Position numbers and translations under genes: made by a program. Below, in pieces: positions 1 to 39,160 of a DNA stretch of 39,160 nt (position 1 is the stretch's first letter; each line of letters opens with the position of its first letter). The DNA is from a virus. The notes under the pieces were generated by a model that made no database searches, was not told where the DNA came from, and was given only the letters and a program-made list of their open reading frames with translations. The DNA is taken from positions 1 to 39,160 of IMG/VR virus record IMGVR_UViG_3300045996_002301; one strand, 5' to 3'.

Positions 1-660
1 TCGCCTGACTGACCAGTGCCTTGATACGCTGCACCGGGTTCTTGAGAAACTGTGCTAGACGTGGCGAAAACCTGCGGACGATATTGAGGGCGCTGTTCCA
101 CACGTTGTTCCATGCACGGCCCAGTGCCGCCTTCGCCTGACTGACCAGTGCCTTGATACGCTGCACCGGGTTCTTGAGAAACTGTGCTAGACGTGGCGAA
201 AACCTGCGGACGATATTGAGGGCGCTGTTCCACACGTTGTTCCATGCACGGCCCAGTGCCGCCTTCGCCTGACTGACCAGTGCCTTGATACGCTGCACCG
301 GGTTCTTGAGAAACTGCGCTAGACGCGGCGAGAACCTGCGGACGATGTTGAGCGCACTGTTCCATACGTTGTTCCACGCACGGCCTAACGCTGCCTTCGC
401 CTGACCGACCAGTGTCTTAATACGCTGCACCGGGTTCTTGAGAAACTGTGCTAGACGTGGCGAAAACCTGCGGACGATGTTGAGGGCGCTGTTCCACACG
501 TTGTTCCACGCACGGCCCAGTGCCGCCTTCGCCTGACTGACCAGTGCCTTGATACGCTGCACCGGGTTCTTGAGAAACTGCGCTAGACGTGGCGAGAAGT
601 TCTTCACTATATCAAGGGCGTTGTTCCATATCTGCTTCCAGTTGCCACTCAAGATACCCT
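1..660 (-). repeat. 132-bp tandem repeats in the tape measure gene
   Basis: Copies begin at 1, 133, 265, 397 and 529. The fifth is degenerate in its second half. Each encodes 44 residues with the core AWNNVWNSALNIVRRFSPRL. Copies 1 and 2 are base-for-base identical; copies 3 and 4 differ mainly at third codon positions. 44 residues equal four hendecads. The array is cut by the window edge. Confidence 0.95.
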
Positions 661-3600
661 TGATGATGCCGATGATGTTACGGACAATTGCTCCGACGGC
701 TTGCAACTTCTTGCGAAGGTTGGGGGAGAAAGAGTCCACTATCTTGAGTGCGATGTTCCACGCGGCCCGCCAGTTCCCGTTGATGATATTCTTGACGACC
801 TGGCCCACAGCGCGTATGACGCCCACGGCCTTGGCGATGGCCCGCTTCCAACTCCCCGGCAACGCGTTCCATATGGTGTGTGCCACCCCGATGGCTGCCC
901 GCCACACAGTGGATATGATGGTCCTGAAGATGTTTCCGGCACCGCGTAGGACGCCCTTGATCGTCTCGATGGGGTGACGGAAGAGGTTGATAAGGAACCC
1001 GGCGAACTTGACTACCGTCAACCCCTGGATGAACCCGCGAACGAGGTCGATGGCCCAACCCCGGGACTTGGTGGAGGGCGAGTGAATGCCCAGGAAATTC
1101 AGCAGGGCGTTAACCGCGTCGCCGATCCACTTGATCAGCGGACCCACCAGCGGGAGCGCCTCCAAGCCTCCGATGATACCCCCGATGATAGCGTCCACCA
1201 CCGACCGGAACACGCCCTTGCCCATATTACGATCCTTGCGGTAGGTCTCGGTCAACTTGTCCCAGAACGCCTTTACGATGCCCGCGAAGTTGAGGGCGTC
1301 CCATAGTCCGGCGAAGAACCCGGTGAACAGGCCGATGATGCCGTGCTTTTTCCAGCCCTCCTTCATGCCATTGAATATGGCCCCGAAGAACTGGCCGAGT
1401 CCCTTACTGATAGCACCCCCGGTCACGATGTCGGCGAATAGGAGTATCCACCCCACCGGACCCGACAGCACGCCGATCGCCCGGGCGATCAGGGTTCCCG
1501 CGATCTTCTTACCGGCCAGCCCGAAGAGACCGGGCAACTTGGCGAGCAGGCCACTCATGGTCTTGCCGATGGGGATCTTCTTCAGGGTGTTGACGATGAA
1601 GGTTCCCAACGTGGTGAATATCTTGCCCAGTCCCGTGGTGCTGAACTTCTTCATCAGGGCCGCCAGGATGTTGCCGAAGGTTTTGATCGGCCCCACCTTG
1701 AAGGCGTTGGCGACCACCTTGGCCAGATTGGGGAACCGCTTGGCGATGGCGTTTCCGATGAGGGTACCCACCTTCTGGAGGACACCTATTGCACCGTTGA
1801 CGGCCTTGACGAAGAGACCCCATGCGCCTCTCGCCAGTTTCCCGCCGCGAACCAGCCGGAACAGTCCCGCGGCCAGACGGCCAAGGTTGCCGACCAGCGT
1901 GATCAGCGCGCCCCCCCCAAACGCCTTGAACAGCAGCAGTAGGGCAGCGCCCTGTACCACGAACTTCTGTACAGGCTTCGGCAACTTGAAGAATACGCCC
2001 AGGATCTCGGAGAGGAAGTGGAAGAACTCCTTGAACACCGTGGGGTTCTCGGTCAGCAGGGTGATGATCTTGAAGACGTCGTCCCGGAACTCCTTCATGC
2101 CCTTGGACCGGGAGATCTGGAAGAGGAACTTTATGAGTTGCCACACGGCAGTTCCCAACTTCTTCATGAGATCCCAGCCCTCGTCGATCAGTTTATTGAT
2201 CTCCTTCTGGCCCCTGGCGCTCTCAAGGTAGTCGGCGGCCCGGTCGGTGAGGTTGACCAGGGTGGTGAGAACCTGACGGAACTTGGGCACTGCGGGCGCG
2301 ATGAACGCCAGCAGCATGCGGCCCACGTTGATGAGGATGTCTATAGTACGGCGCACGATACCGGGCATGGCCTCAAAGATCGACTTGAGAGCTCTCAGTC
2401 GATCCTGCTGTCCGAAGACCTTGACGACCTTCTCCCAGCCGTCCCTGACCCGCTTGGCGATCCTCTCGGCGACGTTGCCGAGGAAGGGCATGACCTGCTT
2501 ACCCAGCCTCAGTACGGACACCCCAACGTTGTCCAGAATACGCTGCGCTGGCTTCATCTGGTTAGTGAATACCTTGATGAAGTTCTCCCACGCCTTCATC
2601 AGGCGCTGCTGGGACTTGGTCAACTTGGCACCGGTCTCGTCGGCGGCCTTCTGGGCCTCCTGATGGGCCTTCTTGAGATCCTCCACGGCGCCCTTCAGGT
2701 CGCGCATCGCCTGCGCCTCGTCCTCCGCGGCCTGCTCCTGCGTACGTCTCAGGTTCCTGAGTTGGTTGGCGGCGGTCTCCTGCGCTGCGGCCACCGCCTG
2801 CACCCCGGCGACACGCGCCTCGCGCACCCGGTTCTCGGATTCCTTGATGTCGTTGAGGGCGTCCTGTATCGCCCACTTGCGGTTGCGCTCGGCCTGAGCC
2901 AGCGCCCGCATCTGGTTCGCCACCTGCTGGTGGGAACGCCGTATCAACTGCTGGCCGGCCACGATGGCGTCGGCCACGCCCTTCTCGGCGACCTTGACCT
3001 GATTTAGCTGTTCGCGGATGCTTTGCGCACCAGCACGGTGGGTCTGGACTACGTTGGACCATGACTCGCGCACCGCCTTTTGAGACTGCAGGATCTGCTT
3101 CTTGCCCTCGTTTACGGTGTCGCGGTAGTTATCGAACGCCTCGCGCTGCCGTTCGTGGGCGTCGGCGATCTGATCGGCCCCCGTGCGCACCGTTTCCTTG
3201 TACCGATTGAACTCTTCGCGGGCACGCTCGTGCGCCTCCGCGATCTGCTCGGCACCGTTGCGCAGGGTTTCCTTGTAGTTACGGTAGGCCTCGTTGGACC
3301 CGCGTATCGCCTCGCGTATCGCCTGCTCGCCCTCGACCACGGTTTGCCGGTAGTCGCGGTACGACTGCTTGGACGCCCGCTGGGCCTCGCGTATGGCCTT
3401 CTCGCCCTCGATGACCGTTTCCTTGTAGTTCTGGAAGGACTCGCGGGCCTGCTCGTGTGCCTCACGGATGGACTCCTGCCCCTCGATGACCGTCTCCCGG
3501 TAGTCCTTGAGGGCGTTTCGAGAGTCCTCGACCGCCTCACGTATCGCCTGCTGTCCCGCCACCACGCTGCGGCGGTAGTCTAAGAAGGCCTCCTTGGCCG

Positions 3601-6600
3601 CGATCTGGGCCTCGCGAACGGCCTCCTGACCCTCGATAACCGCCTCCCGGTAGTCCTTGAGGGCATTGCGGGCGTCCTCCTGCGCCTCCCTGATATCTCG
3701 GGCGCCCTCGATCTGATCGCGACGCAGGTTGCGCTGTGCCTCCCGCAGTCGACGCTGGGCCTCCTCTATGGAACGGTTACCGTCAACTATCGCCTCGCGG
3801 TACGCCTCGTACGTTTCGCGGGCGCGTTCATGGGCTTCTGCTATGGCCTCAGCCCCGTCGCGTTGCGCCTCCACGATTTCCTTCGCGCTGTCGACCACGT
3901 CCTGCTGGGCCTCGGCGATCATCCGAGCCGCCGCGATCTGAACCTTGGCGATGTTGACCTGTGCCCTGCCCGCCTCAATCTGGGCGTCGCGCAGCTGCTC
4001 GACTGCCTCTTGTACGCCCTCGATGGCCTCCTGCTGGTCGAGGTATGCCTGCTCGACGGCGCTGCGGGCGTTCTGCAACTCGTCGGTGCCGTTCTTCTGG
4101 GCTTGGGTCAGGTCGTTCTGGGCGTTGGCCAGATCTATCGCGTCCTGCTTGCGTTCTATCTCCAAGTTGGCGATGTCCCGCTGGGCGTCCAGTATGGCCT
4201 CCATGTCGCCCACGGCGGACGCCTCGGCGAGGCGCTGGCGTGCCGCGGCCAGTTCGTACGCGGTGTCGATCTGGTCCTGCTGTGCCTTCTGTACGTCCAA
4301 CTCAAGTTGAGCCTGACGGATTGGTTCGCCCGCCATGACGGCGTTGAGATCTTTCTGTGCCTGCATAAACTCTTCGGTGGCGTCCCGGGCAGAGGCGCGA
4401 GCGTCTGCCAGATTTTCCTCCATGTCCAGCACCCGGTCTAGGGCATCCAGGTAGTCCTCTCGGGCGTCCGCGATCATCTCTTCGGCCTCGACCTGCGCGT
4501 CCGCCAGATCCTGAACGGCCTCCTGATGCCGTTCTATCGCCTTGCGGATGTCGTCTCGTACGTCCTGCTCGACTTCGGCGATCTTCTTGATGGCGTCCTG
4601 CCACTCGTCGTACGAGTCGTTGATCTCGTCCTGTACGTCCGTGCGCGTCTCGGCGAGATCTCTTTCGGCCTCGCGGATGTCGCGCAGATCCTCCTGAATG
4701 GTGCGCGCCACCTCGCGCTCGGTTTCCCTGATGTTCTGCAGCGTCCCCACGTAGTCTTCCCACGCGTCCCTGGCGGCCTCCGCGGCCTCGATGTTGGCCT
4801 CCTTGACATCAGAGAGACTGTCCTGATAGTCCTTCCACGCCTCGGCGGTGTCCCGGGCCACGTCTCTGGTGACCTCGCGGATGTTCTTGAGGGTCTCCTG
4901 ATAGTCGGCCCACGCCTCCTTGGCGGCCTCCGCGGCCTCTACTTGGGCATCTCGCAGGTCTTCTACACTATCTTGGTAGTCTTCCCAGGCATCCTTGGTC
5001 GCCTTGGCGGCCTCGACCTGTGCCTCCTTGATATCCCGCAGGCTGCGCTGGAAGTCGGCCCACGCCTCCTTGGCGGATCGGGCAGCCTCGACCTGCGCCT
5101 CGCGGACGTCCTTGAGGCTGTCCTGATAGTCGGACCATGCCTCCTTGTTGGCCCGGGCGACGTCCCTCTCGACCTCTCCAACTTCCTTGACCGCGTCCCG
5201 GTAGTCCTCCCACGCCTCCTTGTTGGCCTGAGCGACGTCCCTCTCGATCTCCCCGACTTCCTCGACCGTGTCCCGGTAGTCCTTCCACGCGTCGGCGTTG
5301 GCCTCGGCCACGGCCTTCTCCGTGCTGGCGAGTTCGGCCACCGACTCCCGGTATGCCTTCATGGCCTGCTGGTTGGCCTGTGCCGCCTCGGCGCGAGTCT
5401 CATTCAGTTGTGCCTGTGCGTCGCGCAGAGTCTGTACGGCTTCCGCCACGCCCTTGGCCGCCTCCCGCTGGGCCTGCGTCACACCGGCCACGGCAGCGGC
5501 GAGATCCCTCTCGGCCTGTGCCACGGCCTCGTTCTGCTCGATGACCGTCCGACGATACTGGACGTGAGCCTCTTCACGTTGGGCTATGGCGTCCTTGATC
5601 TGGGCCGTGGCGTCCTTCTCGGCCTGCGCGACCCCCTCCAGCGAGGACTGGTACTCCCGCTGGGCGTCGGCGATCGCCTGCGCCCCCGACTCGCGGACCT
5701 CCTGCAGGTTGCGCTGGGCGTCGGCCACGGCCTCGGCGGCGGCCTTCTCCGCGTCCAAGGCGGCGACCAGAGCCTGACTCGCGGCCTCATGCTCGGATAT
5801 GGCGGATATGGAGGGCAGGAAGGCGGCGGCCATCAGTCCTATGGCGCCCGCCAGCGAGGCGAACCCGGCGGTCAGTATGCCCAGTATGCCTACGAGTGGA
5901 CCGAGTGCCGACACGGCCAGAACCACCGCCACCCGTCCGAGGGTGACGAGGGCTACCGTGGTCGCCTTGGTGGACTGCGCGAAACCGCCTTGCAGGGACC
6001 GCATGTTTCCGATGGACGCACGGAGGGCCGCGAGACCCGACAGTGCGCGTCCGGCGTCGATGTCTGCCTGAATCTTGAGGTTCTCGCCCGAGACGTCGCG
6101 GATCTGGGCCTCGATCTGCTGGATCGTCGCGGAGACCCTCTCGTCCCCGTCCATCTCCATCTTGAGGCGGGCCGTCTGTCCGGCCAGAGACTTGAGCAGG
6201 TTGTTGACGATCTTGACTTCTCGCTTGGCCTCGGTCCCGTCGCCCGTGATCTTGATGTTGGCCTGCTGCGTACGGAGCCGCTGGATCATGACCAGGATCT
6301 GGTCGGCCTTGGTTCTGGCGTCTTGGACGTCCGCGGTGACCTTCAACTCGGCACGCTGGTTTTCCACGTCAGACAGGAAGGTCTTGACCTGCGCCTCCAT
6401 GGCGGCCAGCTGCTGGAACCCGGACGAGTCTATGTCGAACTTGAGTTTGAGTTCCTGAATGCTACGCAGTTTGGAGTTGAGGAAGGAGGTGAGGCGATTG
6501 GCGTCGGCTATGGCATCCTGCGTATCCATCTCGGCGGTGATATGCAAGGTGGGATGCATGCCATTGATCTCGGCCTGCAGGGCCGACACGCGACCGCGGA

Positions 6601-7216
6601 GTTCAGACTCGCTAAACTCGCCCTTGACGCGCATCTGGGCCTCGGCGGTGAAGCCGTCGACCTCTTTCAGTCCTTGTAGCATTCTGTCGATGTCTGCGGT
6701 AGATTTACCGGCCCCTTCGAGCTCGGCCCGCATGTGAATGGCATCTCGGGAAACTTCATTCTTCATCCGTACCAGTTCTGCCAGCCCGGAACGGAGTCGG
6801 TCTACATCCTCCTCACCCTCAAGGTGGATCTTCATGCGTTGAAGCACGGCCATCTTGCGGGCAAGGTCGGACGCCTTGGCCTCGGCGGCATCCGTATCCA
6901 GATCTAGCCTGACCTGTCTAGTGGCCTCTAGTTCGTTGGCGATTTGCTGGCGGAGTTCGTTGAGGTTGTTGACCTCGGCCTCGATCTCAAGGCGGCGTTT
7001 CTTGGTCAATCCCTTGTTATTGAGTTCTCGCTGGAGGGCCTTTAATTTTCTGTCGGTGTCCTCGTACCCGAGCAGTTGTAGGGTGACGGTGGAGACCACG
7101 TCCTCATCGCCCATCTTGTTCGCCTCACTGCGCGCAGACTTGAGCTCGCGCACGAGTTGATCCAACTCCGAGCGAACTTTGACGATGACATCAATCTCTT
7201 CCTGGTTCGGTCCCAA
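1..7216 (-). CDS. Tape measure protein (3' end beyond the left edge)
   Basis: One minus-strand frame stays open from about 7216 to the left edge, giving at least 2,405 residues without a stop. In siphoviruses the tape measure protein fills the tail tube, sets tail length and helps DNA entry. Domains seen in order: charged helical N-terminus (about 1-410); hydrophobic stretch (about 417-464); a very long Ala/Glu/Arg-rich coiled coil (about 470-1,400) made of 25-residue repeats; then alternating helical and hydrophobic segments; finally 44-residue repeats rich in Trp, Phe and Arg at the edge. The start is uncertain. TTG at 7216 follows the stop of the upstream frame and has GGAGGGG 12 nt before it; GTG at 7243 and ATG at 7114 are alternatives. 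Position directly after the tail chaperone pair is the classical siphovirus order. The rightward open frames in this stretch, including one at 4526-6679, are its shadows. Confidence 0.95.
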   Translation of the reverse strand, partial: MGPNQEEIDVIVKVRSELDQLVRELKSARSEANKMGDEDVVSTVTLQLLGYEDTDRKLKALQRELNNKGLTKKRRLEIEAEVNNLNELRQQIANELEATRQVRLDLDTDAAEAKASDLARKMAVLQRMKIHLEGEEDVDRLRSGLAELVRMKNEVSRDAIHMRAELEGAGKSTADIDRMLQGLKEVDGFTAEAQMRVKGEFSESELRGRVSALQAEINGMHPTLHITAEMDTQDAIADANRLTSFLNSKLRSIQELKLKFDIDSSGFQQLAAMEAQVKTFLSDVENQRAELKVTADVQDARTKADQILVMIQRLRTQQANIKITGDGTEAKREVKIVNNLLKSLAGQTARLKMEMDGDERVSATIQQIEAQIRDVSGENLKIQADIDAGRALSGLAALRASIGNMRSLQGGFAQSTKATTVALVTLGRVAVVLAVSALGPLVGILGILTAGFASLAGAIGLMAAAFLPSISAISEHEAASQALVAALDAEKAAAEAVADAQRNLQEVRESGAQAIADAQREYQSSLEGVAQAEKDATAQIKDAIAQREEAHVQYRRTVIEQNEAVAQAERDLAAAVAGVTQAQREAAKGVAEAVQTLRDAQAQLNETRAEAAQANQQAMKAYRESVAELASTEKAVAEANADAWKDYRDTVEEVGEIERDVAQANKEAWEDYRDAVKEVGEVERDVARANKEAWSDYQDSLKDVREAQVEAARSAKEAWADFQRSLRDIKEAQVEAAKATKDAWEDYQDSVEDLRDAQVEAAEAAKEAWADYQETLKNIREVTRDVARDTAEAWKDYQDSLSDVKEANIEAAEAARDAWEDYVGTLQNIRETEREVARTIQEDLRDIREAERDLAETRTDVQDEINDSYDEWQDAIKKIAEVEQDVRDDIRKAIERHQEAVQDLADAQVEAEEMIADAREDYLDALDRVLDMEENLADARASARDATEEFMQAQKDLNAVMAGEPIRQAQLELDVQKAQQDQIDTAYELAAARQRLAEASAVGDMEAILDAQRDIANLEIERKQDAIDLANAQNDLTQAQKNGTDELQNARSAVEQAYLDQQEAIEGVQEAVEQLRDAQIEAGRAQVNIAKVQIAAARMIAEAQQDVVDSAKEIVEAQRDGAEAIAEAHERARETYEAYREAIVDGNRSIEEAQRRLREAQRNLRRDQIEGARDIREAQEDARNALKDYREAVIEGQEAVREAQIAAKEAFLDYRRSVVAGQQAIREAVEDSRNALKDYRETVIEGQESIREAHEQARESFQNYKETVIEGEKAIREAQRASKQSYRDYRQTVVEGEQAIREAIRGSNEAYRNYKETLRNGAEQIAEAHERAREEFNRYKETVRTGADQIADAHERQREAFDNYRDTVNEGKKQILQSQKAVRESWSNVVQTHRAGAQSIREQLNQVKVAEKGVADAIVAGQQLIRRSHQQVANQMRALAQAERNRKWAIQDALNDIKESENRVREARVAGVQAVAAAQETAANQLRNLRRTQEQAAEDEAQAMRDLKGAVEDLKKAHQEAQKAADETGAKLTKSQQRLMKAWENFIKVFTNQMKPAQRILDNVGVSVLRLGKQVMPFLGNVAERIAKRVRDGWEKVVKVFGQQDRLRALKSIFEAMPGIVRRTIDILINVGRMLLAFIAPAVPKFRQVLTTLVNLTDRAADYLESARGQKEINKLIDEGWDLMKKLGTAVWQLIKFLFQISRSKGMKEFRDDVFKIITLLTENPTVFKEFFHFLSEILGVFFKLPKPVQKFVVQGAALLLLFKAFGGGALITLVGNLGRLAAGLFRLVRGGKLARGAWGLFVKAVNGAIGVLQKVGTLIGNAIAKRFPNLAKVVANAFKVGPIKTFGNILAALMKKFSTTGLGKIFTTLGTFIVNTLKKIPIGKTMSGLLAKLPGLFGLAGKKIAGTLIARAIGVLSGPVGWILLFADIVTGGAISKGLGQFFGAIFNGMKEGWKKHGIIGLFTGFFAGLWDALNFAGIVKAFWDKLTETYRKDRNMGKGVFRSVVDAIIGGIIGGLEALPLVGPLIKWIGDAVNALLNFLGIHSPSTKSRGWAIDLVRGFIQGLTVVKFAGFLINLFRHPIETIKGVLRGAGNIFRTIISTVWRAAIGVAHTIWNALPGSWKRAIAKAVGVIRAVGQVVKNIINGNWRAAWNIALKIVDSFSPNLRKKLQAVGAIVRNIIGIIKGILSGNWKQIWNNALDIVKNFSPRLAQFLKNPVQRIKALVSQAKAALGRAWNNVWNSALNIVRRFSPRLAQFLKNPVQRIKTLVGQAKAALGRAWNNVWNSALNIVRRFSPRLAQFLKNPVQRIKALVSQAKAALGRAWNNVWNSALNIVRRFSPRLAQFLKNPVQRIKALVSQAKAALGRAWNNVWNSALNIVRRFSPRLAQFLKNPVQRIKALVSQA
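3125..3874 (-). repeat. 75-bp (25-residue) repeats, family 1, in the tape measure coiled coil
   Basis: A GTAGT-like anchor (coding for Tyr in a Y-R/K-E/D-T motif) recurs at 3125, 3200, 3275, 3350, 3425, 3500, 3575, 3650, 3725 and 3800, exactly every 75 bp with no indels. Units read like REAFDNYRDTVNEGKKQI. Sequence has diverged but the period has not, so selection on helical phase is likely (inference). Confidence 0.85.
4741..5340 (-). repeat. 75-bp (25-residue) repeats, family 2, in the tape measure coiled coil
   Basis: The anchor (reverse complement coding AW-x-DY) recurs at 4751, 4826, 4901, 4976, 5051, 5126, 5201 and 5276, exactly 75 bp apart. Units read like ANKEAWEDYRDAVKEVGEVE. This family shares its period with the 3.1-3.9 kb family but has a different consensus with a fixed Trp. 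Confidence 0.88.
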
Positions 7217-7217
7217 T

Positions 7218-8002
7218 TTAGGGCAGATCCCCTCCGCTGGCACCACGACCCGAGCGTGTCTTCTTGCGGGCCTTCTGCTGGGGGATGTACTTGTATTCCC
7301 AGCGACCCGAGAGGAGTCCCTTGCGTAGCGCCTTCTTCCCCGAATCGGGATCTTGACGAATGTGATCCCAGATCGAGTACATCTGGTCTACAATTCTAAA
7401 CGAATGCCACACTTTATGCGACCCCGGCAACTCGTCATCGGGGAGAATCTTGAATTCCAGGTAATCCCAGTAGGCCTTGAGGGCAGGCAGGGGTCTGGGG
7501 TATCCCTCGGGGGATCGCTCCCGGAAGAAACTCTGACCCTCGCCCGCCTCCGCGTTGCCGCTGAGTTCCCTCAGCCACTCGCGGACCTGTGTTCTTAACT
7601 CTCGAAGGTAGGGTTTTCCTCGGCCTCCTGCGTGACCTCACCGAACTGGTTCTTAACCTCTTCGATGTCGTCAGGCAACTCGTTGAGTTTGCGGATGTGG
7701 TTGGAGATCTGATCGGAGATGTAGCCCTTCAACTTCCTGAAGGATGCATCCTCGATGGGCAACTTGTTGCCATCCTCGTCCTCGAAGTCCCAGTCCTTGA
7801 TGGAGTACCGGAAGTCCGCCGACCGCTGGCGGTCGAGGCGCACGTTGGACTCGCCGTCCCCCGCGTTGGTATCGAGGATCAGGTTAGCGCGAAAGCGCAT
7901 GAACTGCTCGCTCATCTCCTGCAGGTAAACGCTGGCCTTTTCCCCGCCACGGAGTTTTATTTCACGCTCGTGTAGTTCGTCGTCAACAAAGAACTTGCTC
8001 AA
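7218..8002 (-). CDS. Tail assembly chaperone, -1 frameshift fusion (lambda gpGT type)
   Basis: This is the extended product made when ribosomes slip -1 at AAACCCT (7610-7616): codons AAC CCT in frame 0 re-pair with AAA CCC. After the slip the protein continues YLRELRTQVREWLRELSG and on to the stop TAA at 7218. The added C-terminal part is about 130 residues, ends in a Lys/Arg-rich tail and has conserved aromatic patches (KAYWDYLEF, SIWDHIRQ). It has no start codon or ribosome site in the first 150 bases, which supports expression only by fusion. In lambda the T domain recruits tail tube subunits to the tape measure. Confidence 0.8.
7595..8002 (-). CDS. Tail assembly chaperone, short form (lambda gpG type)
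   Basis: A 135-residue acidic protein located between the tail tube and tape measure genes. In siphoviruses this slot makes two chaperones that coat the tape measure protein before the tube polymerises. The start is TTG at 8002, reading MSKFFVDDELHEREIKLRGG, behind GGGAGGGAGAGCA, a good ribosome site. An open frame reaching to 8125 would run through the terminator hairpin at 8073-8092 and is rejected. Near the 3' end the sequence contains the -1 slippery heptamer AAACCCT, and an open frame with no start of its own continues in -1 to 7218. There is no recognisable enzymatic motif. The assignment rests on position, frameshift and size. Confidence 0.85.
   Translation of the reverse strand: MSKFFVDDELHEREIKLRGGEKASVYLQEMSEQFMRFRANLILDTNAGDGESNVRLDRQRSADFRYSIKDWDFEDEDGNKLPIEDASFRKLKGYISDQISNHIRKLNELPDDIEEVKNQFGEVTQEAEENPTFES
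7610..7616 (-). promoter_or_regulatory. Programmed -1 ribosomal frameshift site AAACCCT
   Basis: The heptamer fits X-XXY-YYZ (A AAC CCT in frame 0). The frame 0 stop TAA lies four codons downstream at 7595-7597, and the -1 frame is open from there to 7218. Location at the end of the first tail chaperone gene is where such sites occur in most siphoviruses. Confidence 0.8.
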
Positions 8003-8072
8003 TGCTCTCTCCCTCCCCAGGAAGTGGTTACAAGTAGCATTGTACACATTGTGGGGAGTTAGGCAAATGGAA

Positions 8073-8092
8073 AGACCCCCCGAAGGGGGTCT
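8073..8092 (-). terminator. Hairpin with UUCG tetraloop between tail tube and chaperone genes
   Basis: On the minus strand AGACCCCC-TTCG-GGGGGTCT forms an 8-bp stem closed by the very stable UUCG loop. A short pyrimidine-rich stretch (TTCCATTT) follows. It probably reduces transcription past the abundant tail tube gene, or protects its mRNA 3' end. Confidence 0.75.
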
Positions 8093-8128
8093 GACCGTGG
8101 AAACCATCCACCGATATATTACCACACG

Positions 8129-9166
8129 TTAGGTGGTGGGTGCCCGGTAGATGTCGCCGTCGTCGGAGTTGACCAGCACGACCTCAAGGAACCCGGTGCC
8201 GTCGTCCGTGAGGACGGGGGCAGCCGTGACCTCGACGCCCGACAGGGTCTCCCCGGCGTCGATCTCGACCGGAGCCTCCGTGTACTGGAGCCTCTTGAGG
8301 TCCACCGAGATTGCATAGCGGTGGATACCCGTGATGATGGCACCCTGCGCGTTCAACTTGAGGCGCACGTCCTCCGGGCTGTCGAGCAGCGACCGGCGGT
8401 AGTGGTCCTCGATGTCCGCGGCGGGCGTGAAGGTGGCCTCCGGCTCGATGTTGCCCTCCGGAAGGTTCTCGACCTCCTTGGAACCCAGCACGAACTGGTC
8501 CGTCACGATGTTGTTGTTGTAGTCCAGACCGAAGTCCAGAAGCGGTACCGTCGCCAGCGAACCCCCGCCAACTGCCATCTGTGCCGTGACCACGTGGAAC
8601 GGGAACTTCTTCGAGAGGTCCTGCGCCACGCCCGTCGGCTCGGTGGCCGTCTGGTCCAGCAGGTACCCCACGGCCCCCATGGTAAAGACCAGGTAGCCGT
8701 CATTGGCGATCTCAAGACTCAGTGAGTCTCCCTTGACCCCCACGTACTTGTCGACGATGTCGACCCCCTCGTCCGTACGGTTGACGGTCCAGATGGACGC
8801 GGGCAGCGGACCCGGGTTCCCCACCCGTATCGGGTTCCACGTGTGGGTGTAGACCCCGGGGTCTCCACCGCTGGGTGCCAGCGTCTCCACGGTGACAGGC
8901 GGACCCATCACCATAGAGAGGAACAGGCCGAACGAGTTGGGACGTGCAGCCCCCTCGATGTCGCCCTCGTACACCCGGCCACCATACTCCTGTGCCGTCG
9001 GCGCACGGTTGCCCACCGTCTCGTCGTACTCCATGGTGTCTCGGCTGAGACCCAGCCCCTCGGTCGCCACAGGCGGCGAGATCAGGTTGCCGGCGGTGCC
9101 AGCCCGAGCCGTCTTCAACTGACCGTTTAACTGCAGTGCGCCATAGACGCGATCAGACTGACCCAT
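8129..9166 (-). CDS. Major tail tube protein
   Basis: A 345-residue protein, the expected size and slot for the tail tube subunit that polymerises around the tape measure protein. It is rich in beta-strand patterns and begins MGQSDRVYGALQLNGQLKTA, with a long DPGVYTHTW-containing loop. The style matches the Phage_tube_2-like tail tube proteins of actinophages (family assignment by memory of sequence style, not by search). The C-terminal 60 residues could be an Ig-like or decoration segment. ATG overlaps the TAA of the upstream gene by one base, indicating coupling. A UUCG terminator follows. Confidence 0.85.
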   Translation of the reverse strand: MGQSDRVYGALQLNGQLKTARAGTAGNLISPPVATEGLGLSRDTMEYDETVGNRAPTAQEYGGRVYEGDIEGAARPNSFGLFLSMVMGPPVTVETLAPSGGDPGVYTHTWNPIRVGNPGPLPASIWTVNRTDEGVDIVDKYVGVKGDSLSLEIANDGYLVFTMGAVGYLLDQTATEPTGVAQDLSKKFPFHVVTAQMAVGGGSLATVPLLDFGLDYNNNIVTDQFVLGSKEVENLPEGNIEPEATFTPAADIEDHYRRSLLDSPEDVRLKLNAQGAIITGIHRYAISVDLKRLQYTEAPVEIDAGETLSGVEVTAAPVLTDDGTGFLEVVLVNSDDGDIYRAPTT

Positions 9167-9462
9167 TATTCATCCCCCTCGTTCTCTTCGTTCTCGCCGG
9201 GACCACCGGATTTCAACTCCTGGTTGATCTCCTCCATGGTCTTCGGCCCCTCGTCGCCACGCTGGGCTTCGATCTGCTCCACGGGGCTGTCTTCACCCTC
9301 TTCGTTCCAGCCCTCGTACACGTCTAGGCTGTCCGCGGTCGCGAGGTCGACCTCGTAGGTCTTGCCCTTCTCGGCCCGTCGGTTGCCCTCGTTGAAGACC
9401 GCGATCTGATCGAAGACCAGTCCGTCGGGTCCCGTGTACACCATGTTCACTTTATCCGCCAT
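9166..9462 (-). CDS. Small acidic protein between tail terminator and tail tube
   Basis: 98 residues starting MADKVNMVYTGPDGLVFDQI. The first 50 residues look like a compact beta fold; the C-terminus is a disordered Glu/Gly-rich tail (GPGENEENEGDE). ATG at 9462 is chosen over GTG at 9468 because GAGGAGG sits at the right distance. It overlaps the upstream gene by 11 bases and the tail tube gene by one. No function is recognised; position suggests a head-tail or tail assembly role. Confidence 0.75.
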   Translation of the reverse strand: MADKVNMVYTGPDGLVFDQIAVFNEGNRRAEKGKTYEVDLATADSLDVYEGWNEEGEDSPVEQIEAQRGDEGPKTMEEINQELKSGGPGENEENEGDE

Positions 9463-9877
9463 ATTCACTCCCCTCCTCAGTGAAGACCGTGATTACCATC
9501 GGCTTCACGAGGTTTGTTCCCACGGAGAAGGCACGTCCGCCGTTCCCCAAGATTACGTTGTCCGCCAAACCTTCCAGTTGCGGATCGTTGTCCACCTTGG
9601 CCCGCAGAGCCACCAAGATCTCCAGCAACATCTGCATCGCGTCGCTGGCATCCTCCACCGAGAGGTAGATGTCAAAGAAGTAGTTGTAACTAACTGCCTT
9701 GATTCCACCCGTCGCCTCGGGGCGACTGTCTGGCCAGTCGAACTCCAACACGCCCGCGGGCGAGTTGATCGTCGGAACCAGCGTGGCCTCGACCCGTCCC
9801 CGAAGGTGAGGGAGCGCGTTGAGCCACTCCTGCAGCTTCCTGTACACCGGTATGGCCGTTACCTCTGGCGCGTTCAC
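9452..9877 (-). CDS. Probable tail terminator / tail completion protein
   Basis: 141 residues, start GTG at 9877 overlapping the upstream TGA. The sequence runs helix (IPVYRKLQEWLNALPHLRGR), strands, then LSVEDASDAMQMLLEILVAL and short strands. Size, fold pattern and place just before the tail tube gene match lambda gpU/HK97 gp10-neighbour tail terminators, which cap the tail tube and join it to the head connector. The assignment is mainly positional. Confidence 0.6.
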   Translation of the reverse strand: MNAPEVTAIPVYRKLQEWLNALPHLRGRVEATLVPTINSPAGVLEFDWPDSRPEATGGIKAVSYNYFFDIYLSVEDASDAMQMLLEILVALRAKVDNDPQLEGLADNVILGNGGRAFSVGTNLVKPMVITVFTEEGSEYGG

Positions 9878-10395
9878 GATGTGGCCAACTCTCTAGCGAT
9901 CTCGCGCCGGATGTTGGCGAGGATCTCGGGCTTGCTGTCCTGCAGCGTCCGTCCCATGATCGGGTCCGGCTTCTGCCCCGGGTGGTACACCGTTGACACC
10001 CGTCCCCTACGGGTGGCAAACTGTCGGCCTTCCCGTGTCCACCAGAAGTTCAAGTTTCCGGTGATGGGGCGTCCCCTGCCCGGTCCCAGTGATCTGGAGC
10101 CGGGGGCACGCTGACCGATAAACGGCCAGACGCCATACTCCGAACGGGCCGCGTTGGGCCGCCGGTTGAAGACGCTCAGGTTGAGATCCTGTCGGATCGT
10201 GGCCTGAAACCCCTCAGCGGTGTGGCCCGAACCCCGATGCTTGGCGTTCCACTGGGCCTTCACCCTCCCGAGCAGCATTTTAGCATTATCTTCTTGTGCG
10301 CGTCTAATTGCACGGTTTCTGTCAATCGTGGGCAGGTCATGCTTGACCTCGCTGCGCACCGTGGACTTGGTCCGGTAGGTTCTCCGGGACGCCAT
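9874..10395 (-). CDS. HK97 gp10-like neck/tail completion protein
   Basis: 173 residues, strongly basic, beginning MASRRTYRTKSTVRSEVKHD. Its ATG shares one base with the upstream TAA. An N-terminal helix with many Arg/Lys residues is followed by a glycine- and arginine-rich middle (GPGRGRPITGNLNFWW) and a helical C-terminus. Position between the connector and the tail terminator fits the HK97 gp10 slot. The upstream open extension to 10626 in the same frame lies inside the connector gene and is not real. Confidence 0.55.
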   Translation of the reverse strand: MASRRTYRTKSTVRSEVKHDLPTIDRNRAIRRAQEDNAKMLLGRVKAQWNAKHRGSGHTAEGFQATIRQDLNLSVFNRRPNAARSEYGVWPFIGQRAPGSRSLGPGRGRPITGNLNFWWTREGRQFATRRGRVSTVYHPGQKPDPIMGRTLQDSKPEILANIRREIARELATS

Positions 10396-11024
10396 TACTT
10401 CCTCCCCCGGGGCTTCTTCCACGACTTCAGCCCCTTGATGACCGCCGTCGGCAGCCGGTCGGGGACCACGAACTGGTCCACCGGACCCCCCAGCGCGTAG
10501 GTCTGGGTAAACTCGGCAATGCCCCCCTTGTACCAGAGTTGCACGGTACGGGCACACAGGTAGTCGATCTCCTTGGGCACCTTCGCCCAACCCCAGTTGC
10601 CGTAGACCCTGACCCGCAGCGGCCACGAGTTGTACCCCTGTGGATACGGGCCGTTGAGGTTGACGGTGAACAGGTCCGCGTGCATGGGAGGCAACTTGGA
10701 CGCGTCAACCGGCTGGGCGATCAGTAGGTACTCGCCCCGCTTGGGTATGCTGGACTCCGGCAGTGTTTCGTATGCCATCGCCAGACCGTTCGCGTCCAAC
10801 ACCGCGGTGATCTCGTTGATCTCGTCCAGGTACACGATTCGATCCCGGTAGATGAGAACCTGTCGGTCCTCCACCACAGGTGGAATAGTGAACAGTCGTC
10901 CCGTCTCCGAGCGAATGGCGTCGGAGGCGACCGGAATGAGGTAGTCGATGATGTCGTTGCGCTTGTCGCTGTCCTCCTGAAGCAGGAGGCGTACGTTATC
11001 CGTCGTTGTCAGGTTCTTGGCCAC
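10395..11024 (-). CDS. Head-tail connector (adaptor) protein
   Basis: 209 residues starting MAKNLTTTDNVRLLLQEDSD. The opening helices (DNVRLLLQ, DIIDYLIPVASDAIRSETGR) followed by a beta-rich segment resemble head-tail adaptors of the HK97 gp6/SPP1 gp15 type, which dock under the portal. The order capsid, small proteins, adaptor, neck, tail terminator is standard. It overlaps the small Cys-rich gene upstream by 29 bases. Confidence 0.65.
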   Translation of the reverse strand: MAKNLTTTDNVRLLLQEDSDKRNDIIDYLIPVASDAIRSETGRLFTIPPVVEDRQVLIYRDRIVYLDEINEITAVLDANGLAMAYETLPESSIPKRGEYLLIAQPVDASKLPPMHADLFTVNLNGPYPQGYNSWPLRVRVYGNWGWAKVPKEIDYLCARTVQLWYKGGIAEFTQTYALGGPVDQFVVPDRLPTAVIKGLKSWKKPRGRK

Positions 11025-11169
11025 GGTCGTCGGCTTCCTCGTTGGAGTCGTCCCCTAGTTTCTGGGGGCGCTTCTGTGCCGGCGTTTCCGCCGTTACCAC
11101 CTTGGTATCGTAGAAAGCACCCCCGCCTTTGCAGGGGCACTCTCCACTAGGTCCAGCACACTTGCACAC
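10996..11169 (-). CDS. Small Cys-rich hypothetical protein (57 residues)
   Basis: GTG at 11169 lies three bases after the TAG of the upstream gene, and GAGG in that gene's end serves as ribosome site. The product begins MCKCAGPSGECPCKGGGAFY, with a C-x-C...C-x-C cluster, followed by a charged tail. It fills the otherwise empty 148-bp gap between two head genes and then overlaps the connector gene. The Cys pattern could bind metal. There is no family match. Confidence 0.5.
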   Translation of the reverse strand: MCKCAGPSGECPCKGGGAFYDTKVVTAETPAQKRPQKLGDDSNEEADDRGQEPDNDG

Positions 11170-11172
11170 GAA

Positions 11173-11643
11173 CTATGCCTCGTCGTCGTCGTCGCTGGAC
11201 GGACCCGAGGACGCGGCGTCCGGGGCCGCCTCTTCACGAGCCTGACGCCTGTCGGGGTAGGCCCCCTCGTAGGCGCGCTGCCTCAGCGAACGCTGTGGCT
11301 CGCTGTCGACCTCGCGCCTGCCCACGGCGTCGGAGACGTCGGTGTCCCCGTGAGGCGAGTTGTTGGAGGCGTTGGCGTCGCCGAACTTCATCCCCAGCGA
11401 ACTGGAGTACCGCCAAGAGTTGTCAACTTCCTTCTCCTGAACGGCCCTGTCGGACTCCTCGGCGGCACGCTGGTTGGCGGCCTCCTGATCTTCCTCGTTG
11501 ACGTACTCGGCCTTGCCCTGCCCAACGAGCTCGTCGGCGCTGTCGTCGGAGGCGGTGACCTCCTGCATGCCGAAGGTAAAGTTGGCGTTGCCGTCCTTGT
11601 CCACGTAGGGCGAGTCCACCTTCACAAATATGTCTTTGCTCAT
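11173..11643 (-). CDS. Acidic protein following the major capsid gene
   Basis: 156 residues starting MSKDIFVKVDSPYVDKDGNA behind AGGAGCAGAAC. The N-terminal 40 residues look folded; the rest is charged and low-complexity, ending in SSDDDDEA. Genes placed just after the capsid gene often encode decoration, head-closure or DNA-packaging accessory proteins, but nothing here is diagnostic. An in-frame extension upstream to 11691 lacks a ribosome site. Confidence 0.65.
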   Translation of the reverse strand: MSKDIFVKVDSPYVDKDGNANFTFGMQEVTASDDSADELVGQGKAEYVNEEDQEAANQRAAEESDRAVQEKEVDNSWRYSSSLGMKFGDANASNNSPHGDTDVSDAVGRREVDSEPQRSLRQRAYEGAYPDRRQAREEAAPDAASSGPSSDDDDEA

Positions 11644-11703
11644 GTTCTGCTCCTGTGTTCCGGGAGGTGAGGGGGCGCACCCCCTCACCATGCTTGTCCC
11701 TGT

Positions 11704-13176
11704 TTAGTTGAAGGTTCCCTTGACGAAAGCCTGCGGACGGATCGGAGCCGAACCCAGCCTTTCCTCGGCCAAGATGGCCACCATGTTCGAGGTAAAGAAA
11801 TCCTTGTGCTGGTCCGCGATGCGCACGTTGGCGTCCTCGCGGTTGAGCAGGTAGACGCCCCGGTCGAAGGCACCCATGAGGAACTCTCCCTGACGGATGG
11901 AGGTGGTCACGCGAACGTTGAGCCTCCACAGCCTCTCGACGCCACCCTCGACGACGGTCACCCACACGTAGTGGTTGTCCGTGCCCTTGGCGAGCTCGAT
12001 CTCCTGCCAGTCGTAGGGGTTGACCAGGAACGCGCTCGGCGGGAACTGCGACACCTGCGCCCTCGTGATGGCCCTGCGCACGTGGTCCAACCTCCAGACG
12101 CCGTTGGCGTCCTTGGTGCCCGCGAAGTTCGGGTGAACCTGCGTGTCGGCAAGGTTCATGATGCCGCGGAGGTTCGGGCTGGTGCCGTTGCCGTAGAGCA
12201 ACTGCAACTCGACGCTGAGGTCGAGGCCCGAGAGCAGCCTGTTGTTGATCAGACCCTGCAGCTGCGGGGCATCCGCCAAGGTCTGCCTGTGGGCCACCAT
12301 GTAGTGGGCCACAGTTCCGATCGGGTAGGACTCTTCCGTGAAGCCGAGCAGTGAGGCCTCGGGCTTCTGGGCACCATGCGGCGTCATGCCGATGGCCTCG
12401 GCGGTGACGGGGTCACCAGCGGCGAAGGCCGTGCCCGTGGCCGCCGTTATCGTGACCACGCGAGTGGTCTGGTTGATGGCCGATATGATCTTGGACACCG
12501 TGTTTTCGGGGTCCGCGGCGGGTGCCAGGAATATCTCCTGACCGACGAACAGTCCCGCGGTCGACTTGACCGTGATGGTGGTGGCGCTCGACAGTGCCGG
12601 CGCGTCCAACTCGGTGTAGAGGTTCGCGTACCCCAGTTCCTTGATGTAGGACACGGTGTCGGAGTTCGTGCGAATCGTCGGTATCAACTGACGGATGTCG
12701 TTGACGCGCTCCGGCCCCTCGATGACGCCCAACTCCTGCGGCTGGATGAGGTGACCCATCTGGCCGTACGCCGGACCCTCGTCGCTGGTCAGCGTCTTGG
12801 TGAACCCGCCGAAGCCCTCAAAGGCTATCTGGTCGGACTCGCCACGAGCGCCACGCTTGATGAACCGCTGAAACTCGTCGGACTGCACGACCTCGGCGCC
12901 CACGTTCTTGCGGTGCGCGCTGCCGGGTAGCACGCGGCCACCCTCGGCCTTCATCTCGTTGAGCTCCCTAGTGATCTCTTCCTGCTGCTTGACCAAGTCT
13001 TCCATCTTGGAGTTGTACTCCTGGATGCTCTCGGCCACGGACTCGTCGATGCTTGAACGAAGCCCCTTCTGGACCTCGCCGATCTGCCTCTCCTGGTCCT
13101 TGACGACCTCTTTCAGTTCGGAGGCCGTGTTCTGAAACTCCTTGATTATTTCGTTCTTGGTTTCCTCAAGACCCAT
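11704..13176 (-). CDS. Major capsid protein, HK97 fold
   Basis: 490 residues. Residues 1-80 form a charged coiled coil (the delta or scaffolding domain), and the Gly-rich stretch at about 79-95 is a likely cleavage region for the upstream protease. The core then begins (SDEFQRFIKRGARG) with typical HK97-family segments such as QLIPTIRTNSDTVSY, YPIGTVAHYMVAHRQTL and the C-terminal MGAFDRGVYLLNREDANVR. Residues about 192-262 (strands rich in Thr, Val and Ala) look like an inserted beta domain after the YTELDAPA segment, and may be surface exposed. ATG lies 13 bp after the protease gene. Confidence 0.93.
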   Translation of the reverse strand: MGLEETKNEIIKEFQNTASELKEVVKDQERQIGEVQKGLRSSIDESVAESIQEYNSKMEDLVKQQEEITRELNEMKAEGGRVLPGSAHRKNVGAEVVQSDEFQRFIKRGARGESDQIAFEGFGGFTKTLTSDEGPAYGQMGHLIQPQELGVIEGPERVNDIRQLIPTIRTNSDTVSYIKELGYANLYTELDAPALSSATTITVKSTAGLFVGQEIFLAPAADPENTVSKIISAINQTTRVVTITAATGTAFAAGDPVTAEAIGMTPHGAQKPEASLLGFTEESYPIGTVAHYMVAHRQTLADAPQLQGLINNRLLSGLDLSVELQLLYGNGTSPNLRGIMNLADTQVHPNFAGTKDANGVWRLDHVRRAITRAQVSQFPPSAFLVNPYDWQEIELAKGTDNHYVWVTVVEGGVERLWRLNVRVTTSIRQGEFLMGAFDRGVYLLNREDANVRIADQHKDFFTSNMVAILAEERLGSAPIRPQAFVKGTFN

Positions 13177-13189
13177 GTTCTCTCTCCTG

Positions 13190-13975
13190 CTACTTTATGC
13201 CCAGCAGCGCACTGCCCAGGTACAATTCACCCAACACGTCCTGAAGCGCCTTCGCCTCGTCCGCGTCGTCTTGCGGCGGCTCCTGCCTCCCCCGAGTGCC
13301 TTCCAGCGGCTCGGAGTGGGCCTTGAGTGCCCTCTTCTCTTCGTCGGTTCCGAACAACAGCGTCCGTGCCTTTATCAGGGACTCGATGACCTCGTCAAGG
13401 TCTCGCGGGTCCACGGTGTCCAGCACGTCCTTCATGACGTCCGCCTGCTTGAGCAGGGTGTCCTTGCCGAAGGACTTGACTAGCGTCGCCACCTGTTGGT
13501 GCTTGGCGACGCTGCTGATGATCGCTTCCTCGTTGGCGGGGAACATCACGGGGGAGAACTCCATCAACTTGGCCTCGGTGATGTGGCGAGTCCAGTTGTC
13601 CTCCTCGAACCATGCCTTGCCCTCGGGAATCCGAAAGCCGACCGACATGGTCTTGACCACGCCATCTCGCATGTACACGAGACGGTCCTTGTTCTCGTGG
13701 GTGTCGGACGCCTGCCCGACTACATAGAGTCCATGGTCGTCCTCGTGGAGTTCCAGGGGCATCCCGAAGGGTTCCATGTGTCCCCATAGCACCTTGATGT
13801 CGTTGGAGCCGTTGGGACCACGCTCCGCAATGCTCTTGCGGTAGCACCCCTTCTCCATGATGTCATCAACCAAGTCCTTGTTACCAAAGGTACTGGCGTA
13901 CCCCTCAAACTGCCGTTCCCCAAGATTTACCTTGCACTCAAAGGGCAGGCTCTTGGTAATCACACCACTGTTCAA
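13190..13975 (-). CDS. Prohead maturation protease, peptidase family S78
   Basis: 261 residues. The family pattern is clear: RQFEGYASTFGNKDLVDDIM, then the catalytic His in LWGHM (residue 66) and the catalytic Ser in KTMSVGFRI (residue 111), followed by LMEFSPVMFPANEEA. It cleaves the capsid delta domain and itself during head maturation. The C-terminal 60 residues are charged and probably removed. The start TTG at 13975 has AGGGGAAATC before it; a GTG five codons later is an alternative. It has its own promoter-like sequence and a hairpin leader. Confidence 0.92.
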   Translation of the reverse strand: MNSGVITKSLPFECKVNLGERQFEGYASTFGNKDLVDDIMEKGCYRKSIAERGPNGSNDIKVLWGHMEPFGMPLELHEDDHGLYVVGQASDTHENKDRLVYMRDGVVKTMSVGFRIPEGKAWFEEDNWTRHITEAKLMEFSPVMFPANEEAIISSVAKHQQVATLVKSFGKDTLLKQADVMKDVLDTVDPRDLDEVIESLIKARTLLFGTDEEKRALKAHSEPLEGTRGRQEPPQDDADEAKALQDVLGELYLGSALLGIK

Positions 13976-14000
13976 GATTTCCCCTAGTAGTTAAGTGGAT

Positions 14001-14031
14001 GAATCCCCTGCACGACCGTGCAGAGGCATTC
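14001..14031 (-). promoter_or_regulatory. Long leader hairpin ahead of the protease-capsid genes
   Basis: CCCCTGCACG and CGTGCAGAGG pair (10 bp, one G-U) around a 2-nt gap; GAAT/ATTC extend the stem past a one-base bulge. It lies in the presumed 5' untranslated region of the protease-capsid transcript, about 25 nt before the TTG start. There is no U tract, so an mRNA-stabilising or translational role is likelier than termination (inference). Confidence 0.6.
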
Positions 14032-14075
14032 GTCCATCCCATCCCCCATACATGGTTCCCCAACCATGCGAAGCA

Positions 14076-14105
14076 AGCATACCACACCACAAATGATCTG
14101 CGCAA
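14076..14105 (-). promoter_or_regulatory. Probable promoter for the protease-capsid operon
   Basis: Minus strand: TTGCGC (14105-14100), 18-nt spacer, TATGCT (14081-14076) preceded by TG one base upstream. It lies directly downstream of a terminator and upstream of a leader hairpin. Confidence 0.45.
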
Positions 14106-14111
14106 CAAAAG

Positions 14112-14131
14112 ACCCCCACTGGGGTGGGGGT
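14112..14131 (-). terminator. Rho-independent terminator after the CsbD-like gene
   Basis: Minus strand ACCCCCAC-CCCA-GTGGGGGT, an 8-bp stem, followed by CTTTTGTTG. It is 37 bp after the CsbD-like stop codon. Confidence 0.8.
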
Positions 14132-14168
14132 AATCGCTCGTTACGGTGAGCGAGCCGAATGAAGTGTA

Positions 14169-14375
14169 CTACCCGCCGAGCAGCTTGCCCAGCGGGTTGT
14201 CCTTCGCCCTGGCCTCGCGCTCGGCACGCTCCGCGGCCTTTTCCTTCTCCTTGGCCTTTTTCTTGGCGTCGGCGTCAGCCCAACGCTGCTCCGCCTTGCC
14301 CTCGGCCTTCCTGTCCTCGTCGCCGATTATGGCGCCGTAGGCCTCCTTGGCCTTGCCTGAAGTTTTATCGCTCAT
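14169..14375 (-). CDS. CsbD-like small protein
   Basis: 68 residues starting MSDKTSGKAKEAYGAIIGDE. The GKAKEAYGAIIGDEDRKAEGKAEQ region follows the CsbD pattern (GKxKExxGxxxGDxxxxAEGKxxQ), a family of bacterial stress proteins of unknown mechanism. The second half is a highly charged KKKAKEKEKAAERAEREA helix. AAGGAGAGGCAGT provides a strong ribosome site. The gene lies between two terminators within the virion operon, so it is probably transcribed by readthrough. Its role in a phage head module is unknown; a packaged or scaffolding-like DNA- or protein-binding role is possible. Confidence 0.7.
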   Translation of the reverse strand: MSDKTSGKAKEAYGAIIGDEDRKAEGKAEQRWADADAKKKAKEKEKAAERAEREARAKDNPLGKLLGG

Positions 14376-14391
14376 ACTGCCTCTCCTTTAC

Positions 14392-14420
14392 AAAAACCTT
14401 CTATTTAACTGAAGGTTTTT
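14392..14420 (-). terminator. Bidirectional-looking terminator overlapping a stop codon
   Basis: AAAAACCTTC and GAAGGTTTTT form a 10-bp stem with a 9-nt loop. On the minus strand the 3' arm ends in GGTTTTTG. It overlaps the TAA of the 33-residue basic gene and precedes the ribosome site of the CsbD-like gene. Confidence 0.8.
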
Positions 14421-14520
14421 ACCGCTTGTTCTTGCCACGCTTGCTGCGCTTACCGCCGCGGCTCCCGCCGTTGCGCATCCGAGCGCGACCATACCGGCTG
14501 ATCTTCCGCTTGGTCTCCAT
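14419..14520 (-). CDS. 33-residue very basic protein
   Basis: ATG at 14520 behind AGGGGGTGAGTA; the product begins METKRKISRYGRARMRNGGS and ends in Gly/Lys/Arg repeats, with about 17 Lys or Arg residues in 33. It follows the HslV-like gene in the head module. The composition suggests binding to nucleic acid or to an acidic partner. Small basic proteins of this kind occur in some phage heads, but no family is recognised. Confidence 0.65.
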   Translation of the reverse strand: METKRKISRYGRARMRNGGSRGGKRSKRGKNKR

Positions 14521-14557
14521 TACTCACCCCCTATTGCCTTTACGTAAAAGGATCTCA

Positions 14558-14974
14558 CTACATATATTCTACCTGAACTGCGCCCCCGGTGTAGGCGTCC
14601 CCCTTGGCGGCGAAGTGGATGGCGTCGACGGGGGACATGCCAGACCGCAGGGCCGCGAGCGCCGTCTCCTGCCCCGACCCGATGGCGTGGGCACCGTCCA
14701 CCAGTTCTATGGCCACCCCCTCGTTGGAGTACAGGTACAGGCCGTCGGGTGTCAACACTAGGGCAATGAAGTCGTTGTCGATGTCCTCCAGATGGCTGCG
14801 GTCCTCGCCCTTCTCAAACCACTCAACGAACTTCTTGCACTCGAAGATGCTGCCCGTACACCCAATGATTCCCCTGCTCGTCCGGTACAACTTCTTCACG
14901 TTGTACTTTACGTACCCCCCGTTAGCCTGGGAGTCGCTGGCCATCATCTCCCGGTTTGCTGCTATCGTCGTCAT
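14558..14974 (-). CDS. HslV/proteasome-like Ntn-hydrolase
   Basis: 138 residues starting MTTIAANREMMASDSQ. This matches the HslV/20S beta-subunit start, where Met is removed to expose catalytic Thr1 (residue 2); the D17 and K33 equivalents are probably Asp14 and Lys27 or Lys28 (KKLYR). GIIGCTGS matches the S3-S4 region, and HAIGSGQETALAALRSGMSP matches the HslV signature AIGSG followed by a helix. It is shorter than HslV (about 175). No HslU-like ATPase is visible. ATG has GAGGGAG before it and overlaps the portal gene end by 53 bases. A role in head maturation or degradation of internal proteins is inferred. Confidence 0.8.
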   Translation of the reverse strand: MTTIAANREMMASDSQANGGYVKYNVKKLYRTSRGIIGCTGSIFECKKFVEWFEKGEDRSHLEDIDNDFIALVLTPDGLYLYSNEGVAIELVDGAHAIGSGQETALAALRSGMSPVDAIHFAAKGDAYTGGAVQVEYM

Positions 14975-16544
14975 CGCGCTCCCTCTCGATCTCCTTGCGC
15001 AGCATCTCGCGGATGCGCTCAACTCTCTTCTCGGTTTCCTCGTCGGTTTGTGAGGTGTCGGTCCCGTTTCCCTCGTTGTTCTCGTCGGGGTTGTCCGACT
15101 CGCCGCCGTCGGGATTGGAGTTCTGGTCGCCCGTGTTGCCCGTGACGTTCGGCTCGTTCTCCGCGGCCAGCACGTTGGGCACGGAACGGCTGCTGGCCGG
15201 CAGGAAGCCGACGTCCAGACCTTCCAACTCGTCGTCATAGAATCCCAACCGCAGTCGGCGGTTGATGGCCTTGAGGGGGACGCCGTTGCGGGCGATTAGG
15301 GTCACCGACTTGGCCTTGTCGTGGAAGATATCCTGCAGGGCGTCTACGTTCATGGTGTCGTACCACACAAGCAGGTCGCCCCCGAACTCGGGCACCAGAC
15401 TGCGGTTGAAGTTGGACTGCAGCCGGTCCATCCAGGGCAGGATCAGGGTCGTGTAGTGGCGTCGGTCTATTTCCTTCATGTCGGGGTTGCCCTGAATGAT
15501 ACCCGCGACTCGCGGGTCGACACCAAACACGGCACAGATGCCCTCGCGGGTCATCTTACGGCTCTCGATAAAATCCATCTCCACCGGGGTCAACGACAAT
15601 TGATAGTACTTCGCGTTATTACCCATCAGCATCGGGGTACGGGCGTTGCCACGTCCGTAGTACTGCACGCGCATCTGCTCGCGCATGACCTCGAACTCGG
15701 TCTCGTCGATCTCGTCTTGGATGGCGAAGACCCCATCGGGGGCTGCACGGTTCTCCATCGACTGCCTCTGCCATTCGACCGAGGCCACGTCCATGTCTAT
15801 GATGCGGGCCGCGGACTTCAGCACGCTGCCCCCCCAGTACAGGTCGTCGGGGTCGGGCAGCAGCATGTGTATGACGTCCTGAACCGGGATCTCCATCGGC
15901 TTTTGCTGGTCGGGCACTTCCATCTCGTAGTGCTTGATGAACTTCCTGCGGTCGGGCACGGGGTTGAAGTTATCGGGTGGCATGACCCACAACTCCAGCG
16001 GCGGCCCCTGCCCCGAGACGCCACGCCCACGCTTGGGGGCGCGCACCTTGGTCACGATGGTGTTGCCCCCGAGTAGCAGGTGCTGCGTCATGCGCTCGAT
16101 CATGGTTTGCCGGTCGAGGAAGGGGTTCGGGTTTTCCAGAAGTTTCTCCAGCGGGTGGTCCGGCTCCGGCTCAAGGTAGTGGCTCTTGGTGACCATGGCC
16201 TTCTCGTTCATGGCGTGGTAGGAGTGGATGAAGGCGGAACGCTCCTCGGCGGGTATCGACTTCATCTCCCACACGAACCGCTTCTTGGCGTCGGGCGACG
16301 AGAAGCGGGACACGCGCCATGGGATGGTGGAGGCGGGGGAGGCGATGCGGTCCACGTTAATCTTGACCCACTCGTTCTGGTTGAACCCCTCCGAAACCCC
16401 CAATTTGGTGGTCCAGCGCCGGGGTAGCCGGGGCGTCCAGTTGCGCGAGGGTACCAGCACCCCGGCGGTCACGGACTTTGCGTTGTCTGGACCCACCCCC
16501 GCGGCGGACCTCGCGGCGTATCCTATTAAGTCTATAATTCCCAT
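14922..16544 (-). CDS. Portal protein
   Basis: 540 residues, HK97-type portal (PF04860-like). Recognisable segments include WVKINVDRIASPASTIPWRV, LLGGNTIVTKVRAP, the clip/wing region IPVQDVIHMLLPDPDDLYWG, MTREGICAVFGVDPRVAGI and LVWYDTMNVDALQD. The dodecameric portal sits at one head vertex and is the DNA channel and terminase docking site. The C-terminal 120 residues are acidic and Asn-rich, ending in a helical ERIREMLRKEIERE segment. ATG at 16544 has GGGGAGG 9 nt before it; an in-frame extension to 16628 is not credible as it covers the upstream gene. Confidence 0.93.
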   Translation of the reverse strand: MGIIDLIGYAARSAAGVGPDNAKSVTAGVLVPSRNWTPRLPRRWTTKLGVSEGFNQNEWVKINVDRIASPASTIPWRVSRFSSPDAKKRFVWEMKSIPAEERSAFIHSYHAMNEKAMVTKSHYLEPEPDHPLEKLLENPNPFLDRQTMIERMTQHLLLGGNTIVTKVRAPKRGRGVSGQGPPLELWVMPPDNFNPVPDRRKFIKHYEMEVPDQQKPMEIPVQDVIHMLLPDPDDLYWGGSVLKSAARIIDMDVASVEWQRQSMENRAAPDGVFAIQDEIDETEFEVMREQMRVQYYGRGNARTPMLMGNNAKYYQLSLTPVEMDFIESRKMTREGICAVFGVDPRVAGIIQGNPDMKEIDRRHYTTLILPWMDRLQSNFNRSLVPEFGGDLLVWYDTMNVDALQDIFHDKAKSVTLIARNGVPLKAINRRLRLGFYDDELEGLDVGFLPASSRSVPNVLAAENEPNVTGNTGDQNSNPDGGESDNPDENNEGNGTDTSQTDEETEKRVERIREMLRKEIERERDDDDSSKPGDDGQRLPG

Positions 16545-16546
16545 GC

Positions 16547-16747
16547 TTATGCCTCCCCGTTGGCGGGTACCGGCACCCTGGCCCAGCACACGTCGCACAT
16601 CCACTTGTCTAACCCTACGGGTCCCCACCCGTACTTTTGCATCGCGTAATTATACGCGTCCATAAACGTCTTACCCTCGATCGTGCATTCTCCGCCACAC
16701 TTCTCGCACTTGAACTTGACATAGACCGGTTGAGACTTCTTGCCCAT
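16547..16747 (-). CDS. Small zinc-ribbon protein between terminase and portal
   Basis: 66 residues. Two Cys pairs (CEKCGGEC near residue 14 and CDVC near residue 51) fit a zinc ribbon. Between them lies a helical, aromatic-rich segment (TFMDAYNYAMQKYGWG). It is packed between TerL and portal with 2-bp gaps on both sides, so it is co-translated with the packaging machinery. It may help terminase or host transcription factors bind nucleic acid; this is inference. Confidence 0.8.
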   Translation of the reverse strand: MGKKSQPVYVKFKCEKCGGECTIEGKTFMDAYNYAMQKYGWGPVGLDKWMCDVCWARVPVPANGEA

Positions 16748-16749
16748 GA

Positions 16750-18162
16750 CTAGATCCTCGCGACCAGCAGCTTGCCCGACCGGCTGCCCCGGGCCTCACC
16801 CGCCAGTGCCGCCGCCACGATGGAGTCCGGCGTATGCTCGTTCCCGTACAGCATGTCCACGGTGAGGTACTTGTGTTCCTCGTACATGAACTTGATCATG
16901 GGGTACTCAAACTCCCCCGACTCGCAGTCGGCCACGTAACGGTTGAGCAGCCGATCGCGCTGCTTGATGTTCCTGAAGTCCACGCCCCTAGACGCCACCG
17001 TCATGTAGTCGTGGGGTACCGACCCCACGCCCGTGATGTCGTGAGCGTTCTTGCCCACGTACGCCTCGGTGCGCTCGTTGTGCTTGCCCACCATGTCCGG
17101 CCACTTGCGCCGACCCATTCTAATCCAGGCCGCGAGACGGTCGGGACCGCGGCGGTGTTTCTCCATGGTGTGGATCACGGTCCAGTCGTGGGACTTGGCC
17201 CAGTCCGTTCCCGTGTAGTACTCGCGCCCCTCCAGGGCTGGCGAGAGTATGATGTCCTGCCCCTCGGCCCCCTCGTAGAACCCGAGCTCGGGTCGGAACA
17301 GCATCTCCAGCACGTCCTCGCTGAATATGCGCCCCTCGGGGTTCGGTTCCTGTCCCTCGTACTCGGCAAACCACATGGCGGTGGGGATGCTGATCTTCTT
17401 CTCTTCGACCTCGTCGTCATCCAACCAGCCGCCGTTGGACTGCAGGTTCTCCCGGTAGCACCACTCGTACATCCCCCACCCGTTCAACTTCGCCCGACGC
17501 ATGGCGTCAGACATGGTGCCGTCGACGTGCTGGTGGGTGGACGAGCAGACGGTGTGCGCCTTGATGCCGTGGGCGCTCATGGGCTGGCCCAAGGCGGAGT
17601 CGAAGATCCCCACGTCCATCTCGTCGATCTCGTCGAGACGTAGCCGCTGGGGGTGTGGTCCACGCACGGACGTGGCGGAGGCCATCAGGGCGCGAACCAG
17701 CGCCCCATTACTGAGGCGGAGTTCCCGCTTGTACGCCTCCATGATCATGTTGCGGGGCGCAAAGGGAGAGTCGAAGAACTGGCCCTTGGTGCGCGAGTGC
17801 GTGCCCGAGATGTACGCCTGAACGTTCTGCGACTGCTCGCCCGAGCCGCCGAGGATGTTCACGTTGGCACCGAGCGTCAGCGCCTCGGTCAGCGTCAGCA
17901 GCGCCAGCATGACCGTCTTGCCCCCGAACCCTCGCGACGCCTTCCATACGGCGATGGGATCGCGGGCGAAGTAGGCGTTGGCGAAGGCCGTGAAGGGCGC
18001 CACGTGATGCTCGCAGACCCTCTTTCGGGGTATGTCGAACCCCAGGTAGAGTTCCACCCAGTCGTGTAGCCAGTCATCATTTTGGGGCGCGACCGTACGG
18101 TAGTTACGAAGTGCCTTCTTCTTCTCCTCCGCCGGCAGCCCTCTTATATAGTTCTTCAGCAA
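16750..18162 (-). CDS. terL: Terminase large subunit
   Basis: 470 residues. The ATPase domain carries an atypical P-loop (SRGFGGKT near residue 80), Walker B with following acidic residues LRLDEIDEMD, and a coupling motif region around HTVCSSTHQHVDGT. The C-terminal nuclease has YTGTDWAKSHDWTVIHTM (first acidic residue of the RNase H-like site) and a late DSIVAAALA Asp. It pumps DNA into the prohead and cuts the concatemer. The start is TTG at 18162 with GAGG six bases before it, overlapping the TerS gene by 59 bases. Confidence 0.93.
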   Translation of the reverse strand: MLKNYIRGLPAEEKKKALRNYRTVAPQNDDWLHDWVELYLGFDIPRKRVCEHHVAPFTAFANAYFARDPIAVWKASRGFGGKTVMLALLTLTEALTLGANVNILGGSGEQSQNVQAYISGTHSRTKGQFFDSPFAPRNMIMEAYKRELRLSNGALVRALMASATSVRGPHPQRLRLDEIDEMDVGIFDSALGQPMSAHGIKAHTVCSSTHQHVDGTMSDAMRRAKLNGWGMYEWCYRENLQSNGGWLDDDEVEEKKISIPTAMWFAEYEGQEPNPEGRIFSEDVLEMLFRPELGFYEGAEGQDIILSPALEGREYYTGTDWAKSHDWTVIHTMEKHRRGPDRLAAWIRMGRRKWPDMVGKHNERTEAYVGKNAHDITGVGSVPHDYMTVASRGVDFRNIKQRDRLLNRYVADCESGEFEYPMIKFMYEEHKYLTVDMLYGNEHTPDSIVAAALAGEARGSRSGKLLVARI

Positions 18163-18685
18163 GTTGTTCCTCTGACATCTTGTCCAACTCTTCCACCGGG
18201 GTCTTACCGTTGGAGTCGTCGGACAGGTACTTGGCCAGATCCAGCTGCACGCGCATCAGGTTGGACAATCCGGCCAACGTGATCTTGTCGGGGTCGATGG
18301 AGTCACCCTGCGCGAGGGTCGTCATCATCGCCTCAAGCGTGTTCTGGATGGTGAAGAAGTTCTCCTGCAGGTTGTCCCGTAGCCTCTCCACGTTGACGCC
18401 CTGACGCTGGGCCTCCTTCACGACGCCCTTCTCGTACGCCCCCCGCCGCTTCTTGGCCAGGTCGGCGTCCGCGGCCCGGGCACGTTCGGCCCACTTGAAC
18501 TTGCGGCTCCACTGCTTGAAGGACGAGGACGGCTGGGCGCCCGACGCGTCGGGCGTGATCTCGATGTACTTTGTCCACGCGTTTTCTATAGTCCGGACAC
18601 GCGGGTCGATGCTTAGGTAGCACTCAAACGCCTTGTACTGGCGCTCGTTCTCATCGTCCCACATGTCCCATGCATTTTTCGCCAC
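18104..18685 (-). CDS. terS: Terminase small subunit
   Basis: 193 residues starting at GTG 18685 behind GGGGAGGGGCAT. The N-terminal part has the helix-turn-helix style of TerS (ERQYKAFECYLSIDPRVRTI, then FKQWSRKFKWAERARAADAD), followed by a coiled oligomerisation helix. It recognises the packaging site and regulates TerL. The C-terminus is acidic and Gly-rich. It is the first gene of the leftward virion operon and lies about 30 bp from a good promoter. Confidence 0.85.
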   Translation of the reverse strand: MAKNAWDMWDDENERQYKAFECYLSIDPRVRTIENAWTKYIEITPDASGAQPSSSFKQWSRKFKWAERARAADADLAKKRRGAYEKGVVKEAQRQGVNVERLRDNLQENFFTIQNTLEAMMTTLAQGDSIDPDKITLAGLSNLMRVQLDLAKYLSDDSNGKTPVEELDKMSEEQLAEELYKRAAGGGEEEGTS

Positions 18686-18712
18686 ATGCCCCTCCCCAAG
18701 GGTTAGATTCAC

Positions 18713-18741
18713 ATTGTAGTCGTAATGGCAACCTTGCACAA
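18713..18741 (-). promoter_or_regulatory. Leftward promoter for the virion operon
   Basis: Minus strand TTGTGC (18741-18736), 17-nt spacer, TACAAT (18718-18713). The predicted transcript starts about 20 nt before the TerS GTG, leaving room for its ribosome site. Confidence 0.7.
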
Positions 18742-18746
18742 CTTAG

Positions 18747-18761
18747 ACCGTTGTCAACGGT
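18747..18761. promoter_or_regulatory. 15-bp palindrome between divergent promoters
   Basis: ACCGTTG-T-CAACGGT is a perfect 7-1-7 palindrome. It covers the -35 of the rightward promoter and lies just upstream of the leftward -35. It is the most symmetric member of a recurrent element (ACYRTTGAYGGT) found at other promoters here, so it is a likely operator. Confidence 0.6.
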
Positions 18762-18779
18762 ATCCTCACCCCGTACAAT
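18751..18779 (+). promoter_or_regulatory. Rightward promoter of the 18.8-23.4 kb operon
   Basis: TTGTCA (18751-18756), 17-nt spacer, TACAAT (18774-18779). The ATG of the first gene begins 7 nt after the -10, where transcription should start, so the first message looks leaderless. Confidence 0.8.
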
Positions 18780-18785
18780 GAGGTC

Positions 18786-18944
18786 ATGAACGGGTTTACG
18801 GAGATAGACGAATCGCTGGGCTACTGGAGGTACGGAGAACTGTATCTCCCGTGGGAGATCGTGAGGGTACACCTGTTTCACCACGACTACTTCTGCGGGA
18901 TGCACGACGGTACCTACTGGGGCGAATGGGACGTGTTCGTATGA
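18786..18944 (+). CDS. 52-residue hypothetical protein, probably leaderless
   Basis: Reads MNGFTEIDESLGYWRYGELY and continues with HLFHHDYFCGMHDGTYWGEW. It is rich in aromatic residues and His, without a known family. ATG coincides with the predicted transcription start of a near-consensus promoter, and its TGA overlaps the next ATG (ATGA), so it heads a coupled operon. Confidence 0.7.
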   Translation: MNGFTEIDESLGYWRYGELYLPWEIVRVHLFHHDYFCGMHDGTYWGEWDVFV

Positions 18945-19201
18945 GAGAAGCCAATGAACATCTAGGCTGGTGTCCACACTGCGGGCAGTCCACGTGGCAC
19001 AGGCTGCGTTCTGAGGATGAGCAGGGCCGGGATCTCAACGCGATCGCAAACACCCTGTCCAACATCACGCTGAAGGAGTCGCTGGGCGAGCCATTGACCA
19101 AAACCGAGCAGAGGATCAAGGCATTCACCCTGAGCGCCTCGTCGCACTCGATGAACAACCGATACGGCACCTATATACGAGAGGACTTCGATGGAACCTA
19201 A
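18941..19201 (+). CDS. Hypothetical protein with one CxxC motif
   Basis: 86 residues starting MREANEHLGWCPHCGQSTWH. A CPHC pair near the N-terminus plus nearby His residues suggests a small metal site; the remainder is helical. The start overlaps the upstream stop by four bases. An in-frame extension to 18851 would overlap the first gene and is not used. Confidence 0.75.
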   Translation: MREANEHLGWCPHCGQSTWHRLRSEDEQGRDLNAIANTLSNITLKESLGEPLTKTEQRIKAFTLSASSHSMNNRYGTYIREDFDGT

Positions 19202-19445
19202 GTACACCTTTGAGTTGGGCGTAAACCTGGAGACGGTGCAGTTCGGGGAGAGGTTCATCATCATAAACTCGCGGGCCATGGCCGCGGAGTACGCCGAGGT
19301 GGGAGACCTGTTCTCGGTGAAGATGCAGGACTCCGATGGGATCGAGATCGAGCTCTTCGGCTTCGTGACCTCTCCACCCGACAAGAAGACCGACGAGAAC
19401 GGCGGGGACTCCTACTGGTTCGCGGGCACTAGGGTCAATAGTTGA
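19191..19445 (+). CDS. Hypothetical protein (84 residues)
   Basis: Starts MEPKYTFELGVNLETVQFGE behind GAGAGGACTTCG and overlaps the upstream gene by 11 bases. The pattern of alternating hydrophobic strands and acidic turns suggests a small beta fold. No family is recognised. Confidence 0.75.
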   Translation: MEPKYTFELGVNLETVQFGERFIIINSRAMAAEYAEVGDLFSVKMQDSDGIEIELFGFVTSPPDKKTDENGGDSYWFAGTRVNS

Positions 19446-19774
19446 TGCGTCGAATATCCGTTCAGGAGGTCATTGATGCGTACAAGTCAACCGGGAGATA
19501 CCCTATTTCGGGGGTCTTCCAGAACGACGACCGGGGGTGCTGTCCTGTCACCGCCTGCGCAAAGGCTTCTGGCGCAATGGTTGCGTACCATAGACTTAAT
19601 AACCATAACTACATGGAACGGCTCGCAGAGAGTATGGGTTATTCCAAGGAATACCTCTTATCGTTCATCGACGGATACGACATGAAGGACTTCGACCCCG
19701 GTCGACACCTCAAGGAGGGCTACGACGATGGATTCAAGTGCCGTGAAGAGTTCCCCCCGCTGCGAGACTACTGA
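19445..19774 (+). CDS. Hypothetical protein (109 residues)
   Basis: ATG at 19445 shares a base with the upstream TGA; the product begins MRRISVQEVIDAYKSTGRYP. It contains a CCPVTACAKASG segment and a helical second half with NHNYMERLAESMGYSKEYLL. This looks like a small conserved phage protein with a possible Cys site. Function unknown. Confidence 0.75.
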   Translation: MRRISVQEVIDAYKSTGRYPISGVFQNDDRGCCPVTACAKASGAMVAYHRLNNHNYMERLAESMGYSKEYLLSFIDGYDMKDFDPGRHLKEGYDDGFKCREEFPPLRDY

Positions 19775-20580
19775 TGCCTAAGCCAAACGGGGTGGAGTTG
19801 AAGTCAATGGTTATATCGCACAATAACAGCGAGCCGCCGCCGTGGGAAAACCGCAGGCTGGGTCCGGGAGACACGGCATACTGGGATGGCAAGGACTATC
19901 GGTGTAGTACTGATGGGGTCTGGTACCAGGTGTCGTGGGAGCCGCCGAAAAGCGCCAGAGCCGGAGACACCTGCTTTCACGATGACAAGATGTACATGTT
20001 CGACGGTGAGATGTGGTACGAGAGAAGTATGTGGAAGCAGTTCTGTGTGCATTGCGGGGAGGTGGAGGTCGACTTCGAGGGACAAATCTGCGACCCCTGC
20101 GCTCGCGAGAAGCAGACCGAACTCATGAAGAGAGAGGGCGTGGGGCACACCTGCGAGTACCACCGCCATGAGGACGGGGTAAAGTGTACCTGCCCCAACC
20201 CGCGGGGAATCCCTCTCAATCCGGTGTGCGTGGTCTGCGGGAAAGAGGGGTCTGAAACGGCAACCCGGGTCCATATGGAGAACCCCTACGACAACTACCA
20301 CTCGCAGTGGTTCAACGTGTGCGAGAAGGGGAGGTGTCGTAGCACGCTGGGGGCACGCCCAGACGGCTACTTTTGCCAGCCGTCGACCGTGGCCTCGTAC
20401 GTGGCTTCCCACACCAGCGACTCCAAGGTTGAGGAACAGCAGTATCTCGACCGCATCGGCAAGAGGCACTTCGATAAGAACGCCAAGGCGTCAATAGTTA
20501 TCCCGCGGGATCTCCGCATAATGGGGTACACAGCCTTTGGGACCACACTGGCCATCGTTGTTCAGCACTTCTTCCTCTAG
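19774..20580 (+). CDS. Cys-rich multi-zinc protein of unknown function
   Basis: 268 residues starting MPKPNGVELKSMVISHNNSE. Two carbohydrate-binding-like W/G/D repeats (GDTAYWDGKDYRCSTDGVWY and GDTCFHDDKMYMFDGEMWYE, about residues 33-88) precede CVHC/CDPC (about 93-112) and further Cys pairs (CTCP, CVVC, CEKGRC), so it probably binds several zinc ions. The last 20 residues are hydrophobic. The start overlaps the upstream stop (TGATG). It could act on host transcription or nucleic acid; no family is recognised. Confidence 0.75.
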   Translation: MPKPNGVELKSMVISHNNSEPPPWENRRLGPGDTAYWDGKDYRCSTDGVWYQVSWEPPKSARAGDTCFHDDKMYMFDGEMWYERSMWKQFCVHCGEVEVDFEGQICDPCAREKQTELMKREGVGHTCEYHRHEDGVKCTCPNPRGIPLNPVCVVCGKEGSETATRVHMENPYDNYHSQWFNVCEKGRCRSTLGARPDGYFCQPSTVASYVASHTSDSKVEEQQYLDRIGKRHFDKNAKASIVIPRDLRIMGYTAFGTTLAIVVQHFFL

Positions 20581-20589
20581 GAGGGACTG

Positions 20590-20814
20590 ATGGGAGTATT
20601 CAAGAAAGACCGGTACCGGGAGGGGTCGCGGGTGCAGATCGTGTCCTCGCCCTACACGGAATCCCGGCACATCGTGGGGCTGGAGATGGTGATCGCCTCC
20701 CGTCCAAACGGCCTATCCGAGAAGGGCGTGCTGGAGGTTCGCATGCCCGAGGCGCCCCGGACGGAACGGTCGGAGTACGTGAGGCCCACAGAGGTGATCG
20801 AACTTGGAGATTAA
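20590..20814 (+). CDS. Hypothetical protein, SH3-like pattern
   Basis: 74 residues starting MGVFKKDRYREGSRVQIVSS behind AGGAGGGACTG. Short strands with a terminal YVRPTEVIELGD resemble small KOW/SH3-like barrels seen in phage accessory proteins (weak inference). It overlaps the next gene by 11 bases. Confidence 0.7.
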   Translation: MGVFKKDRYREGSRVQIVSSPYTESRHIVGLEMVIASRPNGLSEKGVLEVRMPEAPRTERSEYVRPTEVIELGD

Positions 20815-21775
20815 CGCCCTGATCGGCCCCGCGTGGATGAAGGACATGCCCGCCGTGGCACAACTAAGCGTTGATACCAGAACCCTGTTTCTGGGGTACC
20901 GCGGCAGCATCGCGCATGGTATGCATGTGCCCAGCACGGACCCCGACTCGATCGATGACATCGACCTGATGGGCGTGTTCATGGGAACCGAGGCCTACTA
21001 TCTGGGCTTCGGCGGCAAGGACACTAGGGAAGTGACCGCCGAGTACCCCACGGGCTACTACGACGTGGTCTTCTACGAGTGGCGCAAGTTTATTCACCTG
21101 CTGCTCAAGAACAACCCCAACGTGCTGGGGATGCTGTGGCTGCCCGAGTACATGCACCACGTCACCTCTCCCTTGTGGGGAATACTGGTGCGTCACCGTG
21201 GGGTCTTCGCCTCCAAGTTGGCCTACAAGACTTTCGGCGGATACGCGCACGCGCAGATGAAGAAGATGACCCGTGCCCGCATCGACCCATCGACCAATCA
21301 GGAACTGCAGGCTATAGAGAAGGAGATACGTCGTCGCGAGGGCGCAATTACTACGGCAGAGGCGTCCAACCTCACGGGGTACACGCTGTCGCTATCGACG
21401 CAGCAACTCCGCGAGAGGGTGAACGAACTCCGCGGGTATCAGGGGTACATGGGACCCAAGCGCCGGGAACTGGTCGAGCGCCACGGGTACGACACCAAGA
21501 ACGCGGCCCACCTGATCCGGCTGCTGAGGATGGGCTGCGAGTTCCTTGAGCGTGGCGACATGTATCTGGACCGTCGGGCCGAGGGCGACGCGGAGCAGCT
21601 TCTGGACATCAAGCGGGGCAATTGGTCCCTGCAGGACGTCCAGAGTCTCGCCAATACCCTGTTCATCGCGCTGGAGGCGGCCAGAAACGCCAGCCGCCTG
21701 CCCGAATTGCCAGACCGCGAGGCCGCGGAACGGCTCCTGATCGACGGCGTGAAGGAGGCCCATGGGTTTAATTGA
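20804..21775 (+). CDS. Nucleotidyltransferase, RlaP / pol beta superfamily
   Basis: 323 residues, TTG start at 20804 behind GAGGTGATC. The catalytic signature is present: LGYRGSIAHGMHVPSTDP (Gly-Ser about residues 34-35) followed by DDIDLMGVF (metal-binding acids about 51-54), as in the PF10127 family, named for a role in RNA repair operons. The central part has a GGYAHAQMKKMTR helix, and the C-terminal half contains KNAAHLIRLLRMGCEFLERG, typical of these proteins. Family members are found in large phages. Action on cleaved tRNA or other RNA is plausible here, as the phage also carries tRNA-like genes (inference). Confidence 0.8.
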   Translation: MEINALIGPAWMKDMPAVAQLSVDTRTLFLGYRGSIAHGMHVPSTDPDSIDDIDLMGVFMGTEAYYLGFGGKDTREVTAEYPTGYYDVVFYEWRKFIHLLLKNNPNVLGMLWLPEYMHHVTSPLWGILVRHRGVFASKLAYKTFGGYAHAQMKKMTRARIDPSTNQELQAIEKEIRRREGAITTAEASNLTGYTLSLSTQQLRERVNELRGYQGYMGPKRRELVERHGYDTKNAAHLIRLLRMGCEFLERGDMYLDRRAEGDAEQLLDIKRGNWSLQDVQSLANTLFIALEAARNASRLPELPDREAAERLLIDGVKEAHGFN

Positions 21776-22271
21776 ACTCAACGAGTACCACGTGGCCTTC
21801 TGCGAGAACGTGGCCCAACACCGCAACCAGTACGAGAAGATCCACGGGCACGGCGTCAAGAACCCCAACATCCAGTCCGACGAGGGCAAGTCCTACCACA
21901 CCCACCTGGTAGGCGTGATGGCCGAGATGGCGGTGAGCATCTACCTGACGGCTCCCCCCGACGAGATCACGTACCGTACGGACGGCAAAGGCGGTCGAAA
22001 CTACGACCTGCTGGTCCGCGGTCAGCGCGTGGAGGTCAAGGCCACGGAGCGCACGGGAGCCTCCCGGCTGGTGGTCCCGAAGGGGCGTCTCAGGGAGGCC
22101 GACTACTTCTTTCTGGTCTACGTGAACGTCAAGGCGGCCTCGTGCATCATCCGGGGCTGGTGTACGTGGCAGGAGGTGCTGGACTTCGACGAAGAGGACA
22201 AGCCCGCGGCACTGGCGGGTAAGAACCTGTACACGGTACATGAAAATAACCTACACAAGGTGAGGATATAG
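21762..22271 (+). CDS. PD-(D/E)XK nuclease-like protein
   Basis: 169 residues starting MGLIELNEYHVAFCENVAQH. An early Glu in VGVMAEMAVSIYL (about 55), then NYDLLV (Asp about 82) and VEVKAT (Glu about 91, Lys about 93), make the PD-(D/E)XK core; the following strand DYFFLVYVNV is also typical. The start overlaps the nucleotidyltransferase end by 14 bases. The substrate is unknown; it could be recombination, host DNA degradation or restriction-like. Confidence 0.7.
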   Translation: MGLIELNEYHVAFCENVAQHRNQYEKIHGHGVKNPNIQSDEGKSYHTHLVGVMAEMAVSIYLTAPPDEITYRTDGKGGRNYDLLVRGQRVEVKATERTGASRLVVPKGRLREADYFFLVYVNVKAASCIIRGWCTWQEVLDFDEEDKPAALAGKNLYTVHENNLHKVRI

Positions 22272-22529
22272 GTGAAGATGGAAGAACACACGAACTTGCC
22301 GGTCAGTGAGAGAACTAAGACGACGCTGCGTGTGAGCGAGAAGTACGAGATCTCGGTGACAGGATCGCTCGATGGCGTGCTGATGGCCGCCGGACGCATC
22401 GTGAATGAACGCAAGGAAATGGGCCACGACCTTATCTCGGCCCGTTTTGAGGGACCGGCGGGGGGCATCGAGAAGTTCAACGCCCTGATACTCGCCTTCA
22501 AGACCAACCTAGATACGGAGGACAAGTAG
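22272..22529 (+). CDS. Hypothetical protein (85 residues)
   Basis: GTG at 22272 immediately follows the upstream TAG, with GAGG six bases before it; ATG at 22278 is an alternative. It reads MKMEEHTNLPVSERTKTTLR, then a compact alpha/beta pattern with a conserved-looking GPAGGIEKFNALILAFK. No family is recognised. Confidence 0.7.
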   Translation: MKMEEHTNLPVSERTKTTLRVSEKYEISVTGSLDGVLMAAGRIVNERKEMGHDLISARFEGPAGGIEKFNALILAFKTNLDTEDK

Positions 22530-22732
22530 TGAACGAACTCAGTGTGTACGTGCTGGCCGCGTTTGACGACGAGTGGCCCTGTCCCGTGGCCGCGGTGATC
22601 CTGGCAAGGGACAAGTACGACGCCGAGGATCAGGCGGAGGCGATTTGCGAGAAGAAGGAGTGGGATCTAGCGGACTTCGACATCATGGAGTGGTACGAGG
22701 ACGACGACATCGGGGAGGTTTACGTAGGTTGA
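22529..22732 (+). CDS. Small acidic hypothetical protein (67 residues)
   Basis: The GTG start shares its first base with the upstream TAG (TAGTG), behind GGAGG. The product is strongly acidic (CEKKEWDLADFDIMEWYEDD). Acidic small early phage proteins can be DNA mimics or inhibitors, but nothing proves this here. Confidence 0.65.
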   Translation: MNELSVYVLAAFDDEWPCPVAAVILARDKYDAEDQAEAICEKKEWDLADFDIMEWYEDDDIGEVYVG

Positions 22733-22734
22733 AG

Positions 22735-22899
22735 ATGCTGATAAACAGGAACCGCCTGTTCGTGGCAGTGGGCCGATGGAGCCTGCAGGCTAGGGCAGTG
22801 GTGGCGAGCCGACGGTTCCTGTCGGTGGACCTGTACTGGATTCCGTGGGACTTCGACGCTCGCACGAAGACCCCCAAAGAACGAGCAGAGGAAGGTTAG
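22735..22899 (+). CDS. Small basic hypothetical protein (54 residues)
   Basis: MLINRNRLFVAVGRWSLQAR, Arg-rich and hydrophobic, ending PKERAEEG. ATG at 22735; TTG at 22729 overlaps the upstream stop and is closer to GGAGG. It fills the gap between two coupled genes. Confidence 0.55.
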   Translation: MLINRNRLFVAVGRWSLQARAVVASRRFLSVDLYWIPWDFDARTKTPKERAEEG

Positions 22900-22902
22900 G
22901 AT

Positions 22903-23352
22903 ATGACGCCAATCAAGTACAACCTTGGGGACAAGGTCTCTGTGACCTACGGCGGTGGGTTCGTGACCACCACCGAGCCATGGGAGGTCGAAACTACGTA
23001 CGCATTGTTCACCGGGGGGAAGTTTACGTACCAGTACGACGTGCGCTCACCCTCTGGCTTTCTGCAGCGGGTCGATGAAGACCATCTGACCCCCTTCGTC
23101 GCTCCCACGAACTTCCCGACGGACTTCTCGCAGATCACGGGCCTGTTCACCCAGTTGGGGGTGCCCTACAAGTTACTGGGCGCTCCCGGCGACTCCGAAA
23201 TGTACGAGGCGCCCGAGTGCAAGGAGGGCCGCCTACAGGTGTTCCTTGAGGGGTCCGACACCTCGCTGGTGTTCGACGACGACGAACGCTACATGGGGAC
23301 GCTGACCACCGATGCATACCATGGATCTCACTGGAACGCGAGACACGAGTGA
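22903..23352 (+). CDS. Hypothetical protein (149 residues)
   Basis: Starts MTPIKYNLGDKVSVTYGGGF. The first 65 residues look like a small SH3-like barrel (GDKVSVTY, VETTYALF, RVDEDHLTPF). The second half (FSQITGLFTQLGVPYKLLGA...) is alpha/beta and acidic. It is the last gene of the rightward operon before a 300-bp gap. Confidence 0.7.
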   Translation: MTPIKYNLGDKVSVTYGGGFVTTTEPWEVETTYALFTGGKFTYQYDVRSPSGFLQRVDEDHLTPFVAPTNFPTDFSQITGLFTQLGVPYKLLGAPGDSEMYEAPECKEGRLQVFLEGSDTSLVFDDDERYMGTLTTDAYHGSHWNARHE

Positions 23353-23415
23353 GCCTGATGTCGTGAATTCTGGGCAAATCGCCATTCTTGTCAAGGGCAA
23401 CAGGCCATCTTTTTC

Positions 23416-23440
23416 GGGGCTTACTTACGGTGTAAGCCCC
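23416..23440 (+). terminator. Probable terminator or paired hairpin element at the end of the rightward operon
   Basis: GGGGCTTAC/GTAAGCCCC form a 9-bp stem with a TTACGGT loop. A second, shorter copy (GGGCTTATTTACGGTGTAAG) starts at 23449, 32 bp later. There is no clear T tract, so the pair may be a processing site or operator instead. Confidence 0.5.
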
Positions 23441-23515
23441 CTATTTACGGGCTTATTTACGGTGTAAGTGTCGCGTTATGGTTCAATCTTGCGCCGAAAT
23501 TGCACGTTTTGGGAC

Positions 23516-23521
23516 TATAAT
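23516..23521 (+). promoter_or_regulatory. Consensus -10 box TATAAT
   Basis: A perfect TATAAT without an obvious -35 at 16-18 nt. It is placed to drive the 55-residue gene at 23653 through a long structured leader. Confidence 0.45.
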
Positions 23522-23652
23522 GGGGGAACCGGGGGGGAGGGGGCAAGAAAGTGCCTCCTTACCACGCCATTTGGTCCATTTGTTGCAACACACGGGTTTA
23601 TTGCTTGCGAAGCAAGCCCTCGGAGAGTCCCCGAAGGGTTAAGGAGGGATCT

Positions 23653-23820
23653 GTGATAGACGCTGATGCACTTGCCGAGTTCACTTCACTGACCCCCTAC
23701 GGGGCCAAAATGCTGCTGGCTCAAAGCCCAGATCGTGTCGAGGCCCTGATCCTTCAGAAGGCTGAGGAGGGGCTGCGGATGATCGAGTGGTGGCTAAACC
23801 AGTATCACCCGTTCTCGTAG
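23653..23820 (+). CDS. Hypothetical protein (55 residues)
   Basis: GTG at 23653 behind a strong AAGGAGGGATCT. It reads MIDADALAEFTSLTPYGAKM and is otherwise helical, ending WWLNQYHPFS. Its last 16 bases overlap the end of the convergent endonuclease VII gene. It may be a small regulator because it stands alone behind a structured leader; this is inference. Confidence 0.65.
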   Translation: MIDADALAEFTSLTPYGAKMLLAQSPDRVEALILQKAEEGLRMIEWWLNQYHPFS

Positions 23821-24209
23821 AGGTAGTTGATCGCGTCACGGAGTCGTTCAGGATCGTCCCCGAACTTCCCCAACCCGGTGTTGCACGTATAGCATAGCAA
23901 ACCGCGTACTTTCCCAGTGTCATGGCAGTGGTCTACGGTGAACTTGCCAGAAAGTTCCTTGCGGCACAACGCACAGGCGTGTCCCTGAGAATCCAGCATG
24001 TCTTCTATGTCTTCGTGGCTTAATCCGTACCGACTTTTGCGCTGGATCTTTTGCCAGTATAGTGGGTCTTCCTCCACCCTTCGCTTGGCATGCTCCTTAG
24101 CGCGTGCCTTCACCTGTTCCTTGTTCTTCTCGTAATACTTTCTCTTAGCGGCTCGTATTCTCTCTTGGTTTTCCGGTCGGCATCTCCAGGGGACATCTGT
24201 AGTATCCAT
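23805..24209 (-). CDS. Recombination endonuclease VII (HNH superfamily)
   Basis: 134 residues. The second half is the family signature: RYGLSHEDIEDMLDSQGHAC, CALC (Cys79, Cys82), FTVDHCHDTGKVRGLLC (Asp93, His94) and CYTCNTGLGKF (Cys106, Cys109, Asn110), ending DDPERLRDAINYL. The enzyme resolves branched DNA before packaging in T4-like systems. The first 60 residues are a basic helix. ATG at 24209 begins 7 nt after an extended -10 (TGGTAAAAT) with no ribosome site, so it is probably leaderless. Confidence 0.9.
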   Translation of the reverse strand: MDTTDVPWRCRPENQERIRAAKRKYYEKNKEQVKARAKEHAKRRVEEDPLYWQKIQRKSRYGLSHEDIEDMLDSQGHACALCRKELSGKFTVDHCHDTGKVRGLLCYTCNTGLGKFGDDPERLRDAINYLYENG

Positions 24210-24215
24210 GCCGTC

Positions 24216-24221
24216 ATTTTA
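24216..24221 (-). promoter_or_regulatory. Extended -10 promoter TGGTAAAAT for endonuclease VII
   Basis: TAAAAT lies 6 nt before the ATG. The 12-bp element ACCGTTGATGGT (24232-24221) abuts and overlaps it. Confidence 0.6.
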
Positions 24222-24224
24222 CCA

Positions 24225-24485
24225 TCAACGGTTGTATTGGTCGGCTTCCCAGTGGAAGCGGCGGTGGCAATTGGCGCACAGTACCGTACACTTCGCCACT
24301 TCCTCCAGGATTCTCTCCAGCGGGTATCCCTGAGCCACCATCTTTGAGATCCCCTTGAACTTGGTGTCCTCGTCCCGGTGGTGAAAGTCGAGGACCGCGG
24401 GGTGGTTCTCCCCACAGTCCTCGCACCCCCTCTTGACCTTCATGTCCGAGAGGTACGCCTTGATGTAAAAGCGGGGTTGTCCCAT
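24225..24485 (-). CDS. Small HNH endonuclease-like protein
   Basis: 86 residues: CEDC (21, 24), AVLDFHHRDED (His35, His36) and CTVLCANCHRRFHWE (Cys70, Cys73, His74, His78). This is the compact HNH layout with paired Cys zinc ligands. The start ATG at 24485 follows TAGACT by 6 nt. Such free-standing HNH proteins may be nicking enzymes or packaging partners. It ends 15 bp before the endonuclease VII start and partly overlaps its promoter region. Confidence 0.8.
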   Translation of the reverse strand: MGQPRFYIKAYLSDMKVKRGCEDCGENHPAVLDFHHRDEDTKFKGISKMVAQGYPLERILEEVAKCTVLCANCHRRFHWEADQYNR

Positions 24486-24497
24486 CGGGCCAGTCTA

Positions 24498-24665
24498 CTA
24501 CTTGGGGTCAGAGCAGTCCATCTCAAACCCGCAGTTCTGGCAGCGTATCGTGCAGAGGTTCTGGGCCGTCTCGAAGCCGCAGATCTCGCAGGTGCTGGCC
24601 TCGCACGAGCGTTCCTTGATGTAGTTCATTTCCTGATCCGTCAACGGTAAGGCTGTCGCTTCCAT
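24498..24665 (-). CDS. Double zinc-finger small protein (55 residues)
   Basis: MEATALPLTDQEMNYIKERS, then C-x5-CEIC, and CTIRCQNCGFEMDC: at least seven Cys residues in 35. GGAG lies six bases before ATG 24665. It sits 12 bp upstream of the HNH gene. Probably a rubredoxin-like or ribbon domain; role unknown. Confidence 0.75.
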   Translation of the reverse strand: MEATALPLTDQEMNYIKERSCEASTCEICGFETAQNLCTIRCQNCGFEMDCSDPK

Positions 24666-24739
24666 ATGTTCTCCATTCTTGTCGTCTGCCTATAAGAGGC
24701 GGGCATACTACCACACTCCATTCCGTTGTCTGGGCCTGT

Positions 24740-24745
24740 TACAAT
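24740..24745 (+). promoter_or_regulatory. Extended -10 promoter TGTTACAAT for the beta-helix gene
   Basis: TACAAT preceded by TG one base upstream. GTG follows after six bases, and a strong ribosome site plus ATG lies 30 bases on. It is back to back with the minus-strand zinc-finger gene. Confidence 0.6.
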
Positions 24746-24775
24746 GGTCCCGTGAGATATTCTTGGAGGAATGGA

Positions 24776-25819
24776 ATGAGACGAGTACTTGTACCAACCA
24801 TGGGCCTACTGGCCCTACTGATTTTGATACTGCTGACGGTGGCGAGTCCGACCCCTGCCGCGGCCTGCGTGGGCAAACAGGTACCCGCGGGCGCCGACCT
24901 GGATCGGTTTATAAACTCCGACCCGTCGGGCACGGCCACCACCTTCTGCCTGCCAGCCACCACCTACACCGTAGACAACACGCTCGTGCCCCAGAACGGC
25001 GACAAGATCATCGGACCCACGGGTACCCTGATTTCACGTCCCCCGGCGTTCGATCCCGAGCCGACCGCCACCATACGCGGGGCCGCCGGCCTCGATCAGG
25101 TGATGAAGCCCAAGGGCACCTTCACCGGCCAGTGGTTCATTGTCGAGGGGGGCACCTTCACGGGACAGTCCGGCTCCGGCTCGGGCATCGCTGGCGGGGC
25201 CATGACCGCGAGGTCCAGCCTCTACGCGGTGGTCGTGCAGCACAACGAGGGTCTGGGGATCTCCAACGCCCACGGCACCTTCGACTCCATAGAACTCACC
25301 GACAACACCAACGACACCCGAGCTCTGGGTTTCACCGCCAGCGGGCTGAAGGCGGTCGACGAGGTCGAGGTCGTGCGCTCCTACGTACACCACACGCAGG
25401 GAAACGGCCTGTGGTGTGACGAGTTCTGCAACGACATGCCTACGGCCAACGGCACCTTCTGGGTACACGACAACCTTGTGGTCAACAATGGCCGCGAGGG
25501 CGTGCGCTGGGAGAAGATTGGGGACGGTCCCGCGGGCGAGGCCACGTCCGGCGAGGCCCTGATCGAGGGCAATACCATCCAGCGTAACGGGCTTCAGGAG
25601 AACCGTGCCGGGGTCGGCATACGGGATGCGCAGGACGCGCTGGTGCGTGGCAATATCTTCGGGGGCAACGCCTTCGCCATACGCGCCTCGGACTCGGGTC
25701 GTGCTGACCGTCCGAACCTGGAGAACATTGACATCGTGAACAACCAGCTCAATGGCGAAATTATCAAGGGGTGCGAACTGCCTGACGCGATCGTGTTCTG
25801 CAGCGGGAATACCCGCTAG
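24776..25819 (+). CDS. Exported right-handed parallel beta-helix protein
   Basis: 347 residues from ATG 24776 (ribosome site GGAGG six bases before); an in-frame leaderless GTG at 24752 would add eight residues. A signal peptide is clear: MRRVLVPTMGLLALLILILL, then SPTPAAA-C. The mature part has repeated short strands with Asn/Gly turns (GTFDSIELTDNTNDTRALG, GTFWVHDNLVVNNGREGVRW, EALIEGNTIQRNG, ALVRGNIFGGNAF), the pattern of pectate-lyase-like PbH1 repeats. It could be a polysaccharide-degrading or surface protein. A signal peptide is unusual for a tail spike. Confidence 0.8.
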   Translation: MRRVLVPTMGLLALLILILLTVASPTPAAACVGKQVPAGADLDRFINSDPSGTATTFCLPATTYTVDNTLVPQNGDKIIGPTGTLISRPPAFDPEPTATIRGAAGLDQVMKPKGTFTGQWFIVEGGTFTGQSGSGSGIAGGAMTARSSLYAVVVQHNEGLGISNAHGTFDSIELTDNTNDTRALGFTASGLKAVDEVEVVRSYVHHTQGNGLWCDEFCNDMPTANGTFWVHDNLVVNNGREGVRWEKIGDGPAGEATSGEALIEGNTIQRNGLQENRAGVGIRDAQDALVRGNIFGGNAFAIRASDSGRADRPNLENIDIVNNQLNGEIIKGCELPDAIVFCSGNTR

Positions 25820-25822
25820 TAG

Positions 25823-25894
25823 TCAGGGGTGAGGGAGTTGAACCCCCTTCACAGCGGCCACAACGCTGCGCTTTACCGCATAAGCTAACCCCTG
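25823..25894 (-). tRNA. tRNA-His (GTG)
   Basis: Cloverleaf on the minus strand: acceptor CAGGGGT/ACCCCTG (7 of 7 pairs), D arm GCTT-ATGCGGTA-AAGC, anticodon stem CAGCG/CGCTG with loop TTGTGGC (anticodon GTG at 25861-25859), and T arm GGGGG-TTCAACT-CCCTC. CCA is not encoded. The typical His features (extra 5' G and discriminator C) are not seen; the flanking bases are A and A, so charging identity is somewhat uncertain. Confidence 0.85.
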
Positions 25895-25911
25895 TGGTAG
25901 ACCGGTGTGGC

Positions 25912-25950
25912 CTACCAGTGGTGCTTGATGTTCCAGTATTTCTTGGTCAT
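25912..25950 (-). CDS. 12-residue ORF ahead of tRNA-His
   Basis: MTKKYWNIKHHW, with AGAGGGACC before the ATG. The two consecutive His codons and one Trp codon end 18 bp before tRNA-His. This may be a leader peptide or a small gene; alone it would be easy to dismiss. Confidence 0.4.
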   Translation of the reverse strand: MTKKYWNIKHHW

Positions 25951-25969
25951 GGTCCCTCTTCCTATAACT

Positions 25970-26023
25970 TTAACCCCGAGACTCCTGACTTGCGGGCCGG
26001 GAGTCTCGGGGTAACACCTGCAT
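25970..26023 (-). CDS. 17-residue ORF spanning a hairpin
   Basis: MQVLPRDSRPASQESRG, with GAGG five bases before the ATG. The whole 12-bp hairpin at 25974-26011 lies inside the frame, so translation would melt it. It could be a leader ORF. Confidence 0.3.
   Translation of the reverse strand: MQVLPRDSRPASQESRG
25974..26011 (-). terminator. Strong hairpin between a promoter and tRNA-His
   Basis: CCCCGAGACTCC/GGAGTCTCGGGG make a perfect 12-bp stem with a 14-nt loop. On the minus strand it is followed by TTAAAGTTAT, a poor U tract. It could be an attenuator, processing site or weak terminator. Confidence 0.55.
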
Positions 26024-26095
26024 ATTATCCTCGGTAACCTATGCCTACCTCATAAGCACCTCCGCTGGTCGACGTCTCTAGCAACGCGTGCCCCT

Positions 26096-26101
26096 ATTAT
26101 A
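26096..26101 (-). promoter_or_regulatory. Extended -10 promoter TGGTATAAT for the tRNA-His transcript
   Basis: Perfect TATAAT with TG one base upstream. The element ACCGTTGATACC (26126-26115) lies just upstream. The leader of about 190 nt to the tRNA carries a minimal Met-Arg-stop frame with its own GGAGG (26045-26053), the 17-residue and 12-residue frames and the hairpin. Confidence 0.7.
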
Positions 26102-26118
26102 CCAGAGATCCGCAGGTA

Positions 26119-26367
26119 TCAACGGTAAATTATGAACTCTCCACCCTCGTAGTGGACTTCCTCGTATCGCATCTCGACCCCGTGCCTCTCGCAGATCTCC
26201 ATCAGCTTCTTGAACTCTTCGTGGTAGATGGACGTGGGCCAGAACCACACGTGGAAGACGCCCTCGCGGGAGTCGATGCCCGCCTCGGCGATCTTGGCCT
26301 CGTTGATCTCGTCCCGGACGCCCTTGGCCTCGTCCAGGGTCATGCCACGCTTCTCGGTCGCTTCCAT
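26119..26367 (-). CDS. Hypothetical protein (82 residues)
   Basis: Starts MEATEKRGMTLDEAKGVRDE behind GGGAGGCGAG. Helical N-terminus, then GVFHVWFWPTSIYHEEFKKL and strands ending EGGEFIIYR. No family is recognised. A TGCTAAACT extended -10 lies about 33 bases upstream. Confidence 0.7.
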   Translation of the reverse strand: MEATEKRGMTLDEAKGVRDEINEAKIAEAGIDSREGVFHVWFWPTSIYHEEFKKLMEICERHGVEMRYEEVHYEGGEFIIYR

Positions 26368-26399
26368 CTCGCCTCCCGTGGTGTTCTATGTCTAACGGG

Positions 26400-26405
26400 A
26401 GTTTA
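26400..26405 (-). promoter_or_regulatory. Extended -10 promoter TGCTAAACT
   Basis: TAAACT with TG upstream, overlapped by the 12-bp element ACCGTTGATGCT (26416-26405). The leader of about 30 nt carries the ribosome site of the 82-residue gene. Confidence 0.5.
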
Positions 26406-26425
26406 GCATCAACGGTAGGGATGCG

Positions 26426-26902
26426 CTAGGGACGGACGCGTCGGGCGCCCGAGTAGCCCTCGACGTAGCGCATCTCCGAGCGTGCTACCTGGCCGAAGAA
26501 GTTGCTGGCGTGGATGATCATACCCCGGCCCGCGTATATCGCCACGTGCGTGTCGGGTCCCGCGGGTCCGTTCTCATCGAAGAAAACCACGTCCCCCCGG
26601 CGAAGTGTTCGGGGCTGGTATCCATACCGCTTCTGAGACCTGACGTTGATGGGCATGTATATCCCCGTGGCCCGTCCCACCGCGTGGGAGGTGAGTTCGG
26701 TGCAGACCATCTCCCCCCGGTCCCAGCCATACGGCACGCCGATCTTCCGCTTCGCGGCATCCACAATCTTCTTTCCGTACCCGGCTCCGCCGCCTCGCGC
26801 CTCCGCCTCACGCTCGGGGGTATGCGCGACCCCAGACATGACTACAGCAAGCATGGCGACCACAATCGCCATAAGTATCGCCTTGAACGACCTGGCTATC
26901 AC
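26426..26902 (-). CDS. Secreted NlpC/P60-family cell wall peptidase
   Basis: 158 residues, GTG start at 26902 behind AGGGGG. Signal peptide AILMAIVVAMLAVVMSGVAH. The catalytic triad is visible: Cys67 in GEMVCTELTSHAVG, His119 in DTHVAIYAG and His131 in IIHASNFFG; GVPYGWDRG and RRGDVVFF are family landmarks. It cuts stem peptides of peptidoglycan, either during lysis or to remodel the host wall. The signal peptide means export without a holin. It is close to an RlpA-like and a beta-helix secreted protein. Confidence 0.88.
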   Translation of the reverse strand: MIARSFKAILMAIVVAMLAVVMSGVAHTPEREAEARGGGAGYGKKIVDAAKRKIGVPYGWDRGEMVCTELTSHAVGRATGIYMPINVRSQKRYGYQPRTLRRGDVVFFDENGPAGPDTHVAIYAGRGMIIHASNFFGQVARSEMRYVEGYSGARRVRP

Positions 26903-27145
26903 AACAACCCCCTTGATTCAGTTTGTTTGGTAACAAAATGGTAACAATTGGGGCGCGTTTCGCCACGTGAACCCCCGGTTAAACCCCGGGAATTCCCCAT
27001 AGGTATGCCGGATTAAGAATTGTTAAGAATTCATGAATACAATGCAAGATTTGAAAACCCCTGCAAATCGCCCACCCCTCAACCGCCTAACCCTGAACCC
27101 GTAGGTGATGCGGTTGGGGGTGGGTGGGTGGGTCATTCTACAAAG
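26903..27145. other. Intergenic region with repeats, hairpin and G-rich tract
   Basis: Contains direct repeats GGTAACAA (26930 area), repeated AAGAATT in an AT-rich patch near 27015-27035, a bulged 15-bp stem at 27071-27124 and a G-quadruplex motif at 27116-27132. No gene is seen. Confidence 0.6.
27071..27132 (+). other. Bulged inverted repeat ending in a G-quadruplex motif
   Basis: CCCACCCC-T-CAACCGC pairs with GCGGTTG-GGGGTGGG across a 23-nt loop. The 3' arm continues as GGGGGTGGGTGGGTGGG (27116-27132), four G runs separated by single T bases, on the plus strand. The minus strand is the matching C tract downstream of the 74-residue gene, so it may end that transcript. Confidence 0.7.
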
Positions 27146-27370
27146 TTAGGGGAAGATCCTGATGGGGATGTCCCCTGACCTGATCGCCTGCCTGATCTGT
27201 TCCAGGGCATGCTCGGTGAAGACGTCCCCGTCGGCGTCGGGGACTCCGGCCTCCGGCAGTGCGATCGTGAAGGTGATCGTGCGTGGAGGTTGGGAACTCG
27301 GGGGAGGACTCGAACCTCCGATTACGTCGTACGGTTTACGCTCGACACCCGACCCCGGTTCCCTAGTCAT
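27146..27370 (-). CDS. Hypothetical protein whose 5' end reads through a tRNA-like sequence
   Basis: 74 residues from ATG 27370. Residues 1-27 are translated from the tRNA-like segment; residues 30-74 (TITFTIALPEAGVPDADGDV ... AIRSGDIPIRIFP) look like a genuine small protein. There is no internal ATG, GTG or TTG near that boundary, so translation from 27370, three to four bases after the predicted transcript start, is the simplest reading. Function unknown. Confidence 0.5.
   Translation of the reverse strand: MTREPGSGVERKPYDVIGGSSPPPSSQPPRTITFTIALPEAGVPDADGDVFTEHALEQIRQAIRSGDIPIRIFP
27296..27367 (-). ncRNA. tRNA-like remnant (T arm and acceptor stem)
   Basis: 72 nt in tRNA numbering: ACTAGGG/CCCGAGT acceptor (6 of 7 pairs) and perfect T arm GGAGG-TTCGAGT-CCTCC at positions 49-65. 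The D and anticodon arms do not fold; position 33 is not T. Either a decayed tRNA, a tRNA-derived attachment-site core, or chance plus a real T arm. Confidence 0.4.
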
Positions 27371-27379
27371 GACAGTTCC

Positions 27380-27385
27380 ATTGTA
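27380..27385 (-). promoter_or_regulatory. Extended -10 promoter TGGTACAAT
   Basis: TACAAT nine bases before ATG 27370, with the element ACTATTGATGGT (27396-27385) overlapping. It starts right after the RlpA-like stop codon. Confidence 0.6.
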
Positions 27386-27395
27386 CCATCAATAG

Positions 27396-27803
27396 TTAGT
27401 TGTTGTAGAGGTAGTAGGGGTCGTAGCCCGTGACCTCGTAGGTGACGTAGTCGACGCCCACCGTCGGTGCCAGACCGATCTCCTCGGCCACGATCATGTT
27501 GAGGTCGATGTTTCTTCCCGTCCACTCCGCCGGCCCCCAGTCGGTGACCGTGACGTTGTATGCACACGTGACGTAGCACACGGTGACCTGCGTCCCGAAT
27601 GCGAGATCCCGCGAGGCCATCGTCCAGTCGTCATAGGTGAGCTCGTCTCCGGAGGCGGTGATCCCTCCCGGGACGTAGTAGTAGGACGCGTATCCGACGC
27701 TCGGCGCGTACGGGTCCGTGTTATACGGTGCCGCCTGCGCCGGACCCGCCGACAGCAGGCATACCAGCAGTCCCAGTACGCATAGCTTGCTTAACCAGTT
27801 CAT
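27396..27803 (-). CDS. Secreted RlpA-like double-psi beta-barrel protein
   Basis: 135 residues. Signal peptide LCVLGLLVCLLSAGPAQA. Mature part: VGYASYYYVPG, then TMASRDLAFGTQVTV, NVTVTDWGPAEWTGRNIDLN and a closing YVTYEVTGYDP. This is the RlpA/expansin-type barrel; the Asp in TDWGP and the GR-IDLN segment are conserved in such proteins, some of which are lytic transglycosylases. It probably acts on peptidoglycan outside the membrane. ATG 27803 is behind GGGGGGTAAC. Confidence 0.8.
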   Translation of the reverse strand: MNWLSKLCVLGLLVCLLSAGPAQAAPYNTDPYAPSVGYASYYYVPGGITASGDELTYDDWTMASRDLAFGTQVTVCYVTCAYNVTVTDWGPAEWTGRNIDLNMIVAEEIGLAPTVGVDYVTYEVTGYDPYYLYNN

Positions 27804-27846
27804 CGTTACCCCCCTCGGGATAGGTTTCGTCCGGGAGAGGGTACCA

Positions 27847-28041
27847 TCACTCGTAGAAGATGTCTTCCGGGAACACCTCGACCAGTTCCTCCCTCTGTAC
27901 CTTCTCCGCGGGTACGCATAGCGGGTGGTAACTTGGCCCTATCTTGCCGCCGGGTGGACGGAAGCGGCTCTTGTCCGCCTCGATCTCTCGGGAACAGATG
28001 ACGCACCGTTCGTCCTCGATGATCCTCTGCTCGAAGTCCAC
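27847..28041 (-). CDS. Small zinc-binding protein (64 residues)
   Basis: GTG start at 28041 behind GGAGG. It reads MDFEQRIIEDERCVICSREI, then SYHPLCVPAEKV: CVIC plus His-x2-Cys, a treble-clef-like metal site. It starts two bases after the upstream TGA. Function unknown. Confidence 0.7.
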   Translation of the reverse strand: MDFEQRIIEDERCVICSREIEADKSRFRPPGGKIGPSYHPLCVPAEKVQREELVEVFPEDIFYE

Positions 28042-28042
28042 G

Positions 28043-28321
28043 TCAGTCCTCCCGTATGATGAACGCGCCGGGGCGATCCAGGTCGCCGCTGGCGTTGAAT
28101 TCCAGCGTGTACGGTCCCCCTTCGGCGATCTCGACCAGTGCCTCAATGTGTTCAGGGTACATCCATAGGGGTTCTATCGAGACGTGCCACTCGCCCGTGC
28201 CCCCGCGGGGGGCGTCGGACTTCCATGACCAGGGGTGCTGGCGTTCTACGGCTACGACCTGGTCGCAGACCTTCCTGCCTCGCAGCGTGTTGACGATCGT
28301 ATCTGCAGTTGCCTTGTCCAT
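28043..28321 (-). CDS. Hypothetical protein (92 residues)
   Basis: MDKATADTIVNTLRGRKVCD behind AGGAGGTAACT, a near-perfect ribosome site. Contains QHPWSWKSDAPRGGTGEWHV and ends RPGAFIIRED. A small alpha/beta protein with no recognised family. Confidence 0.75.
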   Translation of the reverse strand: MDKATADTIVNTLRGRKVCDQVVAVERQHPWSWKSDAPRGGTGEWHVSIEPLWMYPEHIEALVEIAEGGPYTLEFNASGDLDRPGAFIIRED

Positions 28322-28337
28322 AGTTACCTCCTGTTGG

Positions 28338-28526
28338 CTAGTAGGGGTAGTACCTTTCCCAGTACGCGCCACAGGCGGGGCACTCAAAGGGGTCGCTCTG
28401 GTCTGCGATCTCAGCTGCCGTTCGCCTGCAGCACGAGGGCATCTTCTCCTGACGGTACGCTAGGGGTCCACCCTTCGGAATCCATAGGATCGGTTCTCCG
28501 TCGCCGTATCTCTCGGGGTTCGTCAT
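28338..28526 (-). CDS. Small zinc-ribbon protein, probably leaderless
   Basis: 62 residues from ATG 28526: MTNPERYGDGEPILWIPKGG ... SCCRRTAAE ... FECPACGAYW. CPAC and the SCC/Cys pair could form a zinc ribbon. ATG 28526 lies 7 nt after the TATACT box with no ribosome site; ATG at 28532 is inside the promoter and unlikely to be used. Confidence 0.7.
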   Translation of the reverse strand: MTNPERYGDGEPILWIPKGGPLAYRQEKMPSCCRRTAAEIADQSDPFECPACGAYWERYYPY

Positions 28527-28532
28527 GACCAT

Positions 28533-28538
28533 AGTATA
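28533..28538 (-). promoter_or_regulatory. Extended -10 promoter TGGTATACT
   Basis: TATACT with TG upstream, six bases before the ATG. The element ACTATTGATGGT (28549-28538) overlaps it. Confidence 0.65.
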
Positions 28539-28641
28539 CCATCAATAGTTGAAACGTGAAAATGGGGGTCATAAATTTGACGGTGGGGGGGTATCTCAGG
28601 AGGGCTCGTAACATCTGTTACCCCACCCACTCCCTTGTAAC

Positions 28642-28686
28642 AAGGCCGGCACAAGCAGTATCAGCTGGTAGCCAGGCCGGCCTTTT
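28642..28686 (+). terminator. Terminator-like inverted repeat in the 28.5-28.8 kb gap
   Basis: AAGGCCGGC/GCCGGCCTT form a 9-bp stem around a 25-nt loop that can itself fold (CTGG-TAG-CCAG). TT follows the 3' arm. Related AAGGCCGGC...TTTCTCGAACAAGG sequence recurs near 33,170. Confidence 0.55.
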
Positions 28687-28714
28687 CGTTACTTACTCGA
28701 ACAAGGCGTTACTT

Positions 28715-28728
28715 GTGAATTCGTTCAC
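28715..28728. promoter_or_regulatory. Palindromic operator copy A, GTGAATTCGTTCAC
   Basis: GTGAA-TTCG-TTCAC. It lies upstream of the 43-residue gene; 22 nt after the palindrome is GTCAAT, a weak -10-like box, six bases before ATG 28763. Confidence 0.65.
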
Positions 28729-28762
28729 ATACGCCTCCCGGGAAATGTGAGTCAATACTGAC

Positions 28763-28894
28763 ATGAGAAACGAGACGCCAAAAGTTACAAGGTCGAGCAA
28801 GCGGGGCACAATCTCGCACAATCTCGACCCTGTAATGGGCGTTTCAAGGTACAGCGATGGTCCGATAATGGACCGTAAGGAGTACGGTGAGTAA
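28763..28894 (+). CDS. 43-residue basic hypothetical protein
   Basis: MRNETPKVTRSSKRGTISHN and so on to MDRKEYGE, then TAA that shares a base with the next ATG. There is no ribosome site before it; if the weak -10 is used the message would be leaderless. Overlap with the next gene and position after the operator support it as the operon head. Confidence 0.55.
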   Translation: MRNETPKVTRSSKRGTISHNLDPVMGVSRYSDGPIMDRKEYGE

Positions 28895-29559
28895 TGGCGA
28901 TAAGGGTTAACGAGGTAGAGGATCACGCAACAGTTGTTGCTAACCTCCTGAAGTGGCACGATAACGCCACGGAGGAAGAGTACGCAATAGGCGTTACATG
29001 GTACGCCATGGCGCGTACCATTGCGGTAGATATCTCTGCAGGCACTGAGTACAGTGTCGAGCAGGTTTGCCATGTAATTGCGGCCTTAAGTCCCGCCATG
29101 GATTGGTCAGGTAAAAACGATACCATCGTTGCAGACATAGTTGAGGCCCATTCCAAGGGTATAGACCTTATGACCCTTAACTGGCCAGTACGCAACTACG
29201 ATACTATCCGCAAAATCAAGGGTATTCTTGAATATAAGGGTAGCAACGTTCTGGAGGCTACGTACCTCAATAAAAAAGGCGAAATTAGGCCCGCGATATC
29301 TGGAACGAAAGTTACTAGTTTCGGTCGCAACATCTACGGCAACTATAACCCTATAACCCTTGACGCGTGGATGGGACGGGTAGCGGTAGACAATCCTACA
29401 AGGCTGTACAAGGATAGCGGCTTTAACTCTGATGGCAAAGGTGCATACGCGCTGGTAGCCGCTGCGCTCACCGAAGCCGCCAGTCTTAGAGGCCTAACTA
29501 ATGCGCAATTTCAGGCAGTAGTCTGGGAGAGCATCAGGAATAAGCATACTAAGCGATAA
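28894..29559 (+). CDS. HhH-GPD-like protein (possible DNA glycosylase relative)
   Basis: 221 residues: helical start, CHVIAALSPAMDWSGKNDTI, then ISGTKVTSFGRNIYGNYNPI and TLDAWMGRVA. The order K-x-x-SF-x-x-NI ... LDAWMGRVA resembles the helix-hairpin-helix then D-x-H/W-x-x-R of endonuclease III-type enzymes (VDTHVxR), with Asp157 in the catalytic position. It is found in actinophages as an uncharacterised family. The gene looks less GC-rich than its neighbours and uses codons such as GTT, AAT and ATA, which hints at transfer. Activity is not established. Confidence 0.6.
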   Translation: MAIRVNEVEDHATVVANLLKWHDNATEEEYAIGVTWYAMARTIAVDISAGTEYSVEQVCHVIAALSPAMDWSGKNDTIVADIVEAHSKGIDLMTLNWPVRNYDTIRKIKGILEYKGSNVLEATYLNKKGEIRPAISGTKVTSFGRNIYGNYNPITLDAWMGRVAVDNPTRLYKDSGFNSDGKGAYALVAAALTEAASLRGLTNAQFQAVVWESIRNKHTKR

Positions 29560-29568
29560 GGGTAACAA

Positions 29569-29617
29569 GGGTTAAGCGTAGCCTTATGGCTGGCGTGGCT
29601 GCAAAAGCACTTAACCC
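29569..29617 (+). other. Stem-loop between the HhH-like gene and the next gene
   Basis: GGGTTAAG/CTTAACCC, 8 bp, closing a 33-nt loop with an inner AGCC-TTAT-GGCT hairpin. No T tract. It may be an mRNA processing or stability element. Confidence 0.4.
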
Positions 29618-29650
29618 GCTGGTAGTAAAGGCGACAAGAGGGAGAACGTA

Positions 29651-29935
29651 ATGTACAGCACAAGCCCCGCCAGCAAGACTGAAGAGGCCATCAGGCACAT
29701 AGCCGCTAGGCTGGAAGACGAGTATGTAGAGTCTCTGGGTGGCGACCACGAGGTCACGGGCAGCCTGTATGGTGCCTGCGAAGACTTCCGCAACGTTGCC
29801 GCTACACTGGGTTTTGATGCCAGCAACCCTTATGAAGTTAAGCCTATCGCCGACGAGGTCGACGAGGTCGACGAGGTCGCCAGCGATAAGGGTTTCGACG
29901 GCGTGCAGTGCCCGTACATTATGGACAGTCTCTAA
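29651..29935 (+). CDS. Hypothetical protein with a DEV repeat (94 residues)
   Basis: MYSTSPASKTEEAIRHIAAR behind GAGGGAGAACGTA. A helical body is followed by DEVDEVDEV, coded by three direct GACGAGGTC repeats (about 29855-29881). Acidic. Unknown function. Confidence 0.7.
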   Translation: MYSTSPASKTEEAIRHIAARLEDEYVESLGGDHEVTGSLYGACEDFRNVAATLGFDASNPYEVKPIADEVDEVDEVASDKGFDGVQCPYIMDSL

Positions 29936-29952
29936 GAGAGGGGAATGTAACA

Positions 29953-30297
29953 GTGATTGCGTACCGGATCTACGAACAGCGGGACGGGCAACTCTACCCG
30001 CTGCAGCACAAGACGCGTACCCCTATCGCGATAGGGGAATGGATGGAGGCGGACGTCAAGGTCGCCCGCGACGGCAGCGGAAACCGCTGGTATAAGGCTG
30101 GCTTCCACAGCGTGCCACGCGTCGAGGATGCGCAGGCCTACATTGGACACTTTCGTAGCGAGCGTAAGAACAGGCTTAAAATCGTCGAGGTCGAGGTCGC
30201 CGAGACATGGGAGAAGGATCACTCGCCAGCCCCGGTCATACTGTCCCGCTACATGAAGGTTAACCATATCGTCGGCGACAAGGACGGGAGGTTGTAA
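29953..30297 (+). CDS. Hypothetical protein (114 residues)
   Basis: GTG at 29953, 11 bases after GAGGGG; reads MIAYRIYEQRDGQLYPLQHK. Pattern of strands with RWYKAGFHSVPRVEDAQAYI and KIVEVEVAETWEKDH. Its TAA lies inside a 40-bp dispersed repeat. No family is recognised. Confidence 0.7.
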   Translation: MIAYRIYEQRDGQLYPLQHKTRTPIAIGEWMEADVKVARDGSGNRWYKAGFHSVPRVEDAQAYIGHFRSERKNRLKIVEVEVAETWEKDHSPAPVILSRYMKVNHIVGDKDGRL

Positions 30298-30331
30298 CGA
30301 AGAGCTCCAGGTTGTAGCAAACTCGAACAAG
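30292..30331 (+). repeat. 40-bp dispersed repeat, copy 1
   Basis: Begins TTGTAACGAAGAGCTCCAGG and ends ACTCGAACAAG. It is 38 of 40 identical to 34933-34972, where the same sequence is in-frame coding near the start of the Mom-like gene. Here it is mostly intergenic. Confidence 0.9.
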
Positions 30332-30349
30332 CTACCTACAAGGAGGATC

Positions 30350-30610
30350 ATGTACAGGGTAACGGCCATAACTACCGACGGCGAAGAGATTGTGTTGGGC
30401 GAGGACGTGAACCGCGAACAGGCGGACATACTTGACCTTGAGTACCGCTATAACCCTCTAGTCGAGACGATCGACATCTCCGAGACGTGGACGGCATCGG
30501 TATTGATCCCCCAACACGAGCGTAGGGAGGCGGCGATAAGGGTACGGGCGAAGCGGGAGGCGCGCAGGATACTGCAGGCACAGGGCATCGTGAACGTGGA
30601 GGTCAAGTAA
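30350..30610 (+). CDS. Hypothetical protein (86 residues)
   Basis: MYRVTAITTDGEEIVLGEDV behind AAGGAGGATC. The first half is beta-rich; the second half is a basic helix (RREAAIRVRAKREARRILQ). TAA overlaps the next ATG by one base. Confidence 0.7.
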   Translation: MYRVTAITTDGEEIVLGEDVNREQADILDLEYRYNPLVETIDISETWTASVLIPQHERREAAIRVRAKREARRILQAQGIVNVEVK

Positions 30611-30765
30611 TGTACGTAGCGAAGTATGGACTGCTGTGTGACGGCAAGCAGGTCGGCATCGCCGATACCCGCCGGGAGGCGCAGTGCAAGGTGCTGGCCA
30701 TGGCGGAGCGTAGCGCGACCAGCAAGCGGATAAGGGTCGTTAGCCTCAAGAAGCGGGCGCGCTGA
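30610..30765 (+). CDS. Small basic hypothetical protein (51 residues)
   Basis: MYVAKYGLLCDGKQVGIADT ... KKRAR. ATG shares a base with the upstream TAA, and TGA overlaps the next ATG (TGATG). Translationally coupled at both ends. Confidence 0.7.
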   Translation: MYVAKYGLLCDGKQVGIADTRREAQCKVLAMAERSATSKRIRVVSLKKRAR

Positions 30766-30836
30766 TGCTGGTTGCCGCTGCACTTCTACCGTTTATCGCG
30801 ATCGTGGCCATACTGCTAGTGGGGAGGTTCCTGTAA
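30765..30836 (+). CDS. 23-residue single-span membrane peptide
   Basis: MLVAAALLPFIAIVAILLVG plus RFL. ATG overlaps the upstream TGA and TAA overlaps the next ATG, so it is locked into the coupled run. A pure transmembrane micropeptide; GGGGAGG within it serves the next gene. Confidence 0.6.
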   Translation: MLVAAALLPFIAIVAILLVGRFL

Positions 30837-31063
30837 TGACCATCGCCGAGTTAAAGGTCGCGGCACCCATTATGACCGAGGACATGCTGTTGGGGCTGTA
30901 CGAGGAATATGCCGTGCTGGCACGCCACGCCGACGACGAGGACATCGGGCGCTACCGGGCAAAGATGCAGATTGTCGAGGACGAGGTCGACAAGGCCGAC
31001 CGTCCCCACGTCGACCCCGTGCTGGCGCGTCGTCCATACTACTGGCGACGCCTTGTGAACTAG
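30836..31063 (+). CDS. Hypothetical protein (75 residues)
   Basis: MTIAELKVAAPIMTEDMLLG, helical and acidic, ending PVLARRPYYWRRLVN. The stop TAG falls inside palindrome copy B. Unknown function. Confidence 0.7.
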   Translation: MTIAELKVAAPIMTEDMLLGLYEEYAVLARHADDEDIGRYRAKMQIVEDEVDKADRPHVDPVLARRPYYWRRLVN

Positions 31064-31068
31064 TTCAC
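31055..31068. promoter_or_regulatory. Palindromic operator copy B, GTGAACTAGTTCAC
   Basis: GTGAA-CTAG-TTCAC, fully palindromic. The same downstream ATACGCC as copy A follows. At the conserved 22-nt distance lies GAAAAT. It precedes the 189-residue gene. Confidence 0.65.
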
Positions 31069-31130
31069 ATACGCCACGGTCGAGAGTTGAGAAAATGACG
31101 GAGTCAGCAAGAGAGATGGAGGTCACCAGC

Positions 31131-31700
31131 ATGACGGACACAAACGACAGGATCAGCAACCTGATTGCCTCGGGTATCGATCCCCTGACGGCAGTGCAGG
31201 CGGTCGACGCCTCGGCGGCTATCGCCCGGGCGAAGGACTCCACCCGCAGCACGAACGGCATGACGTACGTCGAGGTCGACGCCAAGTTCGGCGGCAACTA
31301 CTCTCTCGCCTTCCAGCAGGGCGTCTACGACGGTACGAAGGTCGACCAGCAGGTCGTGATCCCGACGACCGAGCAGATCGCTGACACATCCGAGGACGCC
31401 GACGAGTACCTGCAGGGCTGGGTGCAGGGTCGAGTCGAGGTCGCCGCGTCGGAGTCGGACGACCCCGACGCCACCCACGAGGCGTTCGCCCGTTTCTTCA
31501 CAGATAGCCACTGCGACGCCGCCGACATGGCGCGCTACTTCCTCGCCGATATCAGCACCGACGACGAGGTCACCACCCACGTGATACCCGCAGCGGGCGA
31601 CCCGTTCGCGGGCATGACGTCCAAGACGGCGATCCTCGCCGCATTCCTCGCCGGGTCGATCTCCCCCGAAAAGTACTTCGCCATGAAGGAGGCAAACTAG
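31131..31700 (+). CDS. Hypothetical protein (189 residues)
   Basis: Start MTDTNDRISNLIASGIDPLT at ATG 31131 behind GGAGGTCACC; an in-frame ATG at 31095 lies in the promoter zone and lacks a ribosome site. UBA-like opening (ISNLIASGIDPLTAVQAVDA), acidic middle, C-terminal helical segment SKTAILAAFLAGSISPEKYF. Position upstream of the methyltransferase suggests co-regulation. No family is recognised. Confidence 0.7.
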   Translation: MTDTNDRISNLIASGIDPLTAVQAVDASAAIARAKDSTRSTNGMTYVEVDAKFGGNYSLAFQQGVYDGTKVDQQVVIPTTEQIADTSEDADEYLQGWVQGRVEVAASESDDPDATHEAFARFFTDSHCDAADMARYFLADISTDDEVTTHVIPAAGDPFAGMTSKTAILAAFLAGSISPEKYFAMKEAN

Positions 31701-31701
31701 C

Positions 31702-32433
31702 ATGCAGATCGCGGTACTCTTTGACGGCGCAGGTCTCGCCCGTCTTGGGCTGGAGCAGGCGGGACACGACTGCACCGGGTTTGAACTCGACCCCCTGAAG
31801 CATCGCCTCGGCCAGCACGTCGGGTCGGGTAACACGTACCTCGCCGACGTCCGCGACGTCGACCTGTCCCGCTACGATGCCGTGTGGGCGTCGCCCCCGT
31901 GCCAGTGGGCGTCGTCGGCACGGACGCAGGGCGACCCGGTCTCCGACTACGCCATCGACCTGCTGCAGTGGTCGCTCGACCTCGACGTGCCAGTTCTCTG
32001 GGTCGAGAACATCATGTCGCAGTCGAAGGCGAACAACGGCTGGGGCACCCCCTACAACGCGGCACAGTTCACCAGCGTGCCCCTGCAGAACCGCAACCGC
32101 ATTATCGGCGGACACTACCGTGAGCCTCTCGTGTACACGTCGTACCGTAAGGCGTTCGCGGGCGTGTGCCCGTGCATCACGGCGACCGAGTACAAGGGGT
32201 GCGCCTCCGACACCCGCAGGGCGTCGAGGTTCTACGGTCGACGCCTCACCGTCGACGAGTGCGCCTACCATCAGGGGTTTGAGATCCCCGAGGCGTGGCG
32301 CGAGACCCCCGACGGGTTCACGCCGGGACGCTGGCGTCAGAACCTCTACGAGGCGATCGGCAATGGCGTGCCCGTGTACATGGCGCGTGGTTTCGGGGAG
32401 ATGTACCCCGTCGAGCATAGGAGGTCGGCATGA
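31702..32433 (+). CDS. DNA (cytosine-5-)-methyltransferase
   Basis: 243 residues, short for the family. Motif I: VLFDGAGLARLGLEQAGHDC (AdoMet binding). Motif IV: SPPCQWASSA with catalytic Cys67. Motif VI: PVLWVENI (Glu102). Motif VIII-like QNRNRIIGGHY. Motif X-like YEAIGNGVPVYMA near residue 220. The target recognition part is small. Methylation of C in phage DNA would protect from host restriction. It begins after GGAGGCAAACTAGC. The site recognised cannot be read; GTCGAC is enriched in this arm and is a candidate to test. Confidence 0.88.
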   Translation: MQIAVLFDGAGLARLGLEQAGHDCTGFELDPLKHRLGQHVGSGNTYLADVRDVDLSRYDAVWASPPCQWASSARTQGDPVSDYAIDLLQWSLDLDVPVLWVENIMSQSKANNGWGTPYNAAQFTSVPLQNRNRIIGGHYREPLVYTSYRKAFAGVCPCITATEYKGCASDTRRASRFYGRRLTVDECAYHQGFEIPEAWRETPDGFTPGRWRQNLYEAIGNGVPVYMARGFGEMYPVEHRRSA

Positions 32434-32645
32434 GTTGGCGCAGGGCATACCGGGCCGAGATACGGCACCGCTTCAGCATGGCGTTCACCGAGCAGCAGGC
32501 GAAGTCGGCGGCGACGCGTGACGGCATACGCTGCGTCACGTGGATGGACCTCGACGGAGGCCTCCACCACTACATCAAGACCAGCAAGTGGCACGAGGTC
32601 GACGCCTCGCGCCTGATGCACGTCGTGCAGGGGGAGGCAGCGTGA
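32430..32645 (+). CDS. Hypothetical protein (71 residues)
   Basis: MSWRRAYRAEIRHRFSMAFT, overlapping the methyltransferase stop by four bases (ATGA). Basic, with WMDLDGGLHHYIKTSKWHEV. No family is recognised. Confidence 0.65.
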   Translation: MSWRRAYRAEIRHRFSMAFTEQQAKSAATRDGIRCVTWMDLDGGLHHYIKTSKWHEVDASRLMHVVQGEAA

Positions 32646-32902
32646 ACAAGCGACCATGCATGTACGACGGCGACGGTGTGCAGTTCGGTTCCTCGGCCCC
32701 GACGGGCGAACCCATACGCCAGATCAAGTGGCGGGCGAAGTTGTTCGGGGCAGAGGGTCTAGCGATCGAGATGTACTCGGGTACGAGGTACTTCCTGCGC
32801 GCCGGGGCGCACGACCGCTGGTACGAGTGCAACTCGGCCACGTTCGTGGAGTGGAAGCAAGAGCGTCTGGCGGCATGGGCGCAGGAAGAGGGGTCAGCAT
32901 GA
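32642..32902 (+). CDS. Hypothetical protein (86 residues)
   Basis: GTG overlapping the upstream stop by four bases; MNKRPCMYDGDGVQFGSSAP, then KWRAKLFGAEGLAIEMYSGT and WYECNSATFVEWKQERLAAW. Small beta pattern with a C-terminal helix. Unknown function. Confidence 0.65.
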   Translation: MNKRPCMYDGDGVQFGSSAPTGEPIRQIKWRAKLFGAEGLAIEMYSGTRYFLRAGAHDRWYECNSATFVEWKQERLAAWAQEEGSA

Positions 32903-33126
32903 CCGAGCAGGTGGAGCAGGTAGAGTTGGAGCAGGGCGACCTCAAGTGGGTGCTGCGGGTGCAGGGTGCCGAGGTCGAGGATCAGGTGCTGACCATGGGC
33001 ATGATGGAGGCACGCTGGCGGGCTGGCGAGATCTTCCAGCGGTACCCCGACGTGTCTGCCATAGACCTCGTCGAGATCTACCCCGACGGGCACGAGTTTG
33101 AACACGGGCAGTTCACCCCCGAGTAA
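32899..33126 (+). CDS. Acidic hypothetical protein (75 residues)
   Basis: MTEQVEQVELEQGDLKWVLR, coupled by ATGA to the upstream gene. Strand-helix-strand pattern, ending HEFEHGQFTPE. Last gene before a 77-bp repeat-rich gap. Confidence 0.65.
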   Translation: MTEQVEQVELEQGDLKWVLRVQGAEVEDQVLTMGMMEARWRAGEIFQRYPDVSAIDLVEIYPDGHEFEHGQFTPE

Positions 33127-33203
33127 GTAACTCCAGGATCTGGCTTGTAACAGCTTGTAACGGCGCCGTAGCAAGGCCGGCGTTTCTCGAACAAGGAGGC
33201 ACA
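33127..33203 (+). other. Intergenic stretch with CTTGTAAC repeats and a possible weak terminator
   Basis: CTTGTAAC occurs twice (33145-33165), followed by CGCCG/CGGCG and GTTTCTC. The segment AAGGCCGGCGTTTCTCGAAC resembles the 28.64-28.70 kb terminator region. It then leads into CAAGGAGG, the ribosome site of the next gene. Confidence 0.5.
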
Positions 33204-33506
33204 ATGTACAGACTGTTCACTGACTACACCGTCGAGGATGCGAAGTTCCCCCTTGGGCAACTGGTCATCACGTCGGGCGCATCGGAGGCACTGACGGGTT
33301 CGCAGTTGCGCCCCATTCTCGCCCGTCACCAGCGGGGCGACTGGGGTGCCGTGGGGTCGGAGGATGCCCGGTACAACGATCAGGATCTCAAGTCGGGCAA
33401 CCGTCTCCTGTCCGCGTACTACGCCCAGCCTGACGACGTGAAGGTCTGGGTCATCACCGAGTGGGACAGGAGTCTCACCACCATCCTGCTACCGAGCGAA
33501 TACTAG
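33204..33506 (+). CDS. Conserved small protein of the RHQRGDWG...ITEWDRS type
   Basis: 100 residues: QLVITSGASEALTGSQLRPI, LARHQRGDWGAVGSEDARYN, LLSAYYAQPDDVKVWVITEW and TTILLPSEY. This exact layout is common in uncharacterised plasmid, phage and bacterial proteins. The function is not known. ATG is behind AAGGAGGCACA. Confidence 0.75.
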   Translation: MYRLFTDYTVEDAKFPLGQLVITSGASEALTGSQLRPILARHQRGDWGAVGSEDARYNDQDLKSGNRLLSAYYAQPDDVKVWVITEWDRSLTTILLPSEY

Positions 33507-33515
33507 GAGGTCGAC

Positions 33516-33764
33516 ATGATACGCGTCACGTTCCAGAGCGCTGAGTACTTTAACGTCGAGGAAGATGGCTACTACAAGGGCACCGTCGAGGTTCTGGCCG
33601 GGTTTCACTTCTTCGTACCCAACGACGCGTACGTCGCCGTGCCCGAACCCCGTCCCATCAAGGTCGACGGCGTGAACGAGGACCGCAGCGGCGAGGATCA
33701 GGCCAAGGTGCTGCAGATGATCTTCAACAGCAGCATCGGCACCCGACTACTAGAGGGGGTGTGA
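33516..33764 (+). CDS. Hypothetical protein (82 residues)
   Basis: MIRVTFQSAEYFNVEEDGYY behind AGGAGGTCGAC. Beta-rich first half, then SGEDQAKVLQMIFNSSIGTR. Its TGA lies inside palindrome copy C. Confidence 0.65.
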   Translation: MIRVTFQSAEYFNVEEDGYYKGTVEVLAGFHFFVPNDAYVAVPEPRPIKVDGVNEDRSGEDQAKVLQMIFNSSIGTRLLEGV

Positions 33765-33774
33765 ATTCGTTCAC
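33761..33774. promoter_or_regulatory. Palindromic operator copy C, GTGAATTCGTTCAC
   Basis: Identical to copy A. TATACT (33797-33802) follows after 22 nt. Confidence 0.7.
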
Positions 33775-33796
33775 ATACACCACCTAGCCCGGCAAC

Positions 33797-33817
33797 TATA
33801 CTACTACTGTTGACGGT
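33797..33817 (+). promoter_or_regulatory. -10 box TATACT plus ACTGTTGACGGT element
   Basis: TATACT at 33797-33802, then the 12-bp element at 33806-33817 over the predicted transcript start. The arrangement is repeated at 36557-36574. It probably drives the 78-residue gene and the tmRNA-like RNA. Confidence 0.6.
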
Positions 33818-33839
33818 AACGACGACCATGGAGGTCAGG

Positions 33840-34076
33840 ATGCAGTACCTGAGCAAGAACTTCAGCAGCAAGGCCGCAGCGAGGCGGGCCATCGCCAGCG
33901 GCGAGACGGTCAGGATCAGGATCGTCGAGGGGCAGACGCAGGGTCGCCCCAAGAACAGCCGCAAGCACGGTCAGGTCGTCGAGCATACGGTCGCGGGGCC
34001 ATGGTTCCCCCAGCCGCATTCTTGGTACGGCAACGCCCTCGTCGACGACAGCGGCGTCGTACTGGAGGTCAAGTAG
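33840..34076 (+). CDS. Basic hypothetical protein (78 residues)
   Basis: ATG 33840 behind GGAGGTCAGG: MQYLSKNFSSKAAARRAIAS, then VRIRIVEGQTQGRPKNSRKH and GPWFPQPHSWYGNALVDDSG. Basic, possibly nucleic-acid binding. It ends 11 bp before the tmRNA-like RNA, in the same transcript. A role as its partner is speculative. Confidence 0.65.
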   Translation: MQYLSKNFSSKAAARRAIASGETVRIRIVEGQTQGRPKNSRKHGQVVEHTVAGPWFPQPHSWYGNALVDDSGVVLEVK

Positions 34077-34087
34077 CACATGACACC

Positions 34088-34221
34088 GGGCGCGTGTAAG
34101 GTGTTGACGGGTAACGGGTCGGTAGGTTGTATTGAACCGCAGCGTAACCATACGGGGGGTTGCGGCGAAACGCTACCGACCGGGCACTCGGACCCCGGTT
34201 CGATTCCGGGCGCGTCCACCA
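34088..34221 (+). ncRNA. Minimal tmRNA-like RNA (134 nt)
   Basis: The ends form a tRNA-like domain. Acceptor GGGCGCG (34088-34094) pairs with CGCGTCC (34211-34217) in all seven positions, with G3-U70 wobble, discriminator A (34218) and encoded CCA (34219-34221): the alanyl-tRNA synthetase identity set found in tmRNA. T arm CCCGG-TTCGATT-CCGGG (34194-34210), preceded by CGGAC as in bacterial tmRNA. The D-like region has GTTGACGGG (compare TTCGACGGG of E. coli tmRNA). GGTCGGTAG/CTACCGACC (34117-34125 with 34173-34181) is a perfect 9-bp helix in the P2 place. The 47-nt loop contains GCA GCG TAA (34139-34147), Ala-Ala-stop, in a frame bounded upstream by TGA at 34133. No anticodon arm exists. Known tmRNAs are well over 200 nt, so the mRNA-like domain is almost absent. 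Confidence 0.75.
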
Positions 34222-34273
34222 CGGTAGAGGGGATACACCGTAACCCTGATGGGCCTGAGATGGTCTGCACAGA

Positions 34274-34324
34274 GGGGTCGCCCAGCCATATTGCTTCAGA
34301 TAAATGCGCGAACTGCGCGACCCC
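34274..34324 (+). other. Stem-loop downstream of the tmRNA-like RNA
   Basis: GGGGTCGC/GCGACCCC, 8 bp, closing a 35-nt loop. No T tract follows (AACAGGCG). It lies in the 128-bp gap before the next gene and could be a processing site, a structured RNA or a remnant of a second tRNA-like gene. Confidence 0.45.
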
Positions 34325-34349
34325 AACAGGCGACGAGACGGAGGTCAGC

Positions 34350-34919
34350 ATGTACCGAGTCATAGTAAAGGACACCGACGCCGACGAGGTCGTGGGCATC
34401 AAGGAATTCCCCACGCTGTGCGTCGCGGAGGACTACGCCGAGAAGTGCAACGACCCCGAAGCCAGCGTGCTGGCATGGGTGTGGATGGCGGGCGACGACC
34501 ATGGTCCAGATCAGGAGGTCGGTATGAACCTGAACGACAGGCGGGCGCAGGTCGACGAGATGGTCACCGAGGTCGTGGCCACGGTCGAGCGTGACGTGCG
34601 CAACATGCGGGCACAGCGTGACGCGATACGACGGAGCCAGAGCGACCGGATGCTGGACATATCCATACGGCAACTGTCGAAGGATGCCAGCATCGCCAGT
34701 GCCTCCCTGCGGGAGATGCTGCGGCAACTCGACGAAGAGGGCATCGCCCACCGCGACCAGCAGGTCGACGAGGTCACGCTTGAGTGCCCGTGCTGTGAGT
34801 CGCGGTGGCAGGTGGGCATCACCTACCCCGATGGCAACCCCGAGGGTACCTCGGACTGGGTGGTCGTTCGTGGCTCAGACAACTGCCCCGACTGCGTCAT
34901 CGGCGGGGTGGCGATATGA
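34350..34919 (+). CDS. Hypothetical coiled protein with Cys pairs (189 residues), possibly two-start
   Basis: ATG 34350 behind GGAGGTCAGC: MYRVIVKDTDADEVVGIKEF. An internal in-frame ATG at 34524 (MNLNDRRAQVDEM) has its own perfect GGAGGTCGGT, so a 131-residue form may also be made. The second half is a helical Asp/Arg-rich coiled coil, then CPCCESRWQVG and CPDC, a zinc site. TGA overlaps the Mom-like ATG. The frame stays open upstream to 34080 only because it runs through the RNA gene. Confidence 0.7.
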   Translation: MYRVIVKDTDADEVVGIKEFPTLCVAEDYAEKCNDPEASVLAWVWMAGDDHGPDQEVGMNLNDRRAQVDEMVTEVVATVERDVRNMRAQRDAIRRSQSDRMLDISIRQLSKDASIASASLREMLRQLDEEGIAHRDQQVDEVTLECPCCESRWQVGITYPDGNPEGTSDWVVVRGSDNCPDCVIGGVAI

Positions 34920-35542
34920 TCGCCACGATACCTTGTAACAAAGAGCTCCAGGTTGGAGCAAACTCGAACAAGATCCGCAAGGCCGACTACGAGGTCGTCG
35001 AGATCTCACACGCCGAGGGCATGGCACTGATACGCCAGCATCACTACGCCCAAGGCGGGTCGAGGACGTGCGTGTACATGCACGGTCTCAGGCGCAAGGC
35101 CGACGGTGCCATCGTGGGGGCGTGCATGTGGCTGCCACCCACGCGGGTCGCGGCGGAGAGCGTCGACCGCGAGAACTGGCAGCGGGTGCTGTCCCTCACG
35201 CGCCTCGTGGTCCTGCCCGACGTCCCCGGCAACGGTGCCTCGTTCCTCATGGCCGGGTCGATCAGGCGCATCAGGCGCGAGGGCAAGTGGAAGTCCCTCG
35301 TGACCTACGCCGACACCTTCATGGGCCACAGCGGGGCCATCTACCGGGCCACCAACTGGCTGTACGTGGGCGAGACGCGCCCGACGCCACGCTGGGAGGA
35401 CGCCGACGGTCGGCAGGTCGCGCCCAAGTCCACGGTCAACCGGACCAAGGCGGAGATGGAGGCGCTCGGGTACCGCAAGGTCGGCAGTTTCAAGAAGCAC
35501 AAGTTTGTGATGTACCTCGACGGGGGGAGGTCGACATGGTAG
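34916..35542 (+). CDS. Mom-like GNAT-fold acyltransferase (putative DNA modification)
   Basis: 208 residues from ATG 34916, overlapping the upstream TGA. RQHHYAQGGSRTCVYMHGLR, GAIVGACMWLPPTRVA, LSLTRLVVLPDVPGNGASFL, SLVTYADTFMGHSGAIYRAT and NWLYVGETRP follow the layout of the phage Mu Mom family, which modifies adenine to escape restriction. The family call is by memory of this layout. Codons 7-19 lie in the 40-bp dispersed repeat. Together with the C5 methyltransferase it suggests modified phage DNA. Confidence 0.65.
   Translation: MIATIPCNKELQVGANSNKIRKADYEVVEISHAEGMALIRQHHYAQGGSRTCVYMHGLRRKADGAIVGACMWLPPTRVAAESVDRENWQRVLSLTRLVVLPDVPGNGASFLMAGSIRRIRREGKWKSLVTYADTFMGHSGAIYRATNWLYVGETRPTPRWEDADGRQVAPKSTVNRTKAEMEALGYRKVGSFKKHKFVMYLDGGRSTW
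34933..34972 (+). repeat. 40-bp dispersed repeat, copy 2
   Basis: TTGTAACAAAGAGCTCCAGG ... ACTCGAACAAG, 38 of 40 identical to 30292-30331. Within the Mom-like coding sequence. Contains GCTCC-AGGTT-GGAGC, a 5-bp hairpin. Confidence 0.9.
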
Positions 35543-35637
35543 TGCTGGTGGCGATCCTGTTTATCGCCGCATTCATCGGGCTACTGACCACGCTGCCCGT
35601 CAGGTTCACCAACGAGTTCACGGAGGACGATTCATGA
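35536..35637 (+). CDS. 33-residue membrane micropeptide
   Basis: MVVLVAILFIAAFIGLLTTL then PVRFTNEFTEDDS. One transmembrane span with an acidic tail. ATG overlaps the Mom-like gene end, and GGGGGGAGGTCGAC gives a strong ribosome site; TGA overlaps the next ATG. Confidence 0.7.
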   Translation: MVVLVAILFIAAFIGLLTTLPVRFTNEFTEDDS

Positions 35638-35846
35638 GCGCGCACTGCAACGCCTGCGGGGTCGGATTTAACATCACCGACCGGGCACAGACTGACGCCG
35701 AGGACGTCTGCGTCGACTGCGACGGCGACGACCGGACCCCGTCGAGGGTGTCCACCCACCCCCACCCCATGCGCCACGGGCGACCGTACGGGGACGAGGA
35801 CTGGTACATCAACCCGAACTCGCCCATGTCCTACCACCACTACTAG
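35634..35846 (+). CDS. Small zinc-ribbon protein (70 residues)
   Basis: MSAHCNACGVGFNITDRAQT ... VCVDCDGDDR. CNAC and CVDC form a ribbon; the C-terminal half is His/Pro/Tyr-rich (STHPHPMRHGRPYGDEDWYI). Function unknown. Confidence 0.7.
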   Translation: MSAHCNACGVGFNITDRAQTDAEDVCVDCDGDDRTPSRVSTHPHPMRHGRPYGDEDWYINPNSPMSYHHY

Positions 35847-35855
35847 GAGGCAGTG

Positions 35856-36083
35856 ATGGCCCAGCAGTACATCGTCACCCCGCAGGTGTACCCCGCAGAC
35901 CACGAGGAATTAGAGTTGCGCTCCACCCCGCTGGACCTGCTCGACGCGCTGGGCGTGGCGTGGAGTATGGCCCGTCGCCGGGGAGAGGCGTATCAGGTGC
36001 GCCCCCTGCTGGAGTCGCCCACGATGAACGTGGTACGCCCCCTGATAGGCGAGTCCCGCTACACCGTACACCCCGACGAGTAG
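35856..36083 (+). CDS. Hypothetical protein (75 residues)
   Basis: ATG 35856 chosen over GTG 35853 because GGAGG is five bases before it. MAQQYIVTPQVYPADHEELE, helix DLLDALGVAWSMARRRGEAY, then strands ending YTVHPDE. Unknown function. Confidence 0.65.
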   Translation: MAQQYIVTPQVYPADHEELELRSTPLDLLDALGVAWSMARRRGEAYQVRPLLESPTMNVVRPLIGESRYTVHPDE

Positions 36084-36092
36084 GAGGCAGTG

Positions 36093-36440
36093 ATGACCGA
36101 CCAGAGAATCGTGCAGGGCGCACTGTACGCCCCCGGCGACCGCAGCGACCAGTGGCAGTGGGTCGTTCCCCTCATGCACGGCGAAGACTCACCCTCGGGC
36201 GAGTGGCCCGACGAGGACGCGGCCTCGCTCCGCGTCTACGGTCGCACGTTCTCAGACGTGATAGCCAACGGCACGGCGATGCTCAAGATGCTGGGGTTCA
36301 GGGGCGAGGCATTGCTATGCTCCGAGTGCTGGCGATTCGACTACGCCTCGATCAGCATCAGCGACGCACTCCCCAACGGGGCGATGACCTGCATGCCCGA
36401 CCAGTTGTGCATGCTGGAGCAGATGGGTCCGGTGGAGTGA
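36093..36440 (+). CDS. Hypothetical protein (115 residues)
   Basis: MTDQRIVQGALYAPGDRSDQ behind the same GGAGGCAGTG start module as its upstream neighbour. Contains FRGEALLCSECWRFDYASIS with a CSEC pair and CMPDQLC. Possible metal binding. Unknown function. Confidence 0.65.
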   Translation: MTDQRIVQGALYAPGDRSDQWQWVVPLMHGEDSPSGEWPDEDAASLRVYGRTFSDVIANGTAMLKMLGFRGEALLCSECWRFDYASISISDALPNGAMTCMPDQLCMLEQMGPVE

Positions 36441-36601
36441 TGCTACGCGAGATCCTGGAGCTCCTGTTACAAGCGTTGATACCCGACGTCGACGACGTCG
36501 ACCAGCGTGCCCTCCCCGGTGTGAACGAATTCACAAGGCCGACCACCCCCATCGACTACACTACTATTGACGGTAACGACGAGCAGGAGGTAACGCGGTG
36601 A
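36440..36601 (+). CDS. Small hypothetical protein overlapping an operator (53 residues)
   Basis: MLREILELLLQALIPDVDDV then an acidic tail. ATG overlaps the upstream TGA and the TGA overlaps the next GTG. Its 3' half contains palindrome copy D and the next promoter, so part of the frame may be fortuitous. Confidence 0.5.
   Translation: MLREILELLLQALIPDVDDVDQRALPGVNEFTRPTTPIDYTTIDGNDEQEVTR
36521..36534. promoter_or_regulatory. Palindromic operator copy D, GTGAACGAATTCAC
   Basis: GTGAA-CGAA-TTCAC, the reverse orientation of copies A and C in the loop. TACACT at 36557-36562 follows after 22 nt, as for copy C. Confidence 0.65.
36557..36574 (+). promoter_or_regulatory. -10-like TACACT plus ACTATTGACGGT element
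   Basis: TACACT at 36557-36562; the 12-bp element at 36563-36574, followed by AACGACGA as at 33.8 kb. Downstream is CAGGAGGTAACGCG and GTG. Confidence 0.55.
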
Positions 36602-36762
36602 AGGATGGAGACAAGGTCAGGGTGAGGGGGCAGTACCCCAAGGGGGAGACGGGGAGGATCAAGCGCATCATGCACGGCGAGTACGCCATCGTCGACCTCG
36701 ACAAGAAGCGTCACTTCCCGACGATGTACAAGTTGAGCGACCTTCAGGAGGTAACGCGATGA
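36598..36762 (+). CDS. KOW/SH3-like small protein (54 residues)
   Basis: GTG 36598 behind CAGGAGGTAACGCG: MKDGDKVRVRGQYPKGETGR, then IKRIMHGEYAIVDLDKKRHF. The GDKVRV-x-G-x-G-x-I pattern is KOW-like. Its own end repeats the same CAGGAGGTAACGCG module for the next gene. Could bind nucleic acid or a polymerase. Confidence 0.65.
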   Translation: MKDGDKVRVRGQYPKGETGRIKRIMHGEYAIVDLDKKRHFPTMYKLSDLQEVTR

Positions 36763-37130
36763 TCAAGGTCAGGATGATAGAGGGTGGGTACGAGCATCCC
36801 GACAGCGCCCTCGACTACTACCTCGCGCCCGTGGCGCTTCCCATGACCATCGACGTGTGGGTCGACGAGTTGGAGGACACGGTCGAGGTCACGCTGCGCA
36901 ACGAGGACGACCTCAAGCAGTGGGCAGCGGGCGCCTTCCACGAGTACCGGATCTGGACTATGACGGTGCCCGACGGGGCCATCGTGGAGGGCATCGTCGT
37001 GCCCGACGGGTGCATCGCGGTCGAGACATGCACCCAGTGCAACGCCGTCCTCGACGACGTCAACGAGCGCACCGACGAGGGGTGCGACGAGTGCGACCCC
37101 CGCGACCTCGACGAAAGGATTCACGTATGA
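36759..37130 (+). CDS. Hypothetical protein with two CxxC motifs (123 residues)
   Basis: MIKVRMIEGGYEHPDSALDY, coupled by ATGA. A beta-rich body (TIDVWVDELEDTVEVTLRNE) with a C-terminal CTQC and CDEC pair. Function unknown. Confidence 0.7.
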   Translation: MIKVRMIEGGYEHPDSALDYYLAPVALPMTIDVWVDELEDTVEVTLRNEDDLKQWAAGAFHEYRIWTMTVPDGAIVEGIVVPDGCIAVETCTQCNAVLDDVNERTDEGCDECDPRDLDERIHV

Positions 37131-37726
37131 CCATCAACCCCCTCGCCGTGACCGACTTCGACCGCAGCGACGCGGAGTTGGAAGAGTTCTTCCTGTACTG
37201 CGTGCTGGTCGCCAACAAGAACAGCGACCGCATCGCTCCGGCGCTGGACAACATCTTGGCGCAGGGTCACCCCACGGACACCCCGTTCCAGACCATCAAC
37301 CGCATGGTGGCGTCGGGGTCGATGCTGTACCACCTGACCATGAACAAGACGGGCGAGTACAAGAGGCGCATCCAGACGATGATTCAGGTCGCGGCGGGCA
37401 TGGTGCCCAACCTGCGCACCGCGACGCCCGACGAGTTGGAGCGCATCTACGGGGTGGGTAAGAAGACCTCCCGGTTTTTCATCATGCACACGAGGGAGGA
37501 CACCGAGTACGCCGCCATCGACACGCACATCCTCAAGGCGATGCGCGACTTCTTCCCCAACCTGCAGATCCCCGACAAGACCCCGACCGGGGATCTGGCG
37601 TACGAGAGGCTGGAGCAGATGTTCCTGTACATGTGCGAAGTGTACGGGCAGACCCCTGCTTCCCTCGACCTAGAGTTCTGGACGGAGTACAGCGGCAGGG
37701 GCAACACGACGAAGGAGGCAGCGTGA
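37127..37726 (+). CDS. HhH-GPD DNA glycosylase / endonuclease III-like
   Basis: 199 residues from ATG 37127, coupled to the upstream gene. The helix-hairpin-helix IYGVGKKTSRFF (109-118) includes the Lys position of bifunctional Nth enzymes (GVGRKTA), and AAIDTHILKAM supplies the catalytic Asp (about 132), like VDTHVxR of Nth. There is no C-terminal iron-sulfur Cys cluster. It should remove or process a modified base in DNA. With the other modification genes it may handle the phage's own unusual bases or host damage. Confidence 0.75.
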   Translation: MTINPLAVTDFDRSDAELEEFFLYCVLVANKNSDRIAPALDNILAQGHPTDTPFQTINRMVASGSMLYHLTMNKTGEYKRRIQTMIQVAAGMVPNLRTATPDELERIYGVGKKTSRFFIMHTREDTEYAAIDTHILKAMRDFFPNLQIPDKTPTGDLAYERLEQMFLYMCEVYGQTPASLDLEFWTEYSGRGNTTKEAA

Positions 37727-38130
37727 TGCTGAGGATCTACGGGGACAGCGACGACACCCTGATCGTGGAGCATACGGACAGGCCGCCGAAGAAAGTAATT
37801 CCTGGCGCAAGGTACGACGGGTCCGACCTCGTGCTGGCCAACTACGTCCTGTACGACGACGAACTGTTCGACGTGGACCACGCCGTCTACGAGGTCGCCG
37901 ACCCCGACACCGGGTCGAGCGCCAAACTGCACACCACGTGGGGCAGCCGTCAACTGGAAACCTACGACGGACCCACCGGGTGCCGTTACTACCGCTTCTA
38001 CGGTCGCATCCCCGAGGGGTGGACGTACACCATCGAGGACGTGCAGTCGGAACTCAACGAGCGCAACTGGTTCTACGAGATGCACCTCGTGGGGCCGGGA
38101 GTAAACACCACCGTCAGGAGGATAGCGTAA
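37726..38130 (+). CDS. Hypothetical protein (134 residues)
   Basis: ATG 37726 behind AAGGAGGCAGCGTG. MLRIYGDSDDTLIVEHTDRP, then ETYDGPTGCRYYRFYGRIPE and WTYTIEDVQSELNERNWFYE. Alpha/beta pattern, acidic. No family is recognised. Confidence 0.7.
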   Translation: MLRIYGDSDDTLIVEHTDRPPKKVIPGARYDGSDLVLANYVLYDDELFDVDHAVYEVADPDTGSSAKLHTTWGSRQLETYDGPTGCRYYRFYGRIPEGWTYTIEDVQSELNERNWFYEMHLVGPGVNTTVRRIA

Positions 38131-38801
38131 TGCACATCAAGGACGACATGATGCGGATCGACCTCGACCTCCGTCCCTACCTCATGACCGACTCGATCGA
38201 CCACGAGCAGATGGTGCTGTGGTGCAAGGCGTACCCCCACGCCGAGAACAAGGCCCGCAAGTTGGGGTTCTACAACTTCTACCTCACGGAGATGGGCCGC
38301 GACACCCACGAGGCCTACTTCGACAGCCTCGCCGACTACGTCGAGAACCTGCGGCACAAGCCGGGGTCGTCCTCGTGGGCGAGGGTCAAGGACGGGATGC
38401 AGATCCTGCCCTTCGACGACGAGCATCCCACGTGGTTCTATCGTACCGCCGCCGATGTCACAGCTGTTACGAGCTCGGACCCGGGCGACCTGCTGCCCCC
38501 CTATCAGGCACGCGACACCTACCACGGACTCCTGACCTACCGGGTCAGGGTCACCGAAGAGATGGACATGTGGGAGGCACGCTGCCGACTGCAGGACGAC
38601 GAAGAGTCGGGACACACCGACATCGTCTCGACCGACTCGGAGGCCTTCTTCGCCTACCTCAACGTCAAGACGGCGCTCGACCGCATGGGCGTCAAGGGGT
38701 TCATCGAGCCAGAGTTCTGGCGCATGGGCGAGGGGCGTGGGTTCTACGGGCTGCCCTCGGAGCAGGAGCGCATGCCCCTCAAGGCGAACGGAGGATCGTG
38801 A
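38130..38801 (+). CDS. Hypothetical protein (223 residues)
   Basis: ATG overlaps the upstream TAA. MHIKDDMMRIDLDLRPYLMT; contains LWCKAYPHAENKARKLGFYN and ALDRMGVKGFIEPEFWRMGE. No catalytic motif is recognised. Coupled to the next gene by a one-base overlap. Confidence 0.7.
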   Translation: MHIKDDMMRIDLDLRPYLMTDSIDHEQMVLWCKAYPHAENKARKLGFYNFYLTEMGRDTHEAYFDSLADYVENLRHKPGSSSWARVKDGMQILPFDDEHPTWFYRTAADVTAVTSSDPGDLLPPYQARDTYHGLLTYRVRVTEEMDMWEARCRLQDDEESGHTDIVSTDSEAFFAYLNVKTALDRMGVKGFIEPEFWRMGEGRGFYGLPSEQERMPLKANGGS

Positions 38802-39013
38802 TGGAGCGCACCGACCCCACCACCCCCGAGATCCACGACATCGCGGGACAGATGATGGCCGACTACCTGATCGAGGATCAGGGCGAACCACCGTGGCGGG
38901 TCATCGGCCACGCGGAGAGGGAGCAACGTCGACACGCGGCATTCACCACGGAGGACGTCTTCTGGCGTGGATGCATCAACCGGGCAAACGAGATCAAGGA
39001 GGCACAGTCATGA
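38801..39013 (+). CDS. Hypothetical protein (70 residues)
   Basis: MERTDPTTPEIHDIAGQMMA, helical, with a single Cys; behind GGAGGATCGTG. Overlaps the next start by four bases (ATGA). Confidence 0.65.
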   Translation: MERTDPTTPEIHDIAGQMMADYLIEDQGEPPWRVIGHAEREQRRHAAFTTEDVFWRGCINRANEIKEAQS

Positions 39014-39160
39014 GGGATCTGGCCGCAGCGGTTATCAAGGACCACGTGCTTACGGTCAGGCGCACCGACGAGGGGAGGTACCAGTTCCATCAGGAATTCC
39101 CCGGCGGGGGCAGCCAGTCCTCCACGCGCACCGACGTGGTCGACGCCTTCACCCGCATGG
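39010..39160 (+). CDS. Hypothetical protein, truncated by the window edge
   Basis: ATG 39010; 50 residues visible, MRDLAAAVIKDHVLTVRRTD and onward, no stop before the right edge. Confidence 0.6.
   Translation, partial: MRDLAAAVIKDHVLTVRRTDEGRYQFHQEFPGGGSQSSTRTDVVDAFTRM

Follow-up and report, generated by a model that had tools for sequence, protein, structure and literature searches.

The window under study, i.e. the whole stretch of 39,160 bases of an IMG/VR virus record, carries phage portal and major head protein genes, and between a small open reading frame (ORF) ending at 34076 and the likely start codons that come next, near 34351, it harbours an RNA gene whose parts are compiled in Table 1. 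The initial annotation had described a tmRNA-like RNA with almost no mRNA domain at this locus, and had proposed a comparison with the Rfam tmRNA models and a run of ARAGORN as checks. When the whole window was scanned against all of Rfam, an end-to-end match to the tmRNA model RF00023 was obtained at 34088–34221 on the plus strand, with a score of 50.1 bits against a curated cut-off of 47 (E 5.4e-17) and an alignment extending over model positions 1–374 with the message region deleted. ARAGORN reported neither a tmRNA nor a tRNA at 34088–34221, its calls in the window being one tRNA-His and one tRNA-Thr, both away from this position. The surroundings also comprise a Mom-like DNA modification gene (34805–35542) and part of a C-5 cytosine methylase gene (31702–32433), as well as an inverted repeat, GGGGTCGC...GCGACCCC, at 34270–34325, located 3' of the RNA and ahead of the next ORF.

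Table 1. Features of the RNA gene, its upstream neighbour and the Cellulosimicrobium cellulans MP1 prophage
Feature	Position	Strand	Basis or remark
Upstream small ORF, function not assigned	33810..34076	+	62%-identical relative led to related contig
Whole message-less tmRNA-derived RNA, 134 nt, CCA encoded	34088..34221	+	RF00023
Acceptor 5' strand GGGCGCG with G3	34088..34094	+	7/7 pairs with 34211-34217; same in L060
D-loop analogue UGUAAGGUGUUGA, tmRNA GG..UUGAC signature	34095..34107	+	sequence; class consensus GG.UUCGAC
Outer P2 5' strand CGGGU	34108..34112	+	pairs with 34186-34190, unconstrained fold
Inner P2 5' strand GGUCGGUAG	34117..34125	+	pairs with 34173-34181, fold
47-nt apical region; 7-bp hairpin 34137-34143/34159-34165	34126..34172	+	fold
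GCA GCG UAA in apical region	34139-34147	+	sequence
Inner P2 3' strand CUACCGACC	34173..34181	+	fold
Outer P2 3' strand ACUCG; final G opens conserved GGAC	34186..34190	+	fold
T arm CCCGG-UUCGAUU-CCGGG	34194..34210	+	sequence, Rfam
Acceptor 3' strand CGCGUCC (U70), 34211-34217; A73 34218; CCA 34219-34221	34211..34221	+	sequence, Rfam
MP1 prophage loci	L432:4160-4200 and L428:8069-8147

The unconstrained minimum-energy fold (−61.9 kcal/mol, z −1.99) contains the acceptor, both parts of the P2 stem, the apical hairpin and the T stem. P2 is composed of a 9-bp inner helix, GGUCGGUAG/CUACCGACC, joined through a 4x4 internal loop to a 5-bp outer helix, CGGGU/ACUCG, which had been missed in the initial annotation; the elements that the latter did name, GUUGACGGG among them, are all found in the sequence where it had placed them. 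Neither the D stem nor the anticodon arm that define a tRNA (RF00005) is formed in this fold, the anticodon arm being replaced by P2, as judged from the window fold and from covariation in the short class described below, given that the window RNA has one relative. The fold of the 134 nt likewise includes no pseudoknotted message domain, the message positions of RF00023 being deleted, and there is no resume codon and no tag reading frame with its stop: the GCA GCG triplets of the apical region are buried in the 7-bp stem CCGCAGC/GUUGCGG, with no open resume-codon context. What is kept is the acceptor with the alanine identity G3-U70 and A73, the D-loop signature, the GGAC junction and the T arm. 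In our view it is practically certain that the RNA derives from a tmRNA and truly lacks the message domain; what is left of the tmRNA is the tRNA-like domain (TLD) together with the P2 stem.

Protein searches identified as nearest relative the record IMGVR_UViG_3300045996_001613 (L060), whose homologues of the upstream ORF and of the major head protein are 62% and 71% identical, respectively. It encodes an RNA of 82 nt (RF00023, 55.7 bits) with an acceptor, GGGCGCG/CGCGUCC, identical in 7/7 pairs, and in both records the RNA is located between a methyltransferase-like gene (window 31.7–32.4 kb, 80% identical) and homologues of window 34.9–37.7 kb. The outer P2 reads CGGGU/ACUCG in the window as against CGGGUG/CACCCG in L060; the apex of the 82-nt RNA is unlike that of the window, and GCA GCG UAA is not found in it. 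This comparison indicates that the conserved part is the tRNA-like domain with the outer P2, and not the apex. A further contig, 24 kb long and a near-identical relative (100% head protein identity), seems, from its layout, to end before the RNA region. In L060 a 64-aa ORF shares its final codons and its stop with the RNA's 5' acceptor strand (L060:5786-5796), so that processing at this point would turn the mRNA of this ORF into a nonstop one.

Related RNAs were sought throughout IMG/VR with a pattern consisting of the tmRNA D-loop signature, a short distance, and then GGAC with the T arm, and loci were kept when the D-loop signature was present and the 5' acceptor strand paired at seven positions; only G1 and G2 were demanded of the acceptor, G3-U70 and A73 not being required. 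This resulted in at least 111 distinct RNAs of 68–146 nt, the window RNA included, to which a stricter scan added at least 32, the class thus amounting to at least about 140 distinct viral sequences of 68–146 nt, mostly 78–84 nt. The window RNA is a member of a large and largely unrecognised viral class, hereafter the mini RNAs, which has been overlooked because ARAGORN is silent at 173 of the 179 related loci (97% missed). G3-U70 and A73 are present in 111/111 RNAs of the related set, acceptor pairs 4–7 vary with compensation, and CCA is encoded in 31 of the 111. GGAC is invariant in the class alignment, the D-loop consensus is GG.UUCGAC, and one frequent type of apex has CCGC-NN-GCGG closing off a small internal loop rich in purines. 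Of 12 loci scanned together, nine are confirmed by Rfam gathering scores, and RF00023 scores above its cut-off in 48 of 50 records, the match in the single bacterial genome among them being the host's own tmRNA. A model of the 79-nt short class (R1) gives 51.7 bits for L060 and 28.3 bits for the window RNA, in the latter over 34158–34218 only, probably as a result of the model not spanning the long P2 insert.

The structure is further supported by the pattern of substitutions. Among 88 RNAs of 76–85 nt the mean number of contiguous P2 pairs is 6.66, against 1.91 after the 3' strands have been reassigned among the sequences (at most 2.42 in 500 such reassignments). In an ungapped, equal-length subset of 21 sequences less than 85% identical, 96.1% of the cells of the named structure are paired and 121 cells are changed on both sides, against 34.6 upon shuffling, which corresponds to a covariation score of 0.681 versus 0.165 for shuffled (0/500) and 0.09–0.13 for slid alignments. 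Within these 21 sequences compensatory changes are noted at seven of eight P2 pairs, and two-sided changes occur in P2, the apical 3-bp helix, the T stem and the acceptor; RNAalifold applied to the raw MAFFT alignment of 88 sequences of unequal length recovers only the T arm and adjacent pairs. The covariance analysis across relatives that the initial annotation had put forward thus evidences compensatory changes in P2 and acceptor within the short class and, together with the message-deleted RF00023 match and the syntenic relative, bears out its description of the RNA.

Some loci depart from the common form. Three of 119–132 nt (L003:5118-5246, L006:11322-11437 and L274:10684-10806) share, at the apex, GAAGGCGCACAG and then GAAAC ahead of the 3' strand of P2, and perhaps constitute a second subclass with its own apex, and two 111-nt forms (L229 and L263) have in common the apex CAGGACGATTAYYGCCCAAGTG..AAGTCCCACGCTC. 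Many matches to a GACGGG pattern in the first scan were set aside as ordinary 3' ends of full tmRNAs, or as tRNAs. At L004, L005, L007, L015, L029, L033, L036, L041 and others, GACGGG precedes a tmRNA-type T arm by 60–90 nt and the upstream acceptor strand (L004, L005 etc.) does not pair with the 3' strand; these may belong to a different form of tmRNA, of which they would be the 3' part.

The distribution of the mini RNAs is markedly viral. With a strict pattern, at least 120 are found among 121 IMG/VR loci, whereas in prokaryotes (84,980 species, one genome each) only five of 66 matches are mini RNAs; three occur in 297 sampled genomes of the class to which Cellulosimicrobium belongs. Intact copies are found between tRNA-Val and tRNA-Ser in the cultured Streptomyces phages LuckySocke, GiJojo and pSt2308, and following tRNA-Val in the cultured Streptomyces phage BRock; with the class model built here, Shaeky has a copy inside a dense tRNA array (90.3 bits) and Riptide a divergent one (54.3 bits). 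None of the cultured-phage copies is annotated as tmRNA in its record, and queries with short RNA sequences matched no isolate. In Streptomyces phage Alone3 (L365:1987-2063) the copy between tRNA-Val and tRNA-Ser is damaged, with two T-stem mismatches and 36.8 bits, which indicates that the RNA is not essential in every phage. Over the whole set, 26 of 179 loci are within 300 nt of a tRNA gene, 25 of them on the same strand, as compared to 8.6 expected. Portal, head protease, connector or exonuclease genes are often nearby (e.g. L022, L107, L411, L136); upon clustering of the neighbours, head genes appear in several groups and no single partner gene emerges.

We have also searched the same records for the protein partner of tmRNA. 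No SmpB gene (PF01668) turned up in 49 viral or phage records, of which the five complete isolate genomes are the stronger part, many of the IMG/VR records being fragments and therefore weak for absence; the window record also has no SmpB gene. It is found in the bacterial genome used as fiftieth record, and a control was positive in 10 of 14 genomes, the other four being archaea. Full-length tmRNA above the cut-off is likewise absent from the 49 viral records.

Taken as a whole, these observations suggest that phages use the RNA to jam or redirect host rescue of stalled ribosomes. The best explanation, to which we would give a little over an even chance, is that the RNA, once alanylated, acts as a decoy: it would occupy host SmpB as well as stalled ribosomes and so block trans-translation. 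The transcript would be trimmed like a tRNA, charged with alanine by the host AlaRS, and bound by host EF-Tu and by SmpB, presumably that of the host, as the phages themselves do not supply this protein. The RNA-SmpB complex would compete with host tmRNA for SmpB and stalled ribosomes; once in the A site the RNA could take the nascent chain but would give no codon for resuming, so that trans-translation would be blocked and the phage would antagonise or reprogram host ribosome rescue during infection. In favour of a decoy, the TLD is kept while the apex varies, as seen from the comparison of the window with L060. What makes this the best reading is the inhibition published for a similar molecule which, whether chargeable or not, strongly inhibits E. 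coli tmRNA, with SmpB titration considered "perhaps" the cause (Mao 2009, as related in PMC4131195 and PMC11915505). The initial annotation had already considered an alanine-accepting decoy, and this idea fits best both the comparative data and that published molecule, with alanylation, SmpB binding and inhibition as steps that we infer.

In respect to known systems, the closest is Mycobacterium phage DS6A (tmID 11587), listed as 'TLD only' by Hudson, Lau and Williams 2014 (PMC4131195), whose RNA, as described there and in PMC11915505 (both citing Mao et al. 2009), also lacks a tag reading frame. Like it, the window RNA is a phage gene scarcely larger than a TLD; set against the description of DS6A, its P2 is longer and consists of two parts, and it has the 47-nt apex. 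Nawrocki, Petrov and Williams 2025 (PMC11915505) repeat the DS6A case and add plastid forms of about 65 nt and two-residue Ala-Ala tags, and the portions of that text available to us name no other phage case. We found no description of the wider class in the literature searched, which consisted of papers outside subscription. The RNA had been viewed as exceptional, which no longer holds in the face of the published DS6A case (PMC4131195, PMC11915505) and of a large class: DS6A is a single reported phage case, whereas at least about 140 distinct viral sequences make up the class, in which one kind of apical arm recurs. A standard one-piece tmRNA (RF00023) has the same G3-U70/A73 acceptor, D-loop signature, P2, GGAC and T arm, but comprises 300–400 nt instead of 134 and has the tag frame and pseudoknots missing from the window RNA, which is not accompanied by a phage SmpB gene. 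Message-less mitochondrial tmRNAs (Jacob et al. 2004, via PMC11915505) and the plastid forms of about 65 nt (PMC11915505), as presented in that source, are also devoid of a message domain, but belong to organelle genomes. The permuted phage tmRNAs of RF04321 (Caulobacter phages CcrSC and CcrBL9, Pseudomonas phage SM1) have the same T arm and acceptor features, but keep the message domain and have a reversed gene order, neither of which applies to the window RNA. Finally, tRNA-Ala shares with the mini RNAs G3-U70, A73, the T arm and the length of the short members, but these have no D stem and no anticodon arm and their best model is RF00023, not RF00005. A published oddity, DS6A, would thereby become a widespread viral strategy against a nearly universal bacterial quality-control system, and the intact copies in cultured Shaeky, BRock, LuckySocke and GiJojo make phage attack on, or redirection of, trans-translation directly testable.

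If inhibition does not depend on charging, as published for the similar molecule, SmpB titration alone would not explain the unbroken G3-U70 and A73; the sequences rather suggest that alanine has a further role, which could be in a rescue that leaves no tag or in the addition of alanines without a template, and provides a sharp prediction distinguishing passive titration from an alanine-dependent act. A productive rescue without tag, in which alanyl-RNA and host SmpB would take the nascent chain and free the ribosome without a message, by drop-off, hydrolysis by another factor or repeated rounds adding several alanines, accounts for an alanine identity kept in 111/111 RNAs, which implies that charging matters; yet we know of no release step in the absence of a stop codon, and overall we find it unlikely. 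According to PMC11915505, tag-less mitochondrial tmRNAs are conserved together with SmpB, which is read there as help with incomplete mRNAs, but the inhibition of tmRNA by a similar molecule in E. coli, as recounted in PMC4131195, points the other way. It is more doubtful still that the alanyl TLD with host SmpB is itself the active agent, repeated rounds adding untemplated alanines to nascent chains. If true, host and phage nonstop products would be marked or trapped, a virus-controlled alternative to tmRNA tagging that goes beyond titration.

Phages often integrate at ssrA, and it could be argued that the mini RNAs are what remains of a decaying tmRNA gene or ssrA attachment site, as the damaged Alone3 copy might suggest. 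This we regard as very improbable, and an att-site remnant was rejected, on account of the strong covariation, of both TLD halves being at tRNA-like spacing and of the copy in BRock, a phage described as virulent (PMC7453282). The prophage of Cellulosimicrobium cellulans MP1 is also informative in this regard. It has exonuclease, terminase, portal and tail genes and is bounded at 104.77 kb by 22 nt repeated from the 3' end of the host ssrA, next to an integrase-like ORF, and at 157.14 kb by ssrA itself, which indicates integration in ssrA; in fact, its complete mini RNA, at 128.57 kb, is a gene separate from ssrA and from the att repeat, 24–29 kb from either prophage end. An equally small probability is attributed to an off-ribosome alanine donor or tRNA-like RNA, or to an RNA with a structural or packaging role: the vicinity of several loci to portal, head protease or connector genes and the conserved alanine identity would agree with it, but such roles do not need the tmRNA-specific UUCGAC, GGAC and P2 or the missing D stem, all of which are conserved, some copies are in tRNA arrays, and in the window a long distance separates the RNA from the head genes.

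The initial annotation had also envisaged rescue with a short tag ending in Ala-Ala; as ordinary tagging, this would add the two-residue Ala-Ala tag encoded by GCA GCG UAA. These triplets are indeed present in the window RNA, and PMC11915505 reports an Ala-Ala tag for 25 bacterial tmRNAs; the triplets are, however, missing from the syntenic L060 RNA and buried in a stem in the window fold, GCN-GCN-stop is found in only two of about 120 RNAs, the window included, and no PK1-like element is seen upstream, so that this idea is poorly supported and, in our view, highly improbable. The possibility that the RNA is the 3' piece of a permuted tmRNA made of two pieces, the 5' piece following downstream, can be practically dismissed, as the RF04321 and RF01850 matches at 34190–34270 are weak (25.9 and 26.2 bits, cut-offs 47 and 84), CGCGUCC pairs in 7/7 positions with the upstream GGGCGCG but not with GGGCCUG, the putative 5' acceptor strand downstream, and the one-piece order fits RF00023 above its cut-off. 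Candidates in S-CRM01, GodonK, the CcrSC/CcrBL9 group, SM1 and Pseudomonas OQ658364 were discarded as well, as they are, or look like, 3' ends of full-length or permuted tmRNAs.
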